Under the pieces are notes generated by a model, which was given only the letters and a program-made list of their open reading frames with translations, was not told where the DNA came from and made no database searches. Positions 1-49,522 of a stretch of DNA of 49,522 nucleotides are shown piece after piece. The stretch is from an uncultured bacterium (lineage in GTDB: Bacteria > Desulfobacterota > GWC2-55-46): the NCBI GenBank assembly GCA_905339405.1, contig CAJPGC010000011.1, forward strand, positions 71,588 to 121,109, written 5' to 3'. Position numbers and translations under genes: made by a program. Every line of letters begins with the position of its first letter. Within the stretch, counting starts at the first letter, position 1.

Positions 1-154
1 TGCCTACAAGGTCGACGATTCGGACGACATCGTGCACCTGAGCGTCCATGTCACTACCAAAGGCCTCCTTGCCGACAAACAGAAGCTCCTCAACAGGCTG
101 GAAGCACGCCTTACCGAGAACGACATAAAACCAGTCCCCTTGCCGTCTATCTAG
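1..154 (+). CDS. 3' end of a gene, possibly MscS-type mechanosensitive channel
   Basis: The frame starting at base 2 is open from the window edge to a TAG stop at 152-154 and encodes the last 50 residues of a protein. The tail has a beta strand (HLSVHVTTK), an amphipathic helix (KQKLLNRLEARLTEND) and a short Pro-rich end (PVPLPSI). This resembles the C-terminal alpha/beta domain of MscS-family channels, where a strand and helix are followed by 'I.IPFPQ'. That assignment is pattern recognition on a short fragment. The upstream part is outside the window, so the function is uncertain. Confidence 0.45.
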   Translation, partial: AYKVDDSDDIVHLSVHVTTKGLLADKQKLLNRLEARLTENDIKPVPLPSI

Positions 155-236
155 CAATAATCCTCACCCTGCAAAAAGCAGTCTGTAAAAATTTTCCCTC
201 AATGGGAGTGTTTTGGTTTTGGCTTTCCCATGCGCC

Positions 237-358
237 GTAACATGCGGAGCGCGCCTCAGGGAGGAAGCGGCGAAACGCGCCGGGGCTGCTGGGAGCGAAG
301 CGACCTCAGGGGCGCGTTTCGCGGGTGGGAGAGGCGGAAAGCGCGTAGAGCATGTTAC
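237..358. repeat. large imperfect inverted repeat, candidate structured element
   Basis: The outer arms GTAACATGC (237-245) and GCATGTTAC (350-358) are perfect inverted copies. Inner arms of 12 bp (270-281, GCGAAACGCGCC; 311-322) are also perfect. Between them are direct copies of CCTCAGG (254-260 and 304-310). The whole could fold into one long arm of about 120 nt. It may be a REP-like intergenic palindrome or a structured 3' RNA of the upstream gene. Nothing in the sequence settles which. Confidence 0.55.
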
Positions 359-372
359 AGAGAGCGGCGGCA

Positions 373-396
373 GCCGTGTTACATGGCATTTTTTTT
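373..396 (+). terminator. intrinsic terminator of the left-edge gene or of the 237-358 element
   Basis: Stem GCCGTG (373-378) pairs with CATGGC (382-387), with one G-T pair and a TTA loop. One base later comes a run of eight T (389-396) on the plus strand. This is a short but classic hairpin plus U-tract. It lies about 220 bp after the stop of the left-edge gene, so the structured element would be part of that transcript, or a separate short RNA ending here. Confidence 0.55.
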
Positions 397-500
397 ACAA
401 GACCTGCGTTGCGCGGCAGCGCACAAGACCGCCTCATAACCTCGTTAACGCTTCTGCTTTTCAAAAACACCTTCTCTCCTTTTAATGTTAATATACTTGA

Positions 501-2786
501 ATGGACATCAACGCCTTCATTCAGGAGATAAAGTCCCGGCCCGACTTCAGGGACGTCGTCCACCACGAGGAGATACCCGCGAAGGAGCCGGTCTACGCCG
601 AGACCGCCGAGCCGCTCTCAAATGAGATGAAAGAGGCCCTCCGCGCTTCGGGCATCGAAGGGCTTTTCTCCCACCAGGCGCTCGGGGTCGACCTCATCCG
701 CAGTGGGCAAAACGTCGTCGTCATGACGCCCACGGCCAGCGGCAAGAGCCTCATATACAACATCCCTGTGCTGGAGTCCGTCCTCAAAGACCCGGAGGCA
801 AAAGCCCTCTACATATTCCCGTTGAAAGGTCTCGAGCAGGACCAGCTAGGCGCGTTCAGGGAACTCGCTGAACGCCTCCCGATAAACAAAACAACCGGCG
901 CTCCAAAGTCAAAGAGAAAAGCGTTCGCTCCGGGAGTCTCAGAGATATACGACGGCGATACGACCGCCTACAGGAGAAAGAAGATAAGGGAAGCCCCTCC
1001 GTCGGTCGTACTCACCAACCCGGACATGATACACATGGCGATAAACCCCTTCCACCAGAAGTGGGAGAGTTTTTTCAGGAACCTCAAGTACGTCATCATC
1101 GACGAGATACACACCTACAGGGGAGTTTTCGGCTCGCACGTGGCCAACGTCCTCAGGAGGCTCAGAAGGATAGCCAAGCTCTACGGCTCCGAGCCCGTAT
1201 TCATAGCCTGCTCGGCGACCATCGCCAACCCCGGCGAGCTCGCGGAGATGCTCAGCGGCCTCCCTTTCGAAACCGTTACAGGAAGCGGCGCGCCGCAGGG
1301 AACGAGACACTTCCTCATGGTGAACCCCACGTTCGGCGTAAGCCCGTATACTGTGTCCACGAGGCTTTTCGCGGCTTCAGTCCGCTCGGGCTTCAAGACG
1401 ATTGCCTTCACAAAGGCAAGGAAGATAACCGAGCTCATCCACAGCTGGATAAACGACGGCTTCAAAGACATAAGCCCGTTTATCAGCTCCTACAGGGCAG
1501 GCTTCCTGCCCGAGGAGAGGCGCGAGATCGAAAAACGGCTCTTCAGCGGAGAACTCTCCGGCGTCATCTCCACGAGCGCGCTAGAGCTCGGCGTTGACAT
1601 AGGCGGCCTCGACGTCTGCGTGCTCGTGGGCTACCCCGGCACTGTAAGCTCCACCTGGCAGAGGAGCGGACGTGTCGGCAGGTCAGGCCGGGACTCTTTA
1701 ATCATAATGGTCGCCATGGCCGACGCGCTCGACCAGTACTTCATGCGCAACCCGCTCGATTTTTTCAGGCGTTCCTCCGAGGCGGCCGTGCTCGACCCTG
1801 AGAACAGGCCCATCGTGAAATCCCATCTCCTGTGCGCGGCCTCTGAGGCCTATATAAAATCGACCGATTCAATTTTCGACACGAAACGCCTTGCTCCTGC
1901 CCTCTTCGAGCTCGAACAGGAAGGAAAACTCCGGCGCGGCAAGCTCGACGTCTGGTTCTCGAGGAGGAGGCTTCCGCAGATGGAAGTGTCCATCAGGGAA
2001 TCCGGGGAAGCCTATTCCATCATCGTCGAAGGCGGCAAGCTGCTGGGAGAGTCGAGCTCGGCAAGGGTCTTGTACGACCTCCACCCCGGCGCGGTTTACC
2101 TCCACAAGGGCGTCCAGTACAGGGTAGTAAGGCTCGACATGCACGACCGCGTCGCCTTCTGCCGCCCGGCAAACGACATAGACTACTTCACGAGGGCGAT
2201 AACGAGCGAGGAATCCGAGATACTCTCTGTCGATGATTCCATAGAACTGAACGGCACGGTCATAAACTTCGGCCGCCTCAGAATAACCGAGCGCGTCACG
2301 GGCTACAGGAAAAAGCAGCTCTTCACAGACAAGGACCTCGGCGAGTTCCCTCTCGACCTGCCTCCTTCGGTATTCACGACGACGGGCATCTGGATGAAGG
2401 TGGCTGCAGACATACTCGACGAGGTGCGCTCACAAGGCTTCAGCACCGGAGGTGCCCTGCACGCGGCAGAGCACGCGGCCATAGCCGCCCTGCCCCTTTA
2501 CGCCCTGTGCGACAGGATGGACCTCGGCGGGGTCAGCTACCCATATAACCCGGAGCTCGAATCAGCGGCCATATTCATCTACGACGGCCACGAAGGCGGG
2601 GTGGGCCTCACGAAGCGGGGGTTCGAATGCGCAAGAGACTGGTTCGGCTCGACGATGAGCCTGATGGAAGATTGCGGCTGTGAGGTCGCCTGCCCCTCGT
2701 GCACGCAGGACCCGAAGTGCGGCAACAACAACGAGCCGCTCGACAAGCGCGGCGCGATTATGATCTTGAAGGATTGGCTCGGTTAG
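501..2786 (+). CDS. mrfA: MrfA/YprA-type DEAD/DEAH helicase with DUF1998 zinc domain
   Basis: A 761-residue superfamily 2 helicase, close in size to Bacillus subtilis MrfA (YprA), a DNA-repair helicase. Walker A TPTASGKS is at about residues 76-83, DEIH at 201-204, SAT at 238-240 and the arginine-finger motif QRSGRVGR at 387-394. The C-terminal DUF1998 region ends in a Cys cluster (C725, C727, C731, C734, C740) that would bind zinc, as in MrfA. A partner nuclease (MrfB) is not next to it. The start is the first ATG after a stop. No Shine-Dalgarno is visible, and a TATACT hexamer sits three bases before the ATG, so translation may be leaderless or start later. The gene converges on the STT3-like gene with an 11-bp gap. 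Confidence 0.88.
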   Translation: MDINAFIQEIKSRPDFRDVVHHEEIPAKEPVYAETAEPLSNEMKEALRASGIEGLFSHQALGVDLIRSGQNVVVMTPTASGKSLIYNIPVLESVLKDPEAKALYIFPLKGLEQDQLGAFRELAERLPINKTTGAPKSKRKAFAPGVSEIYDGDTTAYRRKKIREAPPSVVLTNPDMIHMAINPFHQKWESFFRNLKYVIIDEIHTYRGVFGSHVANVLRRLRRIAKLYGSEPVFIACSATIANPGELAEMLSGLPFETVTGSGAPQGTRHFLMVNPTFGVSPYTVSTRLFAASVRSGFKTIAFTKARKITELIHSWINDGFKDISPFISSYRAGFLPEERREIEKRLFSGELSGVISTSALELGVDIGGLDVCVLVGYPGTVSSTWQRSGRVGRSGRDSLIIMVAMADALDQYFMRNPLDFFRRSSEAAVLDPENRPIVKSHLLCAASEAYIKSTDSIFDTKRLAPALFELEQEGKLRRGKLDVWFSRRRLPQMEVSIRESGEAYSIIVEGGKLLGESSSARVLYDLHPGAVYLHKGVQYRVVRLDMHDRVAFCRPANDIDYFTRAITSEESEILSVDDSIELNGTVINFGRLRITERVTGYRKKQLFTDKDLGEFPLDLPPSVFTTTGIWMKVAADILDEVRSQGFSTGGALHAAEHAAIAALPLYALCDRMDLGGVSYPYNPELESAAIFIYDGHEGGVGLTKRGFECARDWFGSTMSLMEDCGCEVACPSCTQDPKCGNNNEPLDKRGAIMILKDWLG

Positions 2787-2797
2787 TATCTGACTTG

Positions 2798-5098
2798 TCA
2801 GCCGCCGAGCTCGAGGACCGCGCCGTTTATGACGTCGTCCTCTGATACGAGAAGGCCCTTTCCGGCATTTCCTATCTTTAGAATATAAGCGCCCTTGACC
2901 CCGGTCTTGTACTCATCCGGCCTCACCGTGGGGTACCAGGCCTCGATGACGAACCTGCCTGAAGCGTCGGCGAAAGCCACCCGGACGGTCTGAAATTCCC
3001 TGCCCTGGTTGGTTGCCACGGTGCCTGCGAGAATTATTTTCTCTCCCGGCCTTGCCTTGCCCATAAGGCGCGCGCCCTTGACCCTTTCGAACACCTTGTA
3101 CTGCTTCACCTCTCCGGCAAAGCCCCTTACGTCTGAGGCTGACGGCGATTCATATACGAGGCGCACGCCCCCGACTTCCTTGAACGGAATCGGGGAATCG
3201 GCAGCCTGGCCGTCCATCATGTAAAGTCCCGTCTGCGCAAGTTGGAAGAACTTGTCGCCTGTTTCCCAGACTGGCCTGCCGGTCTCGTCGGGTTTTGTGG
3301 AAAGATACCCGGAAGGGTCGCGCCCGAGTATCCCGGCGTACTCCGGCAGCGCGCCGAGAGTCTTTGAAAGTATGAAGTACCTGACTTTGTTCCTGTCGAT
3401 GATATCGAGGAACTCCTTTTCATCGGTGGCGAGGAAAAAGGCTGCAGACTCCGCAAGGCCGTACGTCTCCATGCCGTAGACTGACGCGACCGACGGCCTC
3501 TGGGCGATATGCTCAATCCACCCGCCGAACTCCCAGCGCGCCATGACGCCGTATTCAGGTTTTTTCCAGGGCTCGAGGAAGTGGCTGGTCGGAGGCGTCG
3601 CGCTCTTTATCCAGTAGAGCGTCTCCTCGAGGTCTCCCTTTATGAGAAACGGCTGGCTCATGGTGAGCCCCTTGTAAAACGGAGCAGACGGGTAAAGAAG
3701 GACGATTGCAGCCGCTGTTACAGCTAATCCACCGGCGAGCCTGCCGACAGTAAGTCCGAGCCTCTCCCTCAGAAAATTGTAGACTGCGACGAGGAACAAG
3801 CCGCCGCAGGCGGCAACGGTGAGCGTAAAGACGTTCTCATAACGGCCGTTGACGAGGGAGAGTAAAAAAAGCGTCCAGCCGGAGAAGACAAAAAATGAAT
3901 ATGCCGGAGCGGACCCTTTAAGCCTCTTCGGCAGCGAAAGAGCAATGAGTACAACAGGGGCCAGGAAAAGGAACGCGGTTGAGGCCCGAAGCGGAGACAA
4001 GAGGGAAAACCTCCCGGCGTCGTCGGTCAATAGCGGCCTGTACTGCGCTATGGTCTTTGTCCAGACGTTGCCGCCGCCCACAACCTGGCTGCCCTCGAAT
4101 ATACCGCTGAAAAAGCCAGGTGCCGCAACTGCGAAGAGAACGACGGCGACCGCAAGAATAGACGCGCCTGAAAGAATTGCCCGTCCGAAAGAACTGCCCC
4201 TCTCACGGGCCACGAGGAAACGGGCTGTTGCCCAGAGACCGGCAGCTATCAGAAGGGCCGCGATGAGGTGGAACCATGAGACAATATTGTAGTTGAAGCC
4301 CGGCTTTACGTTGAACGGGTCTAAGAGGCAATAGACGAACGAGGCCGTTGCCGCAGCCCCGAAAATAATCTTCCCACTCCTCCAGAAGCCCCTCCAGTCA
4401 CCTCTGCCGGAGAGCATCATGAAAAAGATATGGCAGCCGATTATGCCCCACCAAAGGAGCGCGCCGCGCCAGAAGAGGATAGAGACAAAAGCCATTATGG
4501 CGGTGAGCGCCGGTATAAGGGAAGCCCTTCTGCCTTCCCCTGAAAGCTTTCTCAGGGACAACGCGTAAAGATAGAAGAGAGCGGCCGCAGCCAAAGGCTC
4601 TGCCAGCTCGTTGTCGGGCCTTCCAGCCATCGTGGTGTATATGTGGGCCGGCATGAGGACGAAGACAGCTGTTGCCACGAGCGCCCTTCCCGGCCCGAAC
4701 GTCTCGCGCGCCCAGAGGAAGAACGGGAAGACGGCCAGCATCCCCAGAAAAGGCGGGAGGACGACGAGGAGCTTCTCCACGGCGTAAAGGCCGTCGTAGA
4801 AGACGAGCGCCAGCCTCACGACGAACGCGAGAACGAGGTCGAAGAAAGGGTTAGTTATGTTTGCCGTCCCGGCCGGGTAGCCCATGTAATAGTCGTAGGA
4901 AGGGAACCAGGGAAAGCCGTTGAGGACTATCGTGACCTTGCGGAGATGTTCGTAGTTGTCGCCCTCGAGGAGGTAGACGCCGTCCCTCGTAATGAAGTTC
5001 TCCCACGGGACAAGTCTCAAGGCAACGCCAAAGGCGAATACCGCAACGACTCCGGCAAGGAACAGGATATTCTTTTTTTGGTTTGAGCTTAGACGCAT
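2798..5098 (-). CDS. STT3/PglB-family oligosaccharyltransferase-like membrane protein (GT66)
   Basis: 766 residues: an N-terminal half with about 12-13 hydrophobic segments (to about residue 470), then a soluble C-terminal domain. This is the layout of STT3/PglB/AglB enzymes, which transfer a lipid-linked glycan to Asn. The first luminal-loop Asp is in EGDNYEHLRK (D47). The second acidic motif is GRPDNE (D162, E164). A conserved Arg is in NGRYENVF (R419). Two hallmark motifs are altered: the loop-5 TIXE motif reads TIAQ (Q352) and WWDYG reads RWEFG (521-525). It could be a divergent active transferase or one with another substrate. No glycan-assembly genes are nearby. The ATG is only seven bases past the leuB terminator T-tract and has no Shine-Dalgarno. 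Confidence 0.82.
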   Translation of the reverse strand: MRLSSNQKKNILFLAGVVAVFAFGVALRLVPWENFITRDGVYLLEGDNYEHLRKVTIVLNGFPWFPSYDYYMGYPAGTANITNPFFDLVLAFVVRLALVFYDGLYAVEKLLVVLPPFLGMLAVFPFFLWARETFGPGRALVATAVFVLMPAHIYTTMAGRPDNELAEPLAAAALFYLYALSLRKLSGEGRRASLIPALTAIMAFVSILFWRGALLWWGIIGCHIFFMMLSGRGDWRGFWRSGKIIFGAAATASFVYCLLDPFNVKPGFNYNIVSWFHLIAALLIAAGLWATARFLVARERGSSFGRAILSGASILAVAVVLFAVAAPGFFSGIFEGSQVVGGGNVWTKTIAQYRPLLTDDAGRFSLLSPLRASTAFLFLAPVVLIALSLPKRLKGSAPAYSFFVFSGWTLFLLSLVNGRYENVFTLTVAACGGLFLVAVYNFLRERLGLTVGRLAGGLAVTAAAIVLLYPSAPFYKGLTMSQPFLIKGDLEETLYWIKSATPPTSHFLEPWKKPEYGVMARWEFGGWIEHIAQRPSVASVYGMETYGLAESAAFFLATDEKEFLDIIDRNKVRYFILSKTLGALPEYAGILGRDPSGYLSTKPDETGRPVWETGDKFFQLAQTGLYMMDGQAADSPIPFKEVGGVRLVYESPSASDVRGFAGEVKQYKVFERVKGARLMGKARPGEKIILAGTVATNQGREFQTVRVAFADASGRFVIEAWYPTVRPDEYKTGVKGAYILKIGNAGKGLLVSEDDVINGAVLELGG

Positions 5099-5104
5099 AT
5101 TGGC

Positions 5105-5135
5105 AAAAAAAAAGGCCCCGCCTCGCGGGGCCTTT
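5105..5135 (-). terminator. intrinsic terminator after leuB
   Basis: Arms AAAGGCCCCG (5111-5120) and CGGGGCCTTT (5126-5135) form a 10-bp stem with a five-base loop. On the minus strand it is followed by a run of T (5113 down to 5105). It lies 11 bases after the leuB stop and ends the long ilv-leu transcription unit. The next gene, the STT3 homologue, begins almost at once. Confidence 0.9.
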
Positions 5136-5145
5136 CTGGTTCAGA

Positions 5146-6231
5146 TCAATTCCCGAGTTCCTTCAGCACAGCGGCCCCCATCTCGACGCAGCTGACCCTG
5201 GTCTTGCCGGGCTGCATTATGTCGGCCGTCCTGAAGCCCCTCGCGAGCACCCTTTCAACCGCGCCCTCTATGAGGTCGGAGGCTTCGTTCATGTCGAAGG
5301 AGTATTTCAGCATCATGGCCGCCGAGAGTATGGTCGCTATCGGGTTGGCGATGCCCTTCCCGGCTATGTCCGGGGCGCTGCCGTGAATCGGCTCGTACAT
5401 GGCCCTGTTCTTATCCGACCCGATAGACGCCGAAGGCAGCATGCCAATGGAGCCTGTGAGCATCGAGGCCTCATCAGAGAGTATGTCGCCGAAGGTATTC
5501 TCAGTCACTATGACGTCGAACTGCCTGGGGTTCCTGATGAGCTGCATCGAGCAGTTGTCGACGTACATGTGGCTGAGCTCGACGTCGGGGTACTCCTTGC
5601 CGACGTTGATGACGACCTTCCTCCAGAGCTCGGTCGTCTCCAGGACGTTCGCCTTGTCGACGCTGCAGAGCTTCTTGCCGCGCTTGCGGGCGACCTCGAA
5701 ACCTACCCTCGCAATCCTCTCTATCTCCGGGGTCGTGTATACCATCGTGTTGACGCCCCTTTCGGTACCGTCGGGTAGCTTTTCAACCCCCTTGGGAGTG
5801 CCGAAGTAGAGCCCGCCGGTAAGTTCCCTTACGACGAGGAGGTCGACGCCTTCTATGACCTCGGGCTTCAATGTGGACGCGTCTATGAGCTCGTCATATA
5901 TCTTCGCGGGCCTCAGGTTGGCAAACAGGCCCAGCTCTTTCCTTAGGGCCAGAAGCGCCCTCTCCGGCCTTATCGAGTAGTCGAGCCCTTCCCACTTCGG
6001 GCCGCCCACGGCCCCGAGAAGGACCGCGTCGCTCCCGAGAGCGAGCTTCAATACTTCGTCGGTAAGCGGCTTGCCGTAAGCGTCTATTGACGCGCCGCCC
6101 ACGAGGGCCTCGGCCGCGACGAATTCGGTGGAGAACTTCTTGCCGACGGCCTTCATAACTTTCAGCGCTTCGCCCACTATCTCGGGGCCTATCCCGTCAC
6201 CGGGCAATACAGCGACATTGAACCTTTTCAC
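5146..6231 (-). CDS. leuB: 3-isopropylmalate dehydrogenase
   Basis: 361 residues, the normal LeuB length. It opens with [10 protein letters not shown], the hallmark of the isocitrate/isopropylmalate dehydrogenase family. It has the conserved region around [13 protein letters not shown] and the dinucleotide-binding segment [14 protein letters not shown]. The enzyme oxidises and decarboxylates 3-isopropylmalate in leucine synthesis. The start is GTG, supported by AGGAG eight bases upstream; no in-frame ATG fits the family N-terminus better. It is the last gene of the leu block and is followed by a strong terminator. It is separated from leuD by the small PUR-domain gene. Confidence 0.97.
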
Positions 6232-6269
6232 TTAACAAGCTCCTAGTCAGAATTTTTATCGCAGAGTAA

Positions 6270-6296
6270 ACCGGAAAAGACTCATCTTTGTCCGGT
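6270..6296 (-). other. hairpin between the PUR gene and leuB
   Basis: ACCGGA (6270-6275) pairs with TCCGGT (6291-6296). An inner AAAGA/TCTTT pairing (one bulged base) extends the stem. It sits in the 96-bp gap between the small PUR-domain gene and leuB. On the minus strand it is followed only by TTTAC, so it is a weak terminator at best. It could trim or stabilise the mRNA between the two genes. Confidence 0.4.
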
Positions 6297-6327
6297 TGTG
6301 AAAAAGTCCGTTCAACGGTCTTCCGGC

Positions 6328-6540
6328 TTAAAAAGTGCCGGCTATCTTCTGGAGCACGTCCATGAAAGCCGCCAGCCCGGAAAGCGGGATGACGACGGTG
6401 CTCCTCCTGTCGTTCGACAATTCGGCTATCTGCAGGAACCTGCCGCCGTCGTTCTCCTTCAGGTCGACGAACAACGTCTTGTTCTCCACGTGGAGCTTGT
6501 CGCTGGAGAGGACCTTGCTCTTGGAGCCTTCCTTCTTCAT
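6328..6540 (-). CDS. small single-PUR-domain nucleic-acid-binding protein
   Basis: 70 residues that match one PUR repeat of the Pur-alpha family almost end to end: SDKLHVENKTLFVDLKEN, then GGRFLQIAEL, a basic turn (NDRRS), a strand (TVVIPLS) and a closing amphipathic helix. Pur-alpha repeats bind single-stranded DNA or RNA. Bacterial single-repeat versions such as Borrelia BpuR dimerise and bind RNA or DNA. The gene starts five bases after the leuD stop with a GAGGGGG stretch upstream, so it is translated within the leu operon. Its location suggests either passive co-expression or a role on the operon mRNA; the latter is inference. Confidence 0.78.
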   Translation of the reverse strand: MKKEGSKSKVLSSDKLHVENKTLFVDLKENDGGRFLQIAELSNDRRSTVVIPLSGLAAFMDVLQKIAGTF

Positions 6541-6545
6541 AACCG

Positions 6546-7034
6546 CTACCCCCTCTTTCTTATCGACTCCATGAGTCCGCCCGCCTTTATGAGCTCCTGC
6601 ATGAACGGGGGGATGGGGCGGGCCTTGAAAGTCCTGCCCTTCGTCACGTTGGTTATCTCGCCCCGGTCCATGTCGACCTCGAGCACGTCGCCGTTGTCGG
6701 TCGCGTCCTGGACCTCGTCGGACTCGAGTATCGTAAGCCCCATGTTAAAAGAGTTCCTGTAGAATATCCTGGCGTAGCTTTTAGCGATGACGCAGGCTAC
6801 TCCGGCGGCCTTTATCGCGATGGGAGCGTGCTCCCTCGATGAGCCGCAACCGAAGTTCTTGTCGGCGAGTATAATGTCGCCGGGCTGCACTTTAGAGGCG
6901 AAGGCGGCGTCCTCGTCCTCCATGCAGTGCTTCGCCAGTTCCTTCGGGTCCGAGGTGTTGAGGTACCTCGCTGGTATTATCTTGTCGGTATCTATGTCGG
7001 CGCCGTACTTCCAAACCTTGCCTTTGAATTTCAT
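6546..7034 (-). CDS. leuD: 3-isopropylmalate dehydratase small subunit
   Basis: 162 residues, the short LeuD form that pairs with the roughly 420-residue LeuC. Visible family motifs are YGADIDTDKIIPARY near the start, GCGSSREHAPIA (swivel-domain substrate loop) and YARIFYRNSFNMGL. With LeuC it isomerises 2-isopropylmalate to 3-isopropylmalate. It lies 40 bp downstream of leuC and five bases upstream of the PUR-domain gene, in the same orientation. AGGGG about eight bases before the ATG supports the start. Confidence 0.96.
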   Translation of the reverse strand: MKFKGKVWKYGADIDTDKIIPARYLNTSDPKELAKHCMEDEDAAFASKVQPGDIILADKNFGCGSSREHAPIAIKAAGVACVIAKSYARIFYRNSFNMGLTILESDEVQDATDNGDVLEVDMDRGEITNVTKGRTFKARPIPPFMQELIKAGGLMESIRKRG

Positions 7035-7074
7035 CCTGTCACCCCTGACTATGCAAAATTTTATGTTTGAGTTG

Positions 7075-8343
7075 TTACTTCGAGACTTCGTCCGGGTGCG
7101 CTATCCTGCCCTTTATGGCGGAAGCCGCGGCAACCGCGGGGTTGGCAAGGTAGACTTCGCTCTTCGGGTCTCCCATCCTGCCGACGAAGTTCCTGTTGGT
7201 CGTGGCCAGGGCCCTTTCGCCCTCTGCCAGTATGCCCATGTGGCCGCCGAGACACGGCCCGCAGGTCGGCGGGCTTATGACCGCCCCGGCCTTCAGGAAT
7301 ATGTCGAAGTAGCCGAGCTTCATGGCCTCGTTGTAGATGAAGGGCGTGGCCGGTATCACGATGAGGCGGACGTTCTTGGAGACCTTCTGCCCCTTGAGGA
7401 GCTTCGCAGCTACCTGCAGATCCTCCAGCCTGCCGTTCGTGCACGAGCCTATGACGACCTGGTCTATCGTTATCTTCTTGAGCTGGGAGACCGTTTTGGT
7501 GTTCTCCGGCAAGTGCGGGCAGGCCACCGTCGGCTCGATTTTGGCGCAGTCGTACTCCCTCACCTCTGCGTACACGGCATCCTTGTCGCTCTCGTAGAAC
7601 TTATACGGCCTCTGCGCCCTTTTGTTCATGTATTCCTTCGTTGTCGCGTCAGGGGCAATTATGCCGCTCTTGGCTCCGGCCTCGATGGCCATGTTGCACA
7701 TCGCCATGCGGGAATCCATGGAGAGCTTCTCAATGGGCTTGCCAGTGAACTCCATTGACCTGTAGAGCGCGCCGTCGACCCCTACGTCGCCTATGACGTG
7801 GAGTATGAGGTCCTTGCCGCTCACCCACTTGTTGAGCTTGCCCTTGAAGACGAACTTCATCGACTCTGGCACCTTGAACCAGAGCTCTCCGGTTATCATG
7901 GCGGCAGCGAGGTCGGTTGAGCCGACGCCGGTGGAGAAAGCCCCCAGAGCGCCGTAGGTGCAGGTATGCGAGTCCGCGCCTATGACCACGTCGCCGGGCA
8001 CGACTATGCCCTTTTCGGGAAGGAGGGCGTGCTCGACGCCTACGTCTCCGCCGTCGAAGAAGTACGTGAGCTTCTGCTCTTTGGCGAACTCGCGCAGAAT
8101 CTTCACCTGGGCGGCCGACTTGATGTCCTTGTTCGGAGTGAAGTGGTCGGGTACGAGGACGACCTTGCTCTTGTTGAAGACCTTCTTGGCCCCCGCCTTC
8201 CTGAACTCGCTTATCGCTATGGGAGCGGTGATGTCGTTCCCGAGCGCTATGTCTACCTTCGCGTTGATGAGCTCGCCGGGGGTGACTTCCTTTACTCCGG
8301 CGTGTTTCGCAAGAATCTTCTCAGTGATCGTCATCGGCTTCAT
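7075..8343 (-). CDS. leuC: 3-isopropylmalate dehydratase large subunit
   Basis: 422 residues, matching the homoaconitase/LeuC type that works with a short LeuD. It contains the aconitase iron-sulfur ligands in VIGSCTNGR and [13 protein letters not shown], plus [13 protein letters not shown] near residue 140. The start ATG has GGAGG about 14 bases upstream, and a second in-frame Met lies three codons later. The 176-bp gap to leuA holds two strong hairpins, so leuCD may be uncoupled from or attenuated relative to leuA. Confidence 0.97.
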
Positions 8344-8386
8344 GCGTCTTTGTCTTTCCTCCAGCTTTCTGCGGTTTGAATGGGTA

Positions 8387-8431
8387 TGCCTGCCGCAATC
8401 CCGCCGCTTTAGCGGCGGGTCAAGGCAGGCA
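8387..8431 (-). promoter_or_regulatory. two-tier hairpin in the leuA-leuC gap
   Basis: The inner stem is a perfect 9-bp dyad, CCCGCCGCT/AGCGGCGGG (8400-8419). It is enclosed by an outer 8-bp stem, TGCCTGCC/GGCAGGCA (8387-8394 and 8424-8431). On the minus-strand transcript it lies 43 bases before the leuC start and has no U-tract. It could act as an mRNA processing or stability element between leuA and leuC, or be an intergenic palindrome. Confidence 0.5.
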
Positions 8432-8457
8432 AATGAAAAAGATTTTCCTTGCCATCT

Positions 8458-8488
8458 AAATTCTCCGGCATTTATTGACGGAGAATTT
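8458..8488 (-). terminator. hairpin just after leuA, possible weak terminator
   Basis: AAATTCTCCG (8458-8467) and CGGAGAATTT (8479-8488) make a 10-bp perfect stem with an 11-base loop, 31 bases after the leuA stop. The base of the stem is A/T-only, so it is terminator-like in either direction. The following bases on the minus strand (AGATGG) are not U-rich. Partial termination between leuA and leuC is plausible. Confidence 0.45.
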
Positions 8489-8519
8489 TAATGGCCGCCC
8501 TCGCGGGCGCGCTGTTTTA

Positions 8520-10070
8520 TCAGAGCGTCAGGCTCTCTCGCCTGTCCTTTTTCCTGTACTCGAGCCTGTTGAGGGCGTTTACGTACGCCTTCGCGCTCGC
8601 CACTATTATGTCGGTATGCGAGCCCTGGCCCAGCACGATGGTATCGCCTTCCTGCAGCCTCACAGTGACCTCTCCCTGCGCGTCGGTGCCGCCGGTTATG
8701 GCGTTGACCGAATACTTCAAGAGACGGCTTTTCGTGCCGGTTATCTTCGCGATGACGTTGTAGGCCGCGTCGACCGGGCCGTCGCCTGCCGCCGTGTCTT
8801 TTACGGCCTTGCCGCCGACCTCCAGTTCGACCTCGGCCGAAGGAGGCGTATCAGTGCCGCTCGTAACGTTGAGCTTCACGAGCCTGTACCTGTCCGGCAT
8901 CTCGAGCCTTAAGACCTCGTCCTGCACTATCGCCTCGATGTCCTCGTCGAAGACTTCCTTCTTCTTGTCGGCGAGCTTTTTGAACCGCTCGAAGGCCTTG
9001 TCGAGGTTGACGCCGTCGAGCTCGAAGCCGAGCTCCGAGAGCCTGGTCTTGAAGGCGTGACGCCCCGAGTGCTTGCCCAGGACGAGCGTCGAGCGGGATA
9101 TGCCGACCGACTCAGGCTTCATTATCTCGTAGGTCGACTTGTCCTTCAGGAGGCCGTCCTGGTGTATGCCTGATTCGTGAGCGAAGGCGTTGTCGCCGAC
9201 TATCGCCTTGTTCGGCTGGACCATTATCCCGGTTATGCCGCTTACGAGGCGGCTTGCCGGGTATATCTGCTCGGTGTTTATCGCGGTCTCCAGGCCCAGT
9301 ATGTCCTTCCTGGTCTTCAATATCATGACCATTTCCTCGAGAGCGGCGTTTCCGGCCCTCTCGCCGATTCCGTTTATGGTGCACTCGACCTGCCTGGCTC
9401 CGTTGACGACGGCTGCCAGCGAATTCGCCACCGCCAGCCCGAGGTCATTATGGCAATGGACGGATATTACCGCCTGGCCGATGTTCCTGACGTTGTCCTT
9501 TATCCCCTTTATTAGTGCGCCGAACTGATCGGGGAGCGCGTAGCCGACGGTATCAGGTATGTTGACTGTCGTCGCCCCGGCGGCAATTACGGCCTCTATC
9601 ATCTCGTAGAGGAAGGCCGGTTCCGTGCGGGAGGCGTCCATCGCGGAGAACTCCACGTCCGAGACGTACCCTTTCGCCTTCTTGACCATCTCTATCGCGC
9701 GCGCCAGGGCCTCGGCGCGGGTCAGCTTGAACTGGTGCTTCAAGTGTATTTCGGAGGTCGAGATGAACGTGTGTATCCTCGTCCTGGGCGCGCCCTTCAA
9801 CGCTCCGGCGGCAGCGTCTATGTCCTCGCTCTTGCAGCGCGCGAGGCTGCATATGACAGGCCCCTCCACTTCGAGCGCTATCCTTCTCACCGAATCGAAA
9901 TCGCCGGGCGAGCTGAACGCGAAACCCGCCTCTATGACGTCTACTCCCATCTTGGCGAGCTGCTTTGCTACCGCTATCTTCTCCTCGACGTTCATCGAGG
10001 CGCCGGGAGACTGCTCGCCGTCCCTCAAAGTCGTATCGAATATCCTTACCCTGTTGTCCATCGTCCCCAC
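8520..10070 (-). CDS. leuA: 2-isopropylmalate synthase
   Basis: 516 residues: an N-terminal DRE-TIM barrel with FDTTLRDGEQSPG, the metal-site HCHNDLG and NGIGERAGNAALEE, then a C-terminal LeuA regulatory domain (about residues 370-505). It condenses acetyl-CoA and 2-oxoisovalerate, the first step of leucine synthesis, and the C-terminal domain usually gives leucine feedback inhibition. A GTG start with GGAG six bases upstream gives MGTMDNR; the ATG three codons later (10061) is the alternative. It begins nine bases after the pssA stop, so it is in the ilv-psd-pssA unit. Confidence 0.96.
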   Translation of the reverse strand: MGTMDNRVRIFDTTLRDGEQSPGASMNVEEKIAVAKQLAKMGVDVIEAGFAFSSPGDFDSVRRIALEVEGPVICSLARCKSEDIDAAAGALKGAPRTRIHTFISTSEIHLKHQFKLTRAEALARAIEMVKKAKGYVSDVEFSAMDASRTEPAFLYEMIEAVIAAGATTVNIPDTVGYALPDQFGALIKGIKDNVRNIGQAVISVHCHNDLGLAVANSLAAVVNGARQVECTINGIGERAGNAALEEMVMILKTRKDILGLETAINTEQIYPASRLVSGITGIMVQPNKAIVGDNAFAHESGIHQDGLLKDKSTYEIMKPESVGISRSTLVLGKHSGRHAFKTRLSELGFELDGVNLDKAFERFKKLADKKKEVFDEDIEAIVQDEVLRLEMPDRYRLVKLNVTSGTDTPPSAEVELEVGGKAVKDTAAGDGPVDAAYNVIAKITGTKSRLLKYSVNAITGGTDAQGEVTVRLQEGDTIVLGQGSHTDIIVASAKAYVNALNRLEYRKKDRRESLTL

Positions 10071-10079
10071 CTTTTGCTC

Positions 10080-10880
10080 CTACCTGTTGGCCCCGGCCTG
10101 CTTGTCCTTAGGGGCGGCCTTGAGAGTTATTTTCCTTCTCCTGTCCACAAGGGTGGTTATGGGCCCCGAGGCCGCATAACCGAATGTAAGTATGAACAGC
10201 ATGAGCGGCGGGTTGGCCGCCACCACGATTAGAAGGAAAATAAGCCCTACGAGGAACCTGAAAGGCATCCTCTGGGACAGGTTGAACTCCTTAAAGCTGT
10301 AATAGTGCACGTTGCTTATCATGAGGAACGCCAGCGAATAGACCATCACCAGGACGGTGATGTGCTTGACCATCTCCTCTCCCCTGCCGATGTAGAAGAA
10401 CATCAGGACGGTCGAAGCGACGAGCGCGGCCGAAGCCGGTATCGGCAGGCCGTTGAACCTCTTGGACTCAACCGTCGTTATCTGCACGTTGAAACGCGCC
10501 AGGCGCAAGGCCCCGCAGACGACGTACAAAAAAGCCGCGAGCCAGCCGTACCTGCCGAACGGACGCAGCGCCCACGTGAAGATGAGGACGCCCGGGGCAA
10601 GGCCGAAGGCTATGACGTCGGCAAGGGAGTCGTACTCGACCCCGAACTTGCTCGAGGAGCCGGTAAGCCTTGCGACCCTGCCGTCGAGCCCGTCGAGTAT
10701 GCCGGAAATCAAAATGGCGATGGCCGCGTATTCGTAGTTGCCGTCGAGCGAGGCTATTATGGCGTAGAAGCCGCCGAAAAGGCTCGCCGAGGTGATGAGG
10801 TTCGGGAGGAGGTAGACCCCCTTCCTGAACTTCTTCCTGCCCTTGTTCTGCTCTTCCAGCTGTATCTCGTTGTCAAGCAT
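10080..10880 (-). CDS. pssA: CDP-diacylglycerol--serine O-phosphatidyltransferase
   Basis: 266 residues with about seven hydrophobic segments. The CDP-alcohol phosphatidyltransferase signature is complete: D63-G64-x-D66-G67-R68-x-A70-R71, then G80, D84 and D88. It makes phosphatidylserine at the inner membrane from CDP-diacylglycerol and serine. The start overlaps the end of psd by eight bases, which indicates translational coupling, and Psd then decarboxylates its product. The Bacillus-like membrane type fits better than the soluble E. coli PssA, which lacks this motif. Confidence 0.94.
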   Translation of the reverse strand: MLDNEIQLEEQNKGRKKFRKGVYLLPNLITSASLFGGFYAIIASLDGNYEYAAIAILISGILDGLDGRVARLTGSSSKFGVEYDSLADVIAFGLAPGVLIFTWALRPFGRYGWLAAFLYVVCGALRLARFNVQITTVESKRFNGLPIPASAALVASTVLMFFYIGRGEEMVKHITVLVMVYSLAFLMISNVHYYSFKEFNLSQRMPFRFLVGLIFLLIVVAANPPLMLFILTFGYAASGPITTLVDRRRKITLKAAPKDKQAGANR

Positions 10881-11508
10881 TCCAGTACCCCAGGATTGAA
10901 GAGCCGGCCCTGACCTTCTCGCCGGCCTTTACAGCAGCCTTGCACCCGGCCGGGAGATATACGTCCACCCTCGAGCCGAACCTTATGAGCCCGAACCTCT
11001 GCCCCTTCTCATACTTCATGCCAGGCTTCGCGTAGCAGACTATCCTTCTGGCGATGAGCCCGGCTATCTGGTTGAAGGCGAACTTCCTGCCCCCCTGCTC
11101 CATGATGACTGCGTTCTGCTCGTTGTGCATCGAGGCCTTGTCGAGAGAAGCGTTGAAGAACTTGCCCGGGTTGTATATGACGTCAACGACGGTGCCCGAG
11201 GCTATGGCCCTGTTCACGTGGACGTTGAAGACGTTCATGAATATGCAGATGCGAAGGACGTCTGTCTTGAGGAACTTCTCGTCCCTTATCCTCTCGACCT
11301 TTATCACCTTGCCGTCCGCCGGGCTCGTTATTGAGTTCGCGTCATTCGGCACTTCTCTTTCAGGGTCCCTGAAAAAAGCCACGACGAAAACACCGAGCGG
11401 CACGAAGAGGAACTCGAGCCACCTGATTCCTGCGAGCCACACGACGATTATACAAAAAACCGCTATAAGTATAAAGGGATAACCTTCCCTGGCAATCGGT
11501 ATCCTCAA
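10873..11508 (-). CDS. psd: phosphatidylserine decarboxylase proenzyme, short type
   Basis: 211 residues, the short Psd family. Two N-terminal hydrophobic segments (about 10-48) are followed by FRDPER, PADGKV and VHVNRA motifs and the terminal AGSSIL. Self-cleavage before S203 in GSS would create the pyruvoyl group. It converts phosphatidylserine to phosphatidylethanolamine. The start is TTG with GGAGG eight bases upstream. It overlaps pssA by eight bases. Its placement between ilvC and leuA links membrane lipid synthesis to branched-chain amino acid transcription. Confidence 0.93.
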   Translation of the reverse strand: MRIPIAREGYPFILIAVFCIIVVWLAGIRWLEFLFVPLGVFVVAFFRDPEREVPNDANSITSPADGKVIKVERIRDEKFLKTDVLRICIFMNVFNVHVNRAIASGTVVDVIYNPGKFFNASLDKASMHNEQNAVIMEQGGRKFAFNQIAGLIARRIVCYAKPGMKYEKGQRFGLIRFGSRVDVYLPAGCKAAVKAGEKVRAGSSILGYWNA

Positions 11509-11544
11509 AGAAAAAACCTCCCCTTGTTCCCCGCCATAATTACA

Positions 11545-11572
11545 ATACCCTCCCTGTCATAAGGGAGGGTAT
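11545..11572 (-). terminator. hairpin between ilvC and psd, possible partial terminator
   Basis: ATACCCTCCCT (11545-11555) and AGGGAGGGTAT (11562-11572) form a perfect 11-bp stem with a six-base loop. It lies 38 bases after the ilvC stop. On the minus strand it is followed by TGTAATTAT, a poor U-tract. It may reduce read-through from ilvC into psd rather than stop it. Confidence 0.5.
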
Positions 11573-11610
11573 CGTTGGTAACGCCTGAAGCCTTCTGGCG
11601 TAAGTCAGCC

Positions 11611-12627
<1,017 letters not shown>

Positions 12628-12687
12628 TTAAACAGATTCCTCCTGAATGTGATCGATTTGCGGTATTCGCCTGACAACGTTAACGGC

Positions 12688-13173
12688 CTACTTCTGCTTG
12701 GGGCTGCGGGCCATGGCTATGCGGCCCGTTCTTACTATTTCCTTTATTCCAAACGGACGGAGGAGCTCGGTCAATGCGCTTATCTTCTCCTCGTCGCCGG
12801 TTATCTCGATGGTGTAGGTCCTTGGGGAAACGTCCACGACCTTCGCCCTGAATATGTCCACGATGGAGAGTATCTCGGGCCTGGTGTCGGCCGTGAGGTT
12901 GACCTTCACGAGGGCCAGCTCCCTTTCGATGTGCTCCTCGCCCGTGAAGTCGTAGACCTTGATGACGTTTATTAGCTTGTTGAGCTGCTTGTTTATCTGC
13001 TCTAAAACCTTGTCGTCCCCGCTCGTGACGATCGTCATGCGGGAGACCTGCGGGTCGAGGGTTTCCGCCACCGAGAGGCTCTCTATGTTGAAGCCCCTGC
13101 CGGAGAAAAGGCCCGATATCCTGGAGAGGACGCCGAACTCGTTGGTTACAAGCACTGAGATAGTGTGACGCAA
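12688..13173 (-). CDS. ilvN: acetolactate synthase small (regulatory) subunit
   Basis: 161 residues. An N-terminal ACT domain (HTISVLVTNEFGVLSRISG) is followed by the ALS small-subunit C-terminal domain. It activates the catalytic subunit and gives valine feedback inhibition. It starts at TTG, preceded by a strong AGGAGG seven bases upstream, 13 bp after ilvB; no ATG fits the conserved ACT start. The close spacing suggests coupled expression with ilvB. Confidence 0.96.
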   Translation of the reverse strand: MRHTISVLVTNEFGVLSRISGLFSGRGFNIESLSVAETLDPQVSRMTIVTSGDDKVLEQINKQLNKLINVIKVYDFTGEEHIERELALVKVNLTADTRPEILSIVDIFRAKVVDVSPRTYTIEITGDEEKISALTELLRPFGIKEIVRTGRIAMARSPKQK

Positions 13174-13186
13174 GTTTTGACTCCTC

Positions 13187-14890
13187 CTACACCAGAAGCA
13201 TCTTGTTCAGCGGCTGGCCCGCCGGGACCATAGGGTAGACGCATTCGAACTGGTCGACCCTGAAATCCATCAGCACCGGCCTGTCTTTAACGGCTAAGGC
13301 TTCCTTGAGGACGGCCTCGACCTCAGAGGGCTTCTTCGCGCGAAGGCCCACGGCTCCGTAAGCGTCGGCGAGCTTCACGAAATCGGGCGCCACGGATATG
13401 CAGGTATGCGAGTACCTCTTGTCGTAGAAGAGCTCCTGCCACTGCCTAACCATGCCCAGGACCATGTTGTTAAGTATTATCACCTTAACGGGCAATTTGT
13501 ACTGCACGGCGGTGGCCAGCTCCTGGATGTTCATCTGCAAGGAGCCGTCCCCTGCTATGACAGCCACGGTGCTGTCCGGAAAGGCAATTTGCGCGCCTAT
13601 GGCCGCCGGGAAGCCGAAGCCCATCGTGCCCAGGCCGCCGGAGGTCAGAAAAGTCCTGGCCTTGTCGTACTTGAAGAACTGGGCGGCCCACATCTGGTTC
13701 TGGCCCACTTCTGTCGTTATTATGGCGTTGCCCTTAGTGAGCTCGTAGAACTTCTCTATGACGAACTGGGGCTTTATCTTGCCGTTCGGCTCCTGCTTGT
13801 ATGAAAGAGCGTGGGTAGCGCGCCATTCGTTCACCTGAGCATGCCATTCGGAAAGCCCCTTCTTGTGCTCTTTCAGGGCCTTTGCCTGCGGCAGGGCCTT
13901 GACCATCTCCTTCAACACGTCCTTGACGTCCCCGACGATGGGGATGTCTACCTTCACGTTCTTGCTTATGGAGGTCGGGTCGATGTCGATATGGACTATA
14001 TCGGCGTAGGGCGCGAACTCATCTATCTTTCCGGTGACCCTGTCGTCAAACCTCGCACCGACGGCGATGAGGCAATCCGTGTTGGTGACGGCCATGTTGG
14101 CGCAGAAGGTGCCGTGCATGCCGAGCATACCCATGAAGAGCTCATGCGTTCCGGGGAACGCGCCGAGGCCCATGAGGGTCGTCGTCGTGGGTATGCCGAG
14201 CTTCTCTGCGAAGGCCTTGAGCTCGCCAGCCGCGTTTGAAAGAACGACTCCGCCCCCGGCGTAGACGACAGGCCTTTTAGCGGCCAGTATCAGCTGGAGA
14301 GCCTTCCTTATCTGCCCGGGGTGCCCCTTGTAGTTGGGCTGGTAGCTTTCTATAGAAGTCTTCTCCGGGTACTTGAGCTCCGCCATGGAGGCCGTGAGGA
14401 CGTCCTTGGGGATGTCCACGAGTACCGGCCCCGGCCTTCCGGTGGTGGCTATGTAGAAAGATTCCTTTATTATCCTCGGAAGGTCCTTCAAGTCCTTCAC
14501 GAGATAGTTGTGCTTCGTGCACGGCCTGGTGATGCCGACGATGTCCGCTTCCTGGAAAGCGTCGTTGCCGATGAGGGCCGTGGGCACCTGCCCTGTTATG
14601 ACGACCATAGGGATAGAGTCCATGTAGGCTGTGGCTATCCCGGTCACGGTATTGGTCGCGCCAGGGCCGGAAGTGACGATAACGACGCCGGGCTTGCCCA
14701 GAGACCTGGCGTAGCCGTCGGCCATGTGGACCGCGCCCTGCTCGTGGCGCACGAGGATGTGCTTTATGGGGGAGTCGTAAAGCGCGTCATAGATGGGCAA
14801 TACGGCCCCGCCGGGGAAGCCGAATACGGTATCGACCCCTTCCTTCATGAGGCATTCGAGCAGTATCTCAGCGCCTATCTTCTTTGTCAT
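13187..14890 (-). CDS. ilvB: acetolactate synthase large (catalytic) subunit
   Basis: 567 residues with the three domains of thiamine-diphosphate acetohydroxyacid synthases. The catalytic Glu is in [17 protein letters not shown] (about residue 50), the FAD-binding middle domain follows, and the ThDP/Mg motif [12 protein letters not shown] ... NN is at about 445-475. It makes 2-acetolactate and 2-aceto-2-hydroxybutyrate from pyruvate and 2-oxobutyrate. It sits 25 bp after ilvD and 13 bp before ilvN. Confidence 0.97.
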
Positions 14891-14915
14891 ATATTCCGTC
14901 CTGGTGCTTACGAGG

Positions 14916-16577
14916 TCAGGCCTTCACGACCGCGCCTGTATTGGCCGAAGTGACCACACTGGCGTACCTGGCGAGCCATCCGTCTTTTATCTTGGGCTGC
15001 GGCTTCTTCCAGGCCTTCTTGCGATTGAGGAGTTCCGCGTCGCTGACCTTCAGCTCTATTTTACGGGCCGGTATGTCCAGCTCGATCAAGTCTCCGTCTT
15101 TAATGAAGGCTATGGGGCCGCCCTCCATCGCCTCTGGGGATATGTGGCCAATGCAGGGGCCGCGCGTGCCGCCGGAGAACCGCCCGTCGGTTATGAGCGC
15201 GACCGAATCCCCCATGCCCATTCCCATGAGGGTTGCCGTCGGGGCGAGCATCTCCCTCATGCCGGGGCCGCCCTTCGGCCCCTCGTACCTTATAACGACG
15301 ACCTCTCCGGCCTTTATCGTCCTGGCGAGGATGGCCTTCATCGCGGCCTCCTCCGAATCGAAGCAGCGCGCGGTTCCGGTGAACTTCATCATCTTGTCGC
15401 TCACGCCGGACTGCTTTACGACCGCGCCCAGAGGGGCGATGTTGCCCTTCAATACAGCTATGCCGCCTTCCTTGTGGTAGGCCTGCTCCATGGGCTTTAT
15501 GACCTTCTCGTCGACGTAATCGACTTCCTTGACGATGGCCTTGACCTTCTTGCCGGAAACCGTCGGGTTGTCCCTCACGAGGCCCTTGAGGGTCTTCAGG
15601 AGCGCGCCGATGCCGCCAGCCCAGTGGAGGTCTTCCATGTAGTACTGCCCTACGGGCTCAAGGGAAGTCAGGTGCGGTGTCGTGCGTGAGAGTTCGTCGA
15701 AAAGCTCAAGGGGCAGCTTGACCTTCGCCTCGTGCGCTATCGCCAGCAGGTGGAGGACCGTGTTCGAGGAGCCGCCGAGCGCGAGGTCGGCCCTTATGGC
15801 GTTCTCGAAGGCGGCCCTGGTCATTATCTTCCTGGGGGTGATGCCTTTTTTGACCAGCTCCATTATGCGCACGCCGCTGTCGAAGGCTATCCTTCTTTTC
15901 TCCGCGGAGTTGGCAAGCGCGGTACCGCAAAAAGGAAGGGACATACCGAGGACTTCCGTGAGGCAGCTCATGGTGTTGGCGGTATAGAGCCCTTGGCAGG
16001 AGCCAGCGCCCGGGCACGCCCCTGTCTCGCATGAGTTGAGCTCTTCCTTGGATATCTCGCCCTTCCTGAAACGGCCCATCGCCTCGAAGGTATTCCTGAT
16101 GAAAGAGGTACGGGCTCCCCTGTACCTGCCCGTCAGCATGGGACCGGCGGTGACGACTATCGTGGGTATGTTGAGGCGCGCCGCGGCCATGAGCATGCCG
16201 GGCGTTATCTTGTCGCAGTTGGTAAGGAGTATGAGGCCGTCGAAGGCATGGGCTTCGGAGACGGACTCGACAATATCGGCGATGAGCTCCCTCGAAGGCA
16301 GGGAGTAATGCATCCCCTTATGGCCCATGGCAATGCCGTCGCAAATGCCCGGCAGGCCGAAGAGCATGGGGTAGCCGCCGCCCGTGTGCACGCCTTTTTC
16401 AATGAACCTTTCCAGGTCCCTCATGCCGATGTGGCCGGGTATGAGGTCTGAAAAGCTCGTGGCGACGCCGATGAAGGGCTTTTTCATCTCGCCCGTGGGT
16501 ATTCCTGTTGCGTACAGCAGGGCCCTGTGGGGGACCCTTTCAAGACCCTTTTTTATCCTGTCACTGCGGTTAGCCAT
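14916..16577 (-). CDS. ilvD: dihydroxy-acid dehydratase
   Basis: 553 residues, the usual IlvD length. The iron-sulfur ligands are visible in [10 protein letters not shown] and in [14 protein letters not shown]. The conserved C-terminal [19 protein letters not shown] contains the catalytic Ser region. It dehydrates the dihydroxy acids to 2-oxo acids in valine, leucine and isoleucine synthesis. It lies 13 bases after ydcH and opens the enzyme genes of the ilv-leu block. Confidence 0.97.
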
Positions 16578-16590
16578 CGGAAACTTCTTT

Positions 16591-16824
16591 TTACGCCCCC
16601 TTCTCCTTGAGCCTGTATTCGGAGATCTTCTTTTCCATCTCGTCTTTCAAAGCAAGCTTGAGCTTTTTTATCTTGTTCTTCTCAGCGGTCTCGGTGCTCG
16701 AGAGCCTGGGTTTTTTCTGAAGCTTCTCGAGCTGGTTCTCGTAATCTCTATGTGTCTTGTAGGCGTTTCTGAACAGCTCGTCCTTTTCAAGAAGCTTCTT
16801 TACCAGCTCGTCGTGGTTTTCCAT
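16591..16824 (-). CDS. YdcH/DUF465 small coiled-coil protein
   Basis: 77 residues, highly charged and helical, with the DUF465 pattern: [19 protein letters not shown], a spacer, then [19 protein letters not shown]. Members of this family are small helical hairpins of unknown function. It has the best Shine-Dalgarno of the block (AAAGGAGG, seven bases before the ATG) and is the first gene after the strong promoter near 17.04 kb. It may simply ride at the head of the ilv operon. Its role here is unknown. Confidence 0.85.
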
Positions 16825-17026
16825 AAGAAGGCCTCCTTTGTATGGAAGGTTAGTAAGCAGTCCGGAATTTAAGCCCCTTTTTTCCCCTGAGAGTGTGTTC
16901 GACGGCGTTTAAAAGGAGCCGCTGAGAGCGTACCTTAAACACCCTCGCCGCCACATTATCTCGAAGTCAGCCTCGGAAACTGCGAAAACAGCCTCCAAAG
17001 GCCTGAATTTCAAGCATAAACACGTA
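16825..17026 (-). promoter_or_regulatory. about 200-nt leader of the ydcH-ilv operon
   Basis: This runs from the predicted transcription start (about 17026) to the ydcH ATG and belongs to the 325-bp gap 16825-17149. It carries a stem of GGCGTTTAA (16904-16912) with TTAAACACC (16935-16943). A 16-codon open frame (16967-17017, MLEIQAFGGCFRSFRG) starts nine bases after the predicted start. That peptide has only one Leu and one Ile, and no U-tract terminator follows the stem, so classic attenuation is not supported. A leader this long suggests some post-initiation control. Confidence 0.4.
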
Positions 17027-17100
17027 AATTTTATATTAACCTAACGCAAATGGCTTGTCAATTTGATACTGGTTGCGGCTTTTACAATGAAATTCAGGCC
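17000..17100. promoter_or_regulatory. 13-bp inverted repeat flanking the ilv promoter
   Basis: GGCCTGAATTTCA (17000-17012) and TGAAATTCAGGCC (17088-17100) are perfect inverted copies separated by 75 bp that contain the strong minus-strand promoter. Relative to the predicted start, one arm sits at about +14 to +26 and the other at about -62 to -74. Such paired sites suit a DNA-looping repressor. They could also be terminal repeats of a very small element. Confidence 0.5.
17033..17061 (-). promoter_or_regulatory. sigma-70 type promoter of the ydcH-ilv-leu operon
   Basis: On the minus strand, TTGACA (17061-17056) is separated by 17 bases from TAATAT (17038-17033). This is a consensus -35 and a near-consensus -10 with optimal spacing. 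The predicted start is near 17026. It points at ydcH and the branched-chain operon and lies between tsaB and ydcH. Confidence 0.8.
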
Positions 17101-17149
17101 AAAAGAGTAACTTATATGATAAAAACCGCTGAAAGTCCAGAAAAAGAGA

Positions 17150-17833
17150 CTACCCGAACTTTATCTCGGCCTCGGAGCGCCTCAGATAGACCGGACTCAG
17201 TGCGGCCGGGTCGACCGCGCTCTCCCTCGACTCGAACGCAAGCCGCCCAACCGCCGACGCCCTCACGATTGAGTGCCCGGGAGCGAACTTTGCCGCCGGA
17301 AGCGCTTCTACTATCTTATTTGAGTATACTTCAAGACCGCCCCCGAGGAAGACGACCGAGGAGGAAAGCCCCCTTCTGGTTATCTCGGCGAACAAGGCTT
17401 CAGGGGCCATTACCGAATCTTCCAGCACCGCCTTTGGAAAGCCTTCGGAGGTATCGTAAAGGGCCGTGTAGACCTCGCCCTTCCTGGCGTCCAGCAACGG
17501 GCAGACAAGGCGAGTTGAAAATGGGAGGTTCATGGAAAGGGCCGCGAGGGTCGAAACCCCGACGGCCTTTTTCCCCAGCGGCCACGCAAGCCCCTTTAAA
17601 GTGGATATGCCGATCCTCAAGCCGGTAAAGGAACCGGGGCCCGATGCGACGGCGAACAGGTCTATCTGCGAGATATCGAGTGAGGCGTTTTCGAGATGGG
17701 ACTTTATCGAAGGCAGGAGCCATATCGCGTGGCGCCCCGCGTTGCCGACGCTCCATTCGGACAGAAGCGTCCTGTCCTCGAGAAGGGCGATGGAGCCCGA
17801 CGAGGAGGAGGTTTCAATGGCGAGTATCTTCAG
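17150..17833 (-). CDS. tsaB: tRNA t6A37 synthesis protein TsaB, apparent CTG start
   Basis: 227 residues if begun at CTG 17833. It starts KILAIETSSSSGS after the initiator, with SGPGSFTGLRIG at about 70-81, the ASKHA-fold pattern of TsaB (YeaZ). TsaB scaffolds TsaD and TsaE in making threonylcarbamoyl-adenosine on tRNA. The frame is closed by TGA five codons upstream. No ATG, GTG or TTG exists before TTG 17620, which would delete the conserved first 71 residues. CTG stands exactly where MKILAI normally begins, with AGG six bases upstream. A true rare start or a sequencing error in one base are both possible. It follows rseP by 150 bp. Confidence 0.85.
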   Translation of the reverse strand: MKILAIETSSSSGSIALLEDRTLLSEWSVGNAGRHAIWLLPSIKSHLENASLDISQIDLFAVASGPGSFTGLRIGISTLKGLAWPLGKKAVGVSTLAALSMNLPFSTRLVCPLLDARKGEVYTALYDTSEGFPKAVLEDSVMAPEALFAEITRRGLSSSVVFLGGGLEVYSNKIVEALPAAKFAPGHSIVRASAVGRLAFESRESAVDPAALSPVYLRRSEAEIKFG

Positions 17834-17942
17834 TGCGCACCTGAGAGTTCAAAAAAATTTACGTGACCGGGAAAAGTGGAAGCTTAAAACGGAGCGTATT
17901 AACGAAGTAATCCTGTAATGAACCCCTGGCCATGGAAAACTT

Positions 17943-17986
17943 AGCAATTTTTCTGAGGTCAGATCAGGGAAAACAGCAATTTTTTA
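17943..17986 (-). repeat. dispersed AT-rich intergenic repeat, copy A (3' of rseP)
   Basis: On the minus strand this begins with the rseP stop codon TAA and continues AAAATTGCTGTTTTCCC, then ACCTCAGAAAAATTGCTAAG. Copies with the same two halves occur after ilvE (32890-32944) and in the rpsB-tsf gap (24278-24410). A partial match lies at 45049-45064. Identity with the ilvE copy looks like roughly three quarters by eye. Confidence 0.55.
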
Positions 17987-19285
17987 CCCGAATATCCGGG
18001 CGAGGTCGTTCCACGTGACAAGCACCATGAGGCCTATGAGGAGCGCTATGCCGACCTGCTGGGCTATTGTCATGAACTTCTCGCTCAAGGGCTTGCCTTT
18101 TACAGCCTCGAGGCCGAAAAAGACGATATGGCCTCCGTCGAGGACCGGTATCGGGAAGAGGTTTATGATGCCGAGCTGGAGGCTCAGGAACGCCACGAGC
18201 GAAAGGAGGTCGGCGATGCCGGATTCGGCAGCCTTCCCCGCGACCTGCGCTATCATGATGGGGCCGCCGAGCGTCTTCAATGAGTACTCGCCGAAGACGA
18301 GCCCCTTTATGACTACGAAGAGCTTGCCGGTCATCTCGATGCCGGAGGAGACGCCCTTGGTGATGGACTCTCCGAAGCCGTACTGGCGCGAGACGAGCTC
18401 GTCCTGCCTCGAGATGCCTATGAGATGGACCTTGGCGTCCTCGTTGTACTTGGGCACCACTTCAAAGGCGAGCTCCTTGCCGTCCCTCATGACCTGGAGC
18501 TTTTTCTTGCTGCCGCTCTTGTGTATGACGTTCTCGAGCTCGGCCCAGTGGTTTATCTTCACGCCGTCTATCGAGAGTATGAGGTCGCCGGCCTTGAGCC
18601 CCGCCTCTTTGGCCGGATAGCCGGAGGCAACGTCTCCGATGACGGGCTTCATCGGCGGGTACATGCCGCCGTATCCCGCGCCTGTCTCTTTGGAAGTGTC
18701 AGGAGTTATCGAGGTCTGTATCCTCTCCCCGTCCCTCTGGACGGCGAGCTCGACGCTCTTCGACGGGTTCATGGCGAGCTGCGTAAGGAGGTCTTCCCAG
18801 TCCTTCACGTCCTTGCCGTCTACAGAAACTACGGTGTCCCCGGCCTTTATTCCGGCCTTCTGGGCTGGCTCGTCAGGGACGACGTAGCCGACTTCAGCGG
18901 GCCTCTCAAGGTACGCAGGGAGCTGTATGCCTATCATGAATATTACGGGCAGGAGGACTATCGCCAAAATGAGGTTCATGGCCGGGCCTGCCGCCACTAT
19001 GGCCGCCCTTTTCCAGACGGGCTTGTGGGTGAAAGACTTCATGCGCAGCTCAGTGGAGACTTCCTCACCCGGCGCCTCGCCGACCATCTTCACGTACCCG
19101 CCGAGCGGCAGGACCGATATCCTGTACTCGGTCTCACCCCTTTTGATTCCAACGAGCTTCGGGCCGAAGCCAAGGGAGAACTTCTCCACCCCTACGCCGC
19201 AGGCTTTCGCCACCGCAAAATGGCCGAGCTCGTGTATGAATATCAGTATGCCAAGAACGATTATGAAAGAGATTAAGGTCGTCAT
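17984..19285 (-). CDS. rseP: RseP-type site-2 zinc metalloprotease
   Basis: 433 residues. The zinc motif HELGH (H18, E19, H22) is in the first membrane segment. Two tandem PDZ domains follow (GYVVPDEPAQKAGIKAGD and VASGYPAKEAGLKAGD, about 130-290). The third zinc ligand is in NLFPIPVLDGGH near the C-terminus. It cleaves membrane proteins such as anti-sigma factors within the bilayer. It follows dxr by 31 bp in the conserved cdsA-dxr-rseP order. Its stop codon is the first codon of repeat copy A. Confidence 0.95.
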   Translation of the reverse strand: MTTLISFIIVLGILIFIHELGHFAVAKACGVGVEKFSLGFGPKLVGIKRGETEYRISVLPLGGYVKMVGEAPGEEVSTELRMKSFTHKPVWKRAAIVAAGPAMNLILAIVLLPVIFMIGIQLPAYLERPAEVGYVVPDEPAQKAGIKAGDTVVSVDGKDVKDWEDLLTQLAMNPSKSVELAVQRDGERIQTSITPDTSKETGAGYGGMYPPMKPVIGDVASGYPAKEAGLKAGDLILSIDGVKINHWAELENVIHKSGSKKKLQVMRDGKELAFEVVPKYNEDAKVHLIGISRQDELVSRQYGFGESITKGVSSGIEMTGKLFVVIKGLVFGEYSLKTLGGPIMIAQVAGKAAESGIADLLSLVAFLSLQLGIINLFPIPVLDGGHIVFFGLEAVKGKPLSEKFMTIAQQVGIALLIGLMVLVTWNDLARIFG

Positions 19286-19316
19286 CTTCCCTTGCCGGAT
19301 TTTATTTGTAAGGAGG

Positions 19317-20474
19317 CTATCTCATGCGCCCGGCCAGAGAGCTTGCCGCCGCCCTGGCCGCCCTGTCAGCCTCTAGGACGTCTTCTATCGCGCGTATCTC
19401 CCCGTGGCAATACCGTTCCATGACTTCCCTTATTACGGCGCTTATGCCGGTAAAGGGCAGAGAGCCTTCGAGGAACAACGCCACCGCCACTTCGTCGGCC
19501 GCGTTCAGGACCGCCGGGGCGGTCCCTCCCCTCCTGAGGGCCTCATAAGCCAGGGAAAGACACGGGAACCTCTCGGGCTCGGGGTCGAGGAAATCGAGGG
19601 AGAGGCCCGAGAAGCCAAGCTGGGGCGTCCCGGAGTCTATCCGCTCGGGCCAAGAGAGGGCATAGGCGATGGGCCCCTTCATGTCGGGGTTCCCCATCTG
19701 GGCCATGATGGAACCGTCTATATATTCAACCATAGAGTGTACTATCGATTGGGGGTGTATTACAACCGATATCTTGTCTGCGGGTATGTCGAAAAGCCAC
19801 CTCGCCTCGATGACCTCGAGCCCCTTGTTGACGAGGGTCGCCGAGTCTATCGATATCTTCCTGCCCATCTTCCACCTGGGGTGCTTCAAAGCGGCCTCAG
19901 GGGTGATCCCGGCGAACTCCTCCATAGGTGTCCTGAGGAACGGCCCGCCAGAAGCGGTGAGTATCAGCCTTTTTATGTCCTCTGGCCTGTGGCCCGCTAT
20001 CGACTGGTATACGGCCGAGTGCTCGCTGTCGACCGGAAGGAACTTCACCTTGCGCTTACCGACCTCTTCCATCACGAGCGGGCCTGCCAGAACGAGCGTT
20101 TCCTTGTTGGCAAGCGCTATATCGACCCCGGCCTTTATCGCCGACATCGTGGGAAGGAGCCCGGCGGCCCCGGATATGGCTGAAACGCACATCTCAACGC
20201 CGTCAAAGGCAGCCGCCCTTGTCGCGCCCTCGATGCCGAAGCCGACCTCCACTGGGAAAGTAAGGGAGCCCCTGAGAGCGCTTGCGGCTTCGCTGTCGGA
20301 AACCGACACGAAAGAAGGCCTGAACTCCTCGACCTGCTTTTTAAGGAGGGCTATGTTGTTCCCGGCCGCCAGAGAGACTACCTTGAACCTCTCCGGGTGC
20401 ATGCGCACGACCTCGAGGGTGTTGGTGCCTATGGAGCCGGTAGAGCCGAGGATGGAGATGCCTTTTTTACGCAT
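19317..20474 (-). CDS. dxr: 1-deoxy-D-xylulose 5-phosphate reductoisomerase
   Basis: 385 residues. The NADPH motif ILGSTGSIGTNTLEV is near residue 8. The metal and substrate region LPVDSEHSAVYQ and the conserved TASGGPFL and HPRWKMGRKISIDSATLVNK segments are present. It converts DXP to MEP, the committed step of the non-mevalonate isoprenoid pathway. It overlaps the end of cdsA by eight bases, so the two are probably coupled. Confidence 0.97.
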   Translation of the reverse strand: MRKKGISILGSTGSIGTNTLEVVRMHPERFKVVSLAAGNNIALLKKQVEEFRPSFVSVSDSEAASALRGSLTFPVEVGFGIEGATRAAAFDGVEMCVSAISGAAGLLPTMSAIKAGVDIALANKETLVLAGPLVMEEVGKRKVKFLPVDSEHSAVYQSIAGHRPEDIKRLILTASGGPFLRTPMEEFAGITPEAALKHPRWKMGRKISIDSATLVNKGLEVIEARWLFDIPADKISVVIHPQSIVHSMVEYIDGSIMAQMGNPDMKGPIAYALSWPERIDSGTPQLGFSGLSLDFLDPEPERFPCLSLAYEALRRGGTAPAVLNAADEVAVALFLEGSLPFTGISAVIREVMERYCHGEIRAIEDVLEADRAARAAASSLAGRMR

Positions 20475-21270
20475 GGAAGGCCCTCAGCAGGAGGTAATAG
20501 TAAAGGAGCGGTATGGGGAATATGAGGCTGTCTATCCTGTCGAGAACGCCTCCGTGACCGGGAATTAGAGTACCGGAATCCTTGACGTTCGCGCCCCTCT
20601 TGAGAAGCGATTCCGCCAGGTCTCCGGCCATGCCCACGAGGCCGACGGCTATCGTTATGGCAATGGTCTCAACGGGGCTTGAACCAATGCCGGTGAAATG
20701 CGCGAAGATGAGGCCAACGATTGCCCCGCCAACGACCCCTGCCACCGCGCCTTCGACGGTCTTCTTCGGGCTTATGACCGGCGCGAGCTTGTTCTTCCCG
20801 AACTTTCTTCCGGCAAAGTACGCGAAGGTGTCATTCGACCATATGACGAGAAGAAGGAAAAGGAGCCAAAAGCGGCCATGCTCAAATTCGGCCAGCGGCG
20901 TTATGAACGAAAGAGGAAGGGAAAGGTAAGCGAGCCCCAGGACCTTGTGCGAAAGGTCGAGCGAAGACTCCGACAGCTCCCGGGCGCTCCAAAGGCCGTA
21001 AAGAAAATAGATGAAGAGCAGGCCCGCCAGGGCCGGAAGAAAGGCTTCCAGGCCGCAGAAGAAAAGGAGCGGAACGAGTGAAGCTCCGGAAAGGGCCCCG
21101 AGAACGTCGAAAGCCGAGTCCCTTTTCTTGTGAAGGCCGAGCCCGTTGAACTCCAGCAGGGCGAGAAATGTCAGGATGGTGGAGACCGCGAGTATGAGGT
21201 ACGGCGGCGTGAAAAGAACTATGTATACGACAATCGGGATCAGCACGACCCCGCTAAGCACCCTCTTCAG
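20467..21270 (-). CDS. cdsA: phosphatidate cytidylyltransferase, apparent CTG start
   Basis: Seven or so membrane segments and the complete CdsA signature near the C-terminus (LLKRGANVKDSGTLIPGHGG then DRIDS). It makes CDP-diacylglycerol for phospholipid synthesis. The GTG at 21261 has no usable Shine-Dalgarno (GAAGAGG abuts it). A CTG three codons upstream (21268-21270) has GGAGGG four bases before it and restores the usual family start, LKRVLSG. An in-frame TGA lies 24 bases before the CTG, and no other ATG, GTG or TTG is available. With CTG the protein has 267 residues. Confidence 0.9.
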   Translation of the reverse strand: MKRVLSGVVLIPIVVYIVLFTPPYLILAVSTILTFLALLEFNGLGLHKKRDSAFDVLGALSGASLVPLLFFCGLEAFLPALAGLLFIYFLYGLWSARELSESSLDLSHKVLGLAYLSLPLSFITPLAEFEHGRFWLLFLLLVIWSNDTFAYFAGRKFGKNKLAPVISPKKTVEGAVAGVVGGAIVGLIFAHFTGIGSSPVETIAITIAVGLVGMAGDLAESLLKRGANVKDSGTLIPGHGGVLDRIDSLIFPIPLLYYYLLLRAFHA

Positions 21271-21305
21271 AACGCCCTCCGTGAGCGAAACTCAGATATC
21301 CGGGC

Positions 21306-22049
21306 CTACCCGGCGGCCCCTACGCCTTTTTCCTTCACGAGGCCGAACCTGCGCTCGCGCTTCTGGTAATCCCTTATCGCCTCGTCGAGATGGCCCCTCG
21401 TGAAATCTGGCCAGAGCACGCCGGTTATGTATATCTCCGTGTAAGCGAGCTGCCAGAGAAGGAAGTTGCTTATCCTGTTCTCCCCGCTCGTGCGGATGAG
21501 GAGGTCAGGGTCCGGCACGCCGGCCGTGTAGAGGTTCGCTCCGACCGTCTCTTCCGTGACGTCTTCAGGCCTCAAGGCCCCCTCGGAGACGAGCTTCGCT
21601 ATGGCGCGGGCGGCCTTCGTCAACTCCTCGCGGCCGCTGTAGGAGAGCGCGAGCTGCAGCACCATCCCGGTATTCGCCGAGGTCTTGGCTATAAGGTCGG
21701 CTATGACGGCCCTTACGCCCTTCGGCAGGTCCTCTATTGCCCCGATGGGCCGGAAACGTATGTTGTTTTCGACTAGATTGCGCTCTTCGGACTTCAGGTG
21801 TATCTCGAGATACTTCATGAGCATCTCGACCTCGTGCGCGGGCCTGTTCCAGTTCTCCCTAGAGAATGTGTACAGGGTAAGGCACTCGATGCCGAGCTCG
21901 CGGCAATAGGTCACGGTGTCCCTGGCGACGTCCACGCCCTTGCGGTGGCCGTTTATCCTGTTGAGGAGCTTCTTTTTCGCCCACCGCCCGTTGCCGTCCA
22001 TTATGACGGCTATGTGCCTGGGAAGGTTTTCCCGCGTAATTTCAGTCAT
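21306..22049 (-). CDS. uppS: isoprenyl (undecaprenyl) diphosphate synthase
   Basis: 247 residues from the ATG at 22049. It has the cis-prenyltransferase motifs HIAVIMDGNGRWAKKK, the helix around FSRENWNRP, and LLIRTSGENRISNFLLWQ near the C-terminus. It makes the undecaprenyl carrier for peptidoglycan and glycans. A GTG 13 codons further upstream lies before the predicted transcription start (TATAAT at 22089-22094), so the internal ATG is preferred, although no clear Shine-Dalgarno precedes it. cdsA follows in the same direction. Confidence 0.95.
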   Translation of the reverse strand: MTEITRENLPRHIAVIMDGNGRWAKKKLLNRINGHRKGVDVARDTVTYCRELGIECLTLYTFSRENWNRPAHEVEMLMKYLEIHLKSEERNLVENNIRFRPIGAIEDLPKGVRAVIADLIAKTSANTGMVLQLALSYSGREELTKAARAIAKLVSEGALRPEDVTEETVGANLYTAGVPDPDLLIRTSGENRISNFLLWQLAYTEIYITGVLWPDFTRGHLDEAIRDYQKRERRFGLVKEKGVGAAG

Positions 22050-22088
22050 TTGTGGGTATTTGGAAACTGTCCCGGAATAGGGAAACAC

Positions 22089-22094
22089 ATTATA
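22089..22094 (-). promoter_or_regulatory. TATAAT -10 element upstream of uppS
   Basis: On the minus strand, a perfect TATAAT lies 39 bases before the uppS ATG. The bases 16-18 upstream of it do not give a good -35. It follows the frr terminator, so a new promoter for uppS-cdsA-dxr-rseP is expected here. Confidence 0.5.
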
Positions 22095-22145
22095 GAATCT
22101 TCAGAAAATCTAACACATTAAACCGGCCTTAACAAGGCAAATAAG

Positions 22146-22177
22146 AATGAGGCGTACTTTCCGCAGTACGCCTCATT
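22146..22177 (-). terminator. intrinsic terminator after frr
   Basis: AATGAGGCGTACT (22146-22158) and AGTACGCCTCATT (22165-22177) form a perfect 13-bp stem with a six-base loop. It is followed by TCTTATTT on the minus strand and by TTTTG on the plus strand. It lies 40 bases after the frr stop and separates the pyrH-frr unit from uppS. Confidence 0.85.
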
Positions 22178-22217
22178 TTGATTACAACGACGGAGATGCT
22201 TTTTTCAGCCTTCAGGG

Positions 22218-22772
22218 CTACACTTCCATTATGTCGGTTTCCTTCTGGGCCAGCATCTCGTCAACCCTGCTTATCTGCCTGTCGGTTATGTCCTGGACTT
22301 CCTTGCCGAGCTTCTTGTGCTCGTCCTCGGATATCTTCTTGTCCTTCTCGAGCTTCTTTAATGCCTCGTTGGCGTCCCTGCGGATGTTCCTTATGCCGAC
22401 CTTGCACTCCTCGCCGTACTTCTTGGCGAGCTTCACGAACTCTTTTCTCCTCTCCTCTGTAAGAGGGGGCATGTTGACGCGCAGTATCTTGCCGTCGCTC
22501 GTGGGCATGAGGCCGAGGTCCGAGGTCATTATCGCTTTTTCAATCGCGTGGAGGGCCGAGGCGTCCCACGGCTGGATGGTTATGGTCCTGCTCTCCGGCA
22601 CCGCAAGGGTTGCGAGCTGGTTTATGGGCGTCGGGGTGCCGTAGTAATCCACCTTGACGTGGTCGAATATGGATATCGAGGCGCGCCCCGTGCGTATCGA
22701 CGCGAGCTCGTGCGACAGGGCTTCGAGGGCCTTGTCGGTCCTTTTTTTCATCTCAGCTACTTCTTCCCTCAT
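22218..22772 (-). CDS. frr: ribosome recycling factor
   Basis: 184 residues, the standard RRF length. The family core [16 protein letters not shown] is at about 23-38. [14 protein letters not shown], the conserved [10 protein letters not shown] and the C-terminal helix [16 protein letters not shown] follow. It splits post-termination ribosomes together with EF-G. It lies 21 bp after pyrH, in the conserved tsf-pyrH-frr order. Confidence 0.98.
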
Positions 22773-22793
22773 CTTGCCTGCTCCGTTCCGGTT

Positions 22794-23510
22794 TTATGAG
22801 ACTATGGTGCCTATCTCTTCGCCCATGACAACCTTCATGAGGTTGCCGGGGACTTTTATGCTGAAAACAATGATGGGCAGGTCGTTATCCATGCAAAGGG
22901 ATATTGCCGTCGCGTCCATCACCTTGAGGCTGTCCTTCAATACGTCGATGAACTTGAGCTTCTCGTAGCGCCTGGCGTCCTTGTCCTTCATTGGGTCGCG
23001 GTCGTAGACCCCGTCGACCTTGGTGCCCTTCAGTATGACGTCCGCGTTTATCTCCATCGCGCGAAGAGATGCCGCGGTGTCCGTCGTGAAGTAAGGGTTT
23101 CCGGTGCCGGCGGCGAAAATTATTACCCTGCCCTTCTCCAGGTGGCGCACCGCCCTTCGCCTGATGTAGGGCTCCGCGAGTTCCTTCATCTCGATGGCCG
23201 ATATGACCCTCGTGAAGACGCCTATCTTCTCGAGCGCGTCCTGGAGCATCAGGGAGTTGATGACGGTCGCGAGCATGCCGACGTAGTCGGCCTGCGCCCT
23301 GTCCATGCCCTTGGCGCTTGCTGAAACGCCCCTGAAGATGTTGCCGCCGCCTATGACGAGGGCGACCTGCACCCCCCTGTCATGGACCTCTTTCACCTCT
23401 TTGGCGATGGAGGTTATGACCGAGGTGTCGACCCCGAATTCCTTGTCTCCCATCAGGGCTTCGCCCGAGAGCTTCAGGAGTATCCTCTTGTACTTGGTGT
23501 CTGGCTGCAT
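22794..23510 (-). CDS. pyrH: UMP kinase
   Basis: 238 residues of the amino-acid-kinase fold: [14 protein letters not shown] at the start, [10 protein letters not shown] for substrate binding, and [11 protein letters not shown] and [10 protein letters not shown] later. It phosphorylates UMP to UDP in pyrimidine nucleotide synthesis. It is preceded by a strong terminator after tsf, with only about 40 bases between, so its expression depends on read-through or a promoter hidden there. Confidence 0.97.
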
Positions 23511-23553
23511 TTTTCGCGTCCGGAGGAGCGCATGGCTCCGTTGAGGTGAGGTT

Positions 23554-23580
23554 AAAAAAAGGGAGCCCCTTCGGGCTCCC
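23554..23580 (-). terminator. intrinsic terminator after tsf
   Basis: GGGAGCCC (23561-23568) and GGGCTCCC (23573-23580) form a perfect 8-bp stem with a four-base loop. It is followed by seven T on the minus strand (23560-23554). It lies nine bases after the tsf stop. The strength suggests that most rpsB-tsf transcripts end here. Confidence 0.93.
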
Positions 23581-23589
23581 TCTATCTGG

Positions 23590-24237
23590 CTACTTCTGCG
23601 CCGCCGCCACTTCAGCGGCGAAATCGGTCGTTTTCTTTTCTATTCCCTCACCGACCTTGAACCTGGAGAACCTCCTCACGGAGATGTTCTCGCCTATCTT
23701 GGCGATGTTCTCGATGACGAGCTTCTCTATGGTGACGTCGGGGTTTTTCACGAAAGGCTGCTCAAGGAGGCATATCTCCTTGTAGAACTTCTCGATCTTG
23801 CCTTCGACCATCTTCTGGATGACGTTCGCGGGCTTGCCGGACTCCTTGGCCTGCGCCTCGAATATCTGCTTTTCCTTTTCGACGACGTCGGCCGGGACTT
23901 CATCGCGGCGCACGTACTGGGGGCTCATGGCGGCTATGTGCATGGCTATCTCTTTCACGAGCGCGCTGAAGCCGTCGGTCTTTGCGACGAAGTCGGTCTC
24001 GCAGTTGACTTCGAGGAGCACTCCGACCTTGCCGCCCGCGTGGATGTAAGAGCCCACAATGCCTTCTGAAGCGACCCTGCTGGCCTTCTTGGCGGCAGCC
24101 GCGAGGCCCTTTTCACGGAGCCAGGATACCGCCTTCTCAAAATCACCTTTTGTCTCGCCAAGGGCCTTCTTGCAGTCCATGAAACCTGCCCCTGTTTTCT
24201 CCCTGAGTTCCTTTACTGCTGACGCGGAAATCTCCAT
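23590..24237 (-). CDS. tsf: translation elongation factor Ts (short form)
   Basis: 215 residues, shorter than the E. coli protein (283) but typical of the short bacterial form. It starts with a UBA-like domain ([19 protein letters not shown]) and carries the EF-Tu contact motif [11 protein letters not shown] at about 80-90. It exchanges GDP on EF-Tu. It lies 185 bp after rpsB, a wider gap than usual, which holds a large inverted repeat. A strong terminator follows. Confidence 0.97.
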
Positions 24238-24268
24238 TATACTGAAAGTCCTCCTGAAATATTCTTAT

Positions 24269-24410
24269 GGCTGCCTCTAAAAATTGCTCTTTTTCCTGAC
24301 CTCTGCGTCAGGACGTAAATAAAAATGCTCACATATTATTCATATATGTTGCGCTTTTTATTTCCGCCCTTCCTTGACTTCAGAAAAAATATCTACTTTT
24401 TGAGGCAGCC
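24269..24410. repeat. inverted-repeat element in the rpsB-tsf gap, with repeat copy B
   Basis: GGCTGCCTC (24269-24277) and GAGGCAGCC (24402-24410) are perfect inverted copies, each adjoining an A5 or T5 run on the inner side. Inside the left arm on the plus strand is AAAAATTGCTCTTTTTCC (24280-24297), the core of the repeat after rseP and ilvE. The right half (CAGAAAAAATATCTACTTTT) matches the second half of those copies. About 65 bp of unrelated AT-rich DNA separates the halves here. It fills nearly all of the 185-bp gap between rpsB and tsf. Confidence 0.55.
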
Positions 24411-24422
24411 CTGCTATCAAAA

Positions 24423-25226
24423 TCAGCTCTTGGCTGCGTCGGCAGGCGCGGCTGCCGGGGCGGGAGCAGCTGCCTGGGCTGCCGCCGCTGCCGCTGCCTT
24501 CTCCTGGGCCTGCTTGTCGCTCTTTGCCTGGAGGGCCTCTTCGTACTGTGCCTTGCCTTCGAGGCAGGCGTCGGCCATCGAAGCCGCGAAGAGCTTTATG
24601 GCCCTTATGGCGTCGTCGTTGCCCGGGATGATGTAATCGACGCAGTCAGGGTCGCAGTTGGTGTCGACTATGGCGACGACCTTGATGCCCAGCCTGTTGG
24701 CTTCCTGTATGGCGATGGTCTCTTTCTTGGAATCGATTATGAAAAGGACGTCAGGTACGTGGCCCAGTTCCTTGACGCCGCCCAGGTACTTCTCAAGCCT
24801 TTCCTTCTCTCTCCTGTACATGAGGAGCTCTTTTTTCGTGGAGGAGGCGAAGTCCGGGTTGGTGTCGAGGGTGTCGAGTTCCTTCAGCCTGTTTATGCTC
24901 TTCTTGACGGTGGCGAAGTTGGTGAGGAAGCCGCCTATCCAGCGGTTGTTTATGTAGCCCATCCCGGCCCTTCCGGCCTCTTCCTGGATGGCGTTCTGGG
25001 CCTGCTTCTTGGTGCCCACGAACAGGACGCGGCCGCCCTTTGAGGCCGTGTTCCTGACGAAATCATAGGCTTCCTTGAACATCTTGACGGTCTGCTGGAG
25101 GTCGATGATGTAGATGCCGTTCCTCGCGCCGTAGATGTACTGCTTCATCTTCGGGTTCCACCTCTTGGTCTGGTGGCCGAAATGCACGCCTGATTCGAGA
25201 AGCTGTTTCATTGTAAGATAAGCCAT
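24423..25226 (-). CDS. rpsB: 30S ribosomal protein S2 with Ala-rich tail
   Basis: 267 residues. The S2 core is clear: [32 protein letters not shown], and [12 protein letters not shown] then [15 protein letters not shown]. After about residue 232 comes a low-complexity tail made mostly of Ala, Pro and Gln. GGGAGG lies about ten bases before the ATG. It is the first gene of the rpsB-tsf unit, behind a good promoter and a leader of about 100 nt. Confidence 0.98.
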
Positions 25227-25331
25227 TTTCCTTTGTTCCTCCCTTTTTGGTTTGCCTCCGCGCGGTCAATGGCCGGAACCCTCTCGGGCACCACCGGACA
25301 AACAGAAACGCGCGTGCGTAGTTAATCGATG

Positions 25332-25361
25332 ATTATTAGCATAACACGGCCCCCGTTGCAA
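25332..25361 (-). promoter_or_regulatory. sigma-70 type promoter of rpsB
   Basis: On the minus strand, TTGCAA (25361-25356), a 17-base spacer and TAATAAT (25338-25332). The predicted start is near 25325, giving a leader of about 100 nt before rpsB. That leader is GC-rich and may fold. S2 leaders are autoregulated in some bacteria, but no specific known motif was recognised. Confidence 0.7.
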
Positions 25362-25445
25362 GGAAAAACTCAGTTTATGCCCCTTGAAGGCCCCTTAAAA
25401 CCCGCAATTTGAGTCTATCAGGCACAGCCGCCGCAGGAAAGAACG

Positions 25446-25466
25446 GCCGCCTCACTTCGAGGCGGC
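25446..25466 (-). terminator. hairpin at the end of the CHASE2 cyclase gene
   Basis: GCCGCCTC (25446-25453) and GAGGCGGC (25459-25466) form a perfect 8-bp stem that includes the stop codon of the cyclase gene. The bases after it on the minus strand (CGTTCTTTCC) are only partly U-rich. It is a probable weak terminator. Confidence 0.55.
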
Positions 25467-27584
25467 TTCATATGCCCCGTCCCACTCTTCTGGAGGCGGG
25501 GTCCTGGCGAACTCGACGCACCTTTCAAGATAGACCGCCGAAGGCTTGTCGCCCAGGACCGAGAGCGCCGCGAACGCGATTCCAGCCTCCTCGAACCTCC
25601 TCCCCCTGAAAAGCGCGAGAGCGGCCTCGAAACGGACGCAGGCCTCTTCTTTGGCCGGGTCCGCCCCTTTCCTGCCGGCCAGTTCGTAGATTGTTATGGG
25701 CCGTTCCTTGCCGGCAACCCTCACGAAATCGACCTCCCTGAAAAGGAAACCCTCAACTGCCGCCTCTTTCGTCGACCCGCTCACGAGTATCGACGTCCCG
25801 TAGACCTTGTTCATGCCCTCCAGCCGCGAGGCTAGGTTTACAGTGTCGCCGATGGCCGTGTAGTTGAGCTTCAGTTCGGCCCCCATGTTCCCGACGACAG
25901 CTTCTCCCGTGTTGACGCCGATTCCTATCTCGATGGTGGGGTACCCCGACCCCTCCCATCTGGCGTTGAAAGAGGCCAGGGCACCGGTCATCCTCAGGGC
26001 CGCCGTACACGCCCGCGGCGCGTGCCCCTCCACCTCGACCGGGGCATTGAAGACCGCCATTATGGCGTCTCCTATATACTTGTCTACCATGCCCTTTTCT
26101 TCAAGGACTATGCCAGTCATCGGGCTCAGGTACCTGTTGAGGAACTCGACCAGTTCCTCGGGCGACAACCTCTCGGAGATGCCGGTAAACCCCCTTATGT
26201 CGGAGAAAAGGACGGAGACCACCCTTTTTTCCCCGCCGAGCTTGAGCGCGCCCGGATCGTCGAGTATCTCGGAGACGAGCTCGGGCGACACGTACGACGA
26301 AAAAGCCCTCTTCAAATACCTGCTCCTCTTTTCGGCGACGAGGTTCCTGTAGGCCTCGCCTGATATGTAGCAGACTGCGATGGAAAGCACCGGGTAGACG
26401 GCAGCAAGCATTATATTGAAAACAGAAAAAGCGATGAACTCCACGGCCACCACCGCTACAGAGAGGACAATGAAGCACGCGAGCCCCGCCAGCGTCCTCC
26501 TGACTTTAGAGAGGACAAGACCGAGGAAAAGCGGCGCCAGCAGCGTCATGAGAACGTCCAAGGCTATGACCCGTCCGTCCCTTATGATGAAATCGGACTC
26601 AAGCATGTTGGCGGCGGCCGTGGCGTGGAGCTCTACCCCCGGAAAGAGGGAGTCAAGCGGGGTCGGCCTGATATCGTAGACCGCCTTTTCCGTCACGCCG
26701 ACGAAAACGAGTTTTCCAGCGAACTCTCCCGACGGCACGCGCCCGTTTATGACGTCTGCCGCTGGCCATGTCTTGAAGCTCCCGGCGGGGCCGTAAAAGT
26801 TCAGCGTAAGAACGCCGGACTCGTCGACCGGCACCTCAAGAGGGCCGAGAAAGAGCCTGTCGACGCCGTACTCGGCAAGGCGCACGACTGCATCCCTTCC
26901 GAGATAACTGCTGAGCGCTTCCAAAGGCAGCGACGGGTACACGCCGGGGCCGTAGCCAAAAAACAGGCCCATCTCCCTGTATATGCCGTCCTCGGCCGGC
27001 ATTGTGTTGAAAGCGCCGAAACCGGCCGCGCCATCCCCGATAAGCGGCGTATTCGTCTCGACCGAAGGGAAGGCAGGCCACGGCCTGGACCCGGCTTTCT
27101 CTATCAAAAGGGATATTCTGGATGTCTCGAGAGATGAAAGGGCCGAAGAGTCGGGGACGGCATTCGTATCGCCCCTGAAAAAATACCCGAGGACGACGTT
27201 TGAACGGGAGGCCACTGCCTTGGCCAGGGCCGCGTCAGAGACAGCGTCCTGCGGCTCGGAGAAGACCATGTCCACGGCGACCGTCTTCGCCTCAGACAGG
27301 GCCGATATCAGCGCGGCGGTCGTCTTTCTTGTCCAGGGCCAGCGGCCAAGCTCGTTGACGCTCTTCTCGTCGACCGCGACTATGACCACCCCGGAAGGAG
27401 CGGGCCTGACTCCCCTGGCCATGAACATGGCGTCGGCCGCCTTCAGGTCCATGGCCACGAGAAAGCCTGGCCTAAGCCACCACGCGAAAAGCACGGCAAG
27501 GGCCGAAGCGGCCCCGATAAGCAGGAAGGCCGGCCATGCGGCCTTTCCCGTTGACTTTTTCCTGTCGGAGGCGGACCGCCCCAT
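25452..27584 (-). CDS. CHASE2-domain class III adenylate cyclase
   Basis: 710 residues: one N-terminal membrane segment (about 18-36), an extracytoplasmic CHASE2 domain (about 45-330), two or three membrane segments (about 340-408), then a cytoplasmic class III cyclase domain (about 455-600). Metal ligands are D462 (FSDIRGF) and D506 (YIGDAIM). The adenine-selecting pair is K502 and T576 (LNYTAIGDTVN), and N583 and R587 are the transition-state residues. The Lys/Thr pair suggests a class IIIb adenylate cyclase. A helical tail of about 70 residues follows (a TPR-like fragment is possible). The signal sensed is unknown. It ends a minus-strand run after a lipoprotein and a SUMF1-like gene. Confidence 0.92.
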   Translation of the reverse strand: MGRSASDRKKSTGKAAWPAFLLIGAASALAVLFAWWLRPGFLVAMDLKAADAMFMARGVRPAPSGVVIVAVDEKSVNELGRWPWTRKTTAALISALSEAKTVAVDMVFSEPQDAVSDAALAKAVASRSNVVLGYFFRGDTNAVPDSSALSSLETSRISLLIEKAGSRPWPAFPSVETNTPLIGDGAAGFGAFNTMPAEDGIYREMGLFFGYGPGVYPSLPLEALSSYLGRDAVVRLAEYGVDRLFLGPLEVPVDESGVLTLNFYGPAGSFKTWPAADVINGRVPSGEFAGKLVFVGVTEKAVYDIRPTPLDSLFPGVELHATAAANMLESDFIIRDGRVIALDVLMTLLAPLFLGLVLSKVRRTLAGLACFIVLSVAVVAVEFIAFSVFNIMLAAVYPVLSIAVCYISGEAYRNLVAEKRSRYLKRAFSSYVSPELVSEILDDPGALKLGGEKRVVSVLFSDIRGFTGISERLSPEELVEFLNRYLSPMTGIVLEEKGMVDKYIGDAIMAVFNAPVEVEGHAPRACTAALRMTGALASFNARWEGSGYPTIEIGIGVNTGEAVVGNMGAELKLNYTAIGDTVNLASRLEGMNKVYGTSILVSGSTKEAAVEGFLFREVDFVRVAGKERPITIYELAGRKGADPAKEEACVRFEAALALFRGRRFEEAGIAFAALSVLGDKPSAVYLERCVEFARTPPPEEWDGAYEAASK

Positions 27585-27630
27585 CAGTTGAGGATATTTG
27601 AATGAGTATGCATGAGGAAGGCGGGAAGAG

Positions 27631-28275
27631 CTATTTTTCCGGACGCCATTCGAGCTCGCCCTTTCCCATGACCCCTGTCACTATGAGCTTCACGGGGCCT
27701 TTTTCAGGGTTTATCTCTCCCCCGGTGTCGGCATACTTGGGGAACTTCACTGTATAGGCCTTGCTCCAGAGGTCGAAATAAGGAAAAAACTCCCTTATGA
27801 CGTGCTCGGAAGAGTCTACTTCGGTGATCGATATCGGCCTGGACCTGTTCCCGGCGGAGTCTTCGATGTACATCTGCCAGACGGACTCGCTCTCGTCGAA
27901 GTCGTTAAGCGTCTCATCGGGCGTGTAGGCCGTAAAAAAGAACTCGTTGAAGGCCTCGGCCTGCTCGTTCTCCCTTTCGGCCATTGCTTTAGCGTGGCCC
28001 GGGCTGAGCTCATACATGGCCGCGTAGCGCTCCATGTATGCACGCCTGAACTCCGCCGTTTTTAACGTGGCGTTCATGTAAAGGCGCGCCTCAAGCCCCT
28101 GGTAGACCTTCTGCCCCCTGGACCATCTGTCGAGCGACTTGAAGTACTCTTCACCAGAAGGGCCCTTCACGCCCCCGCAGCCCGCCAGCAGAACCGCAAA
28201 AATAAAGAGGAGGCAAAGGGCCGAGTACCGGCCCCTGCCTCCGAAAAGTTTTCCTGCCCCGCCGCCATTGAACAC
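27631..28275 (-). CDS. predicted lipoprotein of unknown function
   Basis: 214 residues. A signal peptide with a hydrophobic stretch (about 18-30) ends in the lipobox LLAGC, with C33 the lipidated Cys. The mature part is charged, rich in Glu, Tyr and Phe, with no domain I recognise. Its end (KLIVTGVMGKGELEW) looks like a beta strand. It sits 22 bp after the SUMF1-like gene and 46 bp before the CHASE2 cyclase, in the same direction, so the three could act together at the envelope. That is inference. Confidence 0.75.
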   Translation of the reverse strand: MFNGGGAGKLFGGRGRYSALCLLFIFAVLLAGCGGVKGPSGEEYFKSLDRWSRGQKVYQGLEARLYMNATLKTAEFRRAYMERYAAMYELSPGHAKAMAERENEQAEAFNEFFFTAYTPDETLNDFDESESVWQMYIEDSAGNRSRPISITEVDSSEHVIREFFPYFDLWSKAYTVKFPKYADTGGEINPEKGPVKLIVTGVMGKGELEWRPEK

Positions 28276-28297
28276 AGCCAGACCCCCTGAGAGAGTT

Positions 28298-29152
28298 TTA
28301 CTCGGCCAGCCTGAACCCGACGTTGAGAGTTCTCCTGTTGTGCTCGAGACCGTACCTGTAAGCCGTGCGGAGCTTGTTCGTCTGGTCGAAGACCGACCCG
28401 CCCCTCACGACCCTGAAAAGCGAATAGTCGGCGCCGAAAGGGTTGTCCTTGGGGCTGACCTGGTAGTACTCGAAATCAAAGTAGTCTTCGACCCACTCCC
28501 ATACGTTGCCGGACATGTCGTAGAGCCCCAGGGCGTTGGGTTTTTTCCCCTTCGTCGGCACTATCATGCCCTCGGTGTTGTCCTGAAACCAGGCGTAGTT
28601 ACCAACCTCGGCCTCGTTGTTCGTCCCGGCCCAGAGCTCGTTCTTGCCGCCGCTCCTGGCTGCGTACTCCCACTCCGCCTCGGTCGGGAGCCTGTAGTAG
28701 CCCTTCGTTATATCGTTGAGCTTGCCGATGAACTCCTGCACGACTGACCAGCTGACGTAGTTGACCGGGGACTTGGGGTCCCTCGGCATCGTCGGGTTGT
28801 ATCTCCAGGCGGGTATATAGCCCATGACCTTCTCGAAGAGCTCCTGGGTGACTTCGGTATTGGCGATGTAGTAATCGTTGACGCAGACCTCGTGCGCCGG
28901 CCTTTCGTCATCGTCGCCTTCTCCGGTCTGGTCGCCCATCATGAAGCAGCCTCCCTTTACGTAGACCATGTCTATGGGCGGCAGGTCCTCTTTCTTGACG
29001 GCCTTTTTCTTCTCGCCTTCTTTCTTGAGCTCCTCGGATATCCCGAGGTCGTCGTCCTGCGGCGCCGAGCCCATCGGCATACTCTCGGCGAATACGGCTC
29101 CCGAAAGGGCAAGCGGTAGTAAAAGCGTGAACATGGCTGCGAACTTCCTCAC
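28298..29152 (-). CDS. exported SUMF1/FGE-sulfatase-domain protein lacking FGE cysteines
   Basis: 284 residues. A signal peptide (cleavage likely after A22 in VFA-ES) is followed by a charged linker and a formylglycine-generating-enzyme (SUMF1) domain from about residue 60: YVKGGCFMMGDQ, YYIANTEVTQELF, PVNYVSW, YRLPTEAEWEYAAR, DMSGNVWEWVEDYF, VVRGGSVF and GFRLAE. True formylglycine-generating enzymes have a C-terminal Cys pair. Here only C69 and C90 exist in the mature protein, both near the domain start. It is therefore probably a non-oxidase member of the family (structural, ligand-binding or another chemistry). It follows purF by 54 bp. Confidence 0.85.
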   Translation of the reverse strand: MRKFAAMFTLLLPLALSGAVFAESMPMGSAPQDDDLGISEELKKEGEKKKAVKKEDLPPIDMVYVKGGCFMMGDQTGEGDDDERPAHEVCVNDYYIANTEVTQELFEKVMGYIPAWRYNPTMPRDPKSPVNYVSWSVVQEFIGKLNDITKGYYRLPTEAEWEYAARSGGKNELWAGTNNEAEVGNYAWFQDNTEGMIVPTKGKKPNALGLYDMSGNVWEWVEDYFDFEYYQVSPKDNPFGADYSLFRVVRGGSVFDQTNKLRTAYRYGLEHNRRTLNVGFRLAE

Positions 29153-29206
29153 GTTTCATGCCTCCTGTAGATTGTTTTTACCCGGGGCCAGCCGCCCCAT
29201 TTCGAC

Positions 29207-30613
29207 CTACTTGAAAAGGGCAAGCTGCGGGACCGCTTCCCTGTACGCGTCCACCGGGTACCTTCCGGTGAAGCACGCGTCGCAGAAACTCGAGCCTGCC
29301 TCTGTGACCGCCTGGTAAAGCCCCTCCACGCTAAGGTAGCCGAGCGTGTCGGAGGTGATGAACTCGTTTATGGCATCGAGGCTCTGGACCGCGGCGATGA
29401 GCTCTTCGCGCCTGGGGGTGTCTATGCCGTAATAGCACGGGCAGACTGTAGGCGGCGAGCTTATGCGCATGTGGACCTCTTTGGCCCCGGCGTTGCGTAT
29501 CATCTTGACTATCTTCCTGCTCGTGGTGCCCCTTACGATGGAGTCGTCGATGACTACGACCCTCTTGCCGTTTATGATGTCCCTTATGGCGTTAAGTTTT
29601 ATCTTGACGCCGAAGTGCCTGATGGAGTCTTTGGGCTCTATGAAGGTCCTGCCGACGTAATGGTTCCTCACGATGCCCTTCTCAAAGGGAATCCCAGAGG
29701 CCTCTGCGTAGCCTATGGCGGCCGGGACGCCCGAGTCCGGGACCGGGATGACTATGTCGGCTTCGACCGGGTGCTCTACGGCGAGCCTTGCGCCGAGCCT
29801 CTTTCTCGTGGCGTAGACGTTCGCGCCGAATATCTTTGAGTCCGGCCTCGCGAAGTAGATGAACTCGAAGACGCAGGGTGTGTAAGGCGCGGGGGCGAAA
29901 GGCTTGTACGAGGTAAGCCCGTTCTTGTCAATGACGAGCACCTCGCCCGGCTCTATCTCCCTTACGTAGTCTGCCTCGATGAGATCGAAGGCGCAGGTCT
30001 CGGAGGCGACGGCCCAGGAGCCCTTGAGCTTCGCCAGCGAAAGGGGCCTGAAGCCGTGAGGGTCCCTGGCGGCTATTATTGCGTCTTCCGTGAGGAAAAG
30101 GAGCGAATACGAACCCTTCACCCTGCGGAGCGACGCTATTATCCTTTCAACCAGCGAGTTTTCCTTGCTTGAAGCTATGAGGTGGACGAATATCTCGGTG
30201 TCCATCGAGGACTGGAATATCGAGCCGTAGGCCTCGAACTCCGCGCGAAGAAGCGCGGCGTTCACCAGGTTGCCGTTATGCGCGACGGCTATGCCGCCCC
30301 TGGAGTACTCGACCACGAAGGGCTGCGCGTTCTTTATGTGCGACTCCCCTGCCGTCGAGTACCTGACGTGGCCTATTGCCATTGAGCCCTGGAGCCGGGC
30401 TATCTCCGAGCCGGAGAAGACGTCTGCGACGAGACCCATGCCCTTGTGGGAATGGAGGTTCCTGCCGTCGGAAGACACTATGCCGGAGCTTTCCTGCCCC
30501 CTGTGCTGAAGGGAGTACAGGCCCAGATATGCAAGGTTCGCCGCCTCGGGGTGGCCGAATATGCCGAAGACCCCGCACTCGTCGTTGAACCTGTCGTTAC
30601 CAAAAGGGTTCAT
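29207..30613 (-). CDS. purF: amidophosphoribosyltransferase
   Basis: 468 residues, the Bacillus-type enzyme. A 12-residue propeptide precedes the nucleophile C13 (DECGVFGIFG). The N-terminal glutaminase domain is followed by a phosphoribosyltransferase domain with the PRPP loop VVVIDDSIVRGTTSRK. Cys residues in TPCVFEFIYFARP, VCPCYYGID and SFCDACFTG fit the structural 4Fe-4S cluster. It makes 5-phosphoribosylamine, the first step of purine synthesis. It follows purL by 39 bp. Confidence 0.97.
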   Translation of the reverse strand: MNPFGNDRFNDECGVFGIFGHPEAANLAYLGLYSLQHRGQESSGIVSSDGRNLHSHKGMGLVADVFSGSEIARLQGSMAIGHVRYSTAGESHIKNAQPFVVEYSRGGIAVAHNGNLVNAALLRAEFEAYGSIFQSSMDTEIFVHLIASSKENSLVERIIASLRRVKGSYSLLFLTEDAIIAARDPHGFRPLSLAKLKGSWAVASETCAFDLIEADYVREIEPGEVLVIDKNGLTSYKPFAPAPYTPCVFEFIYFARPDSKIFGANVYATRKRLGARLAVEHPVEADIVIPVPDSGVPAAIGYAEASGIPFEKGIVRNHYVGRTFIEPKDSIRHFGVKIKLNAIRDIINGKRVVVIDDSIVRGTTSRKIVKMIRNAGAKEVHMRISSPPTVCPCYYGIDTPRREELIAAVQSLDAINEFITSDTLGYLSVEGLYQAVTEAGSSFCDACFTGRYPVDAYREAVPQLALFK

Positions 30614-30652
30614 CTCAACCGCCGTAAGCTTTTTTGGTGTAAATTACCGCCG

Positions 30653-32857
<2,205 letters not shown>

Positions 32858-32889
32858 CTCGTCCTTTTCAGACCAAGCATTTTAATATG

Positions 32890-32944
32890 CCTCAAAAATT
32901 AGTAATTTTCCGAGGAAAGAGACCGGGAAAAAGAACAATTTTTA
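32890..32944 (-). repeat. dispersed AT-rich intergenic repeat, copy C (3' of ilvE)
   Basis: On the minus strand it begins with the ilvE stop codon TAA, continues AAATTGTTCTTTTTCCC, and ends in a hairpin. That hairpin is a perfect 15-bp palindrome, AAAATTAGTAATTTT (32895-32909), flanked by CCTC and GAGG. It parallels copy A after rseP, which also starts at the stop codon. The element fills most of the 84-bp gap between ilvE and purL. Confidence 0.6.
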
Positions 32945-34021
32945 TCCGGCAATAGTGTGCACCCATCCGAACTTGTCCGGCTCGTCGCCGTACTGCATGC
33001 CGGTAATGAAGTCGTACAGTTTTTTGGAGAACGGCCCTGTCTGGCCGTTGTTTATCTCGAGGCAGGCCCCGTCGTGGCATATCTCGCCCACGGGCGAGAT
33101 GACAGCCGCGGTCCCGGTGCCGAAGGCCTCCTTCAAAATCCCCTTTTTCGAGGCGGCGAAGACTTCGTCTATCGATATCTTGCGTTCGACGACCTTCACG
33201 CCCCAGTTTTTTGCGATGTGTATTACGGAATCGCGCGTGACACCCGGGAGGACCGAGCCCTCGAGGGAAGGGGTTACGAGCTCGTCGCCGATGAGGAAGA
33301 ACATGTTCATGGTGCCGACCTCTTCGACGTACTTCTTTTCGATGGCGTCGAGCCAGAGGACCTGCGTGAAGCCTTTTTTCTTGGCTTCCTCAGCCGGGAG
33401 GAGGCTTGCGGCGTAGTTGGCCGGAGTCTTTGCCGCCCCCAGCCCGCCCTTTACCGCCCGGACGAACTCGCCGGGGGTCGTGAGCCTAACCGGGTTTATG
33501 CCTTCCTTGTAATAAGCCCCGACAGGGGAAGTGATTATGAGGAACTTGTAGTTCTCGGAGACCTTGACCCCGAGGTACTCGTCTGTGGCGAATATGAACG
33601 GCCTTATGTAAAGCGACTGGCCCCTCCTTGAGGGCACCCAGGCCGCGTCGGTCTTTACGAGGTTCACGAGGCCCGAGAGGAAAACGCCGTAATCAACGGC
33701 CGGTATGCACAGCCTGGAGCAAGACCTCAGCATCCTTTCATGGTACTTGTCAGGCCTGAAGATGTTCACCCGGCCGTCCCCGGTCTTGAAGGCCTTCAGC
33801 CCTTCGAAGATGGCCTGCCCGTAATGGAGCACCGTAAGGGCTGGCGAGACCTCGAGCTTGCCGAAAGGGATTATCTTCGGGGCTCCCCATTTGCCTCCCG
33901 AGTAGTCCATTGAGAACATATGGTCTGAAAAGAGCGTGCCGAAACCAGGGTTCTCAAGGAGGGCAGGGTCGAGCCTGCTCTTCGCGGTCTTTATTATCTC
34001 TATGTCCTTCAATATCGTCAT
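32942..34021 (-). CDS. ilvE: branched-chain amino acid aminotransferase
   Basis: 359 residues, the longer type II class IV aminotransferase. FSMDYSGGKWG and LHYGQAIFEGLKAF are typical. The PLP lysine is K198 in GLGAAKTPANYAASL. The class IV signature EVGTMNMFFLIG and SVLPGVTRDSVI follows. It makes Leu, Ile and Val from their 2-oxo acids, completing the pathway encoded 15-27 kb away. It overlaps the upstream methyltransferase gene by four bases (ATGA type), which suggests coupling. Confidence 0.95.
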   Translation of the reverse strand: MTILKDIEIIKTAKSRLDPALLENPGFGTLFSDHMFSMDYSGGKWGAPKIIPFGKLEVSPALTVLHYGQAIFEGLKAFKTGDGRVNIFRPDKYHERMLRSCSRLCIPAVDYGVFLSGLVNLVKTDAAWVPSRRGQSLYIRPFIFATDEYLGVKVSENYKFLIITSPVGAYYKEGINPVRLTTPGEFVRAVKGGLGAAKTPANYAASLLPAEEAKKKGFTQVLWLDAIEKKYVEEVGTMNMFFLIGDELVTPSLEGSVLPGVTRDSVIHIAKNWGVKVVERKISIDEVFAASKKGILKEAFGTGTAAVISPVGEICHDGACLEINNGQTGPFSKKLYDFITGMQYGDEPDKFGWVHTIAG

Positions 34022-34977
34022 GCCTGCTTTTTCCTCGCGTAGACTTCTATTGTGCCGCCAGCCCTGAGGGCCGCCTCGGCGACTGAAAGGCCGACCGAAA
34101 GCGCGGCGACGAAAGGCAGTGAAACAAAAGTAAAGGCAAGGGCCGCCTTTGAAAGCGCGTCCTTCGGGGCCCTTGACCTCAGGAAATCATAAAGGAGGTT
34201 CGTCCTAAAGCCCATTTTATTGTAGATGCTCTGGATGAACCCGTACGGATTGTATTCGAAAGAGAAATGGTGGACGTTCAAGACCTCGAACCCGCTTTTT
34301 TCAAGGAGCTTTTTGATGTTCTCAGCCGAGTAATGGTACAGGTGGAAGGGCGGGTCCAGGTGGAACCACCCCATGCCGGCCGCCCGCGACTGAAGGCTTG
34401 CCCTGTTGGGCACCGCCACTACGAGAAGGCCTCCCGGCTTCAGTATCCTCGCGCACTCCTTCAACGTCCATTCCGGCTCTTTCACGTGCTCGAAGACGTG
34501 CCAGAAGGTGACGGCCTCAAAATGTGCGTCCGGGAAGCGCACGTCGGAGAGGCTGCCGGACTTGAGCTCCACGCCCTCTTTGGATTTTGCGCCGACCCGG
34601 CTGTCGAACTCGAGGCCGTTGCACTCCCAGCCCCTCTGGCGCATCATCAGGAGGAAGTCCCCCCTGCCGCAGCCCACGTCCAGTATGCGCCCTTTTTTCG
34701 AGAAACGCTCGACGCGTCTGCGCCTGCCCTCCCGCACCACGCTTATGACCCTCTCGAGAGCGGACGGGAACCTTGTGGCGTCCTCCTCGCGGTACGTGCT
34801 CGAGTAAATGGACTTCAGGGCCGATTCGCCGAGAAAAGGCGAGGTCTTTCCCAGGCCGCACCCCTGACAGGTAAGCACCTTGAATTCCCTGCCTTCGAAC
34901 CTTATCCCTGAGTCCTTACCGGAGAAAGGAGCTCCGCAGATGAAGCATTTATCTTTTTTACCGTGGGCCTTACGCAC
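34018..34977 (-). CDS. class I SAM-dependent methyltransferase with N-terminal zinc ribbon
   Basis: 319 residues. An N-terminal Cys4 zinc ribbon (C11, C14, C37, C40) is followed by the SAM-binding motif ILDVGCGRGDFLLMM (about 98-112) and FWHVFEHVKEPEWTLKECARILKPGG. A hydrophobic stretch of about 25 residues near the C-terminus (VSLPFVAALSVGLSVAEAAL) could associate with the membrane. This combination is common in methyltransferases of surface-glycan clusters, but the substrate cannot be told here. The start is GTG without a clear Shine-Dalgarno. It overlaps ilvE by four bases. Confidence 0.85.
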   Translation of the reverse strand: MRKAHGKKDKCFICGAPFSGKDSGIRFEGREFKVLTCQGCGLGKTSPFLGESALKSIYSSTYREEDATRFPSALERVISVVREGRRRRVERFSKKGRILDVGCGRGDFLLMMRQRGWECNGLEFDSRVGAKSKEGVELKSGSLSDVRFPDAHFEAVTFWHVFEHVKEPEWTLKECARILKPGGLLVVAVPNRASLQSRAAGMGWFHLDPPFHLYHYSAENIKKLLEKSGFEVLNVHHFSFEYNPYGFIQSIYNKMGFRTNLLYDFLRSRAPKDALSKAALAFTFVSLPFVAALSVGLSVAEAALRAGGTIEVYARKKQA

Positions 34978-35037
34978 TGGGTGAGCGCATCGAATTCGTT
35001 CCGGGATATCGAATAAAAAACAGACCCTCGAAAGAGC

Positions 35038-35120
35038 CCTCCGCTTGAGGCAGCGGAGGCAAACGGGCGAATAAAAATCAATATTTCCCTATGGTTCGAA
35101 GTTCCCCGCGTCCACGCGGG
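35038..35120 (-). promoter_or_regulatory. two hairpins in the methyltransferase-ilvE leader
   Basis: CCTCCGCT/AGCGGAGG (35038-35045 and 35052-35059) and CCCGCG/CGCGGG (35105-35110 and 35115-35120) lie in the roughly 150-nt leader between the predicted promoter and the methyltransferase start. A T6 run on the minus strand follows the first by 17 bases, too far for a standard terminator. They may be leader structures or mark the end of the Nudix gene transcript. Confidence 0.4.
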
Positions 35121-35133
35121 AGGGACGAATTTT

Positions 35134-35162
35134 AAGATAACCCAAAAACATTTAAATGACAA
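35134..35162 (-). promoter_or_regulatory. candidate promoter for the methyltransferase-ilvE unit
   Basis: On the minus strand, TTGTCA (35162-35157), 17 bases, then TATCTT (35139-35134). The -35 matches five of six and the -10 four of six, with optimal spacing. It lies in the 243-bp gap after the Nudix gene. Confidence 0.5.
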
Positions 35163-35220
35163 GAGTGAAAAAGGAGAGCAGGTAAAGGAGGTTTGCCGCG
35201 GGGAGAGAGAAAAAAAACTT

Positions 35221-35676
35221 TCAGGTTTCGACGGTCTGGCCGGGGGAGCCTTCGACTATCATGCGCCGGGCCTTGGCCAGTATCTCTTTTTCATCCTTGA
35301 ACCTCATGAGCTCAATCGCATCGTCCAGGGGCACCCACCTGCACTCGTCGACCTCATGGTCATGGTCGGCGACGTTCCCGGAGATGAACTCCATGAGGAA
35401 GAAGTAGACTATCTTGAATATCCTGCGGGGCGGTCCGCCGTCCTTGAGAGAATAGAAGTACTCAATGTGGCCTATCTTCTCGATTATCCTGCCGTCCAAG
35501 CCCGTCTCTTCACGGACCTCCCTGTGGGCCGTCCTGGCGAGGTTCTCACCCTTTTCGGCGGTGCCCTTCGGAAGGCCCCAGACCTTGCCTCCCTTGACGG
35601 AGATGAGTGCCACCTCTATGCCGGACCCGGTCTTTCTGTAAATGACGCCCCCGGCTGATATCTGGCGCTCGGCCAT
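35221..35676 (-). CDS. Nudix hydrolase
   Basis: 151 residues from the ATG at 35676, chosen because GGAGGGG lies seven bases upstream; an earlier Met nine codons back has no such site. The Nudix box is complete at about residues 38-60: G38, E44, then R52-E53-V-R-E56-E57-T-G59. It begins ISAGGVIYRK, typical of diadenosine-polyphosphate/MutT-like hydrolases. The substrate is not predictable. The gene ends a run that begins at yebC. Confidence 0.9.
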   Translation of the reverse strand: MAERQISAGGVIYRKTGSGIEVALISVKGGKVWGLPKGTAEKGENLARTAHREVREETGLDGRIIEKIGHIEYFYSLKDGGPPRRIFKIVYFFLMEFISGNVADHDHEVDECRWVPLDDAIELMRFKDEKEILAKARRMIVEGSPGQTVET

Positions 35677-35740
35677 ATCCGCTCCCCTCCGGTTTTCCAG
35701 CATTATACCATGTAAACCGTCCCGCGTCGAAGAAGCCTGG

Positions 35741-36124
35741 CTAGAGCGTCGGCTTTTTCTTCCCCTCCCCTTTTTCCAGCTCCGACTGGCAGCTGAGGCA
35801 ATGCGTGGCCGAGGCGTCTATTTTGAGCCTTTCCACGTCAATGTCGGAGGAGCACCTTTCGCAGACGCCGTAGGTGCCCTGGTCGAGCTTGCGGAGCGAT
35901 TCGTCGATACGTGAAAGCTCGTCTTTTCTCATGTCGGACAAGCTAAGGCCCAGGTCCTCAGCCAGGTCTATTACCGAGAGTTCTTCGAGGTCGTTCGGCG
36001 TGTCGAACTGCGAGTTGTACTCGCTCCCCAGCTTGCGGAATACTTCGTCGCGGAGCTCGTTCCACATCTTCCTTTTCCTCTCGACCAGAAACTTCCTGAG
36101 GTCATCCCTGCGTTTGCCGTTCAC
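35741..36124 (-). CDS. DksA/TraR-family C4 zinc-finger protein
   Basis: 127 residues: a long charged coiled-coil (about 5-80) followed by a zinc finger with C88, C91, C109 and C112 (YGVCERCSSDI ... HCLSCQ). This is the DksA layout, in which the coiled coil enters the RNA polymerase secondary channel with acidic tip residues. The tip here holds several Asp and Glu (VIDLAEDLGLSLSDM). It may be DksA itself or a paralogue. It lies 19 bp after mat. Confidence 0.88.
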   Translation of the reverse strand: MNGKRRDDLRKFLVERKRKMWNELRDEVFRKLGSEYNSQFDTPNDLEELSVIDLAEDLGLSLSDMRKDELSRIDESLRKLDQGTYGVCERCSSDIDVERLKIDASATHCLSCQSELEKGEGKKKPTL

Positions 36125-36143
36125 ATGGCCTCCTTTCCCGGCC

Positions 36144-37355
36144 TCAGCAGACCGGGTGCTCGCCCCTGGCGAGCTCTTCCGTGAAAGGGCCTATCCCTGA
36201 GAGGAACTCCTCGACGACGGCTGAAACGTTCCTCTCGATATCGGCCTTGTCAGGCTTCCTGCCCCTTGCGCCGGTGACGACCTCGGCGTAGACCTGCTTT
36301 GGCTCGTCTATGGGCCTGCCTATCTCGCTGACGAGCCAGACCGACACTTCCTTGAGGCCTTCGACCCTCTGGTAAACTTCCCCGGCCATCCTGTGCGCCA
36401 GCACCGAGTATATCTTGCCCACGTGGGTCACGGGGTTTTTCCCGGCGGCCGCCTCGGTGCCCATCGGCCGCATGAGGGAGATGACGCCGTTCACACGGTT
36501 GCCCCTGCCCACCTGGCCGGAGTCCGCGTCCTCGGCCGACGTGCCCAGGAGGCTCAGGTAGACTCCTTTTACTCCCCTGCCCTTCGCGTCCAGCGAATTG
36601 AAGTTCAGAGTCACTTTCGAGAACGGAAAGCCCGAGAGGAATTTTTCGAGGGCTTCCTTGACCTCTTTTTTCCGCCGGAAGTATGCGGCCTCGCTCCCTA
36701 TGAGCCCGGCCATAAGGGGGCAGGCGACCGTGAGGTCGAGCTCCGAGCCTCTCCTTACGCCCATGACCTTCACGTCCTCGCCTGTCTCAGGGAACCTCAG
36801 CTTGAAGGCAGGCGAGTTAATGAGCCTCTCGGTTGAAAATACAGCGTCTTCGGCAGGGGTGAACGGCGCGTACCCGCAGGCTGCCGAAGTGTCGTTGGCG
36901 CCCTTCAACCGCCCGCTCCTGTCGAAGATATCCGCGAGCTCGACAGAGCCGGGCTGCAGGACGACCCTGGTCTTCAGGTGCTTTTCAGCGTCCACGTGCG
37001 GCAGATTCTCCGCGAACCAGGCCTTTACGGTCTGCCTGGCTATATCCACGACAGGCACCTTCGTTTTTCCGAATGAGAAGGCCGCCCTGTCGCCGATTAT
37101 GAGCTCCATCGGCCTGATGACGCGCCCCTTGCCGAAACTCTTTTCCACCTGACCGGCCACGAGGAGGCCCTTGTCTATGTTATGGTGGAGGACGACCCCG
37201 GCCCTTTTGGCGTACTCGCGGCTCAATGCCACGGATATCCTGTCCATGACGGCGTCACAGATGTAATCGGGATGTCCCAGGCCCTTTCTCTCGACTATTT
37301 CTACGGGCTGCCGGGAGACGGGCAGCGCGCTCGATATGGCGACCGTTTTTTCCAT
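36144..37355 (-). CDS. mat: archaeal-type S-adenosylmethionine synthetase
   Basis: 403 residues of the archaeal MAT family (COG1812 type), which is unrelated in easy alignment to bacterial MetK but makes the same product from Met and ATP. Visible motifs are PVEIVERKGLGHPDYICDAV, VLHHNIDKGLLVAGQ, ACGYAPFTPAE and GRGNRVNGVISLMRP. The length matches archaeal enzymes (about 400). It follows queH by 45 bp. Archaeal-type MAT occurs sporadically in bacteria, so transfer is plausible. No bacterial MetK is in the window, but one may exist elsewhere. Confidence 0.92.
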   Translation of the reverse strand: MEKTVAISSALPVSRQPVEIVERKGLGHPDYICDAVMDRISVALSREYAKRAGVVLHHNIDKGLLVAGQVEKSFGKGRVIRPMELIIGDRAAFSFGKTKVPVVDIARQTVKAWFAENLPHVDAEKHLKTRVVLQPGSVELADIFDRSGRLKGANDTSAACGYAPFTPAEDAVFSTERLINSPAFKLRFPETGEDVKVMGVRRGSELDLTVACPLMAGLIGSEAAYFRRKKEVKEALEKFLSGFPFSKVTLNFNSLDAKGRGVKGVYLSLLGTSAEDADSGQVGRGNRVNGVISLMRPMGTEAAAGKNPVTHVGKIYSVLAHRMAGEVYQRVEGLKEVSVWLVSEIGRPIDEPKQVYAEVVTGARGRKPDKADIERNVSAVVEEFLSGIGPFTEELARGEHPVC

Positions 37356-37400
37356 GTCCCTGCGGGCTCCGGGATTAAAAAGCGATATTAAAGAATTATC

Positions 37401-38021
37401 CTAACCTGCTTTTTTTCCGCTCTTTTTATTTGAATATCTCTCAATCTTGCTGTAGGCGCAGCCGCAGTACCTCTGCCTGTACAGGCCCAGGGCCTTGGAC
37501 CCGTCTATACCCTGCTGCCACAAGGGCCTGAAATCCTCGTAATAGAAGATTATGCCGTATTTCCGGGCGAATTCAATCCCGGCCCTTTTTATGCTCTCGT
37601 GGTCCTGGGAATGGCTGTAAAGAAGGGATGAGGTGAAATAGCCGAAGCCGTGTTCGACAGCCGCCTTTGCCGTGGCCTCCAACCTCTCGGAGTAGCAGTA
37701 GACGCACCTCTGGCCGGACGGCGGCATGCCGGAGACGACCCCGGTATGGCGGCGCACTCCTTTTATGAAAGCCCCCGGTGAGTACTTCTCGTCGTAGATG
37801 ACGTTCAGCTCAAGATGGCCTGCCAGGAGCTTTACTGAGGCGAGCCTTTTTTTGAACTCTTCGAGCGGGTGTATGTTAGGGTTGTGGAAGAAGCCCCAGA
37901 GCTCAGCTTTTTCTCCGAGCATCTTCTTGAGGGGCATCATGGAGCAGGGGCCGCAGCATATGTGGACGAGTATGCGGGGCCTTGCCTCCAGAGGCTGGGC
38001 TGCCTGTGGGCTGGTTGACAT
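37401..38021 (-). CDS. queH: epoxyqueuosine reductase QueH
   Basis: 206 residues of the DUF208/QueH family, which reduces epoxyqueuosine to queuosine in tRNA and replaces the cobalamin-dependent QueG. The conserved Cys residues are present: HICCGPC (C22, C23, C26), RCVYC (C106, C109) and YCGC (C186, C188), which ligate a 4Fe-4S cluster and metal. It is 37 bp after ruvB in the same direction. Confidence 0.94.
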   Translation of the reverse strand: MSTSPQAAQPLEARPRILVHICCGPCSMMPLKKMLGEKAELWGFFHNPNIHPLEEFKKRLASVKLLAGHLELNVIYDEKYSPGAFIKGVRRHTGVVSGMPPSGQRCVYCYSERLEATAKAAVEHGFGYFTSSLLYSHSQDHESIKRAGIEFARKYGIIFYYEDFRPLWQQGIDGSKALGLYRQRYCGCAYSKIERYSNKKSGKKAG

Positions 38022-38058
38022 GGCTTCTAAACCAATCTACATAACGCCTTAGAATACC

Positions 38059-39096
38059 TCATAAAAGCCTCTCCTGGCCGTCTCCGTTGGGGCCCCTTCC
38101 TGGGGTGCGCCCGAGGTGCTTGTAGGCAAGCTCAGTTGCAACCCTCCCCCTGGGCGTCCTCATCATATAGCCTTCCTGTATGAGGTAAGGCTCGTACAGG
38201 TCTTCTATCGCGTCCCTCTCCTCGTGGAGGGCCGCCGCGAGGGCGTCTATTCCTACCGGCCCGCCGCCGTACTTGTCTATCATGGTAAGGAGTATCCTCC
38301 TGTCCATCTTGTCGAAGCCCTTCGAGTCTATCTCCAGCATGTCGAGCGCGCTTGAAGCCACCTCTTTCGTTATGACCCCGCCGGCCCTTACCTGCGCGAA
38401 GTCCCTGACCCTTCTCAAGAGCCTGTTAGCGACCCTCGGCGTGCCCCTCGACCTGCCTGATATCTCGCCCGCGCCGTCTTCGGTTATCTCGACACCGAGG
38501 ATCGAGGCAGACCTCGTGATGATGGTCTTGAGCTCAGAGGGCTTGTAGAAGTCGAACCTCAGTATGACCCCGAAGCGGTCGCGCAGCGGAGAGGTCAGGA
38601 GCCCGGCCCTCGTTGTCGCGCCGATGAGCGTGAACTTCGGGAGCTCGATTTTCACCGACCTTGCCGAAGGCCCCTGGCCTATGAGGATGTCGATGTTATA
38701 GTCCTCCATCGCCGGGTACATTATCTCCTCGACTACCGGGGAGAGCCTGTGTATCTCGTCGATGAAAAAAACGTCCTTCTCCTCGAGGTTCGTGAGCATG
38801 GCCGCGAGGTCACCCGCCTTCTCTATGACAGGGCCGGAAGTGGCCTTCACATGGCTGCCGAGCTCGTTGGCGATTATGTTGGCCATCGTGGTCTTCCCGA
38901 GGCCCGGAGGGCCGTAGAAAAGCACGTGGTCGAGGGCCTCGCCCCTTGCCCTTGCGGCCTGTATGAAGACCTTGAGGTTCTCCTTGAGCTTATCCTGTCC
39001 TACGAAATCGTCAAGGAGCCGGGGCCTTAACGTGGCCTCGAGCTCGTCTTCGACGAGTCTTGCAGGGCTTATGTCGCGCATATCGTCCATTGTCAT
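38059..39096 (-). CDS. ruvB: Holliday junction branch-migration ATPase RuvB
   Basis: 345 residues. Walker [10 protein letters not shown] is at 62-70 and Walker [10 protein letters not shown] around 111-118. The sensor and arginine finger are in [12 protein letters not shown], and the C-terminal winged helix carries [17 protein letters not shown]. It drives branch migration with RuvA. It overlaps ruvA by four bases, following the order ruvC-ruvA-ruvB. Confidence 0.98.
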
Positions 39097-39701
39097 CTCT
39101 TGGAAAGGTGCTTCAAGGCCTCTTTGAGGAACGCCTCGAAGGATGGGCCATCACCCAGGGCGGCTTTTGCCTTTTTCACGGCCTCTTCAGCCTGCGCCGT
39201 CTTGTACCCGAGGTTCTCCAGGGCCGAGGCCACGTCGACTGCGAGCGGGTCGGCCTCGCCCGGGGCCTCTTTTTGTTCAGGCACGCTCTTCAATACTATC
39301 GTCTTTATCTTGTCCCTCAGCTCAAGTATGAGCCTCTCGGCGGACTTGCCGCCTATGCCCGGTATCGAGCTCAGCTTCTTGTTGTCGGCCGTGCCTATGG
39401 CGGAAACCAGGTCGCCTACGGCTATGCCGGAAAGGATGTTCCTCGCCAGCTTCGGCCCGACCCCCGAGACGCTTATGAGGAGGCCGAAGACGTCCCTTTC
39501 CTCCTGCGTGAGGAAGCCGAAGAGCTGTATGGCGTCTTCCCTGACGTGGGTGTATACCTTGAGGGTTGCCGGTTCGTTCAGCTCAGGGAGCGTATAGAAC
39601 GTGGAAAGGGGGATGAAGAGCTCGTAGCCGACCCCTCCGACGTCTATCACAACCGACTCTGTCGTCTTGTGTATGAGCCTGCCGCTGATGTTGGCTATCA
39701 T
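39093..39701 (-). CDS. ruvA: Holliday junction DNA helicase subunit RuvA
   Basis: 202 residues: an OB-fold domain ([13 protein letters not shown] ... [12 protein letters not shown]), tandem helix-hairpin-helix motifs ([15 protein letters not shown] and [15 protein letters not shown]) and a C-terminal three-helix domain ([16 protein letters not shown]) that contacts RuvB. It overlaps ruvC and ruvB by four bases each, so the three are translationally linked. Confidence 0.98.
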
Positions 39702-40222
39702 CTCGGGGCCGTGGAGGCTGAAGCGGGCCTTTTCATGCCGGGCGAAGACTCACGGCAGTGGTGGATGTGGCAGATGGCTATGGCCAGAGCGTCGGAAGCG
39801 TCGGCCTTTTTGAACTCTTCAGTTGATTTGAGGAGGAGCTTTACCATCTTCTGCACCTGGGCCTTGTCGGCCTGTCCGTAGCCAGTCACCGCGAGTTTTA
39901 TCGCGGTTGGCGCGTACTCGAAAACAGGCAGGGCGAACCTGGCCGCCGAAAGGAGGGCCGCGCCCCTGGCCTGCCCGAGCGTTATCGCGCTTTTTACATT
40001 CTTGGCGAAAAAGACCGACTCGATCGAGACGGCGTCCGGCTTGTGCTCGCTTATTATCGCCGCGAGCCCTTCGGAGACTTTGAAGAGTCTCTCGGCAATC
40101 GTAAGGCCTGCCCCCGGCGAGATGGCCCCGCCGCATATGTGGACAAGCGCGCCCCCCTGCCCCCTGCCGACTACCCCGTAGCCGGTATGGATGCTGCCGG
40201 GGTCTATTCCGAGAACTCTCAA
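39698..40222 (-). CDS. ruvC: crossover junction endodeoxyribonuclease RuvC
   Basis: 174 residues with the four catalytic acids of the RNase H-like resolvase: D7 (LGIDPGS), E68 (SIESVFF), D141 and D144 (DASDALAIAICH). It cuts Holliday junctions made by RuvAB. It lies 36 bp after yebC and overlaps ruvA by four bases. The C-terminus after CHIHH is a variable basic tail. Confidence 0.98.
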   Translation of the reverse strand: MRVLGIDPGSIHTGYGVVGRGQGGALVHICGGAISPGAGLTIAERLFKVSEGLAAIISEHKPDAVSIESVFFAKNVKSAITLGQARGAALLSAARFALPVFEYAPTAIKLAVTGYGQADKAQVQKMVKLLLKSTEEFKKADASDALAIAICHIHHCRESSPGMKRPASASTAPR

Positions 40223-40258
40223 ATCACACCTCTACGCATAACAAGAACCGGGTATTTT

Positions 40259-41008
40259 TCAGGCCATCTGGGCCATCTCCTCGGCGGAGATGTCGAAGTT
40301 GGCGTAAACAGTCTGCACGTCGTCGAGGTCTTCGAGCTCCTCGAGGAGGTTCAAGACCTGTTTGGCGGCCTTGCCCTCAACTTTTACGGAGTTCTTAGGC
40401 ACCATCGTTATGTCGGCCTCGCTGTATTTGAGACCTGAAGAATCGAACGAGGTCTTGACCTTGTGGAATTCCGTGGGGTCGGTGTAGACCTCGAATACGT
40501 TGTCGTCCTGGTTCGGCGTTACGTCCTCGGCCCCAGCTTCGAGAGCCGCTTCCATCAGCTTCTCCTCAGAGACAGCCCCCATGTCGAAGGTGAAAAAGCC
40601 CTTCTTCTCGAACATATAGGAGACCGAGCCGCTCTGGCCGAGGCTGCCGCCCGATTTCGAGAAGGCGTGCCTGACCTCGGACGCCGTCCTGTTCCTGTTG
40701 TCGGTCATGAAGTTCACGAGGACGGCAACCCCTGCCGGGCCGTAGCCCTCGTAGGTGCCTTCTTCGTAGACGACGTTGTCGAGCTCGCCTGCGCCTTTTT
40801 TAATCGCCCTTTCGATATTGTCAGCCGGAAGGTTCTCGGCCTTGGCCTTTTCTATGGCGAGCCTGAGCCTCGGGTTGCCGGACGGGTCTGCCCCGCCCTT
40901 GGCAGCCACCATTATCTCTTTTACGAGCTTGGTGAACACCTTGCCCTTCTTGGCGTCTGACTTGGCCTTCTTGTGTTTGATGTTGGCCCACTTGGAATGA
41001 CCTGACAC
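40259..41008 (-). CDS. yebC: YebC/PmpR family protein
   Basis: 249 residues, full length for the family: [22 protein letters not shown] at the start, then [25 protein letters not shown] and [19 protein letters not shown]. YebC proteins were annotated as transcription regulators. More recent work assigns some of them a role in translation through polyproline stretches. It heads the run yebC-ruvC-ruvA-ruvB, a widely conserved order. Confidence 0.97.
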
Positions 41009-41062
41009 TTCATGCCCCCTTGATGGAGAGATAAGCCTTGCGGCAGGAAAAAAATATAAAGA

Positions 41063-41091
41063 TTAATAACATAAAAACAGCGCGTTTTCAA
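41063..41091 (-). promoter_or_regulatory. candidate promoter of yebC-ruvCAB
   Basis: On the minus strand, TTGAAA (41091-41086), a 17-base spacer and TATTAA (41068-41063). The -35 matches five of six and the -10 four of six. It would start about 50 bases before yebC. An 18-bp palindrome (41087-41104) overlaps the -35. Confidence 0.5.
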
Positions 41092-41104
41092 TTTCCAAAT
41101 TGAA
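41087..41104. promoter_or_regulatory. 18-bp palindrome in the divergent yebC/PAS gap
   Basis: TTCAATTTCCAAATTGAA is a dyad with 8-bp perfect arms and a two-base centre. It overlaps the -35 of the yebC promoter and lies about 40 bases upstream of a TATACT (41143-41148) that could serve the PAS gene. Its position suits an operator for one or both divergent genes. No known regulator consensus is recognised. Confidence 0.5.
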
Positions 41105-41176
41105 TTAACGGCGTTCGGCCGCCTACATTCCGCGCATGAGGTTATACTTTAGATATGACCGGGAAAAGGAGGCGCC

Positions 41177-42679
41177 ATGTCAGCCGTCGAAGATATGTCG
41201 AGGGATGAGCTCATGGAGATCATACGCGGCCTCAAAAAGCGCGTCGGCGAGCTTGAAAAGGCCGAGATCAACCGGCGGCTGACGATAGAGGAACACCCGG
41301 CCACCATCGAAGCGTTCATGGAGAACATACCGGACGCCGTCGCCCTCATTTCCGCCCCGGAAGGGGTCGTGAAGATGATAAGCCGCCATGCCCTCGACTT
41401 CTTCGAGATAAATAAGGCAGACGCGCAAGACATCACGCTCACCAGGTTCCTGTCAGGCTGGGAGATACTCAACCCGGACGGCAGCGCCATGGAGAAGTGC
41501 CCTACGATGGCGGCCTTGAGCGAAGGTGCAGCCACCAGGAACAGGGAGGTGGTCTTCCGTAAAGGCAGCAGGCAAAAGACCGTCCTGGTGAACTCCTCGC
41601 CTGTCATCGACGGTACAGGCAAAATAATCGGCTGCATGACCGTCTGGCGCGAGATAACCGCAAGAAAGCAGGCTGAAGAGGAACTCAAGCAGGAAAAAGA
41701 GCTGTTGAACCAGATAATAGAGATAATGCCCGTAGGTGTCTGGATAATAGACAACGAAGGCAGGATCGTCGAGGGCAACCTTGCCGCGAAAAACCTCTGG
41801 GGCGGCGTGAGATACGTCCCGCTCGAAAAATACTGCGAGTACAAGGCCTGGTGGGCCGATACAGGAAAGCTGGTGAGCGCCGAAGATTGGGCCGCTTCGA
41901 GGGCCTTCAGGTACGGAGAGGTATCATTGAACGAGGAGCTCGAGATAGAGAACTTCGAGGGGAAGCGGCGGACCATTCTGAACTCGGCCAAACCTATCAT
42001 GAAAAACAGCAGGATAATAGGCGCGATAGCCGTCAACCAGGACATAACAGAACGGAAAAAATACGAAAAGGCCTTGAAAGAGAGCGAGCGGGCGCTCGCC
42101 GAGGCGCAGAGGCTGGCCCGGGTCGGAAACTGGACCTGGGAAGTCGACGCCGACAACTTCAGCGGGTCGGAAGAGTCATACAACATATTCGAAATCCCTC
42201 CGGGCACCCCGGTAAACAAAGCCCGTTTCATGAAGATGATCCATGATGAGGACAGGGAGATGTTCGAGTCGGCGATGGAGGACGGGCTGAGGGGCGAAGT
42301 CTACAAATTCGAGTTCAGGATAATTACAGCAAAAGGGAACCTTAAATACCTTCAGAGCATCGGCGAACTGGAGCGCAAAGACGGCCACGGGCTTGTCATG
42401 AAGGGCATCGTGCAGGACATAACCGAAAGGAAAGCATATGAAAACGAGCAAAAGAGGCTCATGGGAGAGCTACAGGAGGCATTCGCGAAGATAAAGACCT
42501 TGAGCGGGCTCATACCGATATGCGCCAACTGCAAGAGGATACGCGACGACAAGGGCTACTGGCAGCGCATTGAACGTTATATAGAGGAGCGCTCGCTGGC
42601 CGAATTCACGCACAGCCTCTGCCCTGAATGCGAAAAGAAACTGTACCGCGAAGAGATAGAAGGTGATGACGAAAAGTGA
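41177..42679 (+). CDS. multi-PAS sensor protein with C-terminal Cys4 module, no transmitter domain
   Basis: 500 residues. A short N-terminal coiled coil (about 3-35) is followed by three PAS/PAC repeats (about 38-160, 165-290 and 300-425), each ending in a PAC-like segment (CMTVWREITARKQAEEEL, IAVNQDITERKKYEKAL, GIVQDITERKAYENEQ). After a short coiled coil comes a Cys-pair module, LIPICANCKRIRDDKGYW then HSLCPECEKKLY, with C449, C452, C482 and C485 likely binding a metal. No kinase, cyclase or GGDEF domain exists, so output must go through partners or the Cys module. AAGGAGG five bases before the ATG fixes the start. It is transcribed away from yebC. Confidence 0.9.
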   Translation: MSAVEDMSRDELMEIIRGLKKRVGELEKAEINRRLTIEEHPATIEAFMENIPDAVALISAPEGVVKMISRHALDFFEINKADAQDITLTRFLSGWEILNPDGSAMEKCPTMAALSEGAATRNREVVFRKGSRQKTVLVNSSPVIDGTGKIIGCMTVWREITARKQAEEELKQEKELLNQIIEIMPVGVWIIDNEGRIVEGNLAAKNLWGGVRYVPLEKYCEYKAWWADTGKLVSAEDWAASRAFRYGEVSLNEELEIENFEGKRRTILNSAKPIMKNSRIIGAIAVNQDITERKKYEKALKESERALAEAQRLARVGNWTWEVDADNFSGSEESYNIFEIPPGTPVNKARFMKMIHDEDREMFESAMEDGLRGEVYKFEFRIITAKGNLKYLQSIGELERKDGHGLVMKGIVQDITERKAYENEQKRLMGELQEAFAKIKTLSGLIPICANCKRIRDDKGYWQRIERYIEERSLAEFTHSLCPECEKKLYREEIEGDDEK

Positions 42680-42747
42680 TTCAAGTCTGACGAGGGCTTA
42701 CCGCTGAATCAAAGAGCACGGAAGCCAAACCACTAGGAGGAAAAACC

Positions 42748-43188
42748 ATGGAAGCGAGAAAGATAGAAGAGCACAACCTCGAGACGTTCGACGAGCTCGA
42801 CTATAACGTTTTCACCGGCCAGAAGTGGAACGAGTTCGCAAGGAGCCACGACAAGGACATCGTCGTCCATTGGCCGGACGGGCACATCACCAGGGGCCTT
42901 GAAACGCACATCAACGACCTCAAGGAGATGTTCGTCTACGCGCCTGACACGCGCATAAAGGAGCACCCCATCAAGATAGCCCAGGGCGAATGGACGTCGG
43001 TAATGGGCATAATGGAAGGGACCTTCACGAAACCTATGACGGTCGGCGGAAAGACAATTGAGCCTACGGGCAAGGCGTTCAAGCTCCCCATGTCGACGAT
43101 AGGCCGCTGGAAGGACGGCGTCATGGTAGAAGAATGGCTTTTCTGGGACAACCACGCTTTCATGAAACAGATCGGCCTGACAGAATAG
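42748..43188 (+). CDS. SnoaL-like (NTF2-fold) ester cyclase family protein
   Basis: 146 residues. The pattern is that of SnoaL-like polyketide cyclase/ester cyclase proteins: an N-terminal helix with a central Trp (FTGQKWNEFARSHDKDIVVHWPDG), TRGLETHINDLKEMF, a strand with the GTF turn (IMEGTFTKPM), and the closing VEEWLFWDNHAFMKQIGL. These are small NTF2-fold proteins with varied and often unknown activities. A consensus AGGAGG lies seven bases before the ATG. It follows the PAS gene by 68 bp in the same direction and may be co-transcribed. Confidence 0.85.
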   Translation: MEARKIEEHNLETFDELDYNVFTGQKWNEFARSHDKDIVVHWPDGHITRGLETHINDLKEMFVYAPDTRIKEHPIKIAQGEWTSVMGIMEGTFTKPMTVGGKTIEPTGKAFKLPMSTIGRWKDGVMVEEWLFWDNHAFMKQIGLTE

Positions 43189-43509
43189 AGTCAAACATCA
43201 GATGAGCCATGCGGCACTCTTTTTCCGGCAACACGGAAAAGGCGGCTGTGGTTGAAAAGAGGCCAGCCCGCTCAAGGGTCGGTTAACTTCTATGCCGGGG
43301 CAGAGAGATGTCCGGACAATTCCGGTCCGCCCCCCTCTCCCCGGTATTGCAGCCAAAGGTGAAACCTGTCAAGCCCGACCCGCCTCTGAGTTCACTGCTT
43401 CACAGAACTATGCCCCCTGTCCGCTGCCCTGAAGGTCAAGGACAAGGGCAGCCCTTCTGCCGTGATACGCAAGGCACCTGTTGTGTGAGCATTTGGCTGC
43501 GTAGCCTCT
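43189..43509. other. 321-bp gap between convergent genes with a nested hairpin
   Basis: This is the gap between the plus-strand SnoaL-like gene and the minus-strand NtrC-type regulator gene. No convincing gene is seen. It contains a small stem TTTTCCG/CGGAAAA (43221-43240). It also has a nested structure: an outer arm CCGGGGCAGAG (43295-43305) pairs with CTCTCCCCGG (43335-43344) with one bulged C, enclosing CCGGA/TCCGG (43312-43325). No U-tract follows, so it is not a standard terminator. Confidence 0.5.
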
Positions 43510-44949
43510 CTACCCCGACCTCCTGCCGCCTTCGCCGGTGTCGTGTATGCCGAGCTCCTTCATTTTAAGGAGCAGGGTATTTCTGTGGATGTTGAGCCTC
43601 CTGGCAGTCTCTACCCTGTTCCAGCCGGTCCTGTTGAGCACCCCAATGATATAGCGCCTCTCAAAGAGCTGGACGGCTTCTCTCAAGTCCCTGGCTTCCA
43701 GGGCCGTGCCCTCCGCTGCTTCTGGGATTATGCCGGAGGGCAGGTCGTCGGCCGTGATGACCTGGCCGTCTTCGGCGAGCACCACTAGCCTTTCCATGAG
43801 GTTTTCAAGCTCGCGTATGTTGCCGGGCCACCGGTATTCGTTCAAAATGGACAAAGCCTCGTCGGTTATCCCGGAAACGCGCTTGTTGCAGGTCCTTCCG
43901 TGCTTTTCAAGGAAGTGCTTCAAAAGGAGGGTTATGTCTTCTTTCCTTTCGCGCAGCGGCGGCAGCTCTATGGGGACTACCTTGAGCCTGTAGAAAAGGT
44001 CCTCCCTGAACCGCCCCCTGCCGACCTCTTCGGCGAGGTCGACGTTGGTTGCCGCGATGACCCTTATGTCGACCTTTATCGAAGTGTTTGAGCCCACCCT
44101 CTCGAAGGACTTTTCCTGAAGCACCCGGAGGAGCTTTATCTGCAGGTGCATCGGCAGCGTCGAGACCTCATCCAGGAAAACTGTCCCTGTGTCCGCGTAC
44201 TCGAACTTGCCTATCTTTCTCTGGTGGGCGCCGGTGAAAGAGCCTTTTTCATGGCCGAAGAGCTCGCTTTCCATGAGCTCGGAGGGGACCGCCCCGCAGT
44301 TTACCGCGACGAACGGCTTGTTATTTCTCAGGCCCATCGACTGCACTGCCCTGGCGACCAGCTCTTTTCCTGTGCCGCTCTCCCCTGTTATGAGGACGTT
44401 CGACGAGGTATTGCTCACCGCTTTTATGAGCTCGAATACCCTTTTCATCCTCGGCGACCTGCTTATTATCTCGCCGTAGCCCTGCTTCTCCAGAAGCTCC
44501 TCGCGGAGGAACGCCACTTCGCTCTTGAGCTGAAGCCCCTCTGTGAGCCTCTCGAGAGTGGCCAGCAGCTTGTCGGCATCAAAGGGCTTGGTCAGGTAAT
44601 CGTAAGCGCCGAGCCTCAGGGCCAGGACGGCCTGCTCGGCGCTGTCAGAGGCCGAAAGCACCAGCACGCCTATGGCGCTGTCGTACTCCTTTATGAGCTT
44701 CAAGGCCTCGAGCCCGCCCATGCCAGGCAGCTGCAGGTCCATGAGAACGATGTCGACCGGCTGGTTCCTTACGGTCGAGACGGCCTCGATGCCGCTTTTT
44801 GCAGTTACCGGCTCATAGGAGTCGCCGAGGATGAACTTCAATGTCTCTAATACCTGCGGGTCGTCATCGACCAGCAGGACGACAGGTCTTTTCATATCCA
44901 CCGCCTGTTCATGGAAGTAATCAAAATGCTTTGCCGGCAGGCTCCCCAT
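43510..44949 (-). CDS. NtrC-family sigma-54 dependent response regulator (orphan)
   Basis: A receiver domain (VVLLVDDDPQVLETL, phospho-acceptor Asp in IVLMDLQLPGMGG), a AAA+ sigma-54 activator domain (GESGTGKE, GHEKGSFTGAHQRKIGKF as a GAFTGA-loop variant, VFLDEVSTLP) and a C-terminal Fis-type helix-turn-helix (NRVETARRLNIHRNTLL). It activates sigma-54 promoters when phosphorylated. No kinase gene adjoins it, although ntrYX lies upstream. The start is uncertain: ATG 44949 has GAGGG four bases before it, while ATG 44895 fits the usual receiver start (MKRPVV). Earlier in-frame starts lie before or inside the predicted promoter at 45018-45045. Confidence 0.9.
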   Translation of the reverse strand: MGSLPAKHFDYFHEQAVDMKRPVVLLVDDDPQVLETLKFILGDSYEPVTAKSGIEAVSTVRNQPVDIVLMDLQLPGMGGLEALKLIKEYDSAIGVLVLSASDSAEQAVLALRLGAYDYLTKPFDADKLLATLERLTEGLQLKSEVAFLREELLEKQGYGEIISRSPRMKRVFELIKAVSNTSSNVLITGESGTGKELVARAVQSMGLRNNKPFVAVNCGAVPSELMESELFGHEKGSFTGAHQRKIGKFEYADTGTVFLDEVSTLPMHLQIKLLRVLQEKSFERVGSNTSIKVDIRVIAATNVDLAEEVGRGRFREDLFYRLKVVPIELPPLRERKEDITLLLKHFLEKHGRTCNKRVSGITDEALSILNEYRWPGNIRELENLMERLVVLAEDGQVITADDLPSGIIPEAAEGTALEARDLREAVQLFERRYIIGVLNRTGWNRVETARRLNIHRNTLLLKMKELGIHDTGEGGRRSG

Positions 44950-45017
44950 TGTTCCCTCGCTGGAAATATACATGATGAGTGGAGCAAAACTATAAATTAG
45001 CTGTTTAGTATAAACAT

Positions 45018-45045
45018 ATATTAACAGGTTGTGAGCATATGTCAA
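45018..45045 (-). promoter_or_regulatory. candidate promoter of the orphan NtrC-type regulator
   Basis: On the minus strand, TTGACA (45045-45040), a 16-base spacer and TAATAT (45023-45018). Transcription would start near 45011, about 60 bases before the ATG at 44949. It lies next to a partial copy (45049-45064) of the dispersed AT-rich repeat. Confidence 0.65.
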
Positions 45046-45048
45046 GCT

Positions 45049-45064
45049 AAAAAATGCTCTTTTT
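45049..45064 (+). repeat. partial match to the dispersed AT-rich repeat, copy D
   Basis: AAAAAATGCTCTTTTT on the plus strand differs by one base from the start of the core seen in the rpsB-tsf gap (AAAAATTGCTCTTTTT). The second half is not recognisable, though another A/T run follows. It lies between ntrX and the orphan regulator and could be chance in AT-rich DNA. Confidence 0.3.
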
Positions 45065-45163
45065 AAATAAAAAATTTCAAGATGGAGTTTTCCAGGTGCT
45101 GGCCTGGTCGTGGCGGGTAGCGTCTAGGTGAGGGCCTCTAATGAGCCGGATGTATCCATCCGG

Positions 45164-46534
45164 CTATATGTTTTGAAACTCAGTCTCTTCGTGCTCTATC
45201 CCGTAGCTCTTTATCTTCCTGTAAAGGTGGCTCCTTTCTATGCCTATGGCTTCGGCTGTCTTCGCGATGTTGCCGCCGAAATCCTTCAACTTCCTAACGA
45301 TGAACTCCCTCTCGAAATCCCTCCTCGCCTCCTTGAGGAGGCTTCCGCTGAAGAGGCCCGGCTGCGCCTGCGCGCCTTTTATGTAGCTCGGGACGTCCTC
45401 CGGGGTTATCGTATTTGAGCGGGCCATTATGACGAGCCGCTCGACGAGGTTCCTGAGCTCGCGCACGTTGCCTGGCCAGCGGTAGCCGTTGAGTATATCG
45501 ACCGCTTCCCTGCTTATCGCGGGCACTTCCCTCGCCGTCTCGCGGCTGAACTCGCGGAGGAAGTGGCTCAACAGCAGCGGCACGTCCTCTCTTCTTTCCC
45601 TCAAGGGCGGGACGTGGAAAGGGATGACGTTGAGCCTGTAAAAGAGGTCCTCCCTGAACCGCCCCTTTGAAACCTCTTCCTTCAGGTCCTTGTTCGTGGC
45701 CGCTATTACCCTGACGTCGACGGTGATGTTCTCTGTGCCGCCTACTCTTTCAAAGGACTTCTCCTGAAGGACCCTCAAAATCTTCGCCTGGGTCTTCAGC
45801 GACATGTCGCCTATCTCGTCGAGGAAGATGGTGCCCTTGTCGGCCATGTCGAACTTCCCGGCCTTCCTCTGGTGCGCTCCGGTGAAGGCGCCCTTCTCAT
45901 GTCCGAAGAGCTCGCTTTCAATGAGTTCTTCGGGTATGGCCGCGCAGTTGACCTCTATGAAGGGCTTGCCCGCCCTGTTCGACAGGAGGTGTATGTTCCG
46001 GGAAACGAGTTCCTTGCCGGTTCCGTTCTCGCCGGTTATGAGCACCCACGAGTTGGACGGCGCGGCCCTCTCTATGTCGCTCTTTAGAGCGAGTATCGAA
46101 GGCGAGCTGCCGATTATCTCATACTTGGCCCAGGCCTTCTGCTTGAGCTGCCTGTTCTCCTCCAGGAGCCTCTTGTGCTCTATGGCGTGCTCGACAGTGA
46201 GGACCACCTTGTCGAGCGAGAGAGGCTTTTCGATGAAGTCGTATGCCCCGAGTTTCGTCGTCCTGACGGCCGTCTCTATGTTGGCGTGCCCGGATATCAT
46301 GATGACGGGAATGCCCGGGTACTTCGCCTTTATCTCCTTCAAGGCCTCGGTGCCGTCCATGCCGGGGAGCCATATATCCAGGAGAATGACGTCGGGAGAG
46401 CGCGTCTCGAGTTTCTTGAATGCCTCCTCGGCGTTGGCCGCCGCTACGACCTCATGCCCCTCGTCCTTGAGGACGCCCGTCAGAGAGTCCCTTATGTTCT
46501 TCTCGTCGTCGACCAGCATCACTGTCGTCTTCAT
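45164..46534 (-). CDS. ntrX: NtrX-type sigma-54 dependent response regulator
   Basis: 456 residues: a receiver with D53 as the phospho-acceptor (VILLDIWLPGMDG), a AAA+ domain with GENGTGKE, the intact GAFTGA loop (GHEKGAFTGAHQRKAGKF) and GTIFLDEIGDM, then a Fis-type helix-turn-helix (NIAKTAEAIGIERSHLYRKI). The linker KAWAKYEIIGSSPSI is typical of NtrX. It overlaps ntrY by four bases, so the pair is made together. A 9-bp hairpin AGCCGGATG/CATCCGGCT (45144-45165) begins at its stop codon. Confidence 0.93.
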   Translation of the reverse strand: MKTTVMLVDDEKNIRDSLTGVLKDEGHEVVAAANAEEAFKKLETRSPDVILLDIWLPGMDGTEALKEIKAKYPGIPVIMISGHANIETAVRTTKLGAYDFIEKPLSLDKVVLTVEHAIEHKRLLEENRQLKQKAWAKYEIIGSSPSILALKSDIERAAPSNSWVLITGENGTGKELVSRNIHLLSNRAGKPFIEVNCAAIPEELIESELFGHEKGAFTGAHQRKAGKFDMADKGTIFLDEIGDMSLKTQAKILRVLQEKSFERVGGTENITVDVRVIAATNKDLKEEVSKGRFREDLFYRLNVIPFHVPPLRERREDVPLLLSHFLREFSRETAREVPAISREAVDILNGYRWPGNVRELRNLVERLVIMARSNTITPEDVPSYIKGAQAQPGLFSGSLLKEARRDFEREFIVRKLKDFGGNIAKTAEAIGIERSHLYRKIKSYGIEHEETEFQNI

Positions 46535-48753
46535 ACAGCCACCGCCTTTACAGGGAGCTCTATGACGAAGCGCGTGCCGCTTGGCTGGTTGTCCCTCACC
46601 CTTATGTACCCGTTATGGTCCGAGATTATGTTGCTCACTATGGCAAGCCCCAGCCCTGTGCCGGTCTTCTTCGTAGAAAAATACGGCTCGAAGAGCCTCT
46701 GCCTTATCTCCGGCGGTATGCCGCCGCCGGTGTCAGCCACCTCTATCCTCGCCAGCTTCAAATCCTCGAGGAAATGGGTCTCGACGCTCACCGTGCCTTC
46801 GTCCTCGACGGCTGCAACGGCGTTGTCTATGAGATTAATAAGTACCCTTTTTATCTGGTCCCTGTCAATATCGAGGACAGGCAGCCTCTGGTCGATTGAG
46901 GACTCGAGCTTCACTTTTCTGTTGCCGGACTTGTACAGGGCAATGACCTCGCCGACGATATCGTTGAGGTCGTTGGGACTCGGGTTCGCGGCGGGCATCC
47001 TGGCGAAGTTCGAGAACTCGTTCACGAGGTTCTTGAGGTCGTCGACCTGCTTTATTATGGTCATCGTGCATTCGTCGAAGACCGTGTCCTCCTCCGGGAA
47101 CCTGTCGAGGTATTTCTTACGGAGCCTCTGGGCCGAAAGTTTTATAGGCGTAAGGGGGTTTTTAATCTCGTGGGCTATTCTGCGCGCGACTTCCTTCCAC
47201 GCGGACATCCTCTGGGTCTTCAAGAGGTGCGTAAGATCGTCCAAAACGGCGACCATGCCGATGTAACTGCCTGTCTCGTCCTTCAGGGCGTTGAGGTTGA
47301 CTAGCACGGTCATGCCGTTGCCGTTGACCTCGACCCTCATCTGCCGCTCCATCGACTCGAGCTCCATCTCGCTCATCTCGCGGAACATCTCACGCAGGGC
47401 TTCCCTGTCCTCCTGGCGCAGCACTTCCCTGTAGTGCCTCCCCAATGCGTGCCCCTCATCTGTGCCGAGCATGACGGCGGCGACCCTGTTTATAGACACT
47501 ATCCTGCCTATTTTATCGATCGAGACGACTCCGGCGGGCACGTTCCCGAGGACTATCTCTATGTACTGCCTCCTCTGGTCGAGCTCCGTGTTCGTGCGCC
47601 TGAGGTCGAGGTTTGCGGCCTCGAGGTTCATCTTTCCAGCCTTGAGGTCCTCGGTCATCCTGTTAAACGATTTGACGAGGAGGCCTATCTCGTCGTCCGA
47701 CTCTACGTTTATCCGGTAGTCGAGGTTGCCGCTCGCCACAGCGTGCGTGCCTTCGGCAAGCTCGTGGATGGGCACGGTGAGCATCTTGGCGAGATAGCGC
47801 CCTATCCAGATGGAGAAAAAGACGATGAGGAGCGTTATGATGAGGAGGATGGTGAAGTAGCTCGCCTTCACGTGGAACTTCATGAGTTTGAGCTGCCTGT
47901 AACCCTGGAAGGCCGCCGAAATCTCCTTCATCTTCTCGACGAGGCTCCTCGGGACGTAGTAGCTGACGACCATGGCCCCCGCAACGCCTTTCCCGCCTGT
48001 TGCCGGAATGGGAGAGATGCCCCAGACGACGTCACCTGTGTCGAGCGTCTGCACCCACCCTGTGGCCTCACCCTTCAAGGCCTTGGTGATGCTCAAGGGG
48101 TCGACGTCTGGCACCATGTTCCTGTTTATCTTCGACGATATCGTGAAATGCGACCTCGCACCCTCTTTCGTGTAGACCTCTATCGTTGAGAAATCGCCTT
48201 CGGTGAGCTTCCTTTCGATGTACGCCCCGGTCTTCTCGGCGTCTTCTAGCACGCCCTCGCCCGAGGCCGACAGGGCAATTGACCTCGAGGCCGAAGCGAC
48301 CCTGTCGTTCATGTCGCGGTAGTAGTTCTGCGCCAGCTCGAGGGATTCCTTAAGCGAGTCCTCCACCTTTATCCCGAACCAGCCGTCTATCGATTTGTTG
48401 ATGAAGCCGATGACGACGAAGAAGAGGAGGAAGGTCGGGATGATGGAAAGGCTCACAAAGGCCGTGACGAGCTTCGTCCGAAGGCGCGAGCCCATGACCT
48501 TGCTCTTCCTTTCCATGAAGAGCTTGACCATGTTCCGGAGGATGAGGAAGATGAGAAGGATTAAAAGGATGATGTTTATGTTGATGAGGCCGAAGATGAA
48601 GATGTTCGTGGCTATGGGGATGCCGCCGCCGAAGCTCGCCACGTGCGATTCGATGTAGGTGAAAATGAGTATCAGGGGCACGACCGCGAGTATTATGTAC
48701 AACTCGCGTTTTTTCCTGCGCGCCTCTGCCTCTATGCTGTGTGCGTCGCTCAT
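46531..48753 (-). CDS. ntrY: NtrY-type sensor histidine kinase
   Basis: 740 residues. Three N-terminal membrane segments (about 18-36, 50-73 and 97-119) are followed by an extracytoplasmic loop (about 120-295), a fourth membrane segment (about 299-318), HAMP (to about 370), PAS (about 395-510), HisKA with H528 in RRIAHEIKNPLTPIKLSAQR, and HATPase with INLIDNA, DTGGGIP and GTGLGLAI. This is the NtrY layout; it phosphorylates NtrX. It overlaps the upstream DUF4390 gene by four bases, so the three genes form one unit. Confidence 0.94.
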   Translation of the reverse strand: MSDAHSIEAEARRKKRELYIILAVVPLILIFTYIESHVASFGGGIPIATNIFIFGLININIILLILLIFLILRNMVKLFMERKSKVMGSRLRTKLVTAFVSLSIIPTFLLFFVVIGFINKSIDGWFGIKVEDSLKESLELAQNYYRDMNDRVASASRSIALSASGEGVLEDAEKTGAYIERKLTEGDFSTIEVYTKEGARSHFTISSKINRNMVPDVDPLSITKALKGEATGWVQTLDTGDVVWGISPIPATGGKGVAGAMVVSYYVPRSLVEKMKEISAAFQGYRQLKLMKFHVKASYFTILLIITLLIVFFSIWIGRYLAKMLTVPIHELAEGTHAVASGNLDYRINVESDDEIGLLVKSFNRMTEDLKAGKMNLEAANLDLRRTNTELDQRRQYIEIVLGNVPAGVVSIDKIGRIVSINRVAAVMLGTDEGHALGRHYREVLRQEDREALREMFREMSEMELESMERQMRVEVNGNGMTVLVNLNALKDETGSYIGMVAVLDDLTHLLKTQRMSAWKEVARRIAHEIKNPLTPIKLSAQRLRKKYLDRFPEEDTVFDECTMTIIKQVDDLKNLVNEFSNFARMPAANPSPNDLNDIVGEVIALYKSGNRKVKLESSIDQRLPVLDIDRDQIKRVLINLIDNAVAAVEDEGTVSVETHFLEDLKLARIEVADTGGGIPPEIRQRLFEPYFSTKKTGTGLGLAIVSNIISDHNGYIRVRDNQPSGTRFVIELPVKAVAV

Positions 48754-49301
48754 AATGTATGCGTGAAGTCGTGGTAAAGCCAGTCTGTCTCGAAGTCAAA
48801 GGCTTCGAGGAAGAAAAATACGCTGTCGAGTATGACCGGCAGGTCGATGGAGTCGAGCTCCGCCTTGACCCAGACCCGGTAAGTCTCTCCGGCCACGAGG
48901 TGCGCGGGCTCGACCGAAACGGAGTCGCAGCTCGCCATGAGCCGCTTCATCTCCTCTGCGTCCCTTACCTTGAACGGGTTCCCGCCGGTCTCGTCGAGCG
49001 TAAGCTCGTACTCGTCGCGGAGGCTGTTGTACTTCACCGTGTGCCTGAACTCCCACTCGCCGACGTTCTGGTTCGGTAAAATCGAATTCACCTTCTCAAG
49101 CTTTATGATGAAGTTGAAAGAGGTCGGCATGCCGCTCTTTATGGCCTCTTCTATGTCCCTGCTGAAAGCCCCGTCGACCTGGAAAGAGACCTTGAGCGGA
49201 GGCTTTGAAAGGGCGAAGTTGGCTATGTTCGCCAGCTGGGCGAGAGCGGCCGCCGGGATGAGCCAGGCCGAGATGACGATGAGCGCGATGAGCTTTTTCA
49301 T
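48750..49301 (-). CDS. DUF4390 exported protein
   Basis: 183 residues from the ATG at 49301, chosen because it opens a proper signal peptide (KKLIALIVISAWLIPAAALAQ). An earlier in-frame start adds 45 residues of non-signal sequence upstream of the predicted promoter. The mature part (VSFQVDGAFSRDIEEAIKSG, then FNFIIKLEK and WEFRHTVKYNSLRDEYEL) matches the DUF4390 pattern, of unknown function. Genes of this type often precede ntrYX. The ATGA overlap with ntrY supports joint translation and a periplasmic role linked to NtrY sensing, which is inference. Confidence 0.88.
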   Translation of the reverse strand: MKKLIALIVISAWLIPAAALAQLANIANFALSKPPLKVSFQVDGAFSRDIEEAIKSGMPTSFNFIIKLEKVNSILPNQNVGEWEFRHTVKYNSLRDEYELTLDETGGNPFKVRDAEEMKRLMASCDSVSVEPAHLVAGETYRVWVKAELDSIDLPVILDSVFFFLEAFDFETDWLYHDFTHTL

Positions 49302-49331
49302 TGGAAACAATTGATTTAAAGACTTTTCCTT

Positions 49332-49360
49332 AGTATATTGGACAGCTCGTGCCCGTTCAC
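49332..49360 (-). promoter_or_regulatory. candidate promoter of DUF4390-ntrY-ntrX
   Basis: On the minus strand, GTGAAC (49360-49355), a 17-base spacer and TATACT (49337-49332). The -10 matches five of six; the -35 is weak (three of six). It lies 31 bases before the DUF4390 ATG in the 156-bp divergent gap. Confidence 0.45.
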
Positions 49361-49457
49361 GCTGAGGGTTGACGGAAGTCGCCGCTGGGGCCGGGGTTTG
49401 CTCGAAAATGATAACGAATTTACGCGTAAAAAGCAAGGAAAGTCACAGGAATAGCCG

Positions 49458-49522
49458 ATGGACGAAAGCAGGAAAAGGCTGAGGGACATTCACGACGAAG
49501 TCCCGCCCGACTATTACGACCG
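49458..49522 (+). CDS. 5' end of a gene, possibly a methyltransferase
   Basis: An ATG at 49458 with AGGA about nine bases upstream opens a frame that runs off the window. The 21 visible residues begin MDESRKRLRDIHDEVPPDYYD. The segment HDEVPPDYYD resembles the start of some class I SAM-dependent methyltransferases, but this is too short to be sure. It is transcribed divergently from the DUF4390 gene. Confidence 0.5.
   Translation, partial: MDESRKRLRDIHDEVPPDYYD

Follow-up and report, generated by a model that had tools for sequence, protein, structure and literature searches.

The window, by which we mean the whole 49,522-nucleotide stretch of DNA analyzed here and to whose positions our coordinates refer unless another locus is named, contains three copies of a dispersed repeat that are borne out by a covariance model. 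The longest, a full-length element of 141 bp, lies at 24269–24410 on the plus strand (E = 4e-35) in the gap between rpsB (24423–25226, minus strand; Pfam Ribosomal_S2) and tsf (23590–24237, minus strand; EF_TS); it is a near-palindrome, and the model matches its minus strand too. Its left terminal inverted repeat (TIR), GGCTGCCTCTAAAAATTG, occupies 24269–24286 on the plus strand as an exact match to the TIR pattern, and the right TIR, at 24393–24410 on the minus strand (G000:C11:95980-95997), has 3 mismatches. This is the copy that the first-pass annotation had placed, in plus orientation, at 24278–24410. The gene order from 25226 to 17984, rpsB–tsf–(pyrH) and on through to rseP, resembles the classic operon; the full-length element has inserted between rpsB and tsf. 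A second copy, internally deleted, lies at 17927–17994 on the minus strand (E = 1.5e-4), directly after rseP (17984–19285, minus strand; Peptidase_M50 and PDZ), and begins at the rseP stop TAA. The third, also internally deleted (minus strand, 32885–32953; E = 9.9e-6), sits in the gap between an ilvE-like gene for a class IV aminotransferase (32942–34021, minus strand; PF01063) and purL (30653–32857, minus strand; AIRS domains and FGAR-AT linker). The ilvE stop codon at 32942–32944 is the element's own TAA, and it is thus true of both short copies, as had been proposed, that the stop of the gene is the first part of the element.

A further copy proposed at 45049 is marginal. The doubtful, decayed candidate (45039–45095, plus strand) scored 17.4 bits (E = 0.0013) in a search of 300 bases and gave no match when the model was run over the whole window. 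Weaker echoes suggested near 6235 and 17850 reached only 2–3 bits and are unsupported. The adjoining minus-strand genes at 43510–45045 and 45164–46534 form a tandem paralogue pair, sharing two long stretches that are 73–75% identical and offset by exactly 1648 bp.

That the repeat is real and dispersed is borne out by its core, AAAAATTGYTCTTTTTCC, which at up to three mismatches has 4 matches in the window versus 0.04 expected, and 62 genome-wide versus 5 for the reversed pattern. The second of the two shared blocks originally described, CCTCAGAAAAATT, is not significant by itself (4 found, 1.2 expected), but it corresponds to the right arm of the element. When all core matches were read out, most copies proved longer than the core, and the real unit is not the 55-bp element first proposed but a near-perfect palindrome of 141 bp; the ilvE and rseP copies lack its center. 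Since the covariance model shows about 70 central bases to be absent, the two blocks are the two surviving arms of the palindrome. The element is short and carries no transposase gene, its overall range being about 36–220 bp. It ends in TIRs, GGCTACCTCTAAAAATTG...CTAATTTTTAGAGGCAGCC. Among full-length copies, 91 could be read at both ends; in these the TIR consensus is GG[C/G]T[A/G]CCTCTAAAAATTG, reverse-complemented at the far end, and the outer stem pairs. When folded, the copy at 24269–24410 forms a single extended hairpin (-42.6 kcal/mol, z = -6.8), as does copy L007 (-52.6 kcal/mol, z = -7.7), and the covariation of the hairpin exceeds that of shuffles and slid controls. The covariance model, built from 36 copies, places the element at about 61 distinct sites (both strands merged) in the 2.65-Mb genome from which the window comes, hereafter the own genome. 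Rfam gave no match at the gathering threshold over the window and five further loci, apart from a tRNA, and even at E values up to 5 nothing that overlaps the long forms; no element match was found in plasmids, phages, or viral contigs. We found no description of the family by sequence, in Rfam, or in a limited literature search.

The copies bear the marks of insertion. The target-site duplication (TSD) is 4 bp long: the bases just outside the TIRs are identical in 37 of the 91 two-ended copies, where 4.1 are expected and 500 shuffles gave at most 10; lengths of 2, 3, and 5–9 bp show no excess in the same copies. The consensus of this TSD is T-(T/A)-(A)-A (TTAA 7, TAAA 5, TTAT 4, TGTA 4), but the window copies themselves have lost any clean duplication. 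Empty sites occur in relatives at rseP–tsaB, at ilvE–purL, and elsewhere. The cleanest filled/empty pair is at rseP–tsaB (tsaB being so named from its translation) in genus g6, where G017 is empty, GCCTTGAAGATACTGG, and G008 is filled, GCATTGAA[141 bp]TGAAGATACTT, with the insertion flanked as TGAA[element]TGAA. Across genomes, the rseP site holds a full-length copy in G001, G002, and G003 and is empty in G017, G027, and G025. In the ilvE–purL gap, G001 and G003 carry the element as the own genome does, whereas G002 and every other genus that has this gene pair lack it; most of these element-free gaps are 2–24 bases long or have overlapping genes. Copy number is likewise uneven within family f1. 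Three member genomes have no copy and others exceed 50; the own genus ranges from 44 to at least 54, and contrasts inside single genera reach at least 54 versus 14 and 53 versus 5. The named carriers are groundwater 'Deltaproteobacteria' MAGs. TSDs, empty sites, and uneven copy number together uphold the earlier suggestion of a mobile or spreading intergenic repeat, and the first two confirm that the element is a miniature inverted-repeat transposable element (MITE), a non-autonomous DNA transposon that belongs to a known kind but forms a new family. In other genera a different palindromic repeat, CTGCTGAAAAAGTCC...TTTTTGAGCAGTCTG, was seen in the same two gaps (ilvE–purL in G029, L273; rseP–tsaB in G014, L286), hinting that these are preferred gaps for several repeat families.

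The family falls into size classes of about 36–50, 70, 141, and 220 bp. At the rseP site in genus g10, with the same flanks, the element is about 40 bp in G028, 141 bp in G012, and about 220 bp in G024. Short copies of the own genome have full-length orthologues at rseP and elsewhere (L138 with L025 and L058; L133 with L043). At the ilvE site only short versions were seen, with a 52-bp version in G001 and G003. The minimal copies of 36–48 bp amount to two TIRs back to back (L249:1452–1490, L134:319–366, L135:4467–4515). Those in L134 and L135, 46–48 bp long, contain little beyond the two TIRs, the former with a perfect TSD, TTTA; such copies may represent the smallest unit able to move or else the outcome of extreme deletion. 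At the other extreme, the subfamily of about 220 bp (L145:2377–2600, L121:1286–1511, L099:1307–1532, and ten more copies) has an additional conserved module of about 85 nt (GCCAAAGTT...CAGCCGTTTGATACGGATTTGCCCGTCCGGC) that has no Rfam match. Two composite copies, L242:1280–1590 and L253:5700–5870, enclose another palindromic repeat (GTCATTGCGAGCGAAGCGAAGCAATC...) between the ends of the element. With full, shortened, minimal, and empty states all occurring naturally at the same sites, the family allows bacterial MITEs to be tested as passengers versus functional RNA hairpins.

The association with stop codons, which had drawn attention to the element, can be accounted for by where it lands. 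All 223 distinct copies fall outside genes. By gene-pair class, 179 are in tandem, 24 in convergent, and 20 in divergent gaps, against 1089, 139, and 143 element-free gaps, in tests that cover loci from the own genome, G001, G002, and the named MAGs with home-made gene calls. With a median of 37 bases, tandem gaps are so short that any insertion falls near a stop; 110 of the 179 tandem copies are nearer the upstream one. Relative to the element, stops cluster at two places: the larger cluster is in or beside the TSD, and the other is at the TAA of TAAAAATTG, which serves as the stop of 16 genes. The association arises because intergenic gaps are short, target sites resemble TAA/TGA, and the element brings a TAA of its own. 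At ilvE, comparison with G001 (GGATAG CTTAAAGGGAG...) points to a lost left end as the event that made the element's TAA the stop codon. A shared 3′-UTR signal, the other reading first offered, is thus unnecessary for explaining placement, and as a cause of spread it fails, the gene-pair classes matching the background; a secondary role in RNA is kept open by the conservation of the stem, discussed below. More generally, a mobile element can furnish stop codons without breaking genes.

We searched for an autonomous transposon or transposase with matching ends and found none by PF01609, PF13701, PF07592, and PF13546 or by the TIR pattern in the own genome, where what the pattern matches is almost always a copy of the element. 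DDE_Tnp_1 is practically missing from the family, PF13701 gave nothing above the cut-off and PF13546 nothing, and the single PF07592 match is a fragment at a contig end with no TIR. In G027, two inverted TIRs separated by 1.7 kb (L241) were considered as the ends of a longer transposon, but they enclose no transposase-sized ORF and belong to composite or nested copies. PF01797 (Y1_Tnp) is absent from the own genome, which is 95% complete, with positive controls.

After insertion, the inner part of the element changes little. In 24 shared full-length copies it is 92% identical, versus 56% at fourfold-degenerate sites of the flanking genes, and its identity is the higher in all 24 pairs. We then restricted the comparison to 18 strict orthologue pairs, with the same orientation and the same boundary, leaving out three positionally matched pairs of opposite orientation because these may be independent insertions. 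In this set, differences amount to 3.4% in stems, 14.4% in unpaired inner positions, 29% in the apical loop, and 33% at the outer ends, the last value perhaps raised by the way the termini align. There are 7 double changes, in which both partners of a pair differ, versus 0.95 expected; 5 of them preserve the pair. Taken together, the stem conservation and the compensatory excess are read here as signs that the hairpin has been under selection since it inserted, and suggest that some copies now act at the RNA level.

There are partial alternatives to selection. One is loss of decayed copies from view: the comparison covers recognized copies and would miss those decayed beyond recognition, of which the sites shared by the own genome and G001 may hold at most 3, versus 8 conserved. 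The other is gene conversion between copies, which in a plain selfish MITE whose copies are under no selection would produce both the similarity and the stem conservation. The marker pair 29/113, which separates subfamilies, recurs among the double changes, and gene conversion could explain part of them. However, paralogues within the own genome (87% alike) are no closer than non-orthologous copies of the own genome and G001 (88%), and orthologues are clearly more alike than either, which argues against genome-specific homogenization; the stem rate, moreover, is a quarter of that at unpaired positions. An unselected MITE kept uniform by conversion thus seems unlikely, though by no means negligible.

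Three other accounts fare worse. The palindrome has an A-tract and a T-tract near its ends and is intergenic, as a family of bidirectional intrinsic terminators would be, but there is no terminator-like match within 24269–24410, a distinct GC-rich stem and T-run can be seen by eye after several copies, and many copies lie within tandem gene runs such as rpsB–tsf; we consider this very unlikely. A vertically inherited 3′-UTR element or regulatory RNA located behind stop codons, with no transposon involved, would fit the strong hairpin, its covariation and stem conservation in orthologues, and the nearness to stops. It is already contradicted by the 4-bp TSDs and the clean filled/empty pairs, and copy numbers ranging from 0 to more than 50 within one family, location classes like the gene-pair background, and the lack of an Rfam family also weigh against it, making it still less probable than the terminators. 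Least credible of all is an element of the REP/BIME type, which a RAYT (Y1) transposase would mobilize in the form of single-stranded DNA: many short palindromic intergenic repeats would be in keeping with it, but the Y1_Tnp gene is absent as described above, and the element has a 4-bp TSD, which is not expected from Y1 transposition.

The best explanation as a whole, and one in which we have high confidence, is that the element is a palindromic MITE whose copies lost their center in place and whose hairpin was then conserved. A DDE-type transposase presumably mobilized it in trans by cutting AT-rich T(T/A)(A)A sites, chiefly those in short intergenic gaps, with a stagger of 4 bp. Inserted copies then lose their center in place, leaving remnants of 36–70 bp such as those at ilvE and rseP; in-place loss is shown by orthologous full-length copies at the rseP site and others. 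The stop-codon association follows from the choice of target and from the TAA that the TIR brings with it. In copies that are retained, the inner hairpin is conserved as base pairs; the likeliest reason, which we put forward with modest confidence, is that it is tolerated, or else serves as an intercistronic mRNA hairpin. Candidate uses include an RNase III substrate or a stability element, for example, and which step in the life of the RNA the hairpin might serve is a guess by analogy. A tentative extension, possible but somewhat improbable, is that the MITE family, after spreading, was taken over as intercistronic RNA hairpins selected for pairing family-wide, including in the rpsB–tsf operon. 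If so, selfish insertions became a shared post-transcriptional module.

Several known systems offer comparisons. REP/BIME elements with RAYT are likewise short palindromic intergenic repeats; the present element differs in having a TSD and a host genome without a Y1 transposase. ERIC, RUP, and BOX-SPRITE resemble it as dispersed short intergenic hairpins but are found in another host group, and the TSD and sequence of our element presumably differ from theirs. ERIC inserts at the 3′ ends of genes and changes mRNA decay (PMC10969869). The Chunjie MITE of Geobacter uraniireducens is 235 bp long, intergenic, and variable in size, and sits in an operon (PMC10969869). Our element is similarly an intergenic MITE with size variation and an operon insertion, in a host long filed under Deltaproteobacteria, but it is 141 bp long and spread across many genera of one family. 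In Neisseria, Correia/NEMIS is a MITE with TIRs whose long stem-loop transcripts are cut by RNase III, and its size forms, about 107 and 155 bp long, owe their difference to an internal block (PMC2229807, PMC10969869). Like it, our element is short, intergenic, and present in many copies, with TIRs, a long stem-loop, and size forms. The sequences are unrelated, however: our element has ends beginning GG and a 4-bp TSD at T(T/A)(A)A, in contrast to TA at the Correia/NEMIS termini, and it is nearly fully palindromic, with size forms down to 36–48 bp. Cutting by RNase III, known from Correia/NEMIS transcripts, is by analogy a candidate role for the hairpin described here.
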